DNA of 64,000 bases from Diphasiastrum complanatum (lineage: Eukaryota; Streptophyta; Lycopodiopsida; Lycopodiales; Lycopodiaceae), in contig CM055092.1 of NCBI GenBank assembly GCA_029204225.1, positions 69,446,252 to 69,510,251 on the forward strand. The letters run 5' to 3'. Position numbers and translations under genes: made by a program. Below, in pieces: positions 1-64,000 of the stretch. The notes beneath the pieces were generated by a model, which was given only the letters and a program-made list of their open reading frames with translations, did not search any database and had not been told where the DNA came from. Within the stretch, counting starts at the first letter, position 1. Each line of letters opens with the position of its first letter.

Positions 1-200
1 GCCAAATCTAGTATGTGAATTCAAAAATTGAAATTTAACAAGTATATTGACCTATTTACTGTTTTGGTCTACAAAAGATCCAGTCTACAAAAGCAAAAAA
101 TCCGATTTTGGTGTAGAATCCTCTCTAGCATGCTCTAGACTTGATATCTTCACCAAATCATTGATAGATCTGATTTTCTACTTCATAACATGAAACACAA

Positions 201-887
<687 letters not shown>

Positions 888-1142
888 CTCCCTCCCTCTT
901 TCATGGATGCATCAACGTCGTTTTCTTCAATCGAGATCGCATTCTTACTCTCTCTCTCTCTCAATCACTCACTCTCTCAATCACGTTCTTACTCACTCTC
1001 TCTTTGTAGAACTTTTCAGGTCACTTTTTTTTTGGAAGATTCTGGAAGTTGCCCTTCAAATGCTCTTCAGGAGCGTCGACGAAGGTTTAGGGACACATCG
1101 CCCAATAAAAAAATGAGATTCAGCTTTTATCCACAATTGTAT

Positions 1143-1145
<3 letters not shown>

Positions 1146-1206
<61 letters not shown>
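1146..1206. repeat. (CT)n microsatellite
   Basis: About 30 CT units followed by aggcggc. The surrounding 1010-1680 has no recognisable gene. Confidence 0.98.
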
Positions 1207-1208
<2 letters not shown>

Positions 1209-1679
1209 GCGGCTATAGATGTTGGTTGTGCTGGGAAAAGTAGAAGAGGGGGGCTGAATTGGAGAAAGTAGAAACGGGGGGCTGAACAGAGATGATATGA
1301 TGAAAGTGCAAGAAGCAACAGAGCATCTGCCTTCATCGTTTGTCACATGCACCATCTCTGCATGTCCAGATCCGGAAAAGGAAAGCACCTATCAGGTTTG
1401 CTAGCGAGTATTAAATTTATTCTTAGAAGATTGCATAAGAAGCTTTCAAAGCTTTGTTGTGATGTTCATCTTTTCTCAGAAACCTTCCATTAGTGAGGAC
1501 CCAGAGGCTGTTAATGAAAGCAAAGTGTCACAATGTCACTCTTTGATCAATTCCTAGTTTTGTATACAGGACATCATCAGGCTCAATATACTTGCATTAT
1601 TCTTTCTCCTCTTGGCAATGGGGACTGCTGCTCTGTTGAAGCGATGGATCAGGCCTGAGGTTTGTGTTGGTGTGCCCGA

Positions 1680-3195
1680 GCTAGAAACCCTGAAAGTAAT
1701 ATATGGAAGCTAGGCATGTCCGACTAGAAATTGGTCGAATTTGGTCAAATGTCCCCCGAATTTCTGATGAAAGGTGGCTACAAGTTCGTGTGCTTGACAT
1801 GAATCCACTGGACTAGTTGCAGTTCGATTTCGACGTCGTTTTTTTGAAAACGCCCTTCGTGTCAGAAGGAATGCCATTAGGGCACAATGAATGTACTATC
1901 TTTTGACATTTCCGAGAAGTAGTTCAGTGTCGCTGAACGGAGTTCATTTTTCAAACCGTCTGTTCCATCCTATGCTACACGCCGAGACAAACCCACATGA
2001 CTAAACTGGACTCCAAACGGTTTAGTACTCACAGCACAATGTGCATCCAAACCAGAAATCTTAAACGTAGCCTTGGAATTCAAGGCCCGTTGGATTCAAT
2101 AAAAAATAGTCAAAACTTTGGACAGGAGGTGTCCATAGGTTTGTTGGCTTGAGACGAACTCAGTGGACCATATGAAGCTCAATTTCGATGCCGTTTGTCT
2201 GAAAACGCCCATTCAATCGGGGGGAATGCCACTAAATGGGCTACTTTCCATCATCCCCAAGAACTGGTCCAGTGTCGTCGAACAGAGTCCATTTTTTAGA
2301 CCATCTATTCCATCATGTGCTGCACGCCGAGACGAATCTACATGACTAAACCAGACTCCAAACGGTTCAGTACTTGTAGCGAAACGTGCATCCGAACCAT
2401 AAACCCTAAACGTAGTTCTGGGATTCTAGGTCTGTCGAGCCAATAATTGGTTGGATTCAGTAGAAAACAGTCAGGACCTCAGACGGGAGGTGTCCACAGG
2501 TTTGTGGGCTCAACACAAACCCACGGGACCATTCGCAGCTCAATTCCAACATCGTTTGTCCATAAACACCCTTTCTGCCAGGGGAATGCCACTAAATGGA
2601 CTACTTTTTAGCATCCTCGAGAATTAGTTCAGTGTCACCGACAAAGTCTATTTTTCAGATCATCTGTTCTGTCCCATGCTGCACGTCAATACAAACCTAC
2701 AACACTAAACTGGACTCCAAACGGTTCAAAACTAACAATGAAATGTGCATCCCCAAACTAGAAACCCTAAACGCAGTTCTGGGATTCTAGGCCCGTCGAG
2801 CCAGAAATTGGTCGGATTCAACAAAAAACAATCAGAATCTTGGACGAGAGGTGTCCACAGATTCGTGGTCTTGACATGAACCCACAGGACCATTTGTAGT
2901 TCAATTCCGATGTCGTTTGTCCATAAACGCCCTTTTTCCTAGGGGAATGCCACTAAATGGACTATTTTTTAGCATCCTCGAGAACCGGTCCAATGTCGTC
3001 GAACGGAGTCCGTTTTTCAGATGGTCTATCCCGTCCTGTGCTGCACGCCTAGACGAACACACATGACTAAACCAGACTCCAAACAGTTCAGTACTCACAA
3101 CAAAACGTGCGAACTAGAAACCCTAAATGTAGTTCTGGAAATCTAGGCTCATCCAGCCGAGAATTGGTCAAATTTAGTAAAAAATGATCAAAACT
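1680..3195. repeat. Satellite array 1, about 360-bp unit, four copies
   Basis: Four diverged head-to-tail copies. The landmark (a)gaaaccctaaacg recurs near 1684, 2057, 2401, 2763 and 3118, giving spacings of roughly 344-373 bp. Each unit also carries ggggaatgccactaaatgg and a block beginning gtgtccacaggtt. The copies differ by many substitutions and small indels. The same family forms a second array at 18440-19608. No conserved reading frame runs through the units, so this is non-coding tandem DNA. Confidence 0.88.
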
Positions 3196-3197
3196 GA

Positions 3198-3360
3198 ATC
3201 ACAAATATTCGACTGATTACTTACCACAGACATTTGACTGATCACTTACCTCAAACATTCGGCTGATCAAGTACCTCAAACATTCGGCTGAACACTTAAA
3301 TCACACACACCATCGGACACTACCGATCACATAAATCACACACACCATCGGACACAAATC
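3198..3360. repeat. Short tandem repeats (about 30 bp)
   Basis: Copies of a block containing acattcggctgatcacttac, then two copies of cacacaccatcggacac. They lie between the satellite array and a (CA)n run. Confidence 0.7.
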
Positions 3361-3372
3361 ATACACACAAAT

Positions 3373-3373
<1 letters not shown>

Positions 3374-3424
<51 letters not shown>

Positions 3425-3455
3425 ACTCACACACACACACTCACACACTCAGACA
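3374..3455. repeat. (CA)n microsatellite, imperfect
   Basis: A pure CA stretch followed by CA interrupted by tcacacac. Confidence 0.95.
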
Positions 3456-3500
3456 CACAAATTCATACACATACCCACATCATCGGCCACCTGCCATCGA

Positions 3501-3517
3501 CGGGCACACTATGCTAG
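3501..3517 (+). mobile_element. Helitron-like 3' terminus, copy 1
   Basis: The bases cgggcacactatgctag belong to a 17-nt motif CGG(G/A)CAC-N6-CTAG found four times in the window (also 4194, 6515, 25018), always on the plus strand. It ends in CTAG like Helitron 3' ends. At 6505-6517 a GC hairpin precedes it. Upstream extent unknown. Confidence 0.35.
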
Positions 3518-3838
3518 ACTACCCACACACATGCACAAATATACGCACTTTCATGAATACACACACATACATAAACAAATGCACTCACATACATACACAC
3601 ACACACACATCGGCCACCCATCAACGACCATCAGCTGCCATCCAAATCATCGACCATCACCTGAGATCACTGTCCGTCCGTCAATGACGAGAATATATAC
3701 TAAAAATGTCACCCATTTGCAAAAGGAAAAGCTAAATAGGTCTTAAAAAATGGTAAAAAAAAGCACAGCCCCCAAAAATATATAAACACTTTTTGTGGGT
3801 ATGAACACATACACACTCATACACATACACATACATAT

Positions 3839-3949
<111 letters not shown>

Positions 3950-4193
3950 TACATGCAAACACAACATGCACACACACACATGCACACCTACACATGTCAA
4001 GGTGTTGAAGCTTCATGCCGATGCATGTCGAAACCATCCAAAATACCACCTTCTCAAATGACTGGCCGACAAAATTTTGGCCGCTTCTAATTATGTCCGT
4101 TTTCAATCATCAATTGCCTGCTTTGAGCATCATCCACACGTCTCGACCACAAGCCGCCACCTAGATCAACGGGCGCCCATTGCTCGTCATCAA

Positions 4194-4209
4194 CGGGCAC
4201 AAGGAACTA

Positions 4210-4210
<1 letters not shown>
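4194..4210 (+). mobile_element. Helitron-like 3' terminus, copy 2
   Basis: The bases cgggcacaaggaactag, followed by tatatata. Same 17-nt motif as 3501, 6515 and 25018. Confidence 0.35.
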
Positions 4211-4245
<35 letters not shown>

Positions 4246-4266
4246 ATATCTATATCTATATATATA
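4211..4266. repeat. (AT)n / (ATATCT)n microsatellite
   Basis: AT dinucleotides passing into atatct repeats, immediately after a CTAG terminus. Confidence 0.9.
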
Positions 4267-4484
4267 AAACTATTTGTGCGCATGTGGTGCACATGTGTAC
4301 GGGTGAACCCATGTATCCTCCTCTCCTCACCCATGCATACACACTTTCTTAACAAAAAATCATGAGGAGGGAATGCATGTATGAGGAAAGTGCATATCTC
4401 CATACATTTGCACATTGTGTGCATTGAGGGGTGGGCCCCAAAAAGATTCTCCACCCCCTCCCTCCCACTCACTAAATTCAAATA

Positions 4485-4817
4485 TCTTTCTCTAAATTCA
4501 AATATTTGAAGTTTGAAGTTAAGGTTTTATTTTCTTCACACACTTCAATGTGCTTTAAACTTTAGCTAATAATCTTTATTTCATGGCTTTCTTATTTATT
4601 TTGAATTATCAAAGTTTTTATCATACATCATGAACATAAACATTTTCTTGACTACCTTAAACTTTTTTTTTTTTTTCAATCATTCAATTCCCTATCTTGG
4701 CCCGCCATTTTTAGGTATGCTTAACCACAAGCCCAAACTCACTAGATTTAACTCCTAAATCTAGAGCAAAAGAGACAATAAAAAGAGAAAAATAGGGTGG
4801 GGCGGGGATTTGGAACA
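4485..4817. other. No gene seen
   Basis: AT-rich sequence with a T tract near 4665. No coding signal on either strand. Confidence 0.5.
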
Positions 4818-4822
4818 CACAC

Positions 4823-4884
<62 letters not shown>

Positions 4885-5026
4885 GCATACACATACACAC
4901 GCACACACAACACATGTGTGTGTATTTGCACGCGTGCCTATGTGTGTGTGTAAGCGTGTTCATTGTGTGTGTGTGTGTGTGTGAGCTTTCTCCGACACAT
5001 TGAATGCGCACGTGTGTGTGTGTGTG

Positions 5027-5063
<37 letters not shown>

Positions 5064-5065
5064 CT
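4818..5065. repeat. Compound (GT)n / (CA)n microsatellite cluster
   Basis: GT runs (4820-4882, about 4960-4984 and 5010-5030) flip to CA at 5032-5061. The GT-then-CA switch near 5030 makes a near-perfect inverted repeat able to fold back. Confidence 0.9.
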
Positions 5066-5141
5066 CCATATTGTGGATGAGGTATATTGTATGAAGTATA
5101 GAGTCTAGAGTCATTTTTTCTCCTTCCCTCCCTCCCACGGG

Positions 5142-5343
<202 letters not shown>

Positions 5344-5346
<3 letters not shown>

Positions 5347-6110
5347 ACAGGCTGACCAACCATCCATAGAGGGAGGGAGGTCCCTCCATGCCCCTAAAAA
5401 AAATTTAAGAAGGTTAAAATGTGTGTGTGCGTGTGTGTGTGTGTAGATATATAAAACAAGGGGGTGCCTCCATTCCATAAAAAATAAATATATCAATATA
5501 TACCCCCCCTCCCACACACACACATTTTTTTAAATGTAAAACACTTCCCCTTTCAAACGTAAACCCCTCATAAAAAAATATGACTGTAAACCCCCACTCC
5601 CATGAAACAAAAAAAGTGAAGGGGCTTTTTGGCTCCCCATGAACTAAGTTTTATTTTTTTTATAAGGAGACAAAAAAAAGTCCCCATCAAGAAAGAACCC
5701 CCCCCCCCCACAAAAAAAAAAAAACTAGGATTGTAACTACTATAAAAAAATATACAAAGAGTCAAAAATTTATACTGGGGTGAAAATATGCACATGGGTC
5801 AGATTTATCAGACCCGATTTGACCTGATCCAGGGTCAAATACGTCCGAATAATTTTCGCCTCGATTCGATCCGATATGACATTGGGTCGGAAAAAATTCG
5901 ACATTGGATTTTTCGACCTTTTGAAAAACTTGACTCTTCTTTTTCTGGGTTGTGTATAGCTTTTAGGATGTTCATTATTGAGGCTGAGCATCGAAATCCA
6001 ACAAAACACACATACATACCACATGCATGAACAACATATTCACTTTGAACTGTGGGCCGCCCGTTAACAGACATTTGCAAACACAAATTGCCTACCGCCT
6101 GTCAACTTTT
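5344..6110. other. No gene seen; homopolymer tracts
   Basis: Short GT run near 5420, a C10 tract at 5700-5709 and A-rich runs. The stretch 5788-6100 is open in several frames on both strands, but none resembles a protein I know. Confidence 0.5.
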
Positions 6111-6215
6111 CATTAAGATACTCCTTGTGCTATTGTTCAACATGGTTACATTTTGACCCCTACTATGGCCGAGATGTGTGAGATATGTTACATGTTTGAG
6201 ATGCGAGATGTGCGA
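6110..6215 (+). repeat. Dispersed repeat, inverted relative to 11497-11602
   Basis: The block with tgctattgttcaacatgg and ctatggccgagatgtgtgag is present in reverse complement at 11497-11602. A two-copy family of unknown type. Confidence 0.65.
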
Positions 6216-6374
6216 GATCGGCCACCATCAAAATCATCGGCCATCATCCAGATCGTTGGCGGCCACCTAAATCCACACCATATTTGTACGATTATTGGCT
6301 GTCCACCCAAACCATTGGCCGCCACCCAAAATTTTGGCTAATTGTCACTAGCAACTTTTGAGCCAAACCATCGG

Positions 6375-6700
6375 TCGTAACCCAATTTGTCGGCCGTCGG
6401 CCGTCTATTGCCCTGCATTGTTTGCCTTCAATCATCAATCGCCCGCTTTGAGCATCATCCACATGTCTCGACCACAAGAGGCCACATAAATTGTCGTCCA
6501 TTGCCCGTCAACGACGGACACTCTTTACTAGTATATATATATTTAAACTTACGTAAAATTTTGCGCATGTGTATAGATGCACCATGCATGCTCCTCCCCT
6601 CACCCATGCATGCACTTTTTCTAACTAAAAATCTTGGGGAGGAGGATGCATGTATGGGAAAAAAGGATGCATGGCCCTCCTCCCCATGCATGCATGCTTA
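6375..6700 (+). repeat. Dispersed repeat, copy 2 (partner 4070-4480)
   Basis: Same ordered blocks as copy 1, including the CTAG terminus and TATATATA directly after it. Confidence 0.6.
6505..6531 (+). mobile_element. Helitron-like 3' terminus, copy 3, with hairpin
   Basis: The perfect hairpin ccgtc-aac-gacgg (6505-6517) overlaps cggacactctttactag (6515-6531), with T following. A short GC hairpin a few bases before CTRR is the canonical Helitron 3' end. This is the clearest of the four copies. Confidence 0.45.
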
Positions 6701-6768
6701 TTGATCACCTTCAGTGCTGCAGATTGAAGGGCAAATGCACGTCTTAGGCTTTTTACCCTTCAAATGAC

Positions 6769-6794
6769 GGGGGAGGGGGGGGGGGGGGGGGGGG
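6769..6794. repeat. Poly(G) tract
   Basis: About 26 bases, all G except one A. Intrinsically able to form G-quadruplex. Confidence 0.9.
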
Positions 6795-7089
6795 AATTTA
6801 AAGAACGCACCCTTCCAATGTGAAAGGAAAAGAAATGGACATTCCTTCAACTTTAAAGGAAACCTTTAGAAAGATAACTGTGACTAAGTGTATAAATCAT
6901 GGTTTAATTAAAAAAAATACTGTATTTTATATGATGCTTATTTAATTAATGTATGATTTGAAAGGTGAAACTGGGTTATACCTTTCAAAGCATATTTATT
7001 GAAGGACATAATTGTTCTTTAATGAAGGTGGCCCACCTTTTCCATTATTGGCCACCTTTCCTAGTAACGGGCCACCACATTTATTGGCC

Positions 7090-7091
<2 letters not shown>

Positions 7092-7168
<77 letters not shown>
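7092..7168. repeat. (CT)n microsatellite
   Basis: About 38 CT units preceded by repeated attggccacct. Confidence 0.98.
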
Positions 7169-10834
<3,666 letters not shown>

Positions 10835-11412
10835 AAAATTGAGTCTTCTAAAAAAATTTGAGTCATTGGAAAAATTCGAGTCTTTGAAAAAATTAGTGTC
10901 TTTCGAAAAATTTGAGTCATTCGAAAAAATTTGAGTCATTGAGAAATTTCAAATCATTGGAAATATTCGAGTCTTCAGAAATATTTGATCTTTAGAAAAA
11001 ATTCCATCCTTTTGAAAAATTCGATCCTTTGGAAAAATTCGAGTCATCTAAAAAATTCAAGTCTTTGGAGAAAATTCGATCCATTGGAAAAATTTGAGTC
11101 TTTCCGAAAAATTTGAGTCTTCCAAAAAAATTCGAGTCATTGGAAAAATTCGAGTCCTTAAAAAAATTCGAGTCTTTTGAAAAATTCAAGTCATGGAAAA
11201 ATTTGAGTCATTGAAAAAATTCGAGTCTTTGGAAAAATCCGATCCTTTTGAAAAATTTGAGTCATTTGAAAAATTTGAGTCTTTGGATAAATTCGATCCA
11301 TTGAAAAGAATCGAGTCTTTTGAAAAAAAAAATAGAGTCTATTGAAAAATTCGAATCTTCGAAAAAATTTGAGTTTTTGAAAAAATTCGAGTCTTCGGAA
11401 AAATTTCGAGTT
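10835..11412. repeat. 18-bp satellite array
   Basis: About 30 diverged copies of a unit close to gagtctttggaaaaattc. Because 18 is a multiple of three, the minus strand stays open and spells Phe-Ser-Lys-Asp-Ser-Asn-like repeats. With no start context or conservation beyond the nucleotide repeat, I read this as non-coding. Confidence 0.9.
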
Positions 11413-11496
11413 GACAGTACAAAGGGTCAAAAATATACAAAGGGTCAGATTTTACTATGGGTCAAAAAATATACAAAAGGTCGAAAACATTTTGCA

Positions 11497-11602
11497 TATT
11501 TCGCATCTCGAATATCAAACATATCTCACATATCTCGGCCATAGTAGAGGTCAGAATTTAACCATGTTCAACAATAGCACACAGAGTATTTTAATAAAAT
11601 AA
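11497..11602 (-). repeat. Dispersed repeat, inverted copy of 6110-6215
   Basis: Reverse complement of the 6110-6215 block (shared ctcggccatagtag and caacaatagcaca), directly before a (GA)n run. Confidence 0.65.
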
Positions 11603-11607
11603 GATTC

Positions 11608-11735
<128 letters not shown>

Positions 11736-11983
11736 ATTGTTGGATTTCAATGCTCATGCTCATATCCATTAGGTAATGAACATTCTGAAAAACTTGTAAT
11801 GAGCCAACTTGGCCGCATTCAGGGTTCAGGTGATACTGATTCTTATAAATGTTCATTTTTAGAGTGTCAAATTGGCCGACTTGGCCAAATTCAAGGTTGA
11901 GGTGATACTGATTTTTAGAAATGTTTATTTTTAGAGTTTCGAATTGGCTTGAGGTGATTTTGATTCTTAAATGTTCACTTTTA

Positions 11984-12022
<39 letters not shown>

Positions 12023-12337
12023 CGGTTCCAACTTAAGTCATTTTGGAGATAGTCAAGGAAACATGTAAATCATGGCTAGTATCAATATTAGAACTAACAT
12101 AAATTGATGGCTTAGTGCCTATCATAATCATGTATTTATGTGTACAAACATGTAAAGCCATTCTATGTGTGTAATACATGTAAAACCACATATCCACTAT
12201 GAAAAATGTGTGAAAGATGTATTAGTATGGGTACAACATTGAGTTAAGTGCCAATCAATCAAGAAAGAAAGACATTCCACGTACATAAAAAAATAAAAAA
12301 TGACTATATTATATTTTTATTTAAAAAATCAGTATTT

Positions 12338-13364
12338 TGTACGGACTCACACGTGTGAAAAGGGTTCCTACAGCCCACAACAAGATCTGGACCAAAAATT
12401 TTGAGGATAGCTATCAAATCCAACTCGCTACACAAAATTTGACTAGTTTCCAAAAAATTGCTGATTTTGGCTTTGATTTGGATTAACCCTATCAATTTCA
12501 ACAAAACCTCTTGTACTAGGCTCTGATACCATGTGCAAAAAGTACAAAAAGGACCAAGAGTGGATCCTAATCTGATCCTCAAGAGGGATTGGTTGTCAGA
12601 TTACTTGATCTATCAATCTACTTCAGATTAAGATCAATCTAGATCAATTCTAGACACAAAATCCTAACAAGAACAATCATTAATTGAAGGTAAGTGTACT
12701 TTCTGGTTTCACACATGTGAAACACTGTCTGAGTACGGACTCCAACCTAAAAATCAAGTACACATTGATAGAACCTCAAAACAATCAAAAGAAATGTAGA
12801 CAAATGGAGAGAATCACTCAAAATTGCTTCCAAAACCAAGATTGGTGTCTCACAATGATTATGGCCAAATGTGGCTCTATATATATAATAAGTGGGAGCT
12901 CGTGGTACTGATCATCCCTCTGATCCCACATGTGTGAAGGTGCTTTGTCATATGATGATTCATCATGCAAAATTGACACTCGGACAAAACCTTCTATTTT
13001 GAGCACTTTTGGTCTATTTTCCTTCTATATGGAGATCTACTTGGAAATCTTCTGGAACTCAAAATTCGTCTACTTCAGCTTATTCCACACATGTGAGCTG
13101 TCGTGTACACATGTGATATGACACCTAACCAAAGGATGTGGCTCATGCAATCAATAGATTGATGCCATGTGTCATATGTCTAGAAAACTAGTTTTTGGCC
13201 TTTTTAGCACTAGAACTTGAATTAAATCATATGTACAACCTACATGATTATGGTACATGATAAGTACACTATTTTCACACATGGGAACAGGCTCCACACA
13301 TGTGTGTTTATCTATATACAAGATTTTTGGCCTCTACCAAGCTTATATTTTTGCATTTTTCACA
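12338..13364 (-). mobile_element. Truncated copy of the 49.5-54.9 kb LTR element: 5' LTR, PBS and start of internal region
   Basis: LTR 12532-13364 (833 bp, TG...CA) is closely similar to the LTRs at 49509 and 54022. PBS complement ggctctgatacca is at 12519-12531. The internal leader (12338-12518) matches 53830-54008, and similarity stops abruptly near 12338. Minus-strand orientation. No second LTR or TSD is visible on the truncated side. The LTR carries several CACATGTG/CACGTG palindromes. Confidence 0.85.
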
Positions 13365-13606
13365 GGATCAAAATTTGAAGGCATCTACAAATTGGATCCA
13401 AGTGAGAGTGCAAACTCTCTTGATGTTTCTTATATGTCCAATATTTCAAAGGAGGATGATCACACAAGATGCACATATCTTCTCTCTTTAAGTATTATGG
13501 TGTATGATTATTCCTTATCATTCAAAGCATATGTTGAGAAGAAATTCTCGTTGAAGATCAAACTTCTCAAGTGATCTAGTACGATTCCAAGCTATTTTTT
13601 GAGGAG
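13365..13606 (+). mobile_element. Internal fragment of an LTR element ending in a polypurine tract
   Basis: Lies between two LTRs of opposite orientation. It ends ttttttgaggag immediately before tgtgagaa, as a plus-strand polypurine tract would. It has a 200-base open stretch (frame of 13366-13574) that I cannot assign to gag or pol. Confidence 0.4.
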
Positions 13607-14449
13607 TGTGAGAAATTGGCAAAAATCTAGCTTGGTATTTTTTATGACAGAAGTTTCTAAGTGAATCTTACATGTGTGGAGGACGTTCCCGCGTGTGAGA
13701 ATTATAAAGTAAATAAAAAATGTTTGATATAGGGGTCTCATAGAATTTCATAGTCAAGCATTTAGGTGTAGGATGTTGATAGGGTCAAATTTGGCATAGA
13801 TGGCAAATTATCCATTTTCACTTGTAATGCCACTATTGAGCCAAAATAGAGTAGGAGGCCAAACTCGTGCCAATTAGAGTGTAGACAAGTGTAATGCTTT
13901 TGTTTGATGAAGTTTAAGAGGTCCAATAGGATATAGAGGTGGAACCATGAGTGGTCCAATAGAATTTGAGGTTTGCTTGAAAATGGTCCAATAGAATTTT
14001 GAGGTGAATGGATCAATGGTCCAATAGGATTATGAGGTGGCAAAAGTGTGGTCCAATCATAGTTAAGCATAGTGGTAGCTCATGGATCTACTAGTATCAT
14101 TGTACTTCTCATTTGGACCTAATTGATTTTAAGATTGAGTGGATTTTGAGTGTAATTGGATTTCTAGCTTTCTCTCTCTACCCGAGAGCTTATGATGATT
14201 TTCTCTCTCGACCCAAGGAGAGCAGCTTGTTTTTACATAGAGTAATTTTTGAATACTTCCCACACGTGTGAGTGAGAGTTGGAAGTGATTGAATGCATGT
14301 AGTAGTGTGTTTTTGCCATAGAATCAAAGATAGATCTTGAATCTCAATCTAATATTGATCTTGGTGCATCTACACATCTTAGGAGATCACAAGTACATGT
14401 TGTGGACAATCCACACGTGTGAAATCAACAATAACATATGGTGTTATCA
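13607..14449 (+). mobile_element. LTR of a second copia-type family (plus strand)
   Basis: 843 bp beginning tgtgagaa after a polypurine tract and ending gtgttatca before tggtatcaaat, which matches the first eight bases of the copia primer-binding site. Repeated ggtccaatagaatt motifs fill 13915-14060. Palindromic cacacgtgtg occurs at about 14262 and 14412. Both a PPT on the left and a PBS-like sequence on the right suggest a recombined or tandem arrangement. Confidence 0.5.
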
Positions 14450-14722
14450 TGGTATCAAATATCCGACGTCTTGTAAATCCTTTAAAAAGTTCGCGCATAG
14501 CTGCAACAACAAAATAATTGTGCATATGTGTTCGCCATCGTGCAAAACAAACCGCTCCATAAAGTCCGTCACGAACATCCGCGTCGATTGACAATGACTT
14601 TCACCATTTGCAAAAACATACATAGGCGTTAACTTAATGCAATTATCCAATAGCAAGTTGCAATGAAAATACTCGCTCGCTCCAACAGCCTGCTCAATGA
14701 AATCTACAAAAAAAAAACACAA
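14447..14722 (-). other. Open stretch of unknown origin
   Basis: An open frame of 91 codons on the minus strand with ordinary amino-acid composition (Phe-Ile-Glu-Gln, Asn-Gly-Glu-Ser). It follows directly on the PBS-like sequence. I recognise no domain. It could be a degenerate leader or gag piece of the adjoining LTR element, or chance. Confidence 0.2.
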
Positions 14723-15038
14723 TGTTAGTATAAGCCTTATGTTAAATCAAGTACTGAACTCTAAATCCTGACTATATCCAAGAACCTCCTTCTACACAAC
14801 CTTCTCCGTGTACAACCTTTTACATCCCAAATGCTAAGTTTAAATTTTAGATTGAAAATCAAGAGGTTATCAACACCCACTCTAATGTAATTTTCTTTAT
14901 GTGCAACTAACAAGTGCACCTCCTCTCAGCAGTTTTAGGAGCTTTCATGAACGACGCAACAGAGAGCGTGTAAAAAAGAGTGGTAAGGAAGGGAAAAAAA
15001 CATCTTTCTACGCAGGCTCAAAACTTGCGGTCTTTATG

Positions 15039-15380
15039 GCAGTTCCCATATACAGATGGAATCTCACAGGAAAGCATGTTCTTGATCAAGGTAAGGTTCT
15101 ACAGCCTCCCTCCATCGTAGATATGGGCAAGCATTGGCCCTGTTAGAAAGTTCTTATTTGCACTAAACTGCATCAGCGGGGAGTTTTTGCCAAACAGCTG
15201 GGGAATGCTTCCTCTGAAGGAATTACTGTACAGATTCAGAAACTACAGATCCGCAAGCCCATCCAAAAGTTCTCCTGTGAACTCATTAGAGTACAGTTCA
15301 AAAACCCTTAGATGCTATAACTGGCTGATTTCTTTGGGGATGGTTCCACTGAGATTATTCCATGCAAACATCAAAATCCA
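15039..15380 (-). pseudogene. Leucine-rich-repeat fragment, LRR receptor-kinase type
   Basis: The minus strand reads plant extracellular LRRs in one frame for about 114 codons: NNLSGTIPKEISQL, then LRVFELYSNEFTGELLDGL, then FLNLYSNSFRGSIPQLFG, then FSANKNFLTGPM. The LxxLxLxxNxFxGxIP pattern is that of LRR receptor-like kinases. The frame is interrupted by three TAG codons (complement at 15315-15317, 15243-15245, 15099-15101) with no frameshift. No kinase domain, signal peptide or intact ends are present. What remains is roughly four repeats, so it is a dead fragment. The neighbours on both sides are fragments of unrelated genes. Confidence 0.8.
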
Positions 15381-15966
15381 CCTGCAAAGCAACATAATTG
15401 TTGTCATGATTTTCTTACGTCGGAGCCCATGAGTATGTTTCCTCTTTGTGGTTTGCCAAGTGGTTTTATAGTTCAAAATTGTTGGTATTTCCCTGATGTA
15501 TAGCAGTCTCTTTTTTCAAGTCCCTATTTTCTTCTATTTTATGCCTGTTTTCTTCAATAGTAGTAAGATGAGCAAATGTACAAAATGTGAAGATGTATCA
15601 ATTTTGAAATGAATTATGGTATGGCCTTCCTGCAGATGCATTCTGATGGTATCATGTGAGGTGCCCAATGTTGGGTCTGCTTGTGGAAAGTTTAGGGACA
15701 AGCTCTTTGCAACCTCTGGTATGCTTTTTTTTCAACTGCATGAAGCTGATAATGAAGGGACCGTTTCTCATTCAGAAAAAAAAAAAAATCAGAAGTCGAA
15801 CGAGTTTTGCATAGCACTTGTTCGGAATTTTCAGATCAAGATAGCCCTGGTAAATAAAATCTCCACAGCATAGCAGATTTATGCTGCTTAAAAAATACAA
15901 TGCTATTACAGAGGATGCATGGCTAGAAGGCAATATTTGTTTGTGAGAGACAAAATTATCAAATTG

Positions 15967-16456
15967 CAGGCATCGTTCAAAAGGATGAGAGCTAGGAAGG
16001 AATATCGTGAGCTCTAGAATGCCACTCTATCGGTACAAAAGCATTGGCGTGTTGCAACTGCCCGCCGTCAGTTGCTGCAATCTCTAAGGTTTAAACGAGC
16101 TTTGAAAAATTGAGCTGCAACTGTAATCCAAGCAATTTTTCGAGGTTGGTCTGTGAGGTGCAAGTTTCATAGGCAGTGTTCCACAGAAGACAAGAAATTG
16201 ATAAAAATTGATACAGCACGAGCAGCTGAATCATGCCAAGTTGAGGCAGCAAGAAAAATACAGTCTGCAATCTGATTCTTTCTCTTTAGGAGGAGTTGCC
16301 AAGTGAGATCAAAGCATATTACTTTATCTAAACACAATGACTGTATTTTTTCTCAGCAGATGTATGTGACCTGGAGCATGGATTGAGCTTCGTGTAACAA
16401 GACATTTAGTAAAACGGATGAATCAGATGCAGCTAGAGGCAGCTAAAGTGATCCAG
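15967..16456 (+). pseudogene. IQ-motif (calmodulin-binding) protein fragment
   Basis: A retained splice acceptor ttgcag precedes a frame with several IQ-type helices: SVQKHWRVATARRQLLQ, then AATVIQAIFRGWSVRCKF, then EAARKIQSAI followed by a stop and FFLFRRSCQVR. A last piece LEAAKVIQ is followed by a retained donor gtatta near 16457. Tandem IQ motifs of this spacing occur in myosin and ASPM-like proteins, and I cannot decide which. In-frame stops are at 16015, 16111, 16273 and 16384. The one at 16273 sits where the IQ consensus requires Arg. Retained splice sites indicate a duplicated genomic fragment and not a processed copy. Confidence 0.7.
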
Positions 16457-16593
16457 GTATTATAGATCCTACCTAGCTTTTGAGAGTTAGTTATAAGAAT
16501 ATTTGCTTCATGTTTTAGAGAACATACAACTGGTATATGGCCACAATGACTTAGCAGCTGATCGGACAGTCATTGTTGCTGCTGCTGCTATGA

Positions 16594-16815
16594 TTGCTAA
16601 TTGATTGGACAACTTATCTCCGTCAGATGTTTTTTTCAGCGCTGATGCTAGGTCATACCACTAGCAGGATGCAGATGCAATTGAAGATGCTCTGGAAAGG
16701 CTATTGCAATACATTAGAGTTGATGCAGGAACACGTTCCGATGGAGGAGAGATTCATCTTTCCTTTACCGGAAGAGGCTGCTAAAGGTAATGCTTTCTTA
16801 AGCGTCTTATGTTGA
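16594..16815 (+). pseudogene. Possible exon remnant, unidentified
   Basis: Ends with a donor-like gtaatg after gaggctgctaaag, and an acceptor-like tttttttcag lies at 16629-16638. Between them one frame reads DADAIEDALERLLQYIRV, which looks coding, but I do not recognise the family. It may belong to the same dead locus as the IQ fragment. Confidence 0.3.
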
Positions 16816-17353
16816 GAGTTCAATTCATAATTTTCTACATGTGCTCTTTTAATGATGTTTTAATGTCTGTGAAGGGCATCTGAATCGTCTCGCTTTTATG
16901 TTTTGTAGCTAACAATAGTTTCTATTCTGAAGTTGGCTACTCCCGTTGAGACTTTGCTTACTAAAGATTTGCACATTAATATTTTGTAGCACAGAATGTC
17001 ATTAATAGCACTAGGCTTAACGCCTCATACGATCAAATAGTCTTGGTGTGCATTAGCTCAAATCTTGCAAGAATAGACCGTTCAGGTTCAAATTGAGTTT
17101 GGGGACCACACTACTTAGCACATTACAATGAGACCTTATTTAAAACCAAGAATAGGACTGGAAGTTAAGGAGCTCCTGAAACCCAAAAATAGAATGCCTT
17201 CTTCCATGAAAACTAAAACTTCGATTCTTCTCTATAGATGTTTGTGGGCCAACATTTGCATCCGGATTTAATCTTTGTGATGCTTGATGTAAATTGCCTC
17301 TATTTAAATTTCTCCCTCTCATTTCATTGTTGCCTCGATTGAGTTTTCCACCT

Positions 17354-17695
17354 CTACCTCTCATGGTTATAGCTTGACCCATTGAGCAATTTCGAGAATT
17401 CACAAACATAGTTGCTCATCCAGGTTTGAATGTCCAAAAGATGTGCATTAGACAACATTTGATTGGAATCTAATAGAACTTCCAGTCCGCTATGGATAAG
17501 ATCCGATGAATCCTGAAGGACTTCAACGCAGTCATGCAAGGTTGCAACATCTCTTATCTTCACCTTTGCAGCGTTTGTACCATCCTTAGATCCTGCATGT
17601 AGAAGTCCTGACAGATAATGCAGGTCATTCACACTCTTTAAAGTACCTCTCATGGATTTGCCTACCAAACCCACATGACTATCCTTCTGCACCAC
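17354..17695 (-). pseudogene. Pectinesterase-inhibitor (PMEI)-like fragment
   Basis: A minus-strand frame of 113 codons contains ATLHDCVEVLQDSSDLIHSG and, after about 15 residues, LLDIQTWMSNYVCEF. This matches the four-helix PMEI pattern (ALxDCxExLxDS ... DxxTWLSAALTxxxTC) found alone or at the N terminus of plant pectin methylesterases. The expected signal peptide and first helices are not evident and the frame does not continue into a pectinesterase catalytic domain. The overlapping frame at 17140-17409, rich in Arg-Gly, is probably chance. Confidence 0.55.
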
Positions 17696-17699
17696 ACTA

Positions 17700-18440
17700 T
17701 CATTTTCTATAATCTTTATCTTATTTAATAAAAGACTTTTTGATAATGAAGTTGAATAGCTTGAATATGTCAGTGGGCTGGCCTTATGATAAAGGCCTAA
17801 GATTATAGTCCATAGTTGCCCTAAGATGATTATGGCCTAAGATTGTAGTCCACAGTCCATAGTCCATAGTCTACTGCTCTTATGTTCTATACTCCGAATA
17901 CGGCTTTTTCTGAGAAGTTTTTCTATTTAATCTACATCAAAAGAGTAACTTTTGTAGTACGAACCGTCTTCAACAAATCCATACACACATATACACACTC
18001 AATCCATACACACATATACACACTCGATCCATTTCTTCCATGCCAATGAATGTGAATACATTATGTGAGGAGGTAAGATAGTGATTGTATATATCAATAG
18101 CTAATAAGACATTATAGAACAATTCCAAGCTCTCGATGGACTATTGCTATTAGTTGAGAGTGCAAGCATTTAGTCTTGGGTTTTTTCCTTCCATTTTTTA
18201 TTTTCACTCACTTGCACCTATATTTAGTTGGCCTAATTGATCGCCTACTAATTTCTCTTAGCTCTCTGGACTTTTTCTCAAATGCCAACAACTTTGTTGT
18301 CATTTTCCTTGCTCAAAGGTCTATTGGCTTTTCAGACATCAAATCTACAAGATTACAAGACAGATCTTCTCTGAGCCTCACTAAGGGTAGCACCTGTTTC
18401 AGCCCTAAACAAATTCATACTTCACGCTCTTTGAACTATT
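17700..18440. other. No gene seen
   Basis: AT-rich with small direct repeats (ccatacacacatatacacactc twice near 17980-18025; tagtccatagt near 17820-17870). The open frame from 18176 runs into the satellite and is not credible. Confidence 0.5.
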
Positions 18441-19608
18441 CTCACAGCGAAACGTGTGTCTTTACGAGAAATCCTAAACGTAGTTATGGGATTCTAGGCC
18501 CGTCGAGCCAAGAATTGGTCACATTAAGTGAGAAACAATCAGAACCTTGGACGAGAGGTGTCCACAGGTTCGTGGGCTTGACACGAACCCACAGGACCAT
18601 TTTCAGCTCAATTTTTTACGTTGTTTGTCTAGAAACGACCTTTTTGTCAGGGGAATGCCACTAAATGGACTACTTTCCAATATCCCCGAGAACTAGTCCA
18701 GTGTCGCCAAACAAAGTCCATTTTTTAGATCGTCTGTTCCGTCCTGTGCTGCACGCCGATACGAATTTACAACACTAAGCTAGGCTCCAAATGGTTCAGT
18801 ACTCACAGCGAAACGTGTGTCCGAACCAGAAACCCTAAAATAGTATTGGGACTCTAGGCCCGTGAGCTAGAAATTGGTCGAATTTAGTACAAAACGGTCA
18901 GAACTTCAGACAGGAGGTGTCCACAGGTTTGTGGGCTTGACTCGAACCCGCATAACTATTTGCAGCTCAATTTCGATGTCGTTTGTCTAGAAACGCCCTT
19001 TCTGTCGGGGGGAATGCCACTAAAATGGACTACTTTCCAGCATCCCCGAGAATTGGTCCAGTGTCAACGAACGGAGTCCACTTTGCAGAAAGTTAGTTCC
19101 AGTACTCACAACGAAATGTGCGTCCGAACTGGACACCCTAAATGTAGTGCTGGGATTCTAGGCCCGTCGAGCCAGTGGTCGGATTTAGTAAAAAACGGTC
19201 AGAACTTCAGACGCGGGAGGTTCCACAAGTTCGTGGGCTCGACACAAACCCACAGGACCATTTGCAACTCAATTTTGACGTTGTTTGTCCATAAACAACC
19301 TTTTTGTTGGGGGGAATGCCAGTAAATGGACTACTTTCCAGCATCTCCGAGAACTGGTTCAATGTCGTCGAATGAAGTTTGTTTTTCAGATCGTTTGTTC
19401 CGTCCTGTGCTGCACGCCGATACGAACCTACAACACAAAATTGGGCTCCAAATGGTTCGGTACTTATAGCGAAAAGTGCATCCGAACCAAAAACCCTAAA
19501 CGTTGTGTTGGGATTATAGGCCCGTCAGTAAAAAACGGTCAGAACTTCTCGGACGGGAGGTGTCCATAGGTTCGTGGGTTTGACACGAATCCACATGATA
19601 GTGCATCT
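18440..19608. repeat. Satellite array 2, about 360-bp unit, three to four copies
   Basis: Same family as 1680-3195. The cctaaa landmark recurs near 18467, 18831, 19133 and 19491. One unit is shortened by about 60 bp. The array stops at about 19608, exactly where open coding sequence of the Penelope-like element begins. Confidence 0.88.
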
Positions 19609-22436
19609 CAATTGGAATCTTTCTCTCAAGAAATCTGTGAAATAGACCACTAGTCTGCCTTTGAATTCTGCCAATCTAAAAGTTGTCAAGTACCGCTGGT
19701 ACCTATTCGTACCATTGAATTCAAATCTGCCAAGTCTGCCTACAAACTCTGGAGCCTTCCCTCTGTTAATTTTTTGGCACCCATTTATGTTGAGCTTTGG
19801 ATTACTCTTACACAGCTTACTGAAACTGAAATTCAATCCTTCAAGCTTGCTGCTTTGCATAAGAATCGCTCCTTTGATATGCCTATTGCATTTGATATTG
19901 TCATCAAGATGAGCAAATTTGAACTTACGAGATGCCCTTCTGAGCAAACCTGCGCTAGAATCAAAGGCCACTTTGAGACGGACTTTAATAGAATGAACCT
20001 AAATCAAGCTAATCACGCTATCTGGTATATGATGAACAACCTTGCCAAATTCTTCCCGATGCTTCGTTACAAAACTAACTCAATGCCTTCTTTCTTTGGC
20101 TTCATAAGCCTGCTAGAGATGTTGTCAAATTCCACCTTACCTTTTTGTACATCAGACAACACATTATTGATGCTGCCATTGAACTCTCCATTAACCCTAC
20201 GGCCACGCTGCTTGCTCACCTTGGTGATACTAAGAATATACGAGAAATTGAACGCCTGCTTAAAAAACCGAGCTTCTCTACCTTACAGGATAAATACTTC
20301 CAAAATACAAGCAGAAAGACTAGTTCCTTCAATTTAAATAATTCAAGTTCAGTCATCATAGGCAGTGTCAACACAAGTAAAGGCAATGAGGGACAGAGCA
20401 GTGGTGGAAAAGGGGATCTTCCTATCAGAAAGCTGAACTTTTACTGTGATTGATCCTTGTGCAGGAAGATATTGAAGAGCGTAGAGTATTGGGGGTCAGT
20501 GCAGTTGGTAGGCGACGACTTTTGGTGAGAAGAGATAAAGTAAAGATGTTTTTACATTTACGTTAATAGATGCTTTGAGAGTATAAACGTAAAACAATTT
20601 TATTCTGAGATTTTACTTCATTTATTTGACTACATTGATGACATTTTTGAGGAAATCATGTTTGGCTGGACCTTTTTTCTGCATTTGAAACACGAATGGT
20701 ATAAACCCTTTCAAGTTTTTTGTGATTTTGATACTGATCATATTCCACCTTGTATGTGCTCAAGTTCTAAACGTTTTAAAGAGCTTATTGACAATAATCT
20801 TGGGCATGTTATTTCTACAAATACTGGAATTATCTATAATAAGTTTTTAAGGAGCGACCTGAACAAAGGACTCAATCACATTCCGCTACGTTAATCTAAC
20901 ATTAATGAGGTCACTTTGGAACTTTATCATGGATGGTTAAAATTGGATACTTTCTTACCCTATTATCAGAATGTGGATCATGTTATTATTGTGGAACATG
21001 CTCTAGTTTGCAAGCTTACTGTAACAAACCTTTTAAAGAAGACTAGATGGCTACAAGAAATTTTTTTTACAAAGTTGGATCTTAAAAATGCTATTGATGA
21101 ATGTGACTAGATCACTACCTTCTTATACATAAACAAAATAGATAAAGCCCATCATAATCCTTGTTTCATGTGCATAAATTTTGTTAGGAACTTGGCATTG
21201 CAAAGATTATCTGGTCCAAATTTTGCTCCTATCCCAGACATTGAAAACAATAACATTGATAATGCCTTGACAATTACTAAGCATACTTTTTCCGATATAC
21301 TACCAGAGGACCTTCTTGGAAAAGAAGATTTACCTTTTCTACTTTGCACCTATAAAGCACACAAAAATACTTTTAGATGGATTACAAACGCACATGACTG
21401 TTATTTTTCAAAGGTGGCCACATTTCTTTCTGGAGCTCTTGGTATTCTGTCTCCACTCCTCGTGGAGGGGGCAAGCCTTAAGGCACATGCATACCGGAGT
21501 TACCTAAATGTGGATACCAACACATTTTGGTAGTGCGACTCATCCATTGACTTGTATCTCAACGTGCCACACAAAATCACTTCTATGTGGTCCATTGATA
21601 TCTCTAAGTGCTATGAAAACATTCCTCTTAATGGCCCAGATGGGCTTAAGACTATCATACGAACAATGATCCTACATGCTTTCAAATTCAGCAAGAACGA
21701 AAATCTTGCTTATAAGTGGAAATCTACTTATGAGGAATGTAAATGGAAATGGATTAGCAACCCAACACGAATAAGTGGACTCTTATAAACAAATTACTAC
21801 TTTGCCAATGGAATGATTTACTGATGCATTGTCAGACTCGAAAACAAAGCCTGGAGACAGGTTTGTGGCATATCCATGGGCTTTGCATGTTCCCCTACAT
21901 GGTGTAACAGGTAGTTGTCTTTTTATGAATTACAGTTTATGAAAAGACTTGCCAGACTTGGACAATTGGAATATCTCCGGGCATTTAAGAATACCTTTCG
22001 ATATATTGATGACATTTGTTTTATTGAAAATCCGGCAGCTCTTTTATTTTTGGATAAAGAACAACCACATACCAATAATAATGCTAAATGGATTTATCTT
22101 CTGGAGTATTTGACCGTCAAAAGTGAGGAAACTAATGGCAATATGGTAAACTTCATGAATAATACCACGACCTTTAATTATGAGTCTAGCATTTTTTATA
22201 TGAAAAAGTTTGATAAAAGAAAGGAATTACCTTTTCCTTGTTTGCAGTTCATTCACTTGGCATCCAATAGACCGATTTTTAACTCTTATAAGGTTATTCT
22301 TGCACAGTTTATTGCTGCTATGTATTGTTGTAGCAATCAGACACAAAAAAATGGCTTTATGAAAGGAAGACTCTACGGAATAGTAACAAAAATTTCCTAC
22401 ACAACATGTTTTTTGGTCTTTTCACTTTACCAATAA
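19609..22436 (+). pseudogene. Penelope-like retroelement reverse transcriptase, decayed
   Basis: One reading path covers about 900 codons. 19609-20100 is one frame, with one frameshift near 20100. The rest to 22436 is a single frame broken only by stops at 20451, 20526, 20541, 20892, 21108, 21531, 21786, 21822 and 21912. Motifs in order: CMC (20751-20759); HVISTNTGIIYNKFLR (from 20805); YKAHKNTFRWITNA (about 21350, RT motif 2 region); DISKCYENIPL (21597-21629, motif A); GISMGFACSPTWCN (21867-21908, motif B); RYIDDI (21999-22016, catalytic motif C); then KRKELPFPCLQFIHLASNRP. This order, with RYIDD instead of YxDD and the HV-T-x-I-xN-xLR block, fits Penelope-like elements, possibly the Chlamys/Naiad branch. 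No GIY-YIG endonuclease is visible, so it is either 5' truncated or endonuclease-less. A poly-repeat follows at 22516. Confidence 0.72.
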
Positions 22437-22470
22437 ATGTAGATTTTCTTTTGGTGGGCAGTAGCACTCC

Positions 22471-22500
22471 GTCTCAAGGGTGCTAACTGCCCCCTGAGAC
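22471..22500 (+). other. Stem-loop just 3' of the Penelope-like ORF
   Basis: gtctcaaggg pairs with cccctgagac (9 of 10 positions) across a 10-base loop, 35 bases after the final stop. Could be a 3' structural signal of the retroelement; function not shown. Confidence 0.4.
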
Positions 22501-22514
22501 ACCTAGCTAACTGT

Positions 22515-22515
<1 letters not shown>

Positions 22516-22573
<58 letters not shown>
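22516..22573. repeat. (TC)n microsatellite
   Basis: About 29 TC units, possibly the 3' terminus of the Penelope-like element, since these elements often end next to simple repeats. Confidence 0.97.
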
Positions 22574-22574
<1 letters not shown>

Positions 22575-24734
22575 GAGCTCTATTATGCAGTTACTACGTT
22601 GGTTTTTACCTGCTAATACTTCATGGAAGGAATTTACCCGTATGGTATGACATCTATTTAATTGCCTTACCTTGCTAAGACTTATGTAAATGGCCAAAAA
22701 GGGAAAAAAAAATTCAAATTTTTCCTTTGGAGGGAAACTTTGGTTGCTTTGATGGCTAAGATCTGTGCACATTTGGATGAAATGATCTAACAGTGTGCAG
22801 CAAGTGATTGGTGCAGAGACATTTATTTCAAATCAATGGTAAAGGAAAATGATCCTTTTTGGTGACTGCATTAAGCGCCTTTAGATTCACATAAATCCGC
22901 ATTCTGCCATTCTTCTCTCTTGTATTTGCTTCTCTACTTCCACAACTGAAGCTTGGAATAGAAGAGACTTGCGATTTCCATTGGAAGAGTAATTGGGCTT
23001 CAGATACTACGAAGCCAAGGTAAGAGATCCAATATAGTTTGGCGCCACTTTCTTTCTACTTTCAAGTATTCGTAATGCCAAATAACACTATTGAATGGCT
23101 CTATCAGCGATTAACCAATATTGAATAGCACTATTGATCCGCACAACTGAACAAGTGGGCGCTGCCTCAGCGCTTTGGATACAACATTTCAAAAGTATGA
23201 ATACAAACTTTATCAACTTTACTGGCTGTTCTAACAACGAACAGTCACGTTGAAATGATTGTTCGTTGTTAGAACAGTCATTTCAACGTGACTGTGTTAA
23301 GCTTTGCTTATCTCTGATAATCAAGATGATGGCATGATTAATGGACCGCTGCATGCGGCCTACCTACTGCCATGCGTTTTTGCAATAAATGCTCAATTAA
23401 ATCATCATACTTATTGCTTGAGCAGCAGTAGTTTGCGTTGAGGGCAGCGATGGACCATCACAAGTATACTATTACTCTTGCACTTTACATTTTGGTCACT
23501 GTTTGTATACATGCATGCCTTGAATCCACGTGTATAGATCGTGCTATGAGCAGCGATGGACCATCCCGAGTTTTCTAGTATGCTCACTACATGCTGTGGT
23601 TATGAGTATTGTGAGTGCATGCCTTGAAATTGTTTTTTGTTACTCAACAAAGGCTACCATAGTGCTCTCTTTATGGTTAAAGCAATGCTTATTAAGCTTG
23701 ACTGGATATGAGGTATATACTTGCTCTTCAAGTATAAGTAACACGTGATGATATCTCTGTTTTTCATTTTCTCAATGGTGATGATGGTTTAACTAGGATA
23801 TAATGAGGAAGAGGAGTGTTACCAGAATAATTACGCTATATCTGAATGCACTAGTATGCATACTTTGAAGGTTTATATAGTAGTAGCTATGATAATAGCA
23901 TGCTATAATGAAAACGACATTATCGAAGACCCCTAATTGAGTAATGACACGATACCCCTATTAAGAATACGCACTGATGCAAGTCACGCTTGTGAGAGTT
24001 AGCTATATGCTTAGAATGGTGTTTTTTGAAAGCATTGTCGTAATACTACTTACGTCGTATGTCCGTCATTTAACAAAGTGTTTAATTGACTTAAGTGTGG
24101 TTGCTTTAAAGTAAGCTAATAACTCAGTAAGAACTCGACCGTGGTGTGTCTGAATGACATGGATTTGTCCAGACTATAAGGTGCCTGGACTCCCTACGAT
24201 CTTTGTGGAAATGCATGGGGCTAGTATGGCACGGATCTGCCCTAGTACCTGGCACCGATACCAATGTCAAGTTTCTTGTCATATGTGTAGTGTAGAATGG
24301 CTGCTTACATACTGAATGCTCATCTGAACATAATACATTGTTCTTGCTCTTGTACTAATCAGAATGACATCTGCCCTAATACGGTTACGTTAAAGGGCAA
24401 AATGTGTTGCTATTTATGAAATGCTTGATAGGGAAGATTGGACATAACTTTTTGTAATTGCAATCAGGCTGGTAAAGTAGTGAATCTTGTTTCGGACATG
24501 GATAACAATTGATGCTCAACTATGACACTTGTCTTCCTCACTTGACTAACTCATGTGGTTTTGTTTTGTGGGATGGTGGCAGGTAACAGCTGGGTGTCCT
24601 AAAACTTGCTTCAGTTTTTGGTACTTTGTACTGTTAAACTTTATACGGCTATATTGTAACCTATTATGCTATAAATTAAAGGGTTCAAAGGGTTTGGTCT
24701 TGACTTGTCAAGAGGGACTATGTGATGTTCTGTT
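22574..24734. other. No gene seen; contains an interleaved inverted repeat and a partial duplication
   Basis: No coding signal on either strand. At 23226-23294 two inverted repeats are interleaved (separate entry). A block with gcagcgatggaccatc and gcatgccttgaa is duplicated with a spacing of about 100-120 bp (23445-23660). Confidence 0.5.
23226..23294. repeat. Interleaved inverted repeats A-B-A'-B' (pseudoknot order)
   Basis: A = ctgttctaacaacgaaca (23226-23243), B = gtcacgttgaaatga (23244-23258), one T, A' = exact reverse complement of A (23260-23277), B' = exact reverse complement of B (23278-23292). With overlap of A the B arm extends to 17 bp. All 33 pairs are perfect. Confidence 0.97.
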
Positions 24735-24951
24735 ACTCTCTCTCTGGGAGGGGGCATCGAGAGGGCGTGCAGGAAGGGCGCATAAGGAGGGCGGGCAGGG
24801 AGGGCACATGGAGGGCGCATGGGTGGGGGTGCAAGAGGGGGAGCACGCAGGGAGGGCACATGGAGGCCGCGCGAGAGCGAGTGGGGAGGGCATAGGGAGG
24901 GTGTACAGGAGGGGGGTGCAGGGAGGGCGCCCCTCCCCCTCCTCTCTCTGT

Positions 24952-24952
<1 letters not shown>
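24735..24952 (+). repeat. G-rich minisatellite
   Basis: Imperfect tandem units close to gcagggagggcacatggagg, with many GGG runs on the plus strand (G-quadruplex capable). Strikingly GC-rich against an AT-rich background. Open frames in several phases are compositional. Confidence 0.85.

Positions 24953-25011
<59 letters not shown>
24953..25011. repeat. (CA)n microsatellite
   Basis: About 29 CA units between the G-rich minisatellite and the fourth CTAG terminus. Confidence 0.98.
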
Positions 25012-25012
<1 letters not shown>

Positions 25013-25017
25013 ATCGG

Positions 25018-25034
25018 CGGGCACACTTCGCTAG
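25018..25034 (+). mobile_element. Helitron-like 3' terminus, copy 4
   Basis: The bases cgggcacacttcgctag, then T. Preceded by ccatcgg, as copy 1 is preceded by gccatcga. The G-rich minisatellite and (CA)n may be the body of this element. Confidence 0.35.
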
Positions 25035-26230
25035 TTATTATCATGTGAATCTCAAAGGAACCATTACATCACATTACATTGGAGGAGAAAGAGAGAGACG
25101 AAGAGCAAGAGAGCTTCAAGTTGTGTGATGTATCCATAAGGGCACATAACAATTTACCTGAGGTGATAGTCTCATTACATGAGACAGAACATTGGCTGGA
25201 GCTATGGAACGTATGGGTGCCATGTGTCAATGTTCTCTATTGGTGTGAGACAACCCTTTTGTTTATTGACTTGCAACAACAACACTTTGAAATCTATTCT
25301 ATCTATCATAAACATGAAATGTCAAGCAAAGCACCAAGTTTTTTTTTTAATAACCTTAGATACCTGGTTTAATAATTAGATAGATGAAACTACCTATTGA
25401 TTATGTATCAATATAAAAATTTTGCATATTCATTACTCTACTCTCAACTAGTTGAGGCATCATAGACAACCATGATCGTTTCAATAGGTGGCTAGTTAAT
25501 TTGGTTAGTCAGTTAGCAACTTTGAATATGAATAGATGGAACTATAGATTAATGTAGGATCGTATAGAGCTGAATCTTGAACCTGAACAATTAATAGAGC
25601 TATGTTGGAGGTTTTATTAGACAAAGTACTAGTTTGGCTATTTAGTTCTAGACAAAAATTTGCAGGCATGTTCAATACTATGAAAATAGCTTCCAAAATT
25701 CTCGGCGAAGGTTCCTGGCCAATAGGGTATCTCAACGAAGGTTATGTAGGTCTCAGCCCTCGCCTAAGTGCATCCTTTGCCTAGTACTGCATTTAATGAC
25801 TTTTTCTAGAATTTTTGTTGTAATATACCAACAAAGAATTGCTAGATACGTGGTGTATTTATGTCGTTTCCCAAGGAGATAGCACTTTAAAGTTGTTAAA
25901 TTGGTACAGTCCTGATTTATTTCGAATGAAATGGAGTCGAGTGTTAATATGGTTGTCAACATACATTTTATAAGTAACCAATATTACTTTTGTTGTGGGT
26001 GTGTGATGACAAACTACAGTTTGACTCATCAAGTTGTCAACATGGATCTATGTTATGTTCAATGTAGACATGTACGAACAGACAAATAGTTAATCTTATT
26101 TGTGAATTGATATGTTCTAGACAGAAGTCCTCAACAACTAAAGTCCAATCATGGTTAAAGAACTCAAATAGTTCGCGAATATGTTAGAAACAATTATCTT
26201 CATTAGCAACACGAATATAGATCAATAACT
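25035..26230. other. No gene seen; repeat block 25478-25601
   Basis: The block 25478-25601 is about 80 percent identical to 37360-37474 in the same orientation (shared ggctagttaa, gttagcaactttgaatatga, gttgaatcttgaacct). No protein recognised. Confidence 0.5.
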
Positions 26231-26978
26231 CAATTTCTCAAGCAAGGACTAACATTTCACATGCACACATACTTCACTATCAGTGATTGTGGAAAACTGC
26301 ACCAAGGGATACTTTACTCGGGTGTCGAACACAAAGTATTCGCACAGACGGGTAAACTAAAGACAGTTCTTTAGATCAACTTTACGGAAACACAGCAAAC
26401 GACTATAATGAACTATTGTACTGTCTGACCAAAGAATGATTTAAGTAATGCATACTCGATTCAAAATCACTCACACTCAGTAGTGCGGAGAACAGAAATC
26501 AAGAAAAATAATCTTCGACGCTCTATTCACTTCTTCAATCTCACAATACAGGAACTCTCTCTTTCTCTCGGTGGTGTGAGAATGAAGCGTGTCTTCATTT
26601 ATATTACCTATGGAATGAGCAAACACACATCTATAGATTCCAGATGCGATGCTCTATTACTAACTCTAGTTAATAAATGAGTTATAAATACATGTAAATT
26701 ACACCATTGAAGGTAACTTTCACTAAGAGTTTAATTTACTCTAGTTTGAAGTGACGATACGAATCTAATCGCTTCGTGTTCCAGACATCGTTTCATTTCA
26801 GGAGGTCTTGTCCTTTAATAGAAGATGGGTCCTTAGCATTCATATCCCAAAAAATGATAAAGGCCTCTTTATAATTTGCATTTGTCCAACACATATCTTC
26901 ATTTCCAAGTATAAATTGCCATATTTGAGAAAATATTCATTATCTAGCAAATATGTGGTATCACATATCCCCCTCCTC
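26230..26978 (-). mobile_element. Candidate 3' LTR and polypurine tract of the minus-strand gypsy element
   Basis: On the minus strand GAGGAGGGGGA (complement of 26968-26978) is followed after two bases by TGTGATACCACAT (from 26965 downward), the arrangement of a polypurine tract and LTR start. The left edge is arbitrary: I see no partner LTR near 37 kb and no TSD. It fits the gypsy pol remnants, which share this strand and lie upstream of it. Confidence 0.35.
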
Positions 26979-27239
26979 AAATGTGAAACGTCCTCGTGAA
27001 TAGATAATCTTCGTTTCGAGATTTATTCATTCTTTAGAAAAGAATATTTTTGTACCGTTGAATACTTCACCTTTTAAATATTCGTTAGGTCAAATGTGAA
27101 GATATTTTTTCATTCGTTGAATATATGACCTTCACTTGATATTTTAGAATCAAATGTTGATTCAAACATAAAATAAGCATCATCACATATGAAAGCTCAG
27201 CATCGCATAATCTGCAACGCCATATACAAAAATCTGGAA

Positions 27240-28015
27240 AGGATTTCATGTATTAAAATCATTATGTGATTGTTGCGCCATTTCCAAATCTCTCTGGCAC
27301 TCAAGCAATAATATGTCTTCCTTTGCTCTGGTATATCTCTCGATAGGTAAGTTGTCGTATGCTGACAACCTTACAAGGAGTAGAGTGCCATCGAATAGTT
27401 TATGTACTAACTGAAAGTCCTCTTTAGAACTTTTCTTAAGTGTAATTTGTTCAAATAAAGTAGATGAAAACTGAATAAATTTGCACTTTACAAATAATTT
27501 TTGAACAAAAAATAATGTCTTGGCTGCAAAAGTGCCAAACGGCCAATAAGTATATGTATAGAAAGATTTGTATTCGCGTGATATCATTCTATCCTATAAG
27601 TTGTGCTTAATTTTTGCATAATAGCTTGAAAATTTTCGCTCCCAGTCGGTGTATGTATTGTACAGCTCCAAATATGCCATGTTGATATTCAACAACAAAC
27701 CTGCGTCGTCGAATTCTTCAATATTCGCCCGGCCTTCTGGTAAATATAAGTTGAACTTTGCATGCTTTCTTCAAAATTTTTGTTTCGAGTCGCTATGCTT
27801 CAAAAATTGGTACTCCTTTATCCGGATGTACTCCAGGGCATACAAAAATGTTGAGCCTATGTACAATTCCATTGATCTGAATGGCGAACTTTGAATTTTC
27901 TCTGGATTATGGCCCAACATAGACATCCCTTTTGTTCTATGCTAAGTTGGTCCCATAACCAAAGTAAATCTTCTTTTTCTCACTCTGCTTGCCAGTCATC
28001 GAAATATGGAATTTC
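27240..28015 (-). pseudogene. Decayed ORF of about 250 codons downstream of gypsy integrase, unknown function
   Basis: Minus-strand reading across one frameshift and a few stops gives protein-like sequence: DDWQAE then EKEDLLWLWDQLS, KVRHSDQWNCT, AQHFCMPWSTSG, NLYLPEGRANIEEFDDAG, YTYWPFGTFAAKT, LSAYDNLPIERYTRAKEDI. It ends about 260 bp before the polypurine tract at 26978. In the uninterrupted gypsy element it would lie after integrase, where some plant gypsy lineages carry an extra ORF. It could instead be gag of a different element. I recognise no named domain. Confidence 0.4.
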
Positions 28016-28019
28016 TTTT

Positions 28020-28750
28020 AAAAGAGAGAGAAGAAAATGATAAGAATAAGACTTTAATGGGATCAACCAGTTGCATAGATTTCTTTTGTGGAATCCAGTT
28101 TGTGTGCAATGGTGGAACTATCCAGTGGAATAGAGGAGATCTCTAGTGATTGTTTTAAATAATCTGGAACTAGAGTAGTTTTGGGAGTTTTGCTGTTGGA
28201 TATTCATGATTATGGGAAGTAGTGGTAAAGATTAAAATAAGGTTCACTGGTGGGCTATCAAGTACCATTTAGTTATGGATTGGATTAGAGGAATAAAGCT
28301 TTAATCTTAACCTTATAAGATGTCTGTATAAGTCAGCCTAATCTTGGTTTGTACACTAAGATTTGAAGTAGGTTGATTGGATGAATAAATTATTATGGTA
28401 AAAGTATGATGGTTGGTTAACTTGTGATGTGGAATTATTCACTTCAGAGATTTCCCAGATATGTTATTTACTCAAGAGAACTAGAATCTTTTGTAGCTGA
28501 GTTACAAGATTCTCAGTGAAATATGTGAGTAACATATGAGGATTTTTGAGGAATCTGCCAGATAAAAACATATGTGTTTATGTACTGGGTCATAGTGAGA
28601 TTTTCTCATATGTGCACGACTAATCTTGTTTGGTTCTACTATGTATTCCTGGTTACTAAGATTATCTGGTGCACTTAACCTAGTCGTTGAACATAGACAT
28701 ATGGTCGAGTATTGTGTTTGACAATTACTTGCAGAGTTAACAGATCTATT
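28020..28750. other. No gene seen (gypsy 3' region interrupted by the copia insertion)
   Basis: AT-rich, stop-dense on both strands. It abuts the copia 5' LTR; the continuation of the same host sequence resumes at 34356. Confidence 0.5.
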
Positions 28751-29019
28751 TGTTAGAAATCAATGATCAATGATAAACTTCATTGTTACTGTTTACGATG
28801 CACATTAATGTTGACAGCTGTGACCAGCTGTCAATAGCCGTAGGCTAGTCTATTAGTCTATTCGTAGATTTTCTCTCTCTATAAGGGTTTAGGGTTTATT
28901 TGTACATTTTACATTCTGTATGAGTGAGTGTGATAGAGTGACAGTACGTGTTCTTCTTCTGCCTTCTTGTGGTGATTGCTTATGGTGAATGCTTGATGTT
29001 GCATATCTAATTCTTGACA
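28751..29019 (+). mobile_element. Copia element 1: 5' LTR
   Basis: 269 bp, TGTTAG...TTGACA. It matches the 3' LTR at 34082-34350 with 10 substitutions counted by eye (about 3.7 percent) and no indels. Host duplication ctatt at 28746-28750 is repeated at 34351-34355, proving an intact insertion. The LTR contains the telo-box-like agggtttagggttt. Confidence 0.97.
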
Positions 29020-29031
29020 TGGTATCAGAGC
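29020..29031 (+). other. Copia element 1: primer-binding site
   Basis: tggtatcagagc directly after the LTR, complementary to the 3' end of initiator tRNA-Met, standard for plant copia. Confidence 0.95.
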
Positions 29032-29546
29032 AACGATAGTCCTGCGTGCCTGATCAGTGGATACAGCTTGTCACAAGCTCCGCAACGAAGTGAGAAAGTC
29101 CTTCACGGGAGGTGAAGGCTTGGAGAGACAAAAACGGTTGGAAGAAATTCTTCTTTGGTGTATTTTGTAGGGTTGGAGCTCAGAATCATCAGTGGGGAAC
29201 AAAAGCACAGTCCCAGAGGCATCAAAAAGGCCAGGGCAGCATCAGACAGATTGAAAATTTGTTGAGTGGGGGAGATTTTTACAATACTTCCTAGTTATTG
29301 TGGAAAGTGCTATTTGTGTGAGAGGTTTGCCAAGAAATCTCTCATATGTCTATTTGGAGTATCGCAAATCACACTAGACAGTGTCTAGTACTACCATTCA
29401 GAGTTAGAAGGCTTCATACTTTTCACATTACTGATCTTTGTCTTTTGAATGATCACACATTTCGAAATCTTTGCAAAGAGGAGACGGCGTAGCCGCCGCG
29501 CCGAAGTGGAGAATCTAGAATATTCTCTCTATTTTTAATCTTTTTC

Positions 29547-29790
29547 GTACCAATATTGGATCGACGCGCCAGAGGTAGGAAAAATCTTGAGCAGTCGTAC
29601 ATCCGCGCGTCATACAGATATAGCATATCCGTACCAATATTGGATCAACGCGCCAAAGGTAAAGAAAACCAAGAGCAGTCGTACATTTGCGCGTCATACC
29701 GATATCACATATCAGTACCAATATCGGAGCGACGCGCCAGAGGTAAAGAGAATCCCGAGCAGTCGTGCACCCGCACGTCATACTGATATC
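29547..29790 (+). repeat. Copia element 1 leader: three tandem repeats of about 84 bp
   Basis: Units start at 29547, 29632 and 29715 with gtaccaatatt or gtaccaatatc and contain gacgcgccagaggta and agcagtcgtac. They lie in the untranslated leader between PBS and gag. A frame stays open through all three, but unit lengths (85, 83) are not a multiple of three. Confidence 0.9.
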
Positions 29791-29858
29791 AGGTGTACAA
29801 CCAAAAATTTACAGTTTTGTGGTAAGAATAAATTTTGTGATCCAGACTCATCTATCCA

Positions 29859-30782
29859 GTGATTGCAACTCTAAGAGAGAGTGTTCTTAATGAGTCAAGC
29901 AAATTGGAAAGTGCTGACAACTATGCAGTTTGGAAATTCAAATTGAAGGACATTTTGATGGAAAAGGAGCTATGGGAGATCGTGACAGGTGAAGAGACAA
30001 GGCCAATGATTGAAGAAGATCAGCGGGCATTTGATAGGAGAAGATGGAAAGCCCAAAATGTCATCAATTTATCAGTTAGAGATGCAATTATTCCCTATAT
30101 TTCAGATTCAGAAGGACCAAAAGAAACGTGGGATACATTGAAGGCATTGTTTGAAACGACAAATACATCTCGAATACTATTTTTAAAGACAAAGTTGCAT
30201 ACATTGCGGATGGATGATGGTGCAACTATTGCCGATCACATACTGAAGATCAAAGAGATCCGTGATCAATTAGCAGCAGTTGGAGAGCGAGTACAAGATC
30301 ATGAGATCGTGCAATTGACATTGAATAGTCTGAGTGAGTCACATCAGATGTTTGTGACGAGTATAGCCACAAGAGAAAATCTTCCAACCTATGAAGAACT
30401 AGGTGGATTGCTTTTGCAAGAAGAGCAACGTCAAGAGAACTTGAATCATCGTAACAGGAGCTATGATCAAGCTCTTGCAGTTCGAGGACGAGGTGGAAGA
30501 TTTGGCCGTGGAAAGTATCAATCGAGAGGAGGAAACTCAAGCCGAGGATCATTTCAACAATTTCATGAGTAAGTCAATGATAGTTCGAATCGAGGTAATT
30601 GGAATCGAAGGTGCTTTTGGTGCAACGATTGCAAGAATACTATCTTCCACAAAAGAGGATAATCGATCAATAAGAATCGATATTGAGCATAAGACCGAGG
30701 TCAAGGACGCGGCTATTCAAGACAAAATAAACCTGGAAATTGTGGGTATTGCAACAAACATGGTCACTGGGAGCGTGAATGC
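29859..30782 (+). pseudogene. Copia element 1: gag with zinc knuckle, decayed
   Basis: UBN2-type gag. It begins with a GTG where an ATG would be expected, then LESADNYAVWKFKLKDIL, KETWDTLKALFETTNTSRI and LPTYEELGGLLLQEEQR, then an Arg-Gly-rich stretch (RGRGGRFGRGKY). The frame stops at 30570 and again at 30660, 30684 and 30690, yet continues in the same frame to a CX2CX4HX4C knuckle CGYCNKHGHWEREC (30741-30782). The capsid-like protein would package element RNA; the start and stop changes make this copy non-functional. Confidence 0.9.
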
Positions 30783-32080
30783 TTCAAGAAACAGAAGGAG
30801 ATGGAACAAAGAAAAGACAAATGGCAAGCGGGAAATTATGCTGATCAACATCAATTTGATGACTATTATTATGAAGACAATTATACTGATCAACATCAAT
30901 ACGATGATGATCAATATGAAGATGACACAGGTGAGAGTTCAAAATTGTTAATGACAAGTGATGAAGCCAAGGAAACCTGGTACATTGATAGTGGTGCATC
31001 CAAGCACATGACTTCAAGGAAAGAGTGGTTTTCAGAACTCAAGAAAACTAACAATGGTGATGAAGTTGGAAAAGCTGATGGCAAATTGCTATATGTTAAA
31101 GGAGTTGGAGTGGTACCAGTGAAGTTAGCCAACGGGAAAATAAAGCATATAAACAATGTGCAATATGTACCTGGCTTAGCTAACAATCTACTATCTATTG
31201 GGACGATGGCTGATCAACAACTCAAGGTTGAGTTTGACAGTGACAAATGTCTTGTCAAAGATATCAAGAATCACTACAAAGTGATTGCTATAGGAGCTAG
31301 AGTCAACGAGAATCGACTCTACAAATTGAATGCAAGATCTTTTACTCAAGCTATGGTAAGCATTGTTGATAGTCGAAGTGATTTTTGGCATCAAAGGTTT
31401 GGTCATATCAGTGCTCAAAGCTTGCAAATTCTTAAAAGAGGTATTCTAGTTGTTGGATTGCCTGACATCTCTTTTGAAGGAAAAATTTGTGAGGGTTGCA
31501 TTTTGGAAAAACAACATAGAGAGAGATTTCCCAAAGATGGAGCAAAAAGAGCCAATGGCATTCTTGATCTTGTTCATAGTGATATATGTGTGGACCAATA
31601 CAAACTAGGTCCATTAGTGGTTGTTACTATTTCATCACATTCATTGATGACTATAGTAGACATATCTGGATTTATTTCATAAGCAAGAAATCTGATGCTT
31701 TTGCCAAGTTTAGAGAGTTCAAGGCTCTAGTTAAAAAACAATCTGGTTGTTATATTAAGACCCTCAGATCAGATGGTGGCAGTGAGTATTTTTCAACAGA
31801 GTTTATAAACTTTGCAAGGATCAGGGGATCAAGAGACAAACCACTACACCCTATTCACCACAATAGAAAGGAGTTGCAGAACGGAAAAACAGATCCATTG
31901 TGGAGATGACTAGGGCAATGCTTAAGAGCAAGGGTTTGCCAAATACTTTTTGGGCAGAAGCATGCAACACAACTACTCATATCTTGAATCGGTGTCCTAC
32001 GAAGGCCGTGGAGGGTAAGACACCTTACGAAGCTTTTACTGGAAAGAAACCTAATGTCTCATTTACGAATATTTGGTTGT
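30783..32080 (+). pseudogene. Copia element 1: protease and integrase, frameshifted
   Basis: Protease motif TWYIDSGASKHMTS (about 30978), then GAG-pre-integrase DFWHQRFGHISAQSL and the CEGC zinc motif. Integrase begins at LVHSDI, shifts frame near 31600, continues TFIDDYSRHIWIYF and LRSDGGSEYFS, shifts again near 31810, then gives TTTPYSPQ, a TAG at 31864, KGVAERKNRSIVEM and the end of the core. Catalytic D, D and E positions are all still present, in three different frames. Another shift lies near 32070. The order protease-integrase-RT identifies Ty1/copia. Confidence 0.92.
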
Positions 32081-33928
32081 AATGCTTACGCTCATGTACC
32101 TCATGAAAAACGAAAGAAGCTGGATGCAAAAGCTGTTAAGTCTATTTTCCTTGGATATGATGAAAGAGCCAAGGCATACAAGATGTATGACACAGATGCA
32201 CAAAAGATCGTGATTTCCAGAGATGCTACTTTTGATGAGATGGGTCAAAATGACCAAATAAAATTGACAATTGATCCCTTTGATGATAAAGCTAAAATGC
32301 AAGTGAAGAAAGAAGTTGGTGTCGATATGGAAGAGCCAATGGAAAAAGACAGGGTCAATAATGAGATTCCTAGGAGAGTGCCTAAGTGGTACTTGTTAGT
32401 AACAAGTGATGCTAATAAAGGAGATACTCCCGAATCAAGTGAGCAGGAAGAGCTTAGAAGATCAAGTAGAAATCGAAAACCTCCTGCAAGATTAGAGATG
32501 AATCTAGCCCTAATGGGTTCTGTGCTCAAGGCTCAGGAACCAAAAACTTTTGATAAAGCAAAGGAGCACAAGGAGTGGCGTGAAGCTATGGAAACAGAAA
32601 TGGAAGCTATATCGAAAAATAGGACGTGGAACTTGGTTGAGCTACCTGTTGGTAAAACGCCTATCACTTGCAAATGGATATACAAGATCAAATATGGAGC
32701 TAATGGGCAACTCAACAAGTATAAAGCACGGTTGGTTGCGAGAGAATTTGAGCAACAGAAAGGTATTGATTTTGAAGAAACCTTCGCACCCGCAGCTAAG
32801 ATGGTAACTATACGTTCTAGCATTGCTATTGCTGCTTTCTATGGTTGGAAGATCTAGCAAATGGACGTTAAATCTGCTTTTCTTAATGGAGTGCTGGATG
32901 AAGAGGTGTACTTAGTACAACCTCAAGGATTTGTTGAGCCAGGGAGAGAGCATCTCGTTTGTAAGCTCAACAAATCCATTTATGGATTGAAGCAAGCACC
33001 ACGGGTGTGATACTCTTGCATTGATGAACACTTCAAGCGAAGGGGAATGATAAAGAGTGATGCTGGTCCTAATCTTTACATTCTAAGGCAAGATTCAGAT
33101 ATAGTGTTCATTGTGTTGTACGTGGATGATTTGATTATTACAAGAAGTAATGAGAGCTTAATTGATGAAATAAAATGAGATCTTTCCAAAGCTTTTGACA
33201 TAAGTGATCTAGGATTGATGCACTATTGTCTTGGCATTGAAGTATGGCAAAAGGAAGACATGGTCTTTCTTACACAAAGCAAATATGCACGAGATTTGCT
33301 TTATAAGTTCAATATGCAAGATTGTAAGCCTTTGAGTACACCTATGGATGTCAACATGAAGCTTACTGCATATGATGAATCTGAGAAAGTGGATGCTTAT
33401 TTGTATAGACAGCTGGTGGGTAGTTTGATTTATTTGACACACACACGACCTGATATTTCTTATGCTGTTGGTGTTGTTAGTCAATTTATGCAAGATCCTA
33501 GTCAAGCACACCGTAAGTATGCTAAACGTATTCATAGATACATTCGAGGGACATTGAATTTTGGTTTGAAGTATGATCAACCTGAAACGCCAATGTTGGT
33601 AGGTTATACAAATGCCGATTGGGCAGATAATATTGATGACAGAAGATCTACAAGTGGTCATACATTCAGTTATGGTACAACTGCAATTTCATGGAGCAGC
33701 AAAAAGCAACCTACAGTAGCCTTATCATCGACAGAAGCTAGATATCGAGCACTCATCAATGCTACACAAGAAGCGGTATGGTTACGAAGATTGCTTGTGG
33801 ATTTAGGTCAACCACAGGTGGATGCGACTACTATATCTTGCGATGATCAAAGTTGCATTCACCTTGCCAAAAATCCAGTTTTACATGCTCGAACCAAGCA
33901 CATCGAAATACACTACCATTTTGTTTGA
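32081..33928 (+). pseudogene. Copia element 1: reverse transcriptase and RNase H, three nonsense codons
   Basis: A single frame holds the integrase C terminus (FGCNAYAHVP), the RT (TCKWIYKIKYGANGQ, then a TAG at 32855 directly before [22 protein letters not shown], then TGA at 33008, LYVDDLIIT as catalytic YVDD, TGA at 33176) and RNase H (GYTNADWADNIDDRRSTSG, VALSSTEARYRAL, ARTKHIEIHYHFV). Family consensus gives Gln before MDVK and Trp after APRx, so these two stops are C-to-T type changes. The remaining text is well conserved, so the element decayed recently. Confidence 0.93.
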
Positions 33929-34081
33929 GAGAAAATTCTTGATGGAGCCATTGATCTTGTTTTTTGTAAATCTGAAGATCAAAAGGCAAATATTTTTACT
34001 AAGTCATTAGGTAGATGTAAATTTTAGAGGTTTCGTACTCTATTAGGGATAGAAAAATGTAATTTTATCATTGAGGGAGAG

Positions 34082-34350
34082 TGTTAGAAATCAATGATCA
34101 ATGATAAACTTCTTTGTTACTGTTTACGATGAACATTAATGTTGACAGCTGTGACCAGCTGTCAATAGCCGTAAGCTAGTCTCTTAGTCTACTCGTAGGT
34201 TTTCTCTCTCTATCAGGGTTTAGGGTTTATTTGTACATTTTACATTCCGTATGAGTTAGTGTGATAGAGTGACAGTACGTGTTCTTCTTCCGCCTTCTTG
34301 TGGTGATTGCTTATGGTGAATGCTTGATGTTGCATATCTAATTCTTGACA
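34082..34350 (+). mobile_element. Copia element 1: polypurine tract and 3' LTR
   Basis: The tract ttgagggagag (34071-34081) precedes the 269-bp LTR. TSD ctatt follows at 34351. The whole element is 5600 bp (28751-34350). Confidence 0.97.
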
Positions 34351-34836
34351 CTATTCTGATAGATCTATAGGTTAACTTAAAAGTGATTTGGACATGGATC
34401 TAAATGTGGTGTTGTACTAGTACAATCAAAAGCTGCACCTGAACATTTAAGATTTTTAAACCATGGGCAATTAACTCGAGTAGTTGATTTACTCCTCTAG
34501 AAGTTAATTGGTAAAATTGACAATGTGAAGAGAATTCACTGGAAACTGTTTGTTTTGTGGGTATTGCTTGTAAGACACATAATGTATGAGTCATTTGGAT
34601 TCATTAAAAAATTGTGTGCATAGGATACTGAATTATTGGGTGAGTATTTCTTAATTGAGGAATAGAGAATAAATTAGTGAGAGTATCACTGTGAGCTCAA
34701 TTGGATACCAAATCCTAATGGTTTCAAGAATGGTAAACTGAATTTTGGAATTCGGCAGAACTTTGTAATCTCTAGATGCTGTTCTAGATTATTGTATAAT
34801 GTTTATCTTGGTAAAGGCATGTGTGTAAAATGGTCT

Positions 34837-37190
34837 TTAATTACTTGGTTGATTGTAGAATTTGGAACTCATAATCTGGTTAAGAATCAAGTTGAAAGAA
34901 TATTCTTGAAATCCAGTTATTTTCATTGAAGGTAAATTTTTATCCCAGTCTGTAGCATGTGGAACAATGATCTTATTCAGGATCTTGCATAATATCCCAT
35001 TCGCTCTTTTAGTTAATCCATTGGCTTTCAGATTATACGGGGTTGCCTTTTTGTGTTTGATCAAAAAATAAGTAGTCAATAGTCGAATCGTATCATTTAG
35101 AAAATGAGTACCACAATCACTGACTAACTCAAGAGGGCAACCATAACATGTGATAATAGATTTGAATAGAAAAGCGACAACAGTTTTTGCATCATTTCGT
35201 TTCGTCGCTTCCGCTTCAACATTGTTCGTTGCATAATCCGTCGCAACCAAAATATATCAACATTTAGTGTGTCGAGTTACTAGCGTTATTGGACCAACAA
35301 CGTCAATCCCCCACTTTTCAAATGGTGCAAGGGGTATAATTGGCATCAACGACCAATTCATAAATTTGGTTGGTTTACCATATCTTTGGCATGGATCATA
35401 GGACAAAATATACATAGAAACATCCTTAAACATGGTAGGCCACCAATATTTGGCGGTCAAAATCTTATTAACAGTGTTCTTCATGGCGAAATGTCCACCG
35501 GCATCTTCGGGATGTAAGGCTTGAATAACCTTTGGAATATCTTCCGCTTCAAGACACCTTCTTAGCTGATGATCTGCACCAAGCTTATACAGAACATTGT
35601 TACTTCAAAGCATAATGATCAACATGGAGTATAAGAGCATATCCCAGCAAATAATGCCAAAATTTATTTACAGTAAAAATCATTCCAAGTGCTTCTCTTT
35701 CTGTTGCCGAATAATTTTTCTCCGAGGAACTAAGGTGGCGACTAGCATAGTATATCGGATGGTCTTTCTTTTGTTCGTCCTTCTGGCTCATACAAACACC
35801 AATAGCAAATGCTGACACATCAACATAGCAATGAAATAGTTTCATCCAGTTAGGTGGTCTCAGAATTGGAGCATTTATTAGTCTGTGCTTAAGTTCTCGG
35901 AATGCTTTCTGTTGTGTTGTCGTCCAAATATAAGCAATGTACTTCTTAAGTAACTGTGTAAGGGCTGCAACAATATAGGCATGATTATGGATAAATCTTT
36001 GATAATAACCAACATGTCCTAAAAAACCTCTTAGTTCACGTACATTTGTTGGTATCAACTGATTTTTTATGACTTTGACTTTATCTTTGTCGACTTCAAT
36101 TCCTTTGTTGGATATTCTATGGCCCAGAAGTATACCTTCTCTCATGCGAAAAAATATTTTTCGGGGTGAAGTGACAAACAAGTGTTTCGACACCTCTGCA
36201 ATGTAAGCTTCAATTTTTGAATATGAGACTTAATATTACTATAAACACAGAAATCATCAATGAAAATTTCGAGAATTGTTCTTAGGAAAGTAGCAAAAAT
36301 TAGCATCATAATTATCTAGTAGTTGGTGCATTACAAAGACCAAAGGGCAATGTATTATAGGCATAAGTGCCCCAATCGGTAGTAAACGTGGTCTTCAGTC
36401 GATCCTCCTTCCTTACTCCAACTTGATTGTAGTCAGAGAAGCCATTACAGAAATTGTAACGTTCTTGCCTAGCGACCTGGTCTAGAATGGAATCCGTGAA
36501 GGGTAATGGATGGTGATCTTTCTTTGTAGCAAGATTCAACTTTCTGAAATCCTGGCAAATTCGAATCTTGCCAGTCTTCTTCTTTGGAACTACAACAATA
36601 GGAGACACTCATTCACTACATAAGACGGGATAAAGAATACCTGCCTTAAGGTGCTTGTTGAGTTCATCTTTTATCATAAGAGAGTACTTCGGATTGAGAC
36701 GATATTGTCTTTGTCGAACAGAAAAAACATCTTCTTTAAGGTCAATGCAGTGCTCGCCAAAGTCAACAATTCCCTTCAAATCTTCGAGCGACCATGCAAA
36801 AACATCTTGGTACTCTTTCAATAGCTCGGTAAATTCTGCTAATTTTTCCTTTCCAAGGGACTTAGAAACATGCACAAATTTTCCAGGTGCAAGTTCAATT
36901 AACTCTATAGAATCTGGCAAAATTATACCTTCCGTCATACTGGCCTGTGTATGCCCATGAATTCGTGTATGACTGACTCCATAGATTTCTTCTTGTTGTC
37001 AGCCTGGTCTTTGTTACCAAATTCTTGCTCAGATTCGTCAAATTCGTCATCTGTATCTTTATCATCTACATTAGAATTATCAGAATTCTGGTCTACAGCT
37101 TCTGATTCAGTTATATCATCATCTGCATTGCAAACATCAAAGAATTCTTCTCCATCATCCGATGAATCATTATTCTCAATAATTTACTTC
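34837..37190 (-). pseudogene. Ty3/gypsy pol remnant: RT, RNase H, integrase
   Basis: Read on the minus strand from 37190: an acidic linker (DDKDTDDEFDESEQEFGNKD), then RT (YQDVFAWSLEDLKGI; a stop at the SE-W-VSPIVVVPKKK tryptophan near 36607; RICQDFRKLNLATKKDHHPL; LPFGLCNAPTT; after a frameshift the catalytic FIDDF at about 36245-36262), RNase H (35600-36193: LRGFLGHVGYYQRFI, YYASRHLSSSEKNYSATERE), then integrase (YWWPTMFKDV, WGIDVVGPIT, DYATNNVEAEA, LVSDCGTHFLND). The expected catalytic Glu of the integrase is replaced (NGLTKRAN where NGxVExxN is usual). RT before integrase marks Ty3/gypsy; no chromodomain is seen. gag and protease are missing on the 37-kb side. Confidence 0.9.
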
Positions 37191-37359
37191 GATGTCTGAT
37201 GCATTACAGAATATATTAAGATCATAAGAAGAATCTTCTGAAGTAAAACTGGTGTCGGACGTAGGAGTTTTAGGGTTGCCTCGATATATGCAAACCCTCC
37301 AACAAGCTAGTATAAAAAATGCTTATCAAAGATGATGCAGACTAAAAAGAGAGAGATTG

Positions 37360-37530
37360 GTTTCGATAGGTAGCTAGTTAAATCGTTAGCAACTTTAAAT
37401 ATGAATAGACAGAACTATAAAACAATGTAGGATTGTACAAAGTTGAATCTTGAACCTAAACAATTAGTGGAGCTAGTATTAAGAATTCTTATCAGAGATG
37501 ATGCAAAATAAAAAGACAAAGATTGGCAAG
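37360..37530. repeat. Dispersed repeat, partner of 25478-25601, with internal duplication
   Basis: 37360-37474 matches 25478-25601 (about 80 percent). The flanking segment ctagtataaaaaatgctta (from about 37311) recurs in diverged form at about 37472, giving a period of about 162 bp. Confidence 0.65.
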
Positions 37531-37745
37531 CAACATTCATGCATTACAGTATTTTAGAATGAACCTTGAAAAGTACTATCATTCGAGGTAACAGCTTGTT
37601 GTATACAAGGATACAAAGCATTTAGATGTTGCTCGGACTTCTCATATTAGTGTGAAACTGATAAGACAATAATGATATGCGCAAGATTATTGCATAGATA
37701 GCCGATGTTGAGTTTGTTATATTTTTTATTGATCTAATTAAGCTG

Positions 37746-38180
37746 GTAAGTGCAAGGCCGTAAGCAGGCCTAAAAGTTGTAAGCCTGTAATAGGCATAAA
37801 AGTTTGTAAGTAGTTGTAAAGTCGTGAGCCCATAAGTAGGCATAAAGCTCATAAGCAGTCGTAAAATCGTAACCATAAGCAGGTGTAAAAGCATGTAAGC
37901 AATCGTGAAGCGTAAGTCCGTAAGCAGGTGCAGAAGCCTGTAAGTAGTCATAAAGTTGTAAGTCCATAAGCATACGTAAATTCCTATAAATAGTCGTAAG
38001 GTTTAAGCCCGTAAGTAGGCGTAAAATTCTGTAAGCAATCGTAAAAAGCGTAAGCCCATAAGCAGACACAAAAGCTCATAAGCAAGCGTAAGCCCGTAAA
38101 CAAGCGTAAAAGCTCGTAAGCAAGCATAAGCTCGTAAATGGGTGTAAAAGGCCGCAAGCAAGCGTAAGATCGTAAGTCTC
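37746..38180. repeat. Minisatellite of GTAAGC-rich units
   Basis: Imperfect repeats of roughly 20-40 bp built from gtaagcccgtaagcaggcgt and taaaagcctgtaagcag-like segments. Minus-strand open frames across it (Tyr-Leu-Arg-Ala-rich) are compositional. Confidence 0.88.
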
Positions 38181-39542
38181 AAAAACAATTGTAATCATAA
38201 CAAGTGTATTAATGCATTGTTCCGTAATCTTTTGTATTTCTACGGACTGTTTCGAATACCTTGTAATTCAATAGACTTGTCAGGTCCTCATTAAAAATAG
38301 GATGAGGTAGGAATTCTAACACATTTGGCTAATGTGTGGTGAATTTGTTGTTAGTATTGGATTCTCTATTGTCAACACATTATATGCAGGCTGGAGCTTA
38401 GGAGAAGAGTAAATTGAGCTCATGACGTTTCCTTGTTTGGAAGCTTTTGAGCTTAATTTCTTAATTTTTATGTATGAATGGTTTGATGGATATAGATAGT
38501 AGCTAAATTTAAGCTGCAACTAAGAGCTTTTTCATTTGATAGAATTGGGAGTCAAAATTTGGACAATCTAGGGGCCATATTTTTATGATTTATTATTGCT
38601 ATGAGTTGTTAAATTTTTAAGGGATGGTTGCGATTGGACCTTGAGTTGTTATTGGCAACTTACCCACAACAATTGGTTTGGTTTCAAAAATTACACTTGG
38701 TCACTTCCATGTGCGCTGCCTCATGTGCACATATAGTGCCAACTCAAGCAAAGTCTCAAAGGGGAAGGGTTCGTTAAAAAGTATGCTCTAACGTATGCTT
38801 GCCATGTGCTTGGGGGAGCTAGTGTTGCACATACTTTGAAATGATTCTAACTAGTCAACATGTTGTTGGAAATACAATGTGAGAAAGGTTGAATAATGTA
38901 AGAATACAATGCACATGGTCATCACCTTAGTGTGGTTTCACATGACCACTCTTGGTGATGGCAATGGCCCCAACTTGGTTGGTTTAAGATGCATTGATTG
39001 ACAAGTCAAAATGGATACTTGTAGTTGCTAATTTGTTGATAACAACCAAAGTGGCTAGGCCCCCCAAGTGAAATGCCGAAGTATGGCATGTGAGGTGGTT
39101 CAACGGATGAAGAGGTTTTGTAAATTTTTCAAAAATTAGCTCTTGGAGAGAACGTGTCGACCGTTCTCTTAGGTGCTAAAATGACATAGGCTAATGTGCA
39201 CGTGGGGTAAATGAGTCTAAACCTGCGCTTAGTTGATGGTGTCTATTTATTTGTCCATTCCCTTCTTATTATTTAGAGAAACTTGGTCCTCCAGGCTCGT
39301 GGTGTCCACATTGTCCGTACACCTAATCTTAATTTCCTCTTTTATTTGAACCGTCGATGCACAAACTGGCAAGGTAATCGTGGCCGTCCATATTTAGGTT
39401 TTTGTCGAGGGTTTCAATATTTTGTTCATTCAATCATCGTCTTTTGTTAAGATCGCTCTTCAGTGGAGTTGTGGCAGCTGCAGTAGCCAAAGTTTGTGGC
39501 GATCTTGCGAACAGGTAATCGAGCAGCAGCTGCATCGTTGCC
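38181..39542. other. No gene seen; eS24 promoter and 5' UTR at the right end
   Basis: 38181-39250 has no coding signal. The last 150 bp before the ATG at 39543 are more GC-rich and contain taggtttttgtcgagggttt (39395-39414), a degenerate relative of the telo-box/aaaccct element common upstream of plant ribosomal protein genes. A pyrimidine-rich tcatcgtcttttgtt near 39433 could be the transcription start region. Confidence 0.45.
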
Positions 39543-42500
39543 ATGGCGGACGCGAAGACCTACACCATCCGCACGCGGAAGTTCATGACCAATCGTTTGT
39601 TGTCCCGTAAACAATTTGTAAGTAGCGTGTATTGGAGTTTCCTGTTTTAGCCTTCATTTTTTTGAAGTCAGATCCATCGATCTTGAATCTGGTTTTGAGT
39701 TCAAATGAAGATGTATTAACAGTTTCTGCATGTGTCATGGCGCGCTTCATTCTGTGGCATGTGATTGCTGTAGCCATTGTAATGAATTTGAAGCAAGAAT
39801 GTTTGCAGATAGCTGTTTAACTTTCTTTGAAATTTTGTACTCAAATATATTTATGTAGAGTTTCTGTAGTTTTGCGGTTTTTGTTAGCGAAGCGATTGCG
39901 TTCTCTTGCAGTTATTTTGTTCCTATTGCTCTTTATCCGAGCACATTGGCTTTTTTATTTTATTTTGGTAAGCTCAGTATGGCCTAAATTTTAGATAAGC
40001 AGTTCTTACAAACGTGTTTATGCATACCAATATTTCAATAGGCAACTATAAGATAAAATTCCTGACCAGGAAGGTGTATGTGTAGCTGCTCAAGTGTAGA
40101 ATTCTTTTAAATGCCGATCTTTTGAACCCCAGTCATTCTTTGCAAACGTTCAAATTTCTATCAAAAGCTGTGATAAAGTCTTCTCAATTTGTTAGATTCA
40201 GTCTCTTAAACTTACGTATCTTTTAAGTGATTTGCAGTTAACTGCTTGTCGCGTTTATCATAGTTCAGTAAAACGTTATTTTTCGTCATTATTTCATGAA
40301 ATTGATACAGTGCTTTTGTTGAGAACAGGACGTGACTTTTGCTCAAAACAAAAGGACATTGTTCGGAACAGCAGTCAAGTTGAGACTAACTGTTCTCAAC
40401 ATAAATCATTTAATTATAACTGAGTGAATATAGCATGAAAGGGACTACCGCAATCAGAAAGTGCAAACTAGCCATGTGTTCTTTTCATATACTCTAGGCT
40501 AACCTAGCTGTTGGTCCATGCTAGATGCAACGAGGCTCTCAATTGAAAGATGCCTCTTTATTCGTCCCTTACCTAGACCTATTTTCAGGGGGCTCGTCTT
40601 ACACTCTACTAATTTGCCTACCTGTTTATACTTCTCAACTTAATGTAACATTTTGCCAAATATTATCTATGCATTCTGGGACATTGTTCAACGATGAATG
40701 TAAGTGATCATGAATCATTTTTTTATTGTACAGTGATATTTTTTTGTTTTCTTTGACAGTATTCTGACGTCTGATTTCAGTCGTTATTTGACTAATTTTT
40801 TCTTGCAGGTTATTGATGTTCTGCATCCAGGACGTCCAAATGTTTCAAAGGTACAGAATTTTCCTATTCTATCTGAAGCTTTAATGTCTTATATAGGGAA
40901 TTAATGCAGAAATAATGGCTGCTTGTTTCGTATCTAATTTGCGAGGATATCGATTACCTTCAATGGACTTGAAATTACCTTGAAGGGGGAGGGAACAGAA
41001 ACTGGGCTATTCCTTTGTAATGGCCTTCTAGAATTTTTGTTCCTCGCTTTGAGTTCAATACTGTGAGCATTTGGTGCATTCATTGCAAGAGTTTGAAAAT
41101 GGGATTGAGTTCACATTGGTAGAAATATGAAAACTTATGCTCTCTTTCAAATCGAACTCTAAAATTGGAGTTCAAAGCCTTATTTGAAAAATGCCTGTGG
41201 CTCGTGTTGATGAATCATGAATGCATTTGTACTATTCATGCTAAGTTTCTTCGAATGCGGTTCTAGGCTCTTAGCCTTCAGATTCTATCCTGAACTTAAA
41301 ATTTTTCTAAAGAATCTCAATAAACCCTTTGTAGTGTGTCAACTAGAATCTCAATATGAAGATTGCATGTCTACTTTGTCATGTTGGGTGCTCTCCTAGA
41401 CATAACATGGATAGATTTTTCCGCCATATCAGTGGGCAGCTGTTCTCATCTGAGATCTTCTTCCAATTTGCGGGCAACTGGTTTATGCTGATTTTTCGAT
41501 CTTTATTTGTGCAGTTTGCCCACTGGTTACACTTTTTAGCTAGGTTCTCAGCAAGCCTAAATGATGAAATGTAGGAACTTCACGCGGTTAGCCTTGCTCT
41601 TTTGTGATAGCCTTTATCATGTTTGAATTTGCGCTTACCTCCAAAGAAAAAGCTTAGTACATTTTTGTGACAAATCTACGAAGGCCAATTTGGATGCATG
41701 TTTGTGCATGTGACCTACACTTAATCTTGGGCATTAATGAAGTGGGTAGGGGTGTTGTAGCATTTTTTCTGCACATGCATGATGAATATATTCTCACTCC
41801 TGGGACTCTGTAGGTGGACTCCAGAAGGTTAAAGATTGCACATCTTCTTTGCCATATGAGGTAGTAGGTACTATCATTGGAAGTGTATTTATCTACTTCC
41901 AAAGATTTCTATATAGCTTTGATATCTCAAAACCTTATTTTCTGATGCTCCACACACTTAAACATTCAAGGGTGTGTGTTCCCCGAATCAGCACATCACC
42001 TCTGCTACTTCCCATACCACTACCATTACTAGATACATAATTTATTTTACACAACATGCTATAGAGAATCGGCATAACACTTGAAAACTATTCAACGCTG
42101 TGTATATATGTATTCACATATATATACAGGTTAAATTGTGTATCACCTTGTTTGCACTGCATTGTATGTGTGTATATGAACCGACTCCCCCACAAACTCT
42201 AAGTTCAAGGGTGTTACTGGAATAAGTATGAAGGAGTCAGTACTACAGTCTTAAGTCTGAAAATGTACAGTATTCTCAGATATGGTATGACAAATGTACG
42301 GCTTGCAGATCTTAACATTTTGGAACACTCATCCTATATGTATCTCAGAAATCTGTGTTCCAGAATATTTTGCAGCTTTGGCTATATGTCCTGGTAGAGC
42401 AGTACCTGTTTTAAGTTGGTTATATATTCTGAAGAATTTTTTGTCACCTTACTGTAATTTAGAAGCGACATTGCTTCCGATCAGAGAAATTGATATTAGT

Positions 42501-43118
42501 GTTGATACCGCAGGCTCAACTGCGGGAAAAGCTTGCATCATTGTATGAAGTGCGGGATACACAGTCCGTCTTTGTTTTTGGACTTCGCACAAAGTTTGGA
42601 GGAGGAAAATCTACTGGGTTTGGTCTGATTTATGACAATGTAGATGCCGCAAAAAAATTTGAACCCAAGTATCGACTTGTCAGGGTAACATATCTCACAT
42701 CTGCTTTCCTGAAATAAAAGATTAAGTTGTGTGCACGTTCATCCACTAAAAATCTCACGTTAGAATTGTTAGTCTAAAGAAGCAGATCAGAGTTTGCGTT
42801 ACTGACATGTCATTCACTGGCAGAATGGTTTGGCAACTAGAGTGGAGAAGTCCAGAAAACAGATGAAGGAGAGAAAGAATCGTGCCAAGAAAATACGAGG
42901 AGTTAAAAAGGTTAGCACATTTTACTTGAATGTCACAGTGGGTCTGGGCTACTGGGCTGTAAAAATTTGCATATTCTACTTGAAGTTCACTATGGCTCTA
43001 TGGCTCTAGACTTCTAGACTTGCGTGGCTGAAGGTGCAAACTTGACACAAATCATTATGTTTTTCTTGTGCAGACAAAAGCAGCAGGAGATGCTGCCAAG
43101 GGAGGCAAGAAGAAGTAA
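39543..43118 (+). CDS. RPS24: 40S ribosomal protein eS24 (RPS24), five exons
   Basis: Small-subunit ribosomal protein of the cytosolic ribosome. Exons: 39543-39617, 40809-40850, 42514-42684, 42824-42910, 43074-43118 (TAA). All introns are GT-AG and in phase 0 and the product is 139 residues, close to the plant norm. Exon 1 starts [20 protein letters not shown] and ends at KQF before gtaagt. Exon 2 is [14 protein letters not shown]. Exon 3 holds [14 protein letters not shown] and [11 protein letters not shown]. Exon 4 is the basic [20 protein letters not shown] segment ending GVKK. Exon 5 ends in a Lys-rich tail. The ATG is chosen because it aligns with the family N terminus (M[15 protein letters not shown]). 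No stop or frameshift is present, so the gene looks functional. The 1.66-kb second intron is the largest. It is the only housekeeping gene in the window. Confidence 0.97.
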
Positions 43119-45348
43119 GGTGCAGACAGTTGAAAGTGCTTTGGAACATGGTTCTTTCTACGTCCTAAGCTATGTAAAATGTTGGTGCACCTAATTTTTC
43201 TTCAAAACATTCGATTTGACCTGCCTATGGAACATCGGAGCACAGGCCCCAATCAAATGAAGGGGAGTTTTGTTTGAGATTGGGAGATTGTCCCTATTCT
43301 TGTTCCTTAAAGTAGATTAATAGTTAAAGTAATCAGCTGTGAAAGTTCTAGTCTTCTAGAGGATAGTTAATTGGTTATTACAACTTCATAAAGTGATAAA
43401 TCCTTGATAACTGTTATTGGCATTAAAGCTTGAAATGTTATGCTTTGCCCTTTGTGGATGTTAGTAGATGGTTTAGATTCTAATACTTTGTTTTTGAGCT
43501 CGTTTCCTGTATGTGCAGTTCTGTATGCTTGGCTTTATGTCCATGATCTCACACACAGGAATAGGTCAATGTAACTACAAGAGCTGTGTTATTTTTGTTG
43601 TTACAATTTGCAACTCGATTTTGTTTCATCTCTGGTTTAAGGATCTCAACAAAGCATTCAATCAGATTTTTGTTTTACTTTTGTTACAAGCTTACTAGCT
43701 CAGTTATAAATTCGAGCTGAAATATAAATAGAAAGCAATTTCAAAGGAGAAATGTTTTTGTCAAATTTTCGGTTATCATTTACCAATATAATTATGTCAA
43801 TTGATAAGTTCATTTTCTGAGTTGGTGTTGCAACCAGCATTGTAGTTGATGGGTTTAACTTAATGAGTTGACATTTAGATATGAACCCCAATACTGTTCT
43901 GACGTGCAATACTTCTATCATGATCTGGTTTGATGAATTGTAGTTATACAAATGCTTGGTTGGAAGTGCTTGCGGTAAGCAGAAAGGTGAAATCTAACAC
44001 TAACCCGGAAAGTGTTTTGGGAAATCATCTGAAGTAAAACCCAGCTGAATCCATTTGTTTGCAACCAGCATTATAGTTGATGGTTTGAACTTCATGAGTT
44101 GACAGTTAGATATGAACCCCAGTACTGTTCTGACATGCATGCCTTGTTGTGATCTGGTTTGATGATTTGTGGTTATACAAATGCTTGGTGAGAAGTGCTT
44201 GCGGTACGCAGAAAGGTGACATGTAACACTAACACTAACCCAAAAAGTGTTCTGGGGAATCATCCAAGCTGAATCCATTTGTTGTGTTTAGGTACATTCA
44301 CTCTTCTCCAAACTATTTGGTAGGAGTTTTTTGAAAAAATTACCTTGAAATGCTACCAAACAACAAAAATCAGAGCTGGTACCAAGCACTTAATTATGCA
44401 TCAGTGATGTGTTGTTCCTCTTCCAATTATTGGGTATATCCACAACATTTCCATAAAAGTTGTGTTGAAACCAGCTTATTAAATTTGAGATTCAACAAAA
44501 ATAAAGACCTTATTTGTGACTTTTGGAAAGAAAGCTCAACTTGTCAAGGAGTCTGAGACTTTAAAAATAGGGCTGTTATGCAATGAGTGACACCATTGTG
44601 AGGTTTCTTTGAGATCAGGAATTCGATAGAATTGCATGGAAATGAAAAAGCTTTTAACCTCATTTTCTTCAGAAATGCTTTTTGTTTGCTTTGTTTGACA
44701 CACATGACAAGAAACATAACATTTTGCAACAAACAGCTAACAACAATCAATCTGCTGAAAGTAAATCTGTAATAAAATATCTCATTGTGGTCAGTGCACC
44801 ATCTAAAATCCATGAAATACACTTTGAGCATGTCAACTTAATGGCTTAATGGAGCCCTTGCAAGTATGAACTTACTCATGTAAGGTTTGTAACATGATTC
44901 ACCAAAACATACGCTTAAAATTCGGATTCAGAGATATTTAAGAACCACCTTCGGCATACTACTTGGTGTGCATGGTATGTTTGAGCATAATTGTTGATGT
45001 ACAAGGTATATCTAAGCAGGAAATTGTAGCATAGGTAAAATTTTCACCACAAAATCATTTGGGATTATGATTTGAGGTGATAATCAATATAGCCTTTCAT
45101 GATTAACATTTTATGCAATAAACCTTGATACTAGTTATTCCCTTGAATGTTTATGACATCCTATCCCATGGAATGTCACATCAACTAGAGCATAATAATC
45201 AACCTTTTCAATAAATGTCCACACATCAATCCCTCGTCTTTGATAACACTTAAGTGTAATTTCTATTGAATGCTATTACCATGATATTCATCTTGTTGAC
45301 TAGAGCATGGCCTTCAATGAAGGGGTAATTGCTTAGCCAGTTGTAAGG
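43119..45348. other. No gene seen; diverged tandem duplication at 43826-44285
   Basis: Two copies, period about 232 bp, share gcaaccagcat, gttagatatgaacccca-like text, gatctggtttgatga and atacaaatgcttgg. The first few hundred bases after 43118 should hold the eS24 3' UTR. No other coding signal. Confidence 0.6.
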
Positions 45349-45488
45349 GATTTCAAGGAAGATACAATATATGATAGTAGACAAAGCTATGGGTAGCATA
45401 TTAGACTTTAATTTCAACGATTTCAAGGAAGATACAATATATGATAGTAGACAAAGCTATGGGTAGCATATTAGACTTTAATTTCAAC
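45349..45488. repeat. Perfect 70-bp tandem duplication
   Basis: 45349-45418 and 45419-45488 are identical (gatttcaaggaagatacaat ... tagactttaatttcaac), indicating a very recent duplication or an assembly artefact. Confidence 0.95.
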
Positions 45489-45779
45489 GGAGGATTGTTT
45501 TTCTCAAGTCAAAACACCTTTCAATCTTGTGCAAATTTTTGCAAAACGCTTGTCCTTTGGTTCACATGAATGTTCACAAGCACAAGCACTAGAGAAACTC
45601 ATGATGAGCTTATTGTCTATCAAAATATATATGATTGAAATGTATTTTGTTATCTTGGACATAGTAACACTATTTCCATCATTTGCAGCTTTGACATGTG
45701 CTTTGAAATTGAATATGATTTGCATAATGATGCTTGGCAACGATGTACAAGTTTCTCATTTAGTTTAAGTAGATGATAT

Positions 45780-46383
45780 AGATATCAAATTAAAGATCAA
45801 TGAACTGAAAACATTCAAACAAGCTTTGCACGTGTCATTAAGGCATTCAATGATGATCTTGTCAAGCATGTTCATTAGAGTATTGAAATTTTCATGAATC
45901 TTTTGAGGAAGCCCAATCTATTTAAATGTTTCACTCACCAACGATAGCCTTTACTATTTCAAAATTTAGATAAAATTGTTGTGCAATTGCATTCTTTTCA
46001 CTGAAATCATTCATGATACTTGGAAAGTCTATTGAACCTTCTCAATTATGTTTTAGATTATCCAATGCTTCCGGACATTGAAATGTAAAATCTTTGTAAA
46101 CTACATGTATTTCATTCATTGATTCCTCAAAATCTTATTCCTCAAGTGTGTTCAATAGAATACTAAAAATTTCACAAGTCTTCCGAAGATGCCCATTTCT
46201 TTTACAGGTCTTGAAAATCTCCATTGCATCACCAATGTTATCCTTTACTATATCAAATTTAGCATAGAAATGTTAAACAATTGTATCCTCTTCATTGACA
46301 TTATTCGTGATGTCTTTCTCACTAGAAAGTCTATTGAACCTTCTAAACTATGTTTTAGAATATCCAATGCTTCCAAAGAAACG
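45780..46383 (-). pseudogene. Relic of a repeat-containing protein, unknown family
   Basis: On the minus strand two homologous blocks of about 95 codons follow each other. The first: SLEALDILKHSLEGSIDF, then after a frameshift an IVKDNIGDAMEIFKTCKRNG segment and TCEIFSILLNTLEE. The second: EALDNLKHN, EGSIDFPSIMNDFSEKNAIA, QQFYLNFEIVKAIVGE, GLPQKIHENFNTLMNMLDKI. Matching positions (EALD.LKH..EGSIDF; I....F..L.N.L) establish internal duplication at protein level. Several in-frame stops show it is dead. I do not recognise the domain; alpha-helical repeats are likely. Confidence 0.45.
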
Positions 46384-47428
46384 TAAAATATCTGTTAAGT
46401 ACATCTAGATAGACTTTTGCACGTGCTTTACAAGCACTTCATTTTTCCTTTTACCAATAGTTGTTTGCATTATAAAACTAGGTTACGCCAACTTGAAAAA
46501 GCCATGAAAAGTTGTTTAGATCTTAGAAAAGCAACCTACTCGAAAATAAAATCTAGAAAGCTATAGGATATGAGGGTATGCTACATTGCGCTCCAAATTC
46601 TCCTATAGATAGAGTAACCTTGATTCAAGTTTAAAACTCTAGTGGAACCTTTCCACGGGGGTGTGGACACTTGGCAAGAAGGGCAAGGAGGGCATGAAAG
46701 TTGGCGGGCAACCTTTACCACCTCCCATCAATTGCTCTCTTGCGCACTCTTTTGCTATTGTACAAATCCAGTATCACATTCATACACACTAGCCTATTTT
46801 CTTGGATCTTAGTCTACATTGCACACACTTTTGATATTGTACACATGCAATGTGTGCACAACTTCCAAATTTGACTTCTCCATTTCTCTAATGTGCACTT
46901 GTGGCATAGCTTTTGTGCACATAAGCAATTATGGTTCTTGTTTGTTTGCATTATTTTGATATTGATATAACTTGTGTGTTTTTTTCTTTTATGTGGATTA
47001 TTTTATTTCACCGAGATTTTTTTTATTTAATTAATCAATCTAGTTCTATTCTTATTTGTTTTTTTTTTAATGACGAGTTGCGATTTATTGATGTTCTATT
47101 TCTTAACTTAACACTAGAGTCGTCACAAAATGCACACAAAAGTGTGCATTTCAAGCACTTATTCAAAAAATCATATCGCATAAACTATGATAAATCACAT
47201 CAAATCCTTCACATGCGTGTTCTTCATATATACATTTACCGATAAAAAATTTTGAGACCTTCATTTTGATCAACTTATACGTAAGATATGATGTGTCAAA
47301 CATGTCGATATTTTCATATATGGGACTACATTCTTGTGAATTTTATATTCAATTTTTAGCCTGTCTACTTCTAAAAGTCCTATATGATTATAGAATATAA
47401 TACCACGATGTTTTTTGGTTTGTCTACT
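46384..47428. other. No gene seen
   Basis: AT-rich. The open frame 46931-47245 is Phe/Leu/Ile-rich from T tracts and not convincing. Confidence 0.5.
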
Positions 47429-47940
47429 TTAAAAAGTATTATATGACCATAGAAACATGTTTCTCAATTGTAGCAGGTAACTGAGCTGCTTCTCTTGTGA
47501 GACTGCATGTTCTCCCCCAGCGTTGTGTAGCGATAGGAAGAAATTCTTCATCTTCCTAATGAAGCTGGTGAGATCTTTGTCGTCCCATCTTAGATAGGTA
47601 AGCTGATCTTCTAGATGCATATCTGATTTTGAGACTTGGTCTGAAATCTGCTGATGAGTGTATCCCACATCTCTCTAGCATTAGAGATTGATGCAAGGTC
47701 AAGGGTAATGTTGTCTTCGATGGAAGAGGAGATGACGGCTACTGCTTTGTCGTTCTTCTCCTTCCACTCCTGAAGATCTTTGTTCGTGCTGGCTGGCATC
47801 TCTTTGGTGCCATCCACCCACAACCATAACGCTTTTCCTCTCAGGATTAGCAATGTCTTCACGTTCCAAGCAAGAAAGTTTTATCCATCTACTTCAAGTA
47901 CCATGCATATCTTTGATTGGAAGCCATAGTCTCAGTGACG
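47429..47940 (-). pseudogene. Copia gag fragment
   Basis: UBN2-type gag on the minus strand: FLAWNVKTLLILRGKALWLW, NKDLQEWKEKNDKAVAVISS, ISNAREMWDTLISRFQTKSQ, and after a frameshift HLEDQLTYLRW, LTSFIRKMKNFFLSLHNAGG and EKQLSYLL. The start lies near 47925 (minus-strand ATGGCTTCC). No zinc knuckle or pol follows; the fragment stops near 47429. Confidence 0.8.
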
Positions 47941-47980
47941 AGGCTCTGATTAAGCCTTATAGCTCTGATAAGCATTCTTG

Positions 47981-48250
47981 GCTCTGATACCACTGTTGGA
48001 ATCGCACGCTAGCTTTGATGCCACTGATGAAACTGTGAGGATTCCGATGAAGCTCAGATAGAGCCGATTTGTCGAATAAGGCTACTGTCTCAACCCGCGA
48101 TCAATCATCCTCCGAACGGCAGACAACTACTGCTAATCTGACAATAAGTTTATGAACAGCAGATAATGTCTTAATGACAGCGAAAATATTGTTAGATTTC
48201 TTATGCTCAAACTTAAACAAATTGTTCAACAGGACGTGTCATATGCTCAT
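47981..48250 (-). mobile_element. PBS and start of the LTR belonging to the 47.4-47.9 kb gag fragment
   Basis: gctctgatacca (47981-47992) is the complement of the copia PBS, 50-60 bp before the gag start. A tgttgg follows at 47994, so an LTR would end in CA here on the minus strand. The right edge is not determined. Confidence 0.5.
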
Positions 48251-48379
48251 TGGGACACTTGGTCCAATGCATGAGTGACACGTGTCAGACTGTCCACCTA
48301 CTTAGAAATCATTTTAAAGACACCTTTGCCTTTTTCGCCTTTTTCGCTCCTTAGCAAAAAATGCGACACACTGGCCAAG

Positions 48380-48742
48380 TGGCCAGAATACCTTAGAAAT
48401 CATTTCAAGCTTGATGGAAATGGAAATGCTAATCTTTGCTTGGATATTGTGCTACAAGGAAAGCTATCAAGTGAAGATCTATGGCATAGGAGGTTGGGCC
48501 ATCCCAACTCCAAGGCCATGCAATCTATGTGCAAGTTGGAGCTAGCACATGGTTTGCCTAAGTCCATGATCAAGGAGCCAAGTCCTTGTGATGCATGTGC
48601 ATTGGCCAAATTACATGCAAAGCCACATCAAAGATCAACCATCAAGTCCAAAGCACCTTTGGAACTCATCCATAGTGACATCCATCTCTCATCCACCAAG
48701 AGCAAGGGTGGAACAACATGTTTTATAACATTTATTGAATAG
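48380..48742 (+). pseudogene. Copia GAG-pre-integrase and integrase N terminus
   Basis: SEDLWHRRLGHPNSKAMQSM, then ELAHGLPKSMIKE, CDACALAKLH (zinc CxxC), APLELIHSDI (first catalytic Asp), then TTCFITFIE and stop, just where TFIDDYSR is expected. Only this piece of pol is present, in plus orientation, opposite to the gag fragment to its left. Confidence 0.85.
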
Positions 48743-48749
48743 ATGTTGG

Positions 48750-49190
48750 TTCAATCCGACAATACCTTGCAAGCACTACAAGAAGAAGGGACATTTTGCA
48801 TATGAGTGCAGATTCAACCCAAAAAGAAAGAACAAGACTGAAAAGGCCAATGTTGCAGAGTCGTCAAATGATGCACACAAGAGCGACTAAGCCTTCACAA
48901 TATTCAATGAGGCTTCAACAAGCTTTATAGAGCAAGACTACGACGTGGTCATAGACTCAAGAGCAACTTCACACATTACTTGCAACAAGAAAGTCTTGGT
49001 TAGCTACAGAGAACTCAAAAACAATAGAGCAGTGATTCTATGCGATGAGAGCCGACACGATGTCAAGGGCATCGGGACTCTACAGCTACGAACACTGTCG
49101 GGACAGGCAGAGCTACCAGGAGCACTCTATGCACCCTCACTAAGAAGAGATCTCCTATCTGTGTCAAAGATGGCGGATCTTGGAATTTGA
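48750..49190 (+). pseudogene. Copia gag C terminus and protease, from a different copy
   Basis: Zinc knuckle at 48768-48809 with the second Cys replaced by Tyr (CKHYKKKGHFAYEC), then an Asp-Val-Val-Ile-Asp-Ser-Arg-Ala protease site where the family has Asp-Ser-Gly, then LPGALYAPSLRRDLLSVSKM. Protease normally precedes GAG-pre-integrase, so the order here (48380 then 48750) shows two joined fragments and not one element. Both residue changes are G-to-A on this strand. Confidence 0.8.
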
Positions 49191-49398
49191 GTTTTATTCA
49201 ATGGCAGTATATGTCGAATGATCGAGGTAAGAATGAACAAGCTGCTCACTATTGGGTCCAGGGAAGGTAAATGATGCACCATCTCTCACACCATTTTGTC
49301 CACATGCCCTCGCGCACCCAGGTAACGTTTTCCATGATCCCAGGGGATGCTAAGAACAACAAGCATTTTGTCCACGAGCCCCACGTGATATGTCTGTC

Positions 49399-49403
<5 letters not shown>

Positions 49404-49483
<80 letters not shown>
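49404..49483. repeat. (CT)n microsatellite
   Basis: About 40 CT units, 25 bp left of the LTR at 49509. Confidence 0.98.
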
Positions 49484-49486
<3 letters not shown>

Positions 49487-49508
49487 TGACATTCTCTGCA
49501 CTTTTTCC

Positions 49509-50338
49509 TGTGGAAAAAGTACAAAAAGGACCAAGAGTGGATCCTAATCTGATCCTCAAGAGGGATTGGTTGTCAGATTACTTGATCTATCAATCTACTT
49601 CAGATTAAGATCAATCTAGATCAATTCTAGACACAAAATCCTAACAAGAACAATCATTAATTGAAGGTAAGTGTACTTTATGGTTTCACACATGTGAAAC
49701 ACTATCTGAGTACGGACTCCAATCTGAAAATCAAGTACACATTGATAACACCTCAAAACAATCAAAACAAATGTAGACAAATGGAGAGAATCACTCAAAA
49801 TTGCTTCCAAAACCAAGATTGATGTCTCACATTGATTATGGCCAAATGTGGCTCTATATATACAATATGTGGGAGCTCGTGGTACTGATCATCCCTCTGA
49901 TCCCACGTGTGAAGGTGCTTTTTCATATGATGATTCATCATGCAAAACTGACACTTGGACAAGACCTTATATTTTGAGCACTTTTGGTCCATTTTCCTTC
50001 TATATGGAGATCTATTTGGAAATCTTCTAGAAGTCAAAATTCGCCTACTTCAGCTTATTCCACACATGTGAGTTGTCCTCTACACATGGGATATGACACC
50101 TAACCAAAGGATGTGGCTCATGCAATCAATAGATTGATGCCATGTGTCATATGTCTAGAAAACTAGTTTTTGGCCTTTTTAGCCACTAGAACTTGAATTA
50201 AATCATATGTACAACCTATATGATTATGGTACATGACAAGTACACTATTTTCACACGTGGGAACAGGCTCCACACATGTGTGTTTATCTATATACAAGAT
50301 TTTTGGCCTCTACCAAGCTTATTTTTGCATTTTTCACA
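49509..50338 (-). mobile_element. Copia-type element 3: 3' LTR (minus strand)
   Basis: 830 bp, TGTGGAAAAAG...TTTTTCACA as written. About 16 substitutions plus a 2-bp indel from the partner 54022-54853 (about 2 percent), the youngest LTR pair here. TSD tttcc at 49504-49508 equals 54854-54858. The polypurine tract (complement of ctcctcctcaaa, 50339-50350) is adjacent. Several palindromes of the CACATGTG/CACGTG type are present. Confidence 0.95.
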
Positions 50339-50578
50339 CTCCTCCTCAAAAATCTAGCTTGGTAAATCTAGCTTGATGGAAAACGTGATGATCTTGAACT
50401 TGACTCCATGGGCTGAATTGGTCTTTGCTAGTTCAAAAGGTGTGAAGATCAGCCAATGAGCTTGATGTTGATCTGAAATCACCATATCCATGATAGTGCT
50501 TCTTTGATGTTGACATCTTTGATGAGCTTGAGAGCTTTGCACCATCCTAGCACCTCCAAAATTGATTCCTTCCAAATT

Positions 50579-51295
50579 TCATGTAGATGCTTGACTTTGA
50601 GGCTTGCTCCTTGCATGCTCCTTCATGAGAAAATAAATATTTCTTGTTGATTTATTAGGATCACAAAGATCTAACATCATGTTACCAGGATCTAGAGAAT
50701 TAGACTCATCCAAATTGGCAAGACTATGCATGCTATAATAACAAAGTGTTTGCATCATATCTTCATGCTTGTTTACCATGCTAATCTCTGATCCAATGAG
50801 GCTAAATACTTCATTATGGAGATAAGTGTCTTTAGAAGATGATTCACTTACTCTCATAAAGAGTTTACAATTTGCCTCAATACAAATTTTCAAATTATGA
50901 GTGAACAAATCACTTTTGCTCTTGCATGACTCAAGAGCATACATTTGATGAAATAACCATTTGCTTTCTAATTGATTTAAAATCAATTTCAACCTTTTAA
51001 GAAAATCATCTATGTTCTCAAGAGAGACTTCATACTCAACTAGTATGGTTTTACTCCAATTTTGAGATGCAATGATCTCACTAAAGCAAATTGATTTATC
51101 AAATGACATAAGAGAAATAAGTATGTGATGTATACCATATGAGATATGCTCCTCTTTCCCTTGAAATGTGAGCCACATGGACTCAACCATATTTCTTGAG
51201 TTTCTTTTTGGAATCACAATTTGAGAAGGTCTCTCCTCCTCAATCCTAGGCACACTTGAACCTTGAGAAGGATTCTCCTCCTCAATCCTTGGCAC
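50579..51295 (-). pseudogene. Element 3 ORF B: copia integrase/RT linker fused to an unassigned domain
   Basis: 238 codons without a stop. The N terminus (PRIEEENPSQGSSVPRIEEE, IVIPKRNSRNMVESMWLTFQ) and ICFSEIIASQNWSKTILVEY resemble the copia linker and the start of RT (SFxEAxxSxxWxxAMxxEY). The RT proper ([15 protein letters not shown]) is absent. Instead there are CKLFMRVSESSSKDTYLHNE and VFSLIGSEISM, which recur in ORF A next to it. Either heavily diverged non-coding sequence or a captured/rearranged domain; the long open frame in AT-rich DNA is notable. Confidence 0.45.
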
Positions 51296-51355
51296 ATTTG
51301 AACCTTGAGATGACTCCTTAAGATCCTCTTCATGGTGCTCCTTTTTGATGGAAAT

Positions 51356-52036
51356 TTAAGACCTCCATGTCTCATAATGATCACAACAACTATGACCACA
51401 CAATATGCACTTCCTATGATTATCAAAATTACTTATGCTAAAAACATAAGTCCAAAAATCACCACAACTTGGCATGATTTTTCTAATATTGAAATCAAAA
51501 GGCACTTCCATCTCAATAAGGCTAACTACTTGCTTATGGATATAAGTGTCCACTTTGGATGCTTCACTTATTCTCATAAGAAGTTTACAACTTGCCTTTA
51601 AGATTGAAAACTTACAATTTTCATCTTTATGAATGAACACATCATTCATGATCTTATTGAAACCAAAAGATCCTACATTATGAAGATATTTCCATTTCCT
51701 TGACTTCATAACTAATGTAAGCTTACAAGGAAAACATATTTTGCTATTTTTTAAGGCATCACACTTAACTAGTATTGCCTTAATCCACCTTTGAGATACA
51801 AAAATCTCTTCAAAGCAAAATGGTTCTTCATAAGTTGACATGAGCGCATAAATGAAACTATTTTCATTTTGTGATTGCTCCTTATTCTTGATTGATTTCT
51901 CTTGGATAATAACAATAAGTTTGAACTTGTCCAAAGTTCCAAGCAAAATACTTTCCAAGGACATGAAATAAATCCAAGTTACTTTCATGAAAGTGACATC
52001 TATCTTTGCATCTTGAACCAAACAATGCACTTCCAA
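51356..52036 (-). pseudogene. Element 3 ORF A: diverged duplicate of ORF B
   Basis: 226 codons. ALMSTYEEPFCFEEIFVSQR and WIKAILVKCDALKN parallel LMSFDKSICFSEIIASQN and WSKTILVEYEVSLEN of ORF B. ASCKLLMRISEASKVDTYIH and KQVVSLIEMEV parallel ANCKLFMRVSESSSKDTYLH and NEVFSLIGSEI. So ORFs A and B are ancient tandem copies of about 110 codons. Located downstream of the zinc-knuckle region in the element's sense direction. No catalytic motif recognised. Confidence 0.45.
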
Positions 52037-52111
52037 ATGAAAAATTTCAAAAGATTTGACATGTTTTGTGATGGACTCTTGAAGACAAATCTTGCAAGTC
52101 CTTGTGAGACT

Positions 52112-52423
52112 TCAAGCCTTATTCACCTTTCCACAAAGGAAACACCTTTCCTTGGACTTGTCCTTCTTGTATTTGCATTTTGAACTTGAAGCTCCATCCT
52201 TCACCTTGGCCCCCTTGCTTTGGTTCTCCTTGGATGGACTGGTCTTCTTTTTGTAGCATCTTGAGAAAAAATATCCTCCCTTGCCACAAAGGTTGCACTC
52301 AGGATCCTTTCTTTCCTTCAATAGGATGCCACCTATTGATGCCATGTGAATAAAAACCTGTGATATGATTCTACAAATGTAATTTGTGACTTTCAAGAGA
52401 CTAGATTTGAACATCTTCAACAA
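52112..52423 (-). pseudogene. Element 3 gag C terminus with altered zinc knuckle
   Basis: CNLCGKGGYFFSRC fits CX2CX4HX4C except that His is Tyr (CAT to TAT). A Lys/Ser-rich linker follows, then a second partial knuckle RCFLCGKV before a stop. Upstream (52430-53800) the gag body is not readable. Confidence 0.65.
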
Positions 52424-52429
52424 TCTAGA

Positions 52430-54008
52430 AGGATCTACAAAAGATCTAGCTCACAAACCTAAGAATCAATCTTCACAGTAATGACTAGTCACTTGGAAAC
52501 TTTGCTTTGATCACTAAGAGAAAAGCACACAATCTTTGAATCAAATCACTAAAGAAATAAGATCCAATCTCCTATTGGAATCATCAAATACCAATGACTC
52601 TTTCTTTTGAAAGTTGAAATGGATATGAAAAACATTTGACACCTAGATTTTCCTTTTCACTTGACTAGTTCTCTCAACACTTGAGATTCTTGAACAAAAG
52701 ATGGGTTTTGTTTCAAATACATGAAAATCAAACTTAATCACTTCTTTTGGACTCACTCTTGACCCAAATAATCTCACACTTGAGATTTAGAATGAATTTG
52801 ATTTGATTTGACAACAAACTATACCAACAATTTTTCACAAAGCTTAAAAAATTAGACAACTAGAGATTCACAAAGATCTCAACCATGCATGAATACTCAA
52901 ATATGGACTCCTCCTCATTCTAGACATCCAATGGGATCTCAAATTGACCCTCACACTCTCACAAAGAAAGTTGAATAGAACTAATTTGAGTTTCATACAT
53001 ACTATGTCAATTTTTGCTCAATAAATTGATTCAATCACCCCTATTGGATTCCACCAATTACTCTACCTCTTAAGACTTGGAATGAAATTCAAAATCAAAG
53101 GTTGTGATTTTTCTCACTAAGATATTGTGCTTCAAAGAGCTAATGCCACTTAGAAAGATTTGATCACCTGGGAAGAGATGAACTCTCCACCAATAACAAC
53201 ACAAAATGAGCTTCTAGATCTTGCATTCTACAAAGGAAGGAACTCTTAGAAAATTGGATCTCTCTCTACACATTTGCCATAGACACCATAATGACTCTTT
53301 TCAAACCTTACAATCACTCAAACAAATTGAGTAGAGTTGAACAATGTGACTTGGATCTCAATCTCTTTTCTAGAACTCTCAATTTAAGCCAATCTATGTC
53401 AAATTCTACAAAAGATTTGCATAGATGCTCTATATGCACTAGAAACTCTCAAAGGTTTCACTTGGAGGACAGATCCAAGGATGTTTTCTAGCAAATTGAT
53501 GCTTCTAAACTTGACCCTATCACTCTTGAACAAATCTAGAGTGATGGTACAATGGATTACAACCTCTCACCTTGCATATCACTCCTTAATCTATGATTTT
53601 TAGCAAAATCTCTCTCAACTTCAACATGCACTCAAAAAATCAGAGATGATCAATTAATGCACCTATTTCAAGCTTCAAATTTAATTTCTTGGCTGATCTA
53701 ATCCAAGAACTAATCAAGGGATTAGATTCTCTATAGAAAATGCTTGATTTTGCACCAAAAATCTCTCAAATTGGGTGTGTGAGTCAAATTGTACAAATTT
53801 TTGAATTTTCTTAGCCAAAACCGGAGCTGTACGGCCTCACACGTGTGAAAAGGGTTCCTACAGCCCACAACAAGTTCTGGTCCAAAAATTTTGAGAATAT
53901 CTATCAAATCCAACTCGCTACCCAAAATTTGACTAGTTTCCAAAAAACTGCTAATTTTGGCTTTGATTTGGATTAACCCTATCAACTTCAACAAAACCTC
54001 TTGTACTA
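52430..54008 (-). mobile_element. Element 3 internal leader and unreadable gag region
   Basis: Belongs to the element by position between the LTRs. Stop-dense in all frames; matches 12338-12518 only in its last 180 bp. No gene seen. Confidence 0.6.
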
Positions 54009-54853
54009 GGCTCTGATACCATGTGGAAAAAGTACAAAAAGGACCAAGAGTGGATCCTAATCTGATCCTCAAGAGGGATTGGTTGTCAGATTACTTGATC
54101 TATCAATCTACTTCAGATTAAGATCAATCTAGATCAATTCTAGACACAAAATCCTAACAAGAACAATCATTACTTGAAGGTAAGTGTACTTTATGGTTTC
54201 ACACGTGTGAAACACTGTCTGAGTACGGACTCCAACCTGAAAATCAAGTACACATTGATAGCACCTCAAAACAATCAAAACAAATGTAGACAAATGGAGA
54301 GAATCACTCAAAATTGCTTCCAAAACCAAGATTGGTGTCTCACATTGATTATGGCCAAATGTGGCTATATATATACAATAAGTGGGAGCTCGTGGTACTG
54401 ATCATCCCTTTGATCCCACATGTGTGAAGGTGCTTTGTCATATGATGATTCATCATGCAAAACTGACACTTGGACAAAACCTTATATTTTGAGCACTTTT
54501 GGTCCATTTTCCTTCTATATGGAGATCTACTTGGAAATCTTCAAGAAGTCAAAATTCGCCTACTTCAGCTTATTCCACACATGTGAGCTGTCCTCTACAC
54601 ATAGGATATGACACCTAACCAAAGGATGTGGCTCATGCAATCAATAGATTGATGCCATGTGTCATATGTCTAGAAAACTAGTTTTTGGCCTTTTTAGCCA
54701 CTAGAACTTGAATTAAATCATATGTACAACCTATATGATTATGGTACATGACAAGTACACTATTTTCACACGTGGGAACATGCTCCACACATGTGTGTTT
54801 ATCTATATACAAGATTTTTGGCCTCTACCAAGCTTATTTTTGTATTTTTCACA
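54009..54853 (-). mobile_element. Copia-type element 3: PBS and 5' LTR (minus strand)
   Basis: PBS complement ggctctgatacca (54009-54021), LTR 54022-54853 (832 bp), then TSD tttcc. Element length 5345 bp (49509-54853). No RT or RNase H is present inside, so it is non-autonomous. Confidence 0.95.
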
Positions 54854-55189
54854 TTTCCATCGTCGCCCTAAAACTCCCACCATAAACCTTATTAACAAAT
54901 TATCTCTCTTAAAAAAATCTCTTTTGATTCCAAGCATCTCTCCCAAGATTGGAAATAGAATTTTTCAAGAGCATGAATGGATGCAATTGACACCTAGCCA
55001 AAACCATAATTAGCAATATTTCACCCATGCAATTGACACTTAGTCAAAACCATAATTAGCAATAATTCACTTATGGTCAAAATAAGTCAATGGTCAAGAT
55101 AAGTCAAAACCCTAATTTTCGAACGAACGAAGAAAAAGGCGGGAATCACGTTTTGTCTATCACAACATACATTCTCTGTCCTCCTTTCT

Positions 55190-55345
55190 TCTTCTTCTTC
55201 TTCTAGTACATCATGTTTTTCCATCTGATTTTTAAAGAAGAAGGCATTGAGTTAACTAGCGGTGGCTTCTAATTTTTTAAGAAGAAAGGCATTGAGGTAA
55301 CTAGCGCTAAGCCACCGGGCAAAGTGTGAAGATCGCAAAGAAAGC
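55190..55345. promoter_or_regulatory. 5' region of the 55.3-kb gene with a short duplication
   Basis: Two near-copies of gaagaaggcattgagttaac and ctagcg text (about 55236-55262 and 55281-55307). CTT-rich tract tcttcttcttcttct at about 55190. No clear TATA box. Confidence 0.3.
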
Positions 55346-56298
55346 ATGAGTAGTTTGGAGATGGCGTACGATAACAGGTTCGCAGGGTTCCTAGAGCACC
55401 TAGTGCCTCTGAATGGCAACACCGTGGCCACCATCTTTGATGCGATCCTCAACTCATATCGCCACATGGGAGAAGCTAGAGCTCTTCTTTGCTCCGGAGC
55501 TGTTTTGAAGAATGTTGATGACTCCTGTGTATGTATCTCCCTTCCTGCAATAAGGTGTTACTAGTCTATTGCAGAGAAACTGTCTCACTGCTTTCTTCTT
55601 CATGGATGCAGATTGTTTGTTATGAGCAGTGGAAAAGGAGCACCAATTTTGACTCTCTGACATCCACCACGGTAAGTCTTTTATACTGCCATATCTGTCG
55701 TACGAGCGATGGAAAATGAGCACTAATTTTGACTCTCTAACATCGACCACGGTAAGTCCTAGATACTGCCATATCTGTAATACATTTTGATCCCGAGATA
55801 GGTTGCTGAGGATAGCTGCTGATGGTTTTGTATGCTATGAATGGTGATCAGCTAGCTCCAGTGGAGGCATCTCTGCGGGCTGTCGCAGCGATCGATCTGT
55901 TCATGAATGATGTGAGCTATGACGAATCAAGGTGCAATCAATCCGTGACCTTTCGAAAAGGAACTCCATTTTACATCACGGTCTATAGCGTCCATACGAG
56001 TGATGATCAGCAGAAGTTTTTGGCCCATATTCAAAGGTTTATGAGCAATCAGTTTGCACTTGCGAATGAGATGGTGGCTTACACCATACACAAATCTCTT
56101 TCAACTGATGCAGTCACCAACACCAAGTTGGTCCCACGGCTTGCTGTTGTTCAGCAGTGGAGTAGCCTAGAGGCAGCTAGCAAGAACGCTACTTTCTGGA
56201 CAGAAACAGATGAAGCTGCGCAGGGAGTATGCAGTGTAGATTACTCTGGCATATACGAGACTATATACATTGATCAGCAAGATACCTGGCTGTTTTGA
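55346..56298 (+). CDS. Unrecognised three-exon gene, 241 residues
   Basis: Exon 1 55346-55528 (MSSLEMAYDNRFAGFLEHLV ... ends DDSC before gtatgt), exon 2 55612-55671 (acceptor gatgcag; IVCYEQWKRSTNFDSLTSTT; donor gtaagt), exon 3 55816-56298 (after gaggatag; LLMVLYAMNGDQLAPVEASL ... DQQDTWLF, TGA). All junctions are phase 0 and no stop interrupts the chain, so it looks functional. Base composition is more GC-rich than its surroundings. Predicted soluble: no signal peptide or membrane span. I recognise no family. The exon 3 acceptor is the weakest junction. Exon 2 is followed by a near-copy of itself (55690-55751) ending at a second gtaagt; this could be an alternative exon or a dead duplicate. 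Confidence 0.6.
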
Positions 56299-56299
56299 A

Positions 56300-57239
56300 T
56301 CAAGAAACTATAATTTTTCAGTTATATTGGTGGAAAGGGGCGGAATTTGATGACCTCAAAAAGTTCTAAAAAAGAACATTGAAATAGCAGAATGTGCATG
56401 CGCCCTCGCGTGTGAAAGGGATTCATTTTGTTGCAAATAAAATAGTGAAGCATCTACATCAGGCAAAATGATGATGGTGAAAATGTTGTATGCCTGGATC
56501 CGTTGAGTAAAATAACAAGAAATCTTATGAAACTAGAAATGGCACAAGACCCATTTTTTTGTTTTGTGAACTTACAATTTTTTGAAATTCAAGTAATTTT
56601 TGAATCCTTAATTTTTTTTTGTGCTTATAATTTTTTGAAATTCAATTAATTTTTGAATCCTAAAGTTAGAAATGAATTTATTATTTTGCAAGCTTGTATA
56701 TTTTGCAAATATTTAAGAATTTTACACTAAAATGGCTAAAGAAAAAAAAATCATTTGTGTGCAATTTGTTATTATGAAAAATAGTTGTTAAATTAAGCAA
56801 GTAATTGTAAAATTTTAAAAATTATTATTTCTAGTAAAAAACAACAAAAAAACATTTTAACATAAATTTGATAACCTATTTATAATTTGATATTTGTATT
56901 TTAAGAATCAAGTAAACTAAACAAATCTAATATTCAAAAAAATATGCTAAACTTATAACAAACATTTTGTATTTTAAGAATCAAGTAAACTAAACAAATC
57001 TAGTATTCAAAAAGATATGCTAAATTTCTAACAAATATTATTTAACAATAAATTTACCAAAAACATATTTAAAAAATCTAAGAAATAAACACTTTGTACA
57101 TAAATACAATATCTTTCGAATAAAAGAGATTTTTTTAAAAATAAAATTTTCATACAATCAAAAATTCTCAATCATATCATTTGGATCTGGAGAAGATACC
57201 CTTTCAACCCTTATGTCTGTTGGAGGTGCTGTCTTGCGT
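56300..57239. other. No gene seen; AT-rich with a tandem duplication
   Basis: Very AT-rich. Two copies of a block with gtattttaagaatcaagtaa and actaaacaaatct at about 56890-56960 and 56967-57035. Confidence 0.6.
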
Positions 57240-57819
57240 CCTAAATAACAATTTTTTCAATAACATTATAGCTTTGCTCAACCACCTCGGCCAATTCTCC
57301 TTCATTACCAAATTTCGTCCTCAGATGGACCCAACTTACCAATTTCCTGAAACTCATCAGACAAAACTGAAATACCAGCTAGCCTCATCTTAACAAAACT
57401 TGCTAAACTCTCATTTAATTCTATAGCCTCATCTTAACAAAACTTGCTAAACTCTCATTTAATTCTATAGCCGCAACATGTCTGCCCTTTTGGACAGCAC
57501 ATGCACTAGTAGTGCACTAGTAGTGCCACTACCACTAAATAAATCTAAAATCCAATTTGCGAGATGAGAAAACATTTCAATTAACTTATCTACAAGCTAT
57601 TGTGGCTTTTGATATGGACAAGCCACAGAACTAGTCATCGAATTTTTTAGTTTTTTTGTCATTGCTGGAAAATCCAAATGATTTACAAAATCTGTGTTCT
57701 TTGCAGTGTTGTAGTGCAACATGGATCTCATTCCATCGGTAGAGAAGTAAGCGATGCTGAGATATTTGATCTCATTACAAAGACGTGCACCACCCGAATT
57801 GCGCACATTTGGTTTGTGC
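57240..57819 (-). pseudogene. DNA N4/N6-type methyltransferase, C-terminal exon relic
   Basis: Minus strand. A retained acceptor (ttgattgttgtag) at 57820 opens a frame: HKPNVRNSGGARLCNEIKYL, YFSTDGMRSMLHYN, CPYQKPQ, a TAG, LVDKLIEMFSHL, then the SAM-binding motif WILDLFSGSGTTSA (about 57515-57550). An 11-bp tandem duplication (actactagtgc twice) shifts the frame; beyond it the text is ACAVQKGRHVAAIELNESLA. P-x-xLVxxLIxxFS ... LDLFSGSGTT ... GRxxxAIELNE is the C-terminal half of the N6_N4_Mtase family (prokaryotic-type amino-methyltransferases). The N-terminal (D/S)PP(Y/W) catalytic motif is not in the window. A 44-bp tandem duplication (57381-57468) adds more damage. Not functional here. Confidence 0.75.
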
Positions 57820-57829
57820 CTACAACAAT

Positions 57830-58387
57830 CAAATAACTAAAACAAAGAGCCAGAGAGCGCAAAAAGAGCAAATGAATTGGCAAAGGTGAGTTATGCCATG
57901 TCCGTGCTTCTTAAATACTATACAGGAACCGAGTGGGTGGCATCTTTCAAGTGTTAAGTTCAACGGAACAAGGTGAGTGCCATACTTTAAGTCTATATGG
58001 TGGCATTTCCTATCATGCTCGTCACTAAAATTATAACGCTGATAACATTTTCGTTTTAGCTCGGATTGGGACGATGTAAAAAGAAAAAAATTTCATAATG
58101 TTTTCAACTGTGCATTGTAAGTACGGAATCGATTTCAACGTTGACTAAAAAAATTCATTTTTTTTGTTTGGGTTTGGCCCTTAACTTTGACCCGCTAAAA
58201 TGTTTGGCAAAACCACGAACATTAGTTTAAGAAAATGACAAAGCAAATCTTATGGTTATCACGAGTCGGTTCTTAAAATTTTCTCCCAATAGAAACATTG
58301 GTCTAAAATTTTATATTAACTTGCGCACAATTTTCCCTCTCTCGTAATTTTGCCCTAAATTCTCCAAACTAATTAAGGACATGGTCT
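57830..58387. other. No gene seen between the methyltransferase relic and the copia insertion
   Basis: AT-rich; if the methyltransferase gene continued upstream this would be its intron. Ends with TSD ggtct (58383-58387). Confidence 0.4.
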
Positions 58388-59079
58388 TGTAAAAATTTCA
58401 CAATTCTTGCTTGACCAATTTTGGTCATATGGCTTGTAAATTGTATTATGGTCATGTTGTGGCTTGTCACACGTGCCAAATAGCATAGGATACTCTTTGT
58501 AAGTCTCATTCCTAACCTAGCATAGGAGTGGCACCTTTGGAGTGAGTCCAAATAGTGCTTTGATAAGCTAGAGAGAAAATAAGAGCTAAAAATAGCATGT
58601 TTTTCAATGTTTTGGGATCTCGAGATCTTGACCCCAAGTTAGGGTGGATCCAATGACCTATTAGATTAGATGTTAGGATTAGGGTATGATAAGTTCAGAG
58701 GCCCTAATATGCTCAGATCTGAGCTTGAAAAGTATAAATGTATGATGAGATTTCCATCCAAAAATCAAGAAAAATCGAGTTTTTCCACTTCCATCATAAT
58801 TGTCTGTTGGTGACGAGTTCTAGCTATTGAGTGTTTTTATGCATTAATTGCTTGGATTGGAAGGTGCTGAACTTGTTTACAGGTCTGAGAAGCTTGCTGT
58901 ACTTTACTTTGGTTCATTTGATCAAATCTATGTGCCTAATGTGGAGTTAAATGCCAAATTTGCTAGTTTTGGTAACTAGTCTTGATTCTAGCTCATAGTT
59001 TGGATCTAGATCTTTTATTTGTGCATCCTCCATCACTTTTAGGATTGATTGGAATTGAATTTGCTGTAAAATTTTGTCA
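58388..59079 (+). mobile_element. Copia element 2: 5' LTR
   Basis: 692 bp, TGTAAAAATT...TTTTGTCA, about 20 substitutions and three small indels from the 3' LTR (about 3 percent). TSD ggtct on both sides. PBS tggtatcagagcc at 59080-59092. Confidence 0.96.
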
Positions 59080-59883
59080 TGGTATCAGAGCCTAATCAAA
59101 AGTGAGCTTTAGATTTGATTTTCTCAAGCTTAGATCCTAGATTTGAGTAGTATTGGCTTTGTCCTTGCTACTAGTTGCTAATCTAGTAATTGTACCTTCA
59201 AATTTGGTTTCATTTTAGTGATAATAGATCAAAGGGAACTTTTTTTGCTGAGTTATAGCTGCAAGAACCGAGATTGACCCATTTCCATTCAACCAAACCA
59301 AATTAGAAAGTTCTTATGAGCTGAATCTTGGAGTACATGTCTCCTAGTAGAGATTTTCATAAGGATTTGAATGCCACCACTCTTTAGAAGTTTGGATCAT
59401 CCATTTGAGAGCTTAATTAGGTCGTTATTAGGCTTCTTAAGGTCCTAAAATACACCTTTTAGGTTCAGATCAAGTGTTTTGATGAGTTTTCATCTAGAAA
59501 TGCAAAACTAGTGAAAATTGTGTTTTTATTCTACTCGGTTTTGGATAGGTTTGTGATTGAATATGTCAATGTGATTCAACCTAAATTTAAGAGGCTTTAT
59601 TTATAAGACATTTGTGTGTTATAAAGTGCTTTTGGTTCAGTATAGGTGGATTCACCCTTCTTGTGAAGTCGAGATCAAGGAGGAGACTAGTTTGATCAAA
59701 TCTATAGTAAGTTTGGATCTAGTTTGGATCTTGAAGATAGATCAAGCTCAAGATCACCTTAGATCTTGTTGAGAAATCAGAGAGTGATTCATCTCAGGTC
59801 CCAAAGAGAGTGGGATAGCTAGTAGTGATCATATCTTGTACAATCTATCTTGTTTCTTTGAATTTATCTCCTTATCATTGAAG

Positions 59884-60720
59884 ATGGCATCCATAAGTGC
59901 CTATCTTTTGGATTCTAGTGATAGATTGACCTCTTCAAATTATTCAATTTGGAAGCTAAGAATGGAATCCATCCTTATCATGCAAGATTTGATGGATATT
60001 GTGAATGGAGAAGAAGATGAGCCAATCCATTCACAAGAAGCAACTAAATACAAGAGAAGGTGCAAGCTTGCACTCCATTGTATTAAGACGAATGTTGCAA
60101 ATGATTTGCTCAAAGAAGTAGGAGCTTGTACCTCAGCCCAAGAGGCTTGGGAGACTCTTCAAAAGATCTATGAGTCCAAGAATACCTCAAGGTTACTTTC
60201 TCTCAAGAGCCAAGTTCTTCAATGCTTCCAAGGGAGGAGTGAGAGTGGACATCAATCTGTTTTGAGAGTAAAAGATTTGAACAAAGAGCTTACTTATGTT
60301 GGTGAACCTATTAAAGAGAGTGAGCTTGTGCAAATAGTTTTGAATGGCTTATGTAGTGATTTTACTAAACTTGTCCAAAGCTATGCCATCATGGGAAACT
60401 TGCCTACAATTGAAGACCTTTAAAGTGTGTTGATGGCCGAGGAGAGTAAGAAGGCTCATATCAAATCAAGGATGGAGAGGCTCTCCATCAATGATGATGA
60501 TGACAAAGCCTTATTTTTCAAGAGCAAAGGCAAAGCAAAGAGCAAGGGAGGAGCATTAAAAAAGGAGCAAGCAAAGGATGGAGATCAAGGAGAATCTACA
60601 TCATCATCATCACAAGTCAAGCCCAAGATGGACAAATCAAAGATCAAGTGCTACTATTGTAGCAAGATGGGGCACTATGTCTTGGAATGCTTCAAGAGGA
60701 AGCAAGATCAAAGCCAAGCC
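59884..60720 (+). pseudogene. Copia element 2: gag with zinc knuckle
   Basis: Starts ATG at 59884 (MASISAYLLDSSDRLTSSNY, SIWKLRMESILIMQDLMDIV), UBN2 gag (AQEAWETLQKIYESKNTSRL, LNGLCSDFTKLVQSYAIMG), a TAA at 60421 in an otherwise continuous frame, then knuckle CYYCSKMGHYVLEC (60649-60690). Only one stop, so gag is close to intact. Confidence 0.92.
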
Positions 60721-61482
60721 AACATTGGACAAGAGGAGGAAGAGAGCTATCATGAGGACTCACTCATGATGTCAACCTTTTCATCATCAAATGTCAAAGG
60801 TGAAGATCCTTGGTGGATAGATAGTGGGGCTAGCTCCCACATGTCGGGTAAAAGGGAGTATTTTTCTCAACTCACACCTTAGGACCTATAAAGTCCATTT
60901 TTACAGCAAATGATCATGAATGTAAAGTTGAAGGTGTGGGATCCATTCTCTTATGCTTAGGATCCTCCAAGAAGACTAAGATAGATGGTGTTCTCTTCAT
61001 TCCTAGCATCACTAAGAATTTGCTTAGTGTTGGCCAACTTTTAGATCATGGTTTCATTGTGGAGTTCTCTACTAATGTATGCAACATCAAGAAGAATGGG
61101 AAGATCATAGCAAGAGGAAGAAGGTTTGGGAGGTTGTTTAAGCTTGATGCTTTTGTTGATCCTAACCAACTTTGTGATAGTAGCCAAGGAGGACAAGATG
61201 GCTACAAATGATTTGTGCCACAAGAGGCTTGGTCACATCAACACCAAGTCTATGGAAGTCATGTGCAAGGAGGAGCTTACTCTAGGCCTTCCAATATCCA
61301 TGGAAAAAGAGGAAAAGGTTTGTGAAGCATGTTCTTTGGCTAAAGCACATAGGTTGCCTTTCTCTAACATTGATAATTCAACAACCTACCAGAGACAAAG
61401 CTTGGATCTTGAAGACAACCTTTATGGAGCTCTCACTACATTTGAGAACTTGGAGCTCAAATCATATTCTTATCATGATGAG
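60721..61482 (+). pseudogene. Copia element 2: protease and GAG-pre-integrase; rest of pol deleted
   Basis: Protease DPWWIDSGASSHMSG, frame lost at 60880, then VLFIPSITKNLLSVGQLLDH in a second frame and LCHKRLGHINTKSMEVM and CEACSLAKAHRLPF in a third. Integrase core, RT and RNase H are absent: the sequence passes within 110 bp to the polypurine tract. An internal deletion derivative, movable only in trans. Confidence 0.9.
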
Positions 61483-61578
61483 TGATCATAGTCACTCAAC
61501 AAAGCAAGAACCTGGAAGTTATATTGTTTTTATCCATGTATTGATTATTGATCCAGGATAGTCTCATCAAGCTAAATT

Positions 61579-62280
61579 GTGAGGAGGAGTGTTAAAATTT
61601 CACAATTCTAGCTTGACCAATTTTGGTCATATGGCTTGTAAATTGTATTATGGTCATGTTGTGGCTTGTCACACGTGCCAAATAGCATAGGATACTCTTT
61701 GTAAGTCTCATTCCTAACCTAGCATAGGAGTGGCACCTTTAGAGTGAGTCCAAATAGTGCTTTGATAAGCTAGAGAGAAAATAGGAGCTAAAAATAGCAT
61801 GTTTTTCATTGTTTTGGGATCTCGAGATTTTGACCCCAAGTTAGGGTGGATCCAATGACCTATTAGGTTAGATGTTAGGGTTAGGGTATGATAAGTTCAG
61901 AGGTGCTCTAATATGCTCAGATCTGAGCTTGAAAAGTATAAATGTATGATGGGATTTCCATCCAAAAATCAAGAGAAATCGAGTTTTTCCACTTCTATCA
62001 TCATTGTCTTTTGGTGGCGAGTTCTAGCTATTGGATGTGAGTGTTTTTATGCATTAATTTCTTGGATTGGAAGGTTCTGAACTTGTTTACAGGTCTGAGA
62101 AGCTTGCTGTACTTTACTTTGGTTCATTTGATCAAATCTATGTGCCTAATGTGGAGTTAAATGCCAAATTTGCTAGTTTTGGTAACTAGTCTTGATTCTA
62201 GCTCATAATTTGGATCTAGATCTTTTATTTGTGCATGCTCCATCACTTTTAGGATTGATTGGGATTGTAAAATTTTGTCA
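61579..62280 (+). mobile_element. Copia element 2: polypurine tract and 3' LTR
   Basis: gtgaggaggag (61579-61589) then LTR 61590-62280 (691 bp) and TSD ggtct at 62281-62285. Whole element 3893 bp. It splits a region whose left side carries the methyltransferase relic and right side the DUF7869-like relic. Confidence 0.96.
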
Positions 62281-62469
62281 GGTCTCTTGTTTAATTTTAC
62301 TTAGACCATAATATCAATTTAAAACCCTAAATTCAAAAGTCTGCAAAAGCATGGTTGACACATTTTGTGAACGTGCATGTTGAGAAACTCCCAAATTCTT
62401 TATATTTTCACCTTCAAGACAATTTTTTGAAATTGAAAATATTCATGATGTACAAAATTTTGCAATGTC

Positions 62470-63770
62470 GAAGAATGTTCAGCATCTAAGTTATTCTTAT
62501 TTTGTGAAACTGTGGAAGAGAGATTTTGGTCTGGTAAAAATCCCAAAAAAATCCAGAATGTCTGTTTGTACCTTCTGCGAGCAGTTGATAGCACTCATAG
62601 AACAAGCAAAAATTTCTCAGGAAAAAGGTATTTGACACTTACTAAATTTTGTCTTTTTATTTCAACCACTCAGTTTGAATTTCTTTTACTCTCACTTACT
62701 AAATCATTTTTGTATTTGATTTTTTAGACAACATTACAATGTCACTTCAAATTTACAGAGTGCAACCAAAAGCTTGCCAAACATAGGAAAAAGTGTTTGG
62801 AGTTTTCTCAAAAATACTTGGGTCTTGTAATTGATGGGATGGACCAAAAGAAAACGCTACTGCCACATTTTGTGAGGGTGCCAAAAAATCTAAACGAAGT
62901 GGATTTTATCCAAGTTCATTTGGTTGGAGCTCTTATATTCAATGTCACCTTGTAGTTTAAAGTGTATTTCAATTATCCCAATGTTCGAAATGATCCCAAA
63001 TTGACCATTACCATAATCAATAAAATAATAGTTGAATTTGGCAATAGTCTTTTTGTGATTCTTTACTTGGAACTTGATAACACTACCAGAGAAAATAAAA
63101 ATCAAACAATGTTGCCATATTTGTCCATGTTGGTTGCTTTAAAAATTTTCAAAAAAATCAACATAGGATTTTTACTGGTGGGTCATACTCACGATCAAAT
63201 CGACCAAATGTTTAGCTATTTTTCCAAAAAGCTGAGACGCAAATTTTTTTTTTCTTTGCCAATACTACTGAGTATTATCGAGGAGTCATAAACCCCTAGA
63301 TCAAATGTGTTTTTACTACAATGCACATTTGATTTTAGAGACTACATCAAGACATCGGAAGAACATTGCACTGCACCAACAAATGATATTAGTTTTAAAC
63401 ATCAGTTCAAAATTGAAAATGATATTGGTGGCATCAGTGGGAAAAGCAATTTTCAAACTCTACGGAATGGTTACCATCTGAAGGAGTTTGTTTTTTTACG
63501 AAGTGTGCCCTCTTCTCAAGTTAAGCTTGTATCTTTGTGTCATCTAACTTCTATTATGCTTCTTGGTTTCCAAGGGGAGGTTCGAACCTGGGACCAAAGA
63601 AACTTTGGATGCCAAGCTAACCAGTTGAGCCAACCCCATTGGGTCTAACTTCTATTATGGAAGAGCAAAAGGCTCAAAGAGAACGTCGTCCAGTTGATCC
63701 ATTTGCGGCTTTAAACTTTTTGGAAACGACCATTCAAGCAACATACCAATTTTTTGATGAGTTTGATTGA
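62470..63770 (+). pseudogene. DUF7869-like protein (DDE/RNase-H-fold, transposase type), two exons, interrupted
   Basis: Exon with SYSYFVKLWKRDFGLVKIPK, KSRMSVCTFCEQL (zinc-like CxxC), donor at 62628, 100-nt intron, acceptor at 62727. Then KLAKHRKKCLEFSQKYLGLV, IDGMDQKKTLLPHFVR (62830-), YLELDNTTRENKNQ (about 63067-63105), GFLLVGHTHDQIDQMFSYFS (about 63169-63228). The D...D...D/E spacing and the DNxxRENKN / VGHTHxxIDQxFS signatures are those of a large eukaryotic family that I know as DUF7869, thought to be transposon-derived. One frame is kept from 62830 to 63558 with only TAG 62953 and TAA 63289; the frame resumes after the 85-bp insertion at 63559 and meets TGA at 63768. The 5' end is unclear. 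Confidence 0.72.
63543..63659 (-). mobile_element. tRNA-derived insertion (SINE head) of 85 bp with 16-bp target duplication
   Basis: Insert 63559-63643. On the minus strand it reads GGGGTTGGCTCAACTGGTTA (polymerase III A box TGGCNNAACTGG) and later GGTTCGAACCTCCCC (B box GGTTCGAANC). The target duplication tctaacttctattatg is perfect at 63543-63558 and 63644-63659. It breaks the DUF7869-like frame (101 bp added in total). Very short for a SINE; a retroposed tRNA-related sequence or truncated SINE. Confidence 0.85.
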
Positions 63771-64000
63771 CATTGGTGGGTGTTTTTTTGAAGAGCAAAA
63801 GTTAAGTTTTGTTAACTTGGGAGATGCAAACTCGTCTGAGGAGTTTCACTGGTCGTTTATATTTTCAACTTCAACAACGACAGTTGTCTATTGTTGCCCA
63901 ACAGACTAAGTATTTGACCGTTGTGCAGAACGAAGAACATGAGATTTATTTGGGTCCTAGAAAAAGTCGACAAACTGTAAATGCTACCAAGGCTAAATGG
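63771..64000 (+). pseudogene. Continuation of the DUF7869-like relic, frame lost
   Basis: Stop-dense in every frame but with coding-like shreds; runs off the window edge. Confidence 0.3.

Follow-up and report, generated by a model that had tools for sequence, protein, structure and literature searches.

Two gene relics that lie head to head in the window (the whole 64,000-nucleotide stretch of Diphasiastrum complanatum DNA analysed here), one encoding a permuted amino-methyltransferase and the other a DUF7869 protein, belong to one DNA-transposon family. The best overall explanation, to which we assign a probability of roughly 0.8, is a single transposon family carrying both genes, of which the window holds an internally deleted copy that was later hit by a copia retrotransposon and a SINE-like insertion (Table 1). 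A single DNA transposon with its own methyltransferase had been proposed in a preliminary description of this DNA, and the proposal is supported by shared ends, terminal inverted repeats (TIRs), a target-site duplication (TSD) and genome-wide co-occurrence of the two genes.

A decayed and deleted copy in the window

On the minus strand, WILDLFSGSGTTSA (57,513-57,554) and GRHVAAIELNE (57,454-57,486) fall in two different frames, and the piece with WILDLFSGSGTTSA on its own scores 16.8 bits against PF01555, below its curated cut-off of 26.7 bits; the 79-aa ORF preceding the WILDLFSGSGTTSA piece has no PF01555 match when scanned alone. With the reading lengthened upstream (QKP-stop-LVDKLIEMFSHLANWILDLFSG...) and X placed at one stop and one frameshift, the relic reaches 44.1 bits (E 3.1e-11). 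The same read-through gives 45.6 bits for locus A, a fuller copy described below, where a lone ORF piece stays at 13.6 bits, and all 150 scored single-frame places elsewhere in the host genome pass the cut-off. Since the match covers profile positions 135-216 of 221, the window relic is the C-terminal part of the enzyme, as the preliminary description had read it, over a longer stretch (57,836-57,308) than it had claimed. A TAG stop disrupts the gene, as do a tandem repeat of 11 bp spotted by eye and a 44-bp exact tandem duplication; the relic is 55-62% identical to the methyltransferase relics of L025, L026, L011 and L012 and 59.7% identical to that of locus A.

The divergent plus-strand gene is recognizable by profile search: its 111-aa DUF7869 piece alone matches PF25273 with E 3.5e-34 (118.5 bits, cut-off 26 bits), and joining it with the preceding piece yields E 5.2e-37 and 127.7 bits over profile positions 1-136 of 192. 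Both family assignments made earlier from motifs, and the divergent orientation, are upheld. The DNA upstream of this gene aligns to the DUF7869 locus L030 with 77.7% identity over 57,834-58,176 and 82.9% over 58,333-58,401, the final bases of the latter lying inside the copia.

Table 1. Features of the transposon relic and of the insertions in it (window coordinates)
Feature	Position	Strand	Evidence
Probable left terminus of transposon relic (AACAAGAAATC..., AGAAATGGCACAAGACCCATTTTTTT)	56514..56560	.	global alignment to C9 element left end
Permuted amino-methyltransferase relic, C-terminal part	57308..57836	-	PF01555, 44.1 bits; motif I DLFSGSGTT
Internal-deletion junction, methyltransferase sequence to DNA upstream of DUF7869 gene	57834..57836	.	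two one-sided alignments
DNA upstream of DUF7869 gene	57834..58387	+	alignment to L030
Copia TSD GGTCT, perfect 5 bp	58383..58387 (left copy); 62,281-62,285 (right copy)	.	read directly
Copia retrotransposon, later insertion outside the transposon proper	58388..62280	+	LTR repeats; gag PF14223, E 2.3e-21
Upstream exon of DUF7869 gene, CTFC zinc-like motif	62384..62632	+	tblastn matches in L011-L014, L025-L027, L030-L032, L034-L036
DUF7869 domain of probable transposase	62728..63531	+	PF25273; stops at 62,953 and 63,289
tRNA-like SINE-sized insertion in DUF7869 gene	63543..63659 including TSDs; insert 63,559-63,643	-	exact 16-bp repeat
DUF7869 gene, C-terminal part	63647..64000	+	89.2% to L030:5624-5985; element continues beyond window end

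Two insertions interrupt this copy. The copia element, whose position and TSD had been called correctly, has LTRs at 58,388-59,079 and 61,590-62,280 (limits by eye) that are 97, 98 and 93% identical in three blocks, and a primer site, TGGTATCAGAGC, recognized by eye; PMEI-like relics were noted in addition to it. The SINE-like insert is flanked by an exact 16-bp TSD (63,543-63,558 and 63,644-63,659) and contains a B-box-like GGTTCGAACCT (by eye), and ARAGORN called no tRNA in it.

The probable left end of the relic was located by alignment to the C9 element (L037:1698 onwards), which scores 303, whereas 50 single-base shuffles, a lenient control for AT-rich DNA, average 212 (sd 12.9) and reach 241 at most; the TIR at this terminus has decayed. 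An earlier candidate end at about 56,345 (AATTTGATGACC) was dropped when this alignment moved the end to about 56,514. On the other side, the alignment to locus A reaches A:9074, 882 bases before the right end of A, and the right end of the window copy itself falls beyond the window. At the junction between the genes, L030 matches the window from 57,834 rightwards and locus A matches it leftwards from about 57,842. The window copy is an old relic minus about 4 kb, namely the N-terminal half of the methyltransferase, its upstream domain and a palindrome array. In keeping with the deleted N-half, the minus strand between the methyltransferase and the DUF7869 ORF has no DPPY/SPPY-type motif, its sole PPY being an MPPY at 58,003 surrounded by stops. 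The preliminary description had put the two genes 0.6-0.7 kb apart once the copia is removed, and we measure about 0.65 kb; given the internal loss of some 4 kb, however, this spacing is secondary rather than native, and in 8 of the 11 divergent pairs found elsewhere the genes lie 5.5-6.8 kb apart, start to start.

Fuller copies and genome-wide pairing of the two genes

The most complete copy read, locus A (C9:32,534,197-32,542,455, 8,259 bp), holds both genes divergently inside its ends, with methyltransferase exons on the minus strand and the DUF7869-domain gene on the plus strand. It starts with AACATGATGACC, finishes with GTCATCGTGTT, has the TSD TTAA on each side and carries TIRs (AACAYGATGAC) of which the left, AACATGATGAC, and the right, AACACGATGAC in reverse complement, agree at 10 of 11 bases; the shared TIRs and TSDs anticipated around both genes thus do exist. 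L025 and its near-identical twin L026 have the same ends and the TSD TATC, so that 4-bp TSDs are seen in two independent insertions, a number too small to establish any target preference, and in L025 and L026 A:3744 is joined to A:7753. We had considered the break at L025:3738 as a transposon boundary separating the genes, a reading refuted by locus A, which reveals an internal deletion there. Locus B, on C2, follows the same order as A across A:3374-9956, with 84-94% identity in four main blocks and different flanks. This colinearity, which extends from the N-half of the methyltransferase across the DUF7869 gene, argues against a side-by-side placement by chance. All copies read are damaged: A lacks one DUF7869 exon and has stops, and B lacks the methyltransferase C-half.

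Both gene families are highly repeated across the host genome (1.74 Gb), where a first look turned up 2,953 and 1,605 candidates. When 150 methyltransferase places were set against 205 DUF7869 places, 13 pairs lay within 12 kb, 11 of them divergent, compared with a mean of 0.23 and a maximum of 3 in 5,000 random shifts, so the predicted divergent co-occurrence lies far above chance. A PF01555-derived list gives 6 divergent pairs out of 7, one of the six duplicating another as a second record; the control there averages 0.26 and peaks at 3 in 2,000. The right terminus, searched with at most 2 mismatches, has 732 genome matches and the reversed pattern none; when 100 of the 732 were compared with 90 methyltransferase places (C1-C8), 10 pairs lay within 14 kb, and 8 of these, involving 7 different right ends, had the predicted geometry (mean 0.15 and maximum 3 in the control). 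Some observations count against the single-element reading: 137 of the 150 methyltransferase places have no partner among the 205 DUF7869 places, themselves drawn from several thousand candidates, and methyltransferase sequence occurs in only 6 of 36 DUF7869 locus records, at 4 independent places; the 36 records represent 35 separate places, and the first 8 extend no more than 1.5 kb into the flanks.

That two unrelated elements became neighbours by chance or nesting, making the divergent layout meaningless, is highly improbable. Both families are very abundant and L012-type copies are rearranged with the genes in tandem, as such a history would allow, but the divergent pairs, mostly at near-constant spacing, are about 50-fold above the shift control, and in one copy TIR and TSD enclose both genes.

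Candidate transposase, methyltransferase and palindrome array

The DUF7869 protein, whose gene is the one other long gene observed within the element ends, is very likely the transposase. Its DN..REN.N and GHTH..ID columns are conserved across diverse copies and would suit, by analogy, a metal-dependent DDE-type core. Pfam scans of the DUF7869-gene pieces returned PF25273 as the only match above cut-off and no recognized transposase domain (piggyBac, Kolobok, Sola, Chapaev, Ginger and others). Mobilization by a third protein, with DUF7869 and the methyltransferase both as cargo, strikes us as quite improbable: two AlphaFold runs on DUF7869 (mean pLDDT 42.4 and 41.3) were unusable for fold assignment and lend an RNase H-like fold no structural support, and resolution of a Ser-rich N-terminal part and of the multi-exon gene upstream is incomplete, but locus A showed no further long gene within its termini, and the conserved columns fit a DDE-type core by that same analogy.

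The N6_N4_Mtase catalytic motif is (D/N/S)PP(Y/F/W). In locus A a motif-IV-like IADIPYGF lies N-terminal of DLFSSSGTT, the permuted order, and the two halves have the same order in L025 and L012. An upstream exon with this motif had been expected in intact copies; the upstream half of the gene is present elsewhere, with the motif-IV-like DIPY at the expected place, but the four damaged copies read have DIPY (A, L025), NIPY (B) and DISY (L012), with Ile for the first Pro, and none has DPPY. The ratio dN/dS is 0.11 between the window and A over 71 codons, 0.32-0.71 for N-half pairs and 0.20 for the upstream region of A versus B, which argues that the protein was retained along transposing lineages. 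To judge from these ratios, purifying selection acted on the methyltransferase prior to decay; pairs of younger copies that include the C part give 0.92-1.06, which counts against a functional reading. We consider it unlikely that the enzyme is a useless passenger, a host or bacterial gene captured in Pack-type fashion. Several copies deleted within the gene, the near-neutral ratios of the younger copies and the unusual motif IV in all four copies read would fit such a capture, but the low ratios of the older comparisons speak against it.

A 15-bp palindrome, CTATGCTNAGCATAG, occurs at 17 sites in the locus A element and at none in its flanks (shuffles, 0.02). Such arrays, clustered between and beside the two genes, were unexpected. 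Palindromes are retained at a different period in L030, although its noncoding sequence is not alignable to A, and are absent from the stretches read of L033 and L035, which belong to closer subfamilies. The region upstream of the methyltransferase in locus A looked ParB-like by eye; this identity failed all profile and sequence tests (Pfam, PHROGs, PDB sequences).

We tentatively propose, at somewhat less than even odds, that the methyltransferase is working cargo that would mark the element's own DNA, directed there by the palindrome array, which either the enzyme's upstream domain or the DUF7869 protein would bind, and that this marking may help the element to evade or tune host silencing, or may regulate the divergent control region that the two genes share. 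An enzyme acting outwards, on host or competitor DNA, on RNA or on the timing of element replication, is a possible if rather doubtful alternative: prokaryotic relatives of this methyltransferase have many targets and our analysis found no tie between enzyme and target site, but the dense palindrome array is a putative self-recognition signal.

Relation to known systems and significance

Clustered motifs also occur in plant VANDAL elements, whose protein is not a methyltransferase. An N4-cytosine methyltransferase of Marchantia and DIRS methylases have reportedly been studied before, and functional 4mC/6mA writers in land plants are contested. VANDAL elements belong to the MuDR group, unlike the element described here, but encode a protein that governs how they are silenced (PMC12730594); this protein acts sequence-specifically on the element and offers a model for the palindrome array. 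In the portions of published accounts available, fungal DNA transposons likewise have TIRs, TSDs and a DNA-methylation enzyme gene, not mobile by itself, beside the transposase; the fungal enzyme, however, targets the 5-methylcytosine methyl group and is found in several known superfamilies, whereas a bacterial-type amino-methyltransferase accompanies DUF7869 here, in a plant. Giant-virus Mariner elements, as described in the part of PMC3627910 available, also encode a methyltransferase (Cyt_C5, Methyltransf_26) along with a transposase and an endonuclease, but differ in transposase and methyltransferase types, in their viral setting and in the extra endonuclease, which was not seen here. The N4CMT of bdelloid rotifers is, in the excerpted text of PMC8885841, another permuted bacterial-type N6_N4_Mtase in a eukaryote with a link to transposons; it is encoded by the host, contains a chromodomain, and both marks transposons and helps to silence them, whereas the enzyme described here is transposon-encoded.

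Viral contigs scanned with the DUF7869 and methyltransferase pieces yielded no relatives, and tblastn of the methyltransferase against phages retrieved generic methyltransferases only (best E 2e-3). The literature searched, subscription papers aside, contained no mention of DUF7869, for which Pfam gives no function so far, and its available portions, Repbase also aside, described no plant transposon with an amino-methyltransferase. Taken together, the family may, speculatively, represent an undescribed superfamily of plant DNA transposons with a DUF7869 transposase, their own amino-methyltransferase and a palindromic address label, putatively writing a mark foreign to plants (4mC or 6mA) on their own copies to control or escape silencing. 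If so, a family whose candidate places number in the thousands would be a concrete source of 4mC/6mA and a place to look for these marks, the element would add a new case of an epigenetic enzyme carried on a transposon, perhaps as an anti-silencing counter-measure, and the abundant DUF7869 family would gain a role as transposase.

Gene relics and the limits of the mobile unit

Profile searches confirm that both the minus-strand N6_N4_Mtase relic and the plus-strand DUF7869 relic proposed in the preliminary description are real. Taken alone, the 111-residue DUF7869 ORF matches PF25273 at E 3.5e-34 in Pfam, and the methyltransferase relic, one ORF piece of which scores 16.8 bits against PF01555 by itself, under the cut-off, reaches 44.1 bits (E 3.1e-11; profile positions 135-216 of 221) when read with X at one stop and across one frameshift; the 79-residue ORF preceding that piece has no PF01555 match in Pfam. 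The methyltransferase relic carries one stop, an exact 44-bp tandem duplication and, by eye, an 11-bp tandem repeat, and the copia element listed in the table is an insertion later than the transposon relic.

The most complete copy read lies in locus A on host contig C9 (L037 joined to L029; C9:32,532,500-32,543,499; positions prefixed A), where the colinear unit spans A:1698-9956. Alignments with the host loci L025, L026 and L012 share the left stop at A:1698, and those with L025, L026, L017, L036, L027, L031 and locus B (L032+L038, reversed; contig C2) share the right stop at A:9945-9959; loci that stop earlier on the right (L013 at 9799, L035 at 9603, L030 at 9508, L012 at 9173, L034 at 9037, L033 at 8621, L023 at 8371) are divergent, truncated or rearranged copies. 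The ends at the common stops, left AACATGATGACC and right GTCATCGTGTT, are inverted repeats of 11 bp that differ at one base; in locus A, TTAA flanks each of them. In L025 and its near-identical twin L026, these two ends lie 4.7 kb apart between flanking copies of TATC, a structure explained by internal loss of the DNA between A:3744 and A:7753. Locus B is colinear with A over A:3374-9956 (84-94% in four main blocks) and has different flanks. The common ends, the 4-bp flanks repeated on either side of a copy and the colinear locus B thus place both genes inside one mobile unit, possibly of a new superfamily.

The window copy aligns with locus A over 56,612-57,842 (59%, E 1.9e-59; in part AT-rich noncoding DNA) and 62,767-64,000 (65%, E 1.1e-132). 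Among the loci read, L030 is one of its two nearest relatives (88% over 62,767-63,553) and aligns from 57,834 rightwards to the window end, flanking copia on both sides, so that at about 57,834 the methyltransferase C-part abuts sequence that belongs upstream of the DUF7869 gene. Judged from these alignments, the junction marks an internal deletion of about 4 kb, which resembles that of L025 in kind yet is a separate event. The left end is probably near 56,514, where the shuffle control is lenient, and the right end lies beyond the window. A 160-residue ORF at 55816-56298, with a sub-threshold Pfam match, stops about 215 bp short of this probable left end. Elsewhere in the window are a second, fuller copia (29841-33928; Pol_BBD and gag_pre-integrs match in 30,693-31,679), ORFs with FRYIDD and similar motifs that resemble a Penelope-type reverse transcriptase by eye (21111-22436; no Pfam match), and a relic with a sub-threshold plant invertase/pectin methylesterase inhibitor match (17357-17836; 24.2 bits, cut-off 29), in keeping with a plant host.

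Features of the window and of the element in locus A
Feature	Position	Strand	Details
Copia	58,388-62,280		GGTCT TSD on both sides
SINE-sized tRNA-like insert in DUF7869 relic	63,559-63,643		16-bp exact TSD TCTAACTTCTATTATG; insert with TSDs 63543-63659
Methyltransferase exons, locus A	~A:3744 to A:2502	minus	
DUF7869 gene		plus	In order: Ser-rich N-terminal part, Cys-containing exon, DUF7869 domain, C-terminal part

Gene content and co-occurrence in the host genome

The methyltransferase of locus A has IADIPYGF at the place of the catalytic motif IV and DLFSSSGTTSA as the SAM motif I. Motif IV reads DIPY in locus A and L025, NIPY in locus B and DISY in L012, so that the first proline of the textbook motif is isoleucine in all four copies; the upstream half that had been expected is present in other copies, with a motif-IV-like sequence in the expected place. 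In this gene the catalytic part lies N-terminal to the SAM part, a permuted order shared with N4CMT (PMC8885841). Further minus-strand ORFs up to A:5919, retained in locus B, probably belong to the methyltransferase gene. Their middle part resembles a ParB N-terminal domain by eye and has no ParB match in Pfam, PHROGs or PDB sequences. Two AlphaFold runs of DUF7869 gave mean pLDDT of 42.4 and 41.3, too low to read a fold.

First-look candidates in the host genome (1,744,706,496 bases, 5,176 contigs) number 2,953 for DUF7869, with 150/150 scored ones matching, and 1,605 for PF01555, with 150/150 scored ones above the cut-off; a large repeat family of a bacterial-type methyltransferase in a plant genome is unusual in itself. 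We compared 36 locus records around DUF7869 matches (L001-L036; L007 and L028 coincide, and flanks are just 1.5 kb in L001-L008) plus two adjoining stretches, L037 and L038. Methyltransferase sequence is found in six of the 36, divergent to DUF7869 in L025, L026, L029 and L032, and rearranged in tandem in L011 and L012; L011/L012 and L025/L026 are near-identical pairs. Within L012:299-4313 the methyltransferase half and left end lie in tandem to the DUF7869 gene, one exon of which is inverted. L033:2369-7695 holds two equal-scoring DUF7869 domains 4 kb apart, inverted and divergent, as in a palindromic duplication, and a similar pair lies on contig C1806. A second abundant DUF7869 subfamily (L009-L010, L015-L016, L019-L022, L028) has other flanking DNA, with neither methyltransferase nor 15-bp palindromes within the stretches read.

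Other copies of the two genes do co-occur in divergent orientation, the check suggested in the preliminary description: 150 methyltransferase places set against 205 merged DUF7869 places, part of that family, gave 13 pairs within 12 kb, of which 11 are divergent (at most 10 independent, since one is the twin L026) and eight of these 11 with starts 5.5-6.8 kb apart. Shifting the methyltransferase places by up to 5 Mb (C1-C24) or 20 kb (small contigs) with random strand yielded a mean of 0.23 divergent pairs and a maximum of 3 in 5,000 trials. The list of PF01555 matches gave seven pairs, six divergent (control mean 0.26, maximum 3 in 2,000); its C4185 pair, with the same scores, is apparently a duplicate entry for the C12 pair. 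Because the DUF7869 list covers part of the family, the 137/150 methyltransferase places with no partner among the 205 decide neither way. Searched as a 25-base pattern with no more than 2 mismatches, the right terminus has 732 matches in the host genome and its reversed control 0 in the same search. Among the 100 matches listed (C1 to part of C8), set against 90 methyltransferase places on C1-C8 taken from both methyltransferase lists, at least 10 pairs lie within 14 kb, and at least eight of these have the predicted geometry, with one right end common to two (control mean 0.15, maximum 3). Ends, target site duplications, colinear copies and genome-wide statistics together support the proposed layout of two genes in one element.

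Palindrome arrays and selection

At up to 2 substitutions, the 15-bp motif CTATGCTNAGCATAG occurs 17 times in the element of locus A (shuffle mean 0.02) and 0 times in its flanks. Twelve sites form an array at A:6,179-6,669, spaced mostly 40-42 bp, three lie immediately upstream of the catalytic exon of the methyltransferase, and the remaining two are close to the DUF7869 gene. Counts elsewhere are 10 in locus B, 12 in L027, 14 in L034, 9 in L036, 6 in L031, and 3 each in L012 and L013; 13 of 14 comparison loci, including L033 and L035 of closer subfamilies, have none. The exception is L030, with 9 sites, the majority arrayed at a 28-bp period, although its noncoding DNA is not alignable to A; between A and L030 the palindrome thus outlived its surrounding sequence, which suggests a candidate binding site. 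The window copy has lost the array, the sole match in the 64 kb lying outside it at 31,351. The deleted copy L025 has none at up to 2 substitutions; its deletion junction at L025:3738 falls inside a copy of the palindrome (CTATG/GAGCC), as though this copy had promoted the break.

Between the window and locus A, 71 methyltransferase codons give dS 1.91, dN 0.21 and dN/dS 0.11, a ratio that the near-saturated dS makes rough; on this codon comparison, the amino-acid sequence was clearly kept along that divergence. The upstream minus-strand region gives 0.20 over 167 codons (A versus B), and DUF7869 gives 0.33, 0.48, 0.58 and 0.63. In younger methyltransferase pairs dN/dS is 0.32, 0.36 and 0.71 for the N-half, 0.52 and 0.53 for the middle part, 0.92 and 0.98 for the C part, and 1.06 for middle and C parts together (L025 versus L012). 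The C-part values on their own would fit a methyltransferase carried as a passenger; the pattern fits a protein needed in transposing lineages and decaying in dead copies, and we regard the methyltransferase as probably a working cargo of the element.

Proposed function and known systems

The DUF7869 protein is probably the transposase, which would cut and paste the element. Tentatively, with a probability of about 0.4, we propose as a putative function that the methyltransferase marks the element's own DNA, steered by the palindromes, and that such marks would control expression or let the element escape silencing. Enzymes acting on DNA methylation are carried by the TET/JBP transposons of fungi (PMC12730594), and methyltransferases by Mariner elements of giant viruses (PMC3627910); both differ in having neither this methyltransferase nor a DUF7869 partner, and their hosts are not plants. 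A search of the openly accessible literature found no report of a plant element of this type. Transposons with an epigenetic cargo enzyme are already known, and the present element adds to them the combination of an amino-methyltransferase with DUF7869 in a plant.
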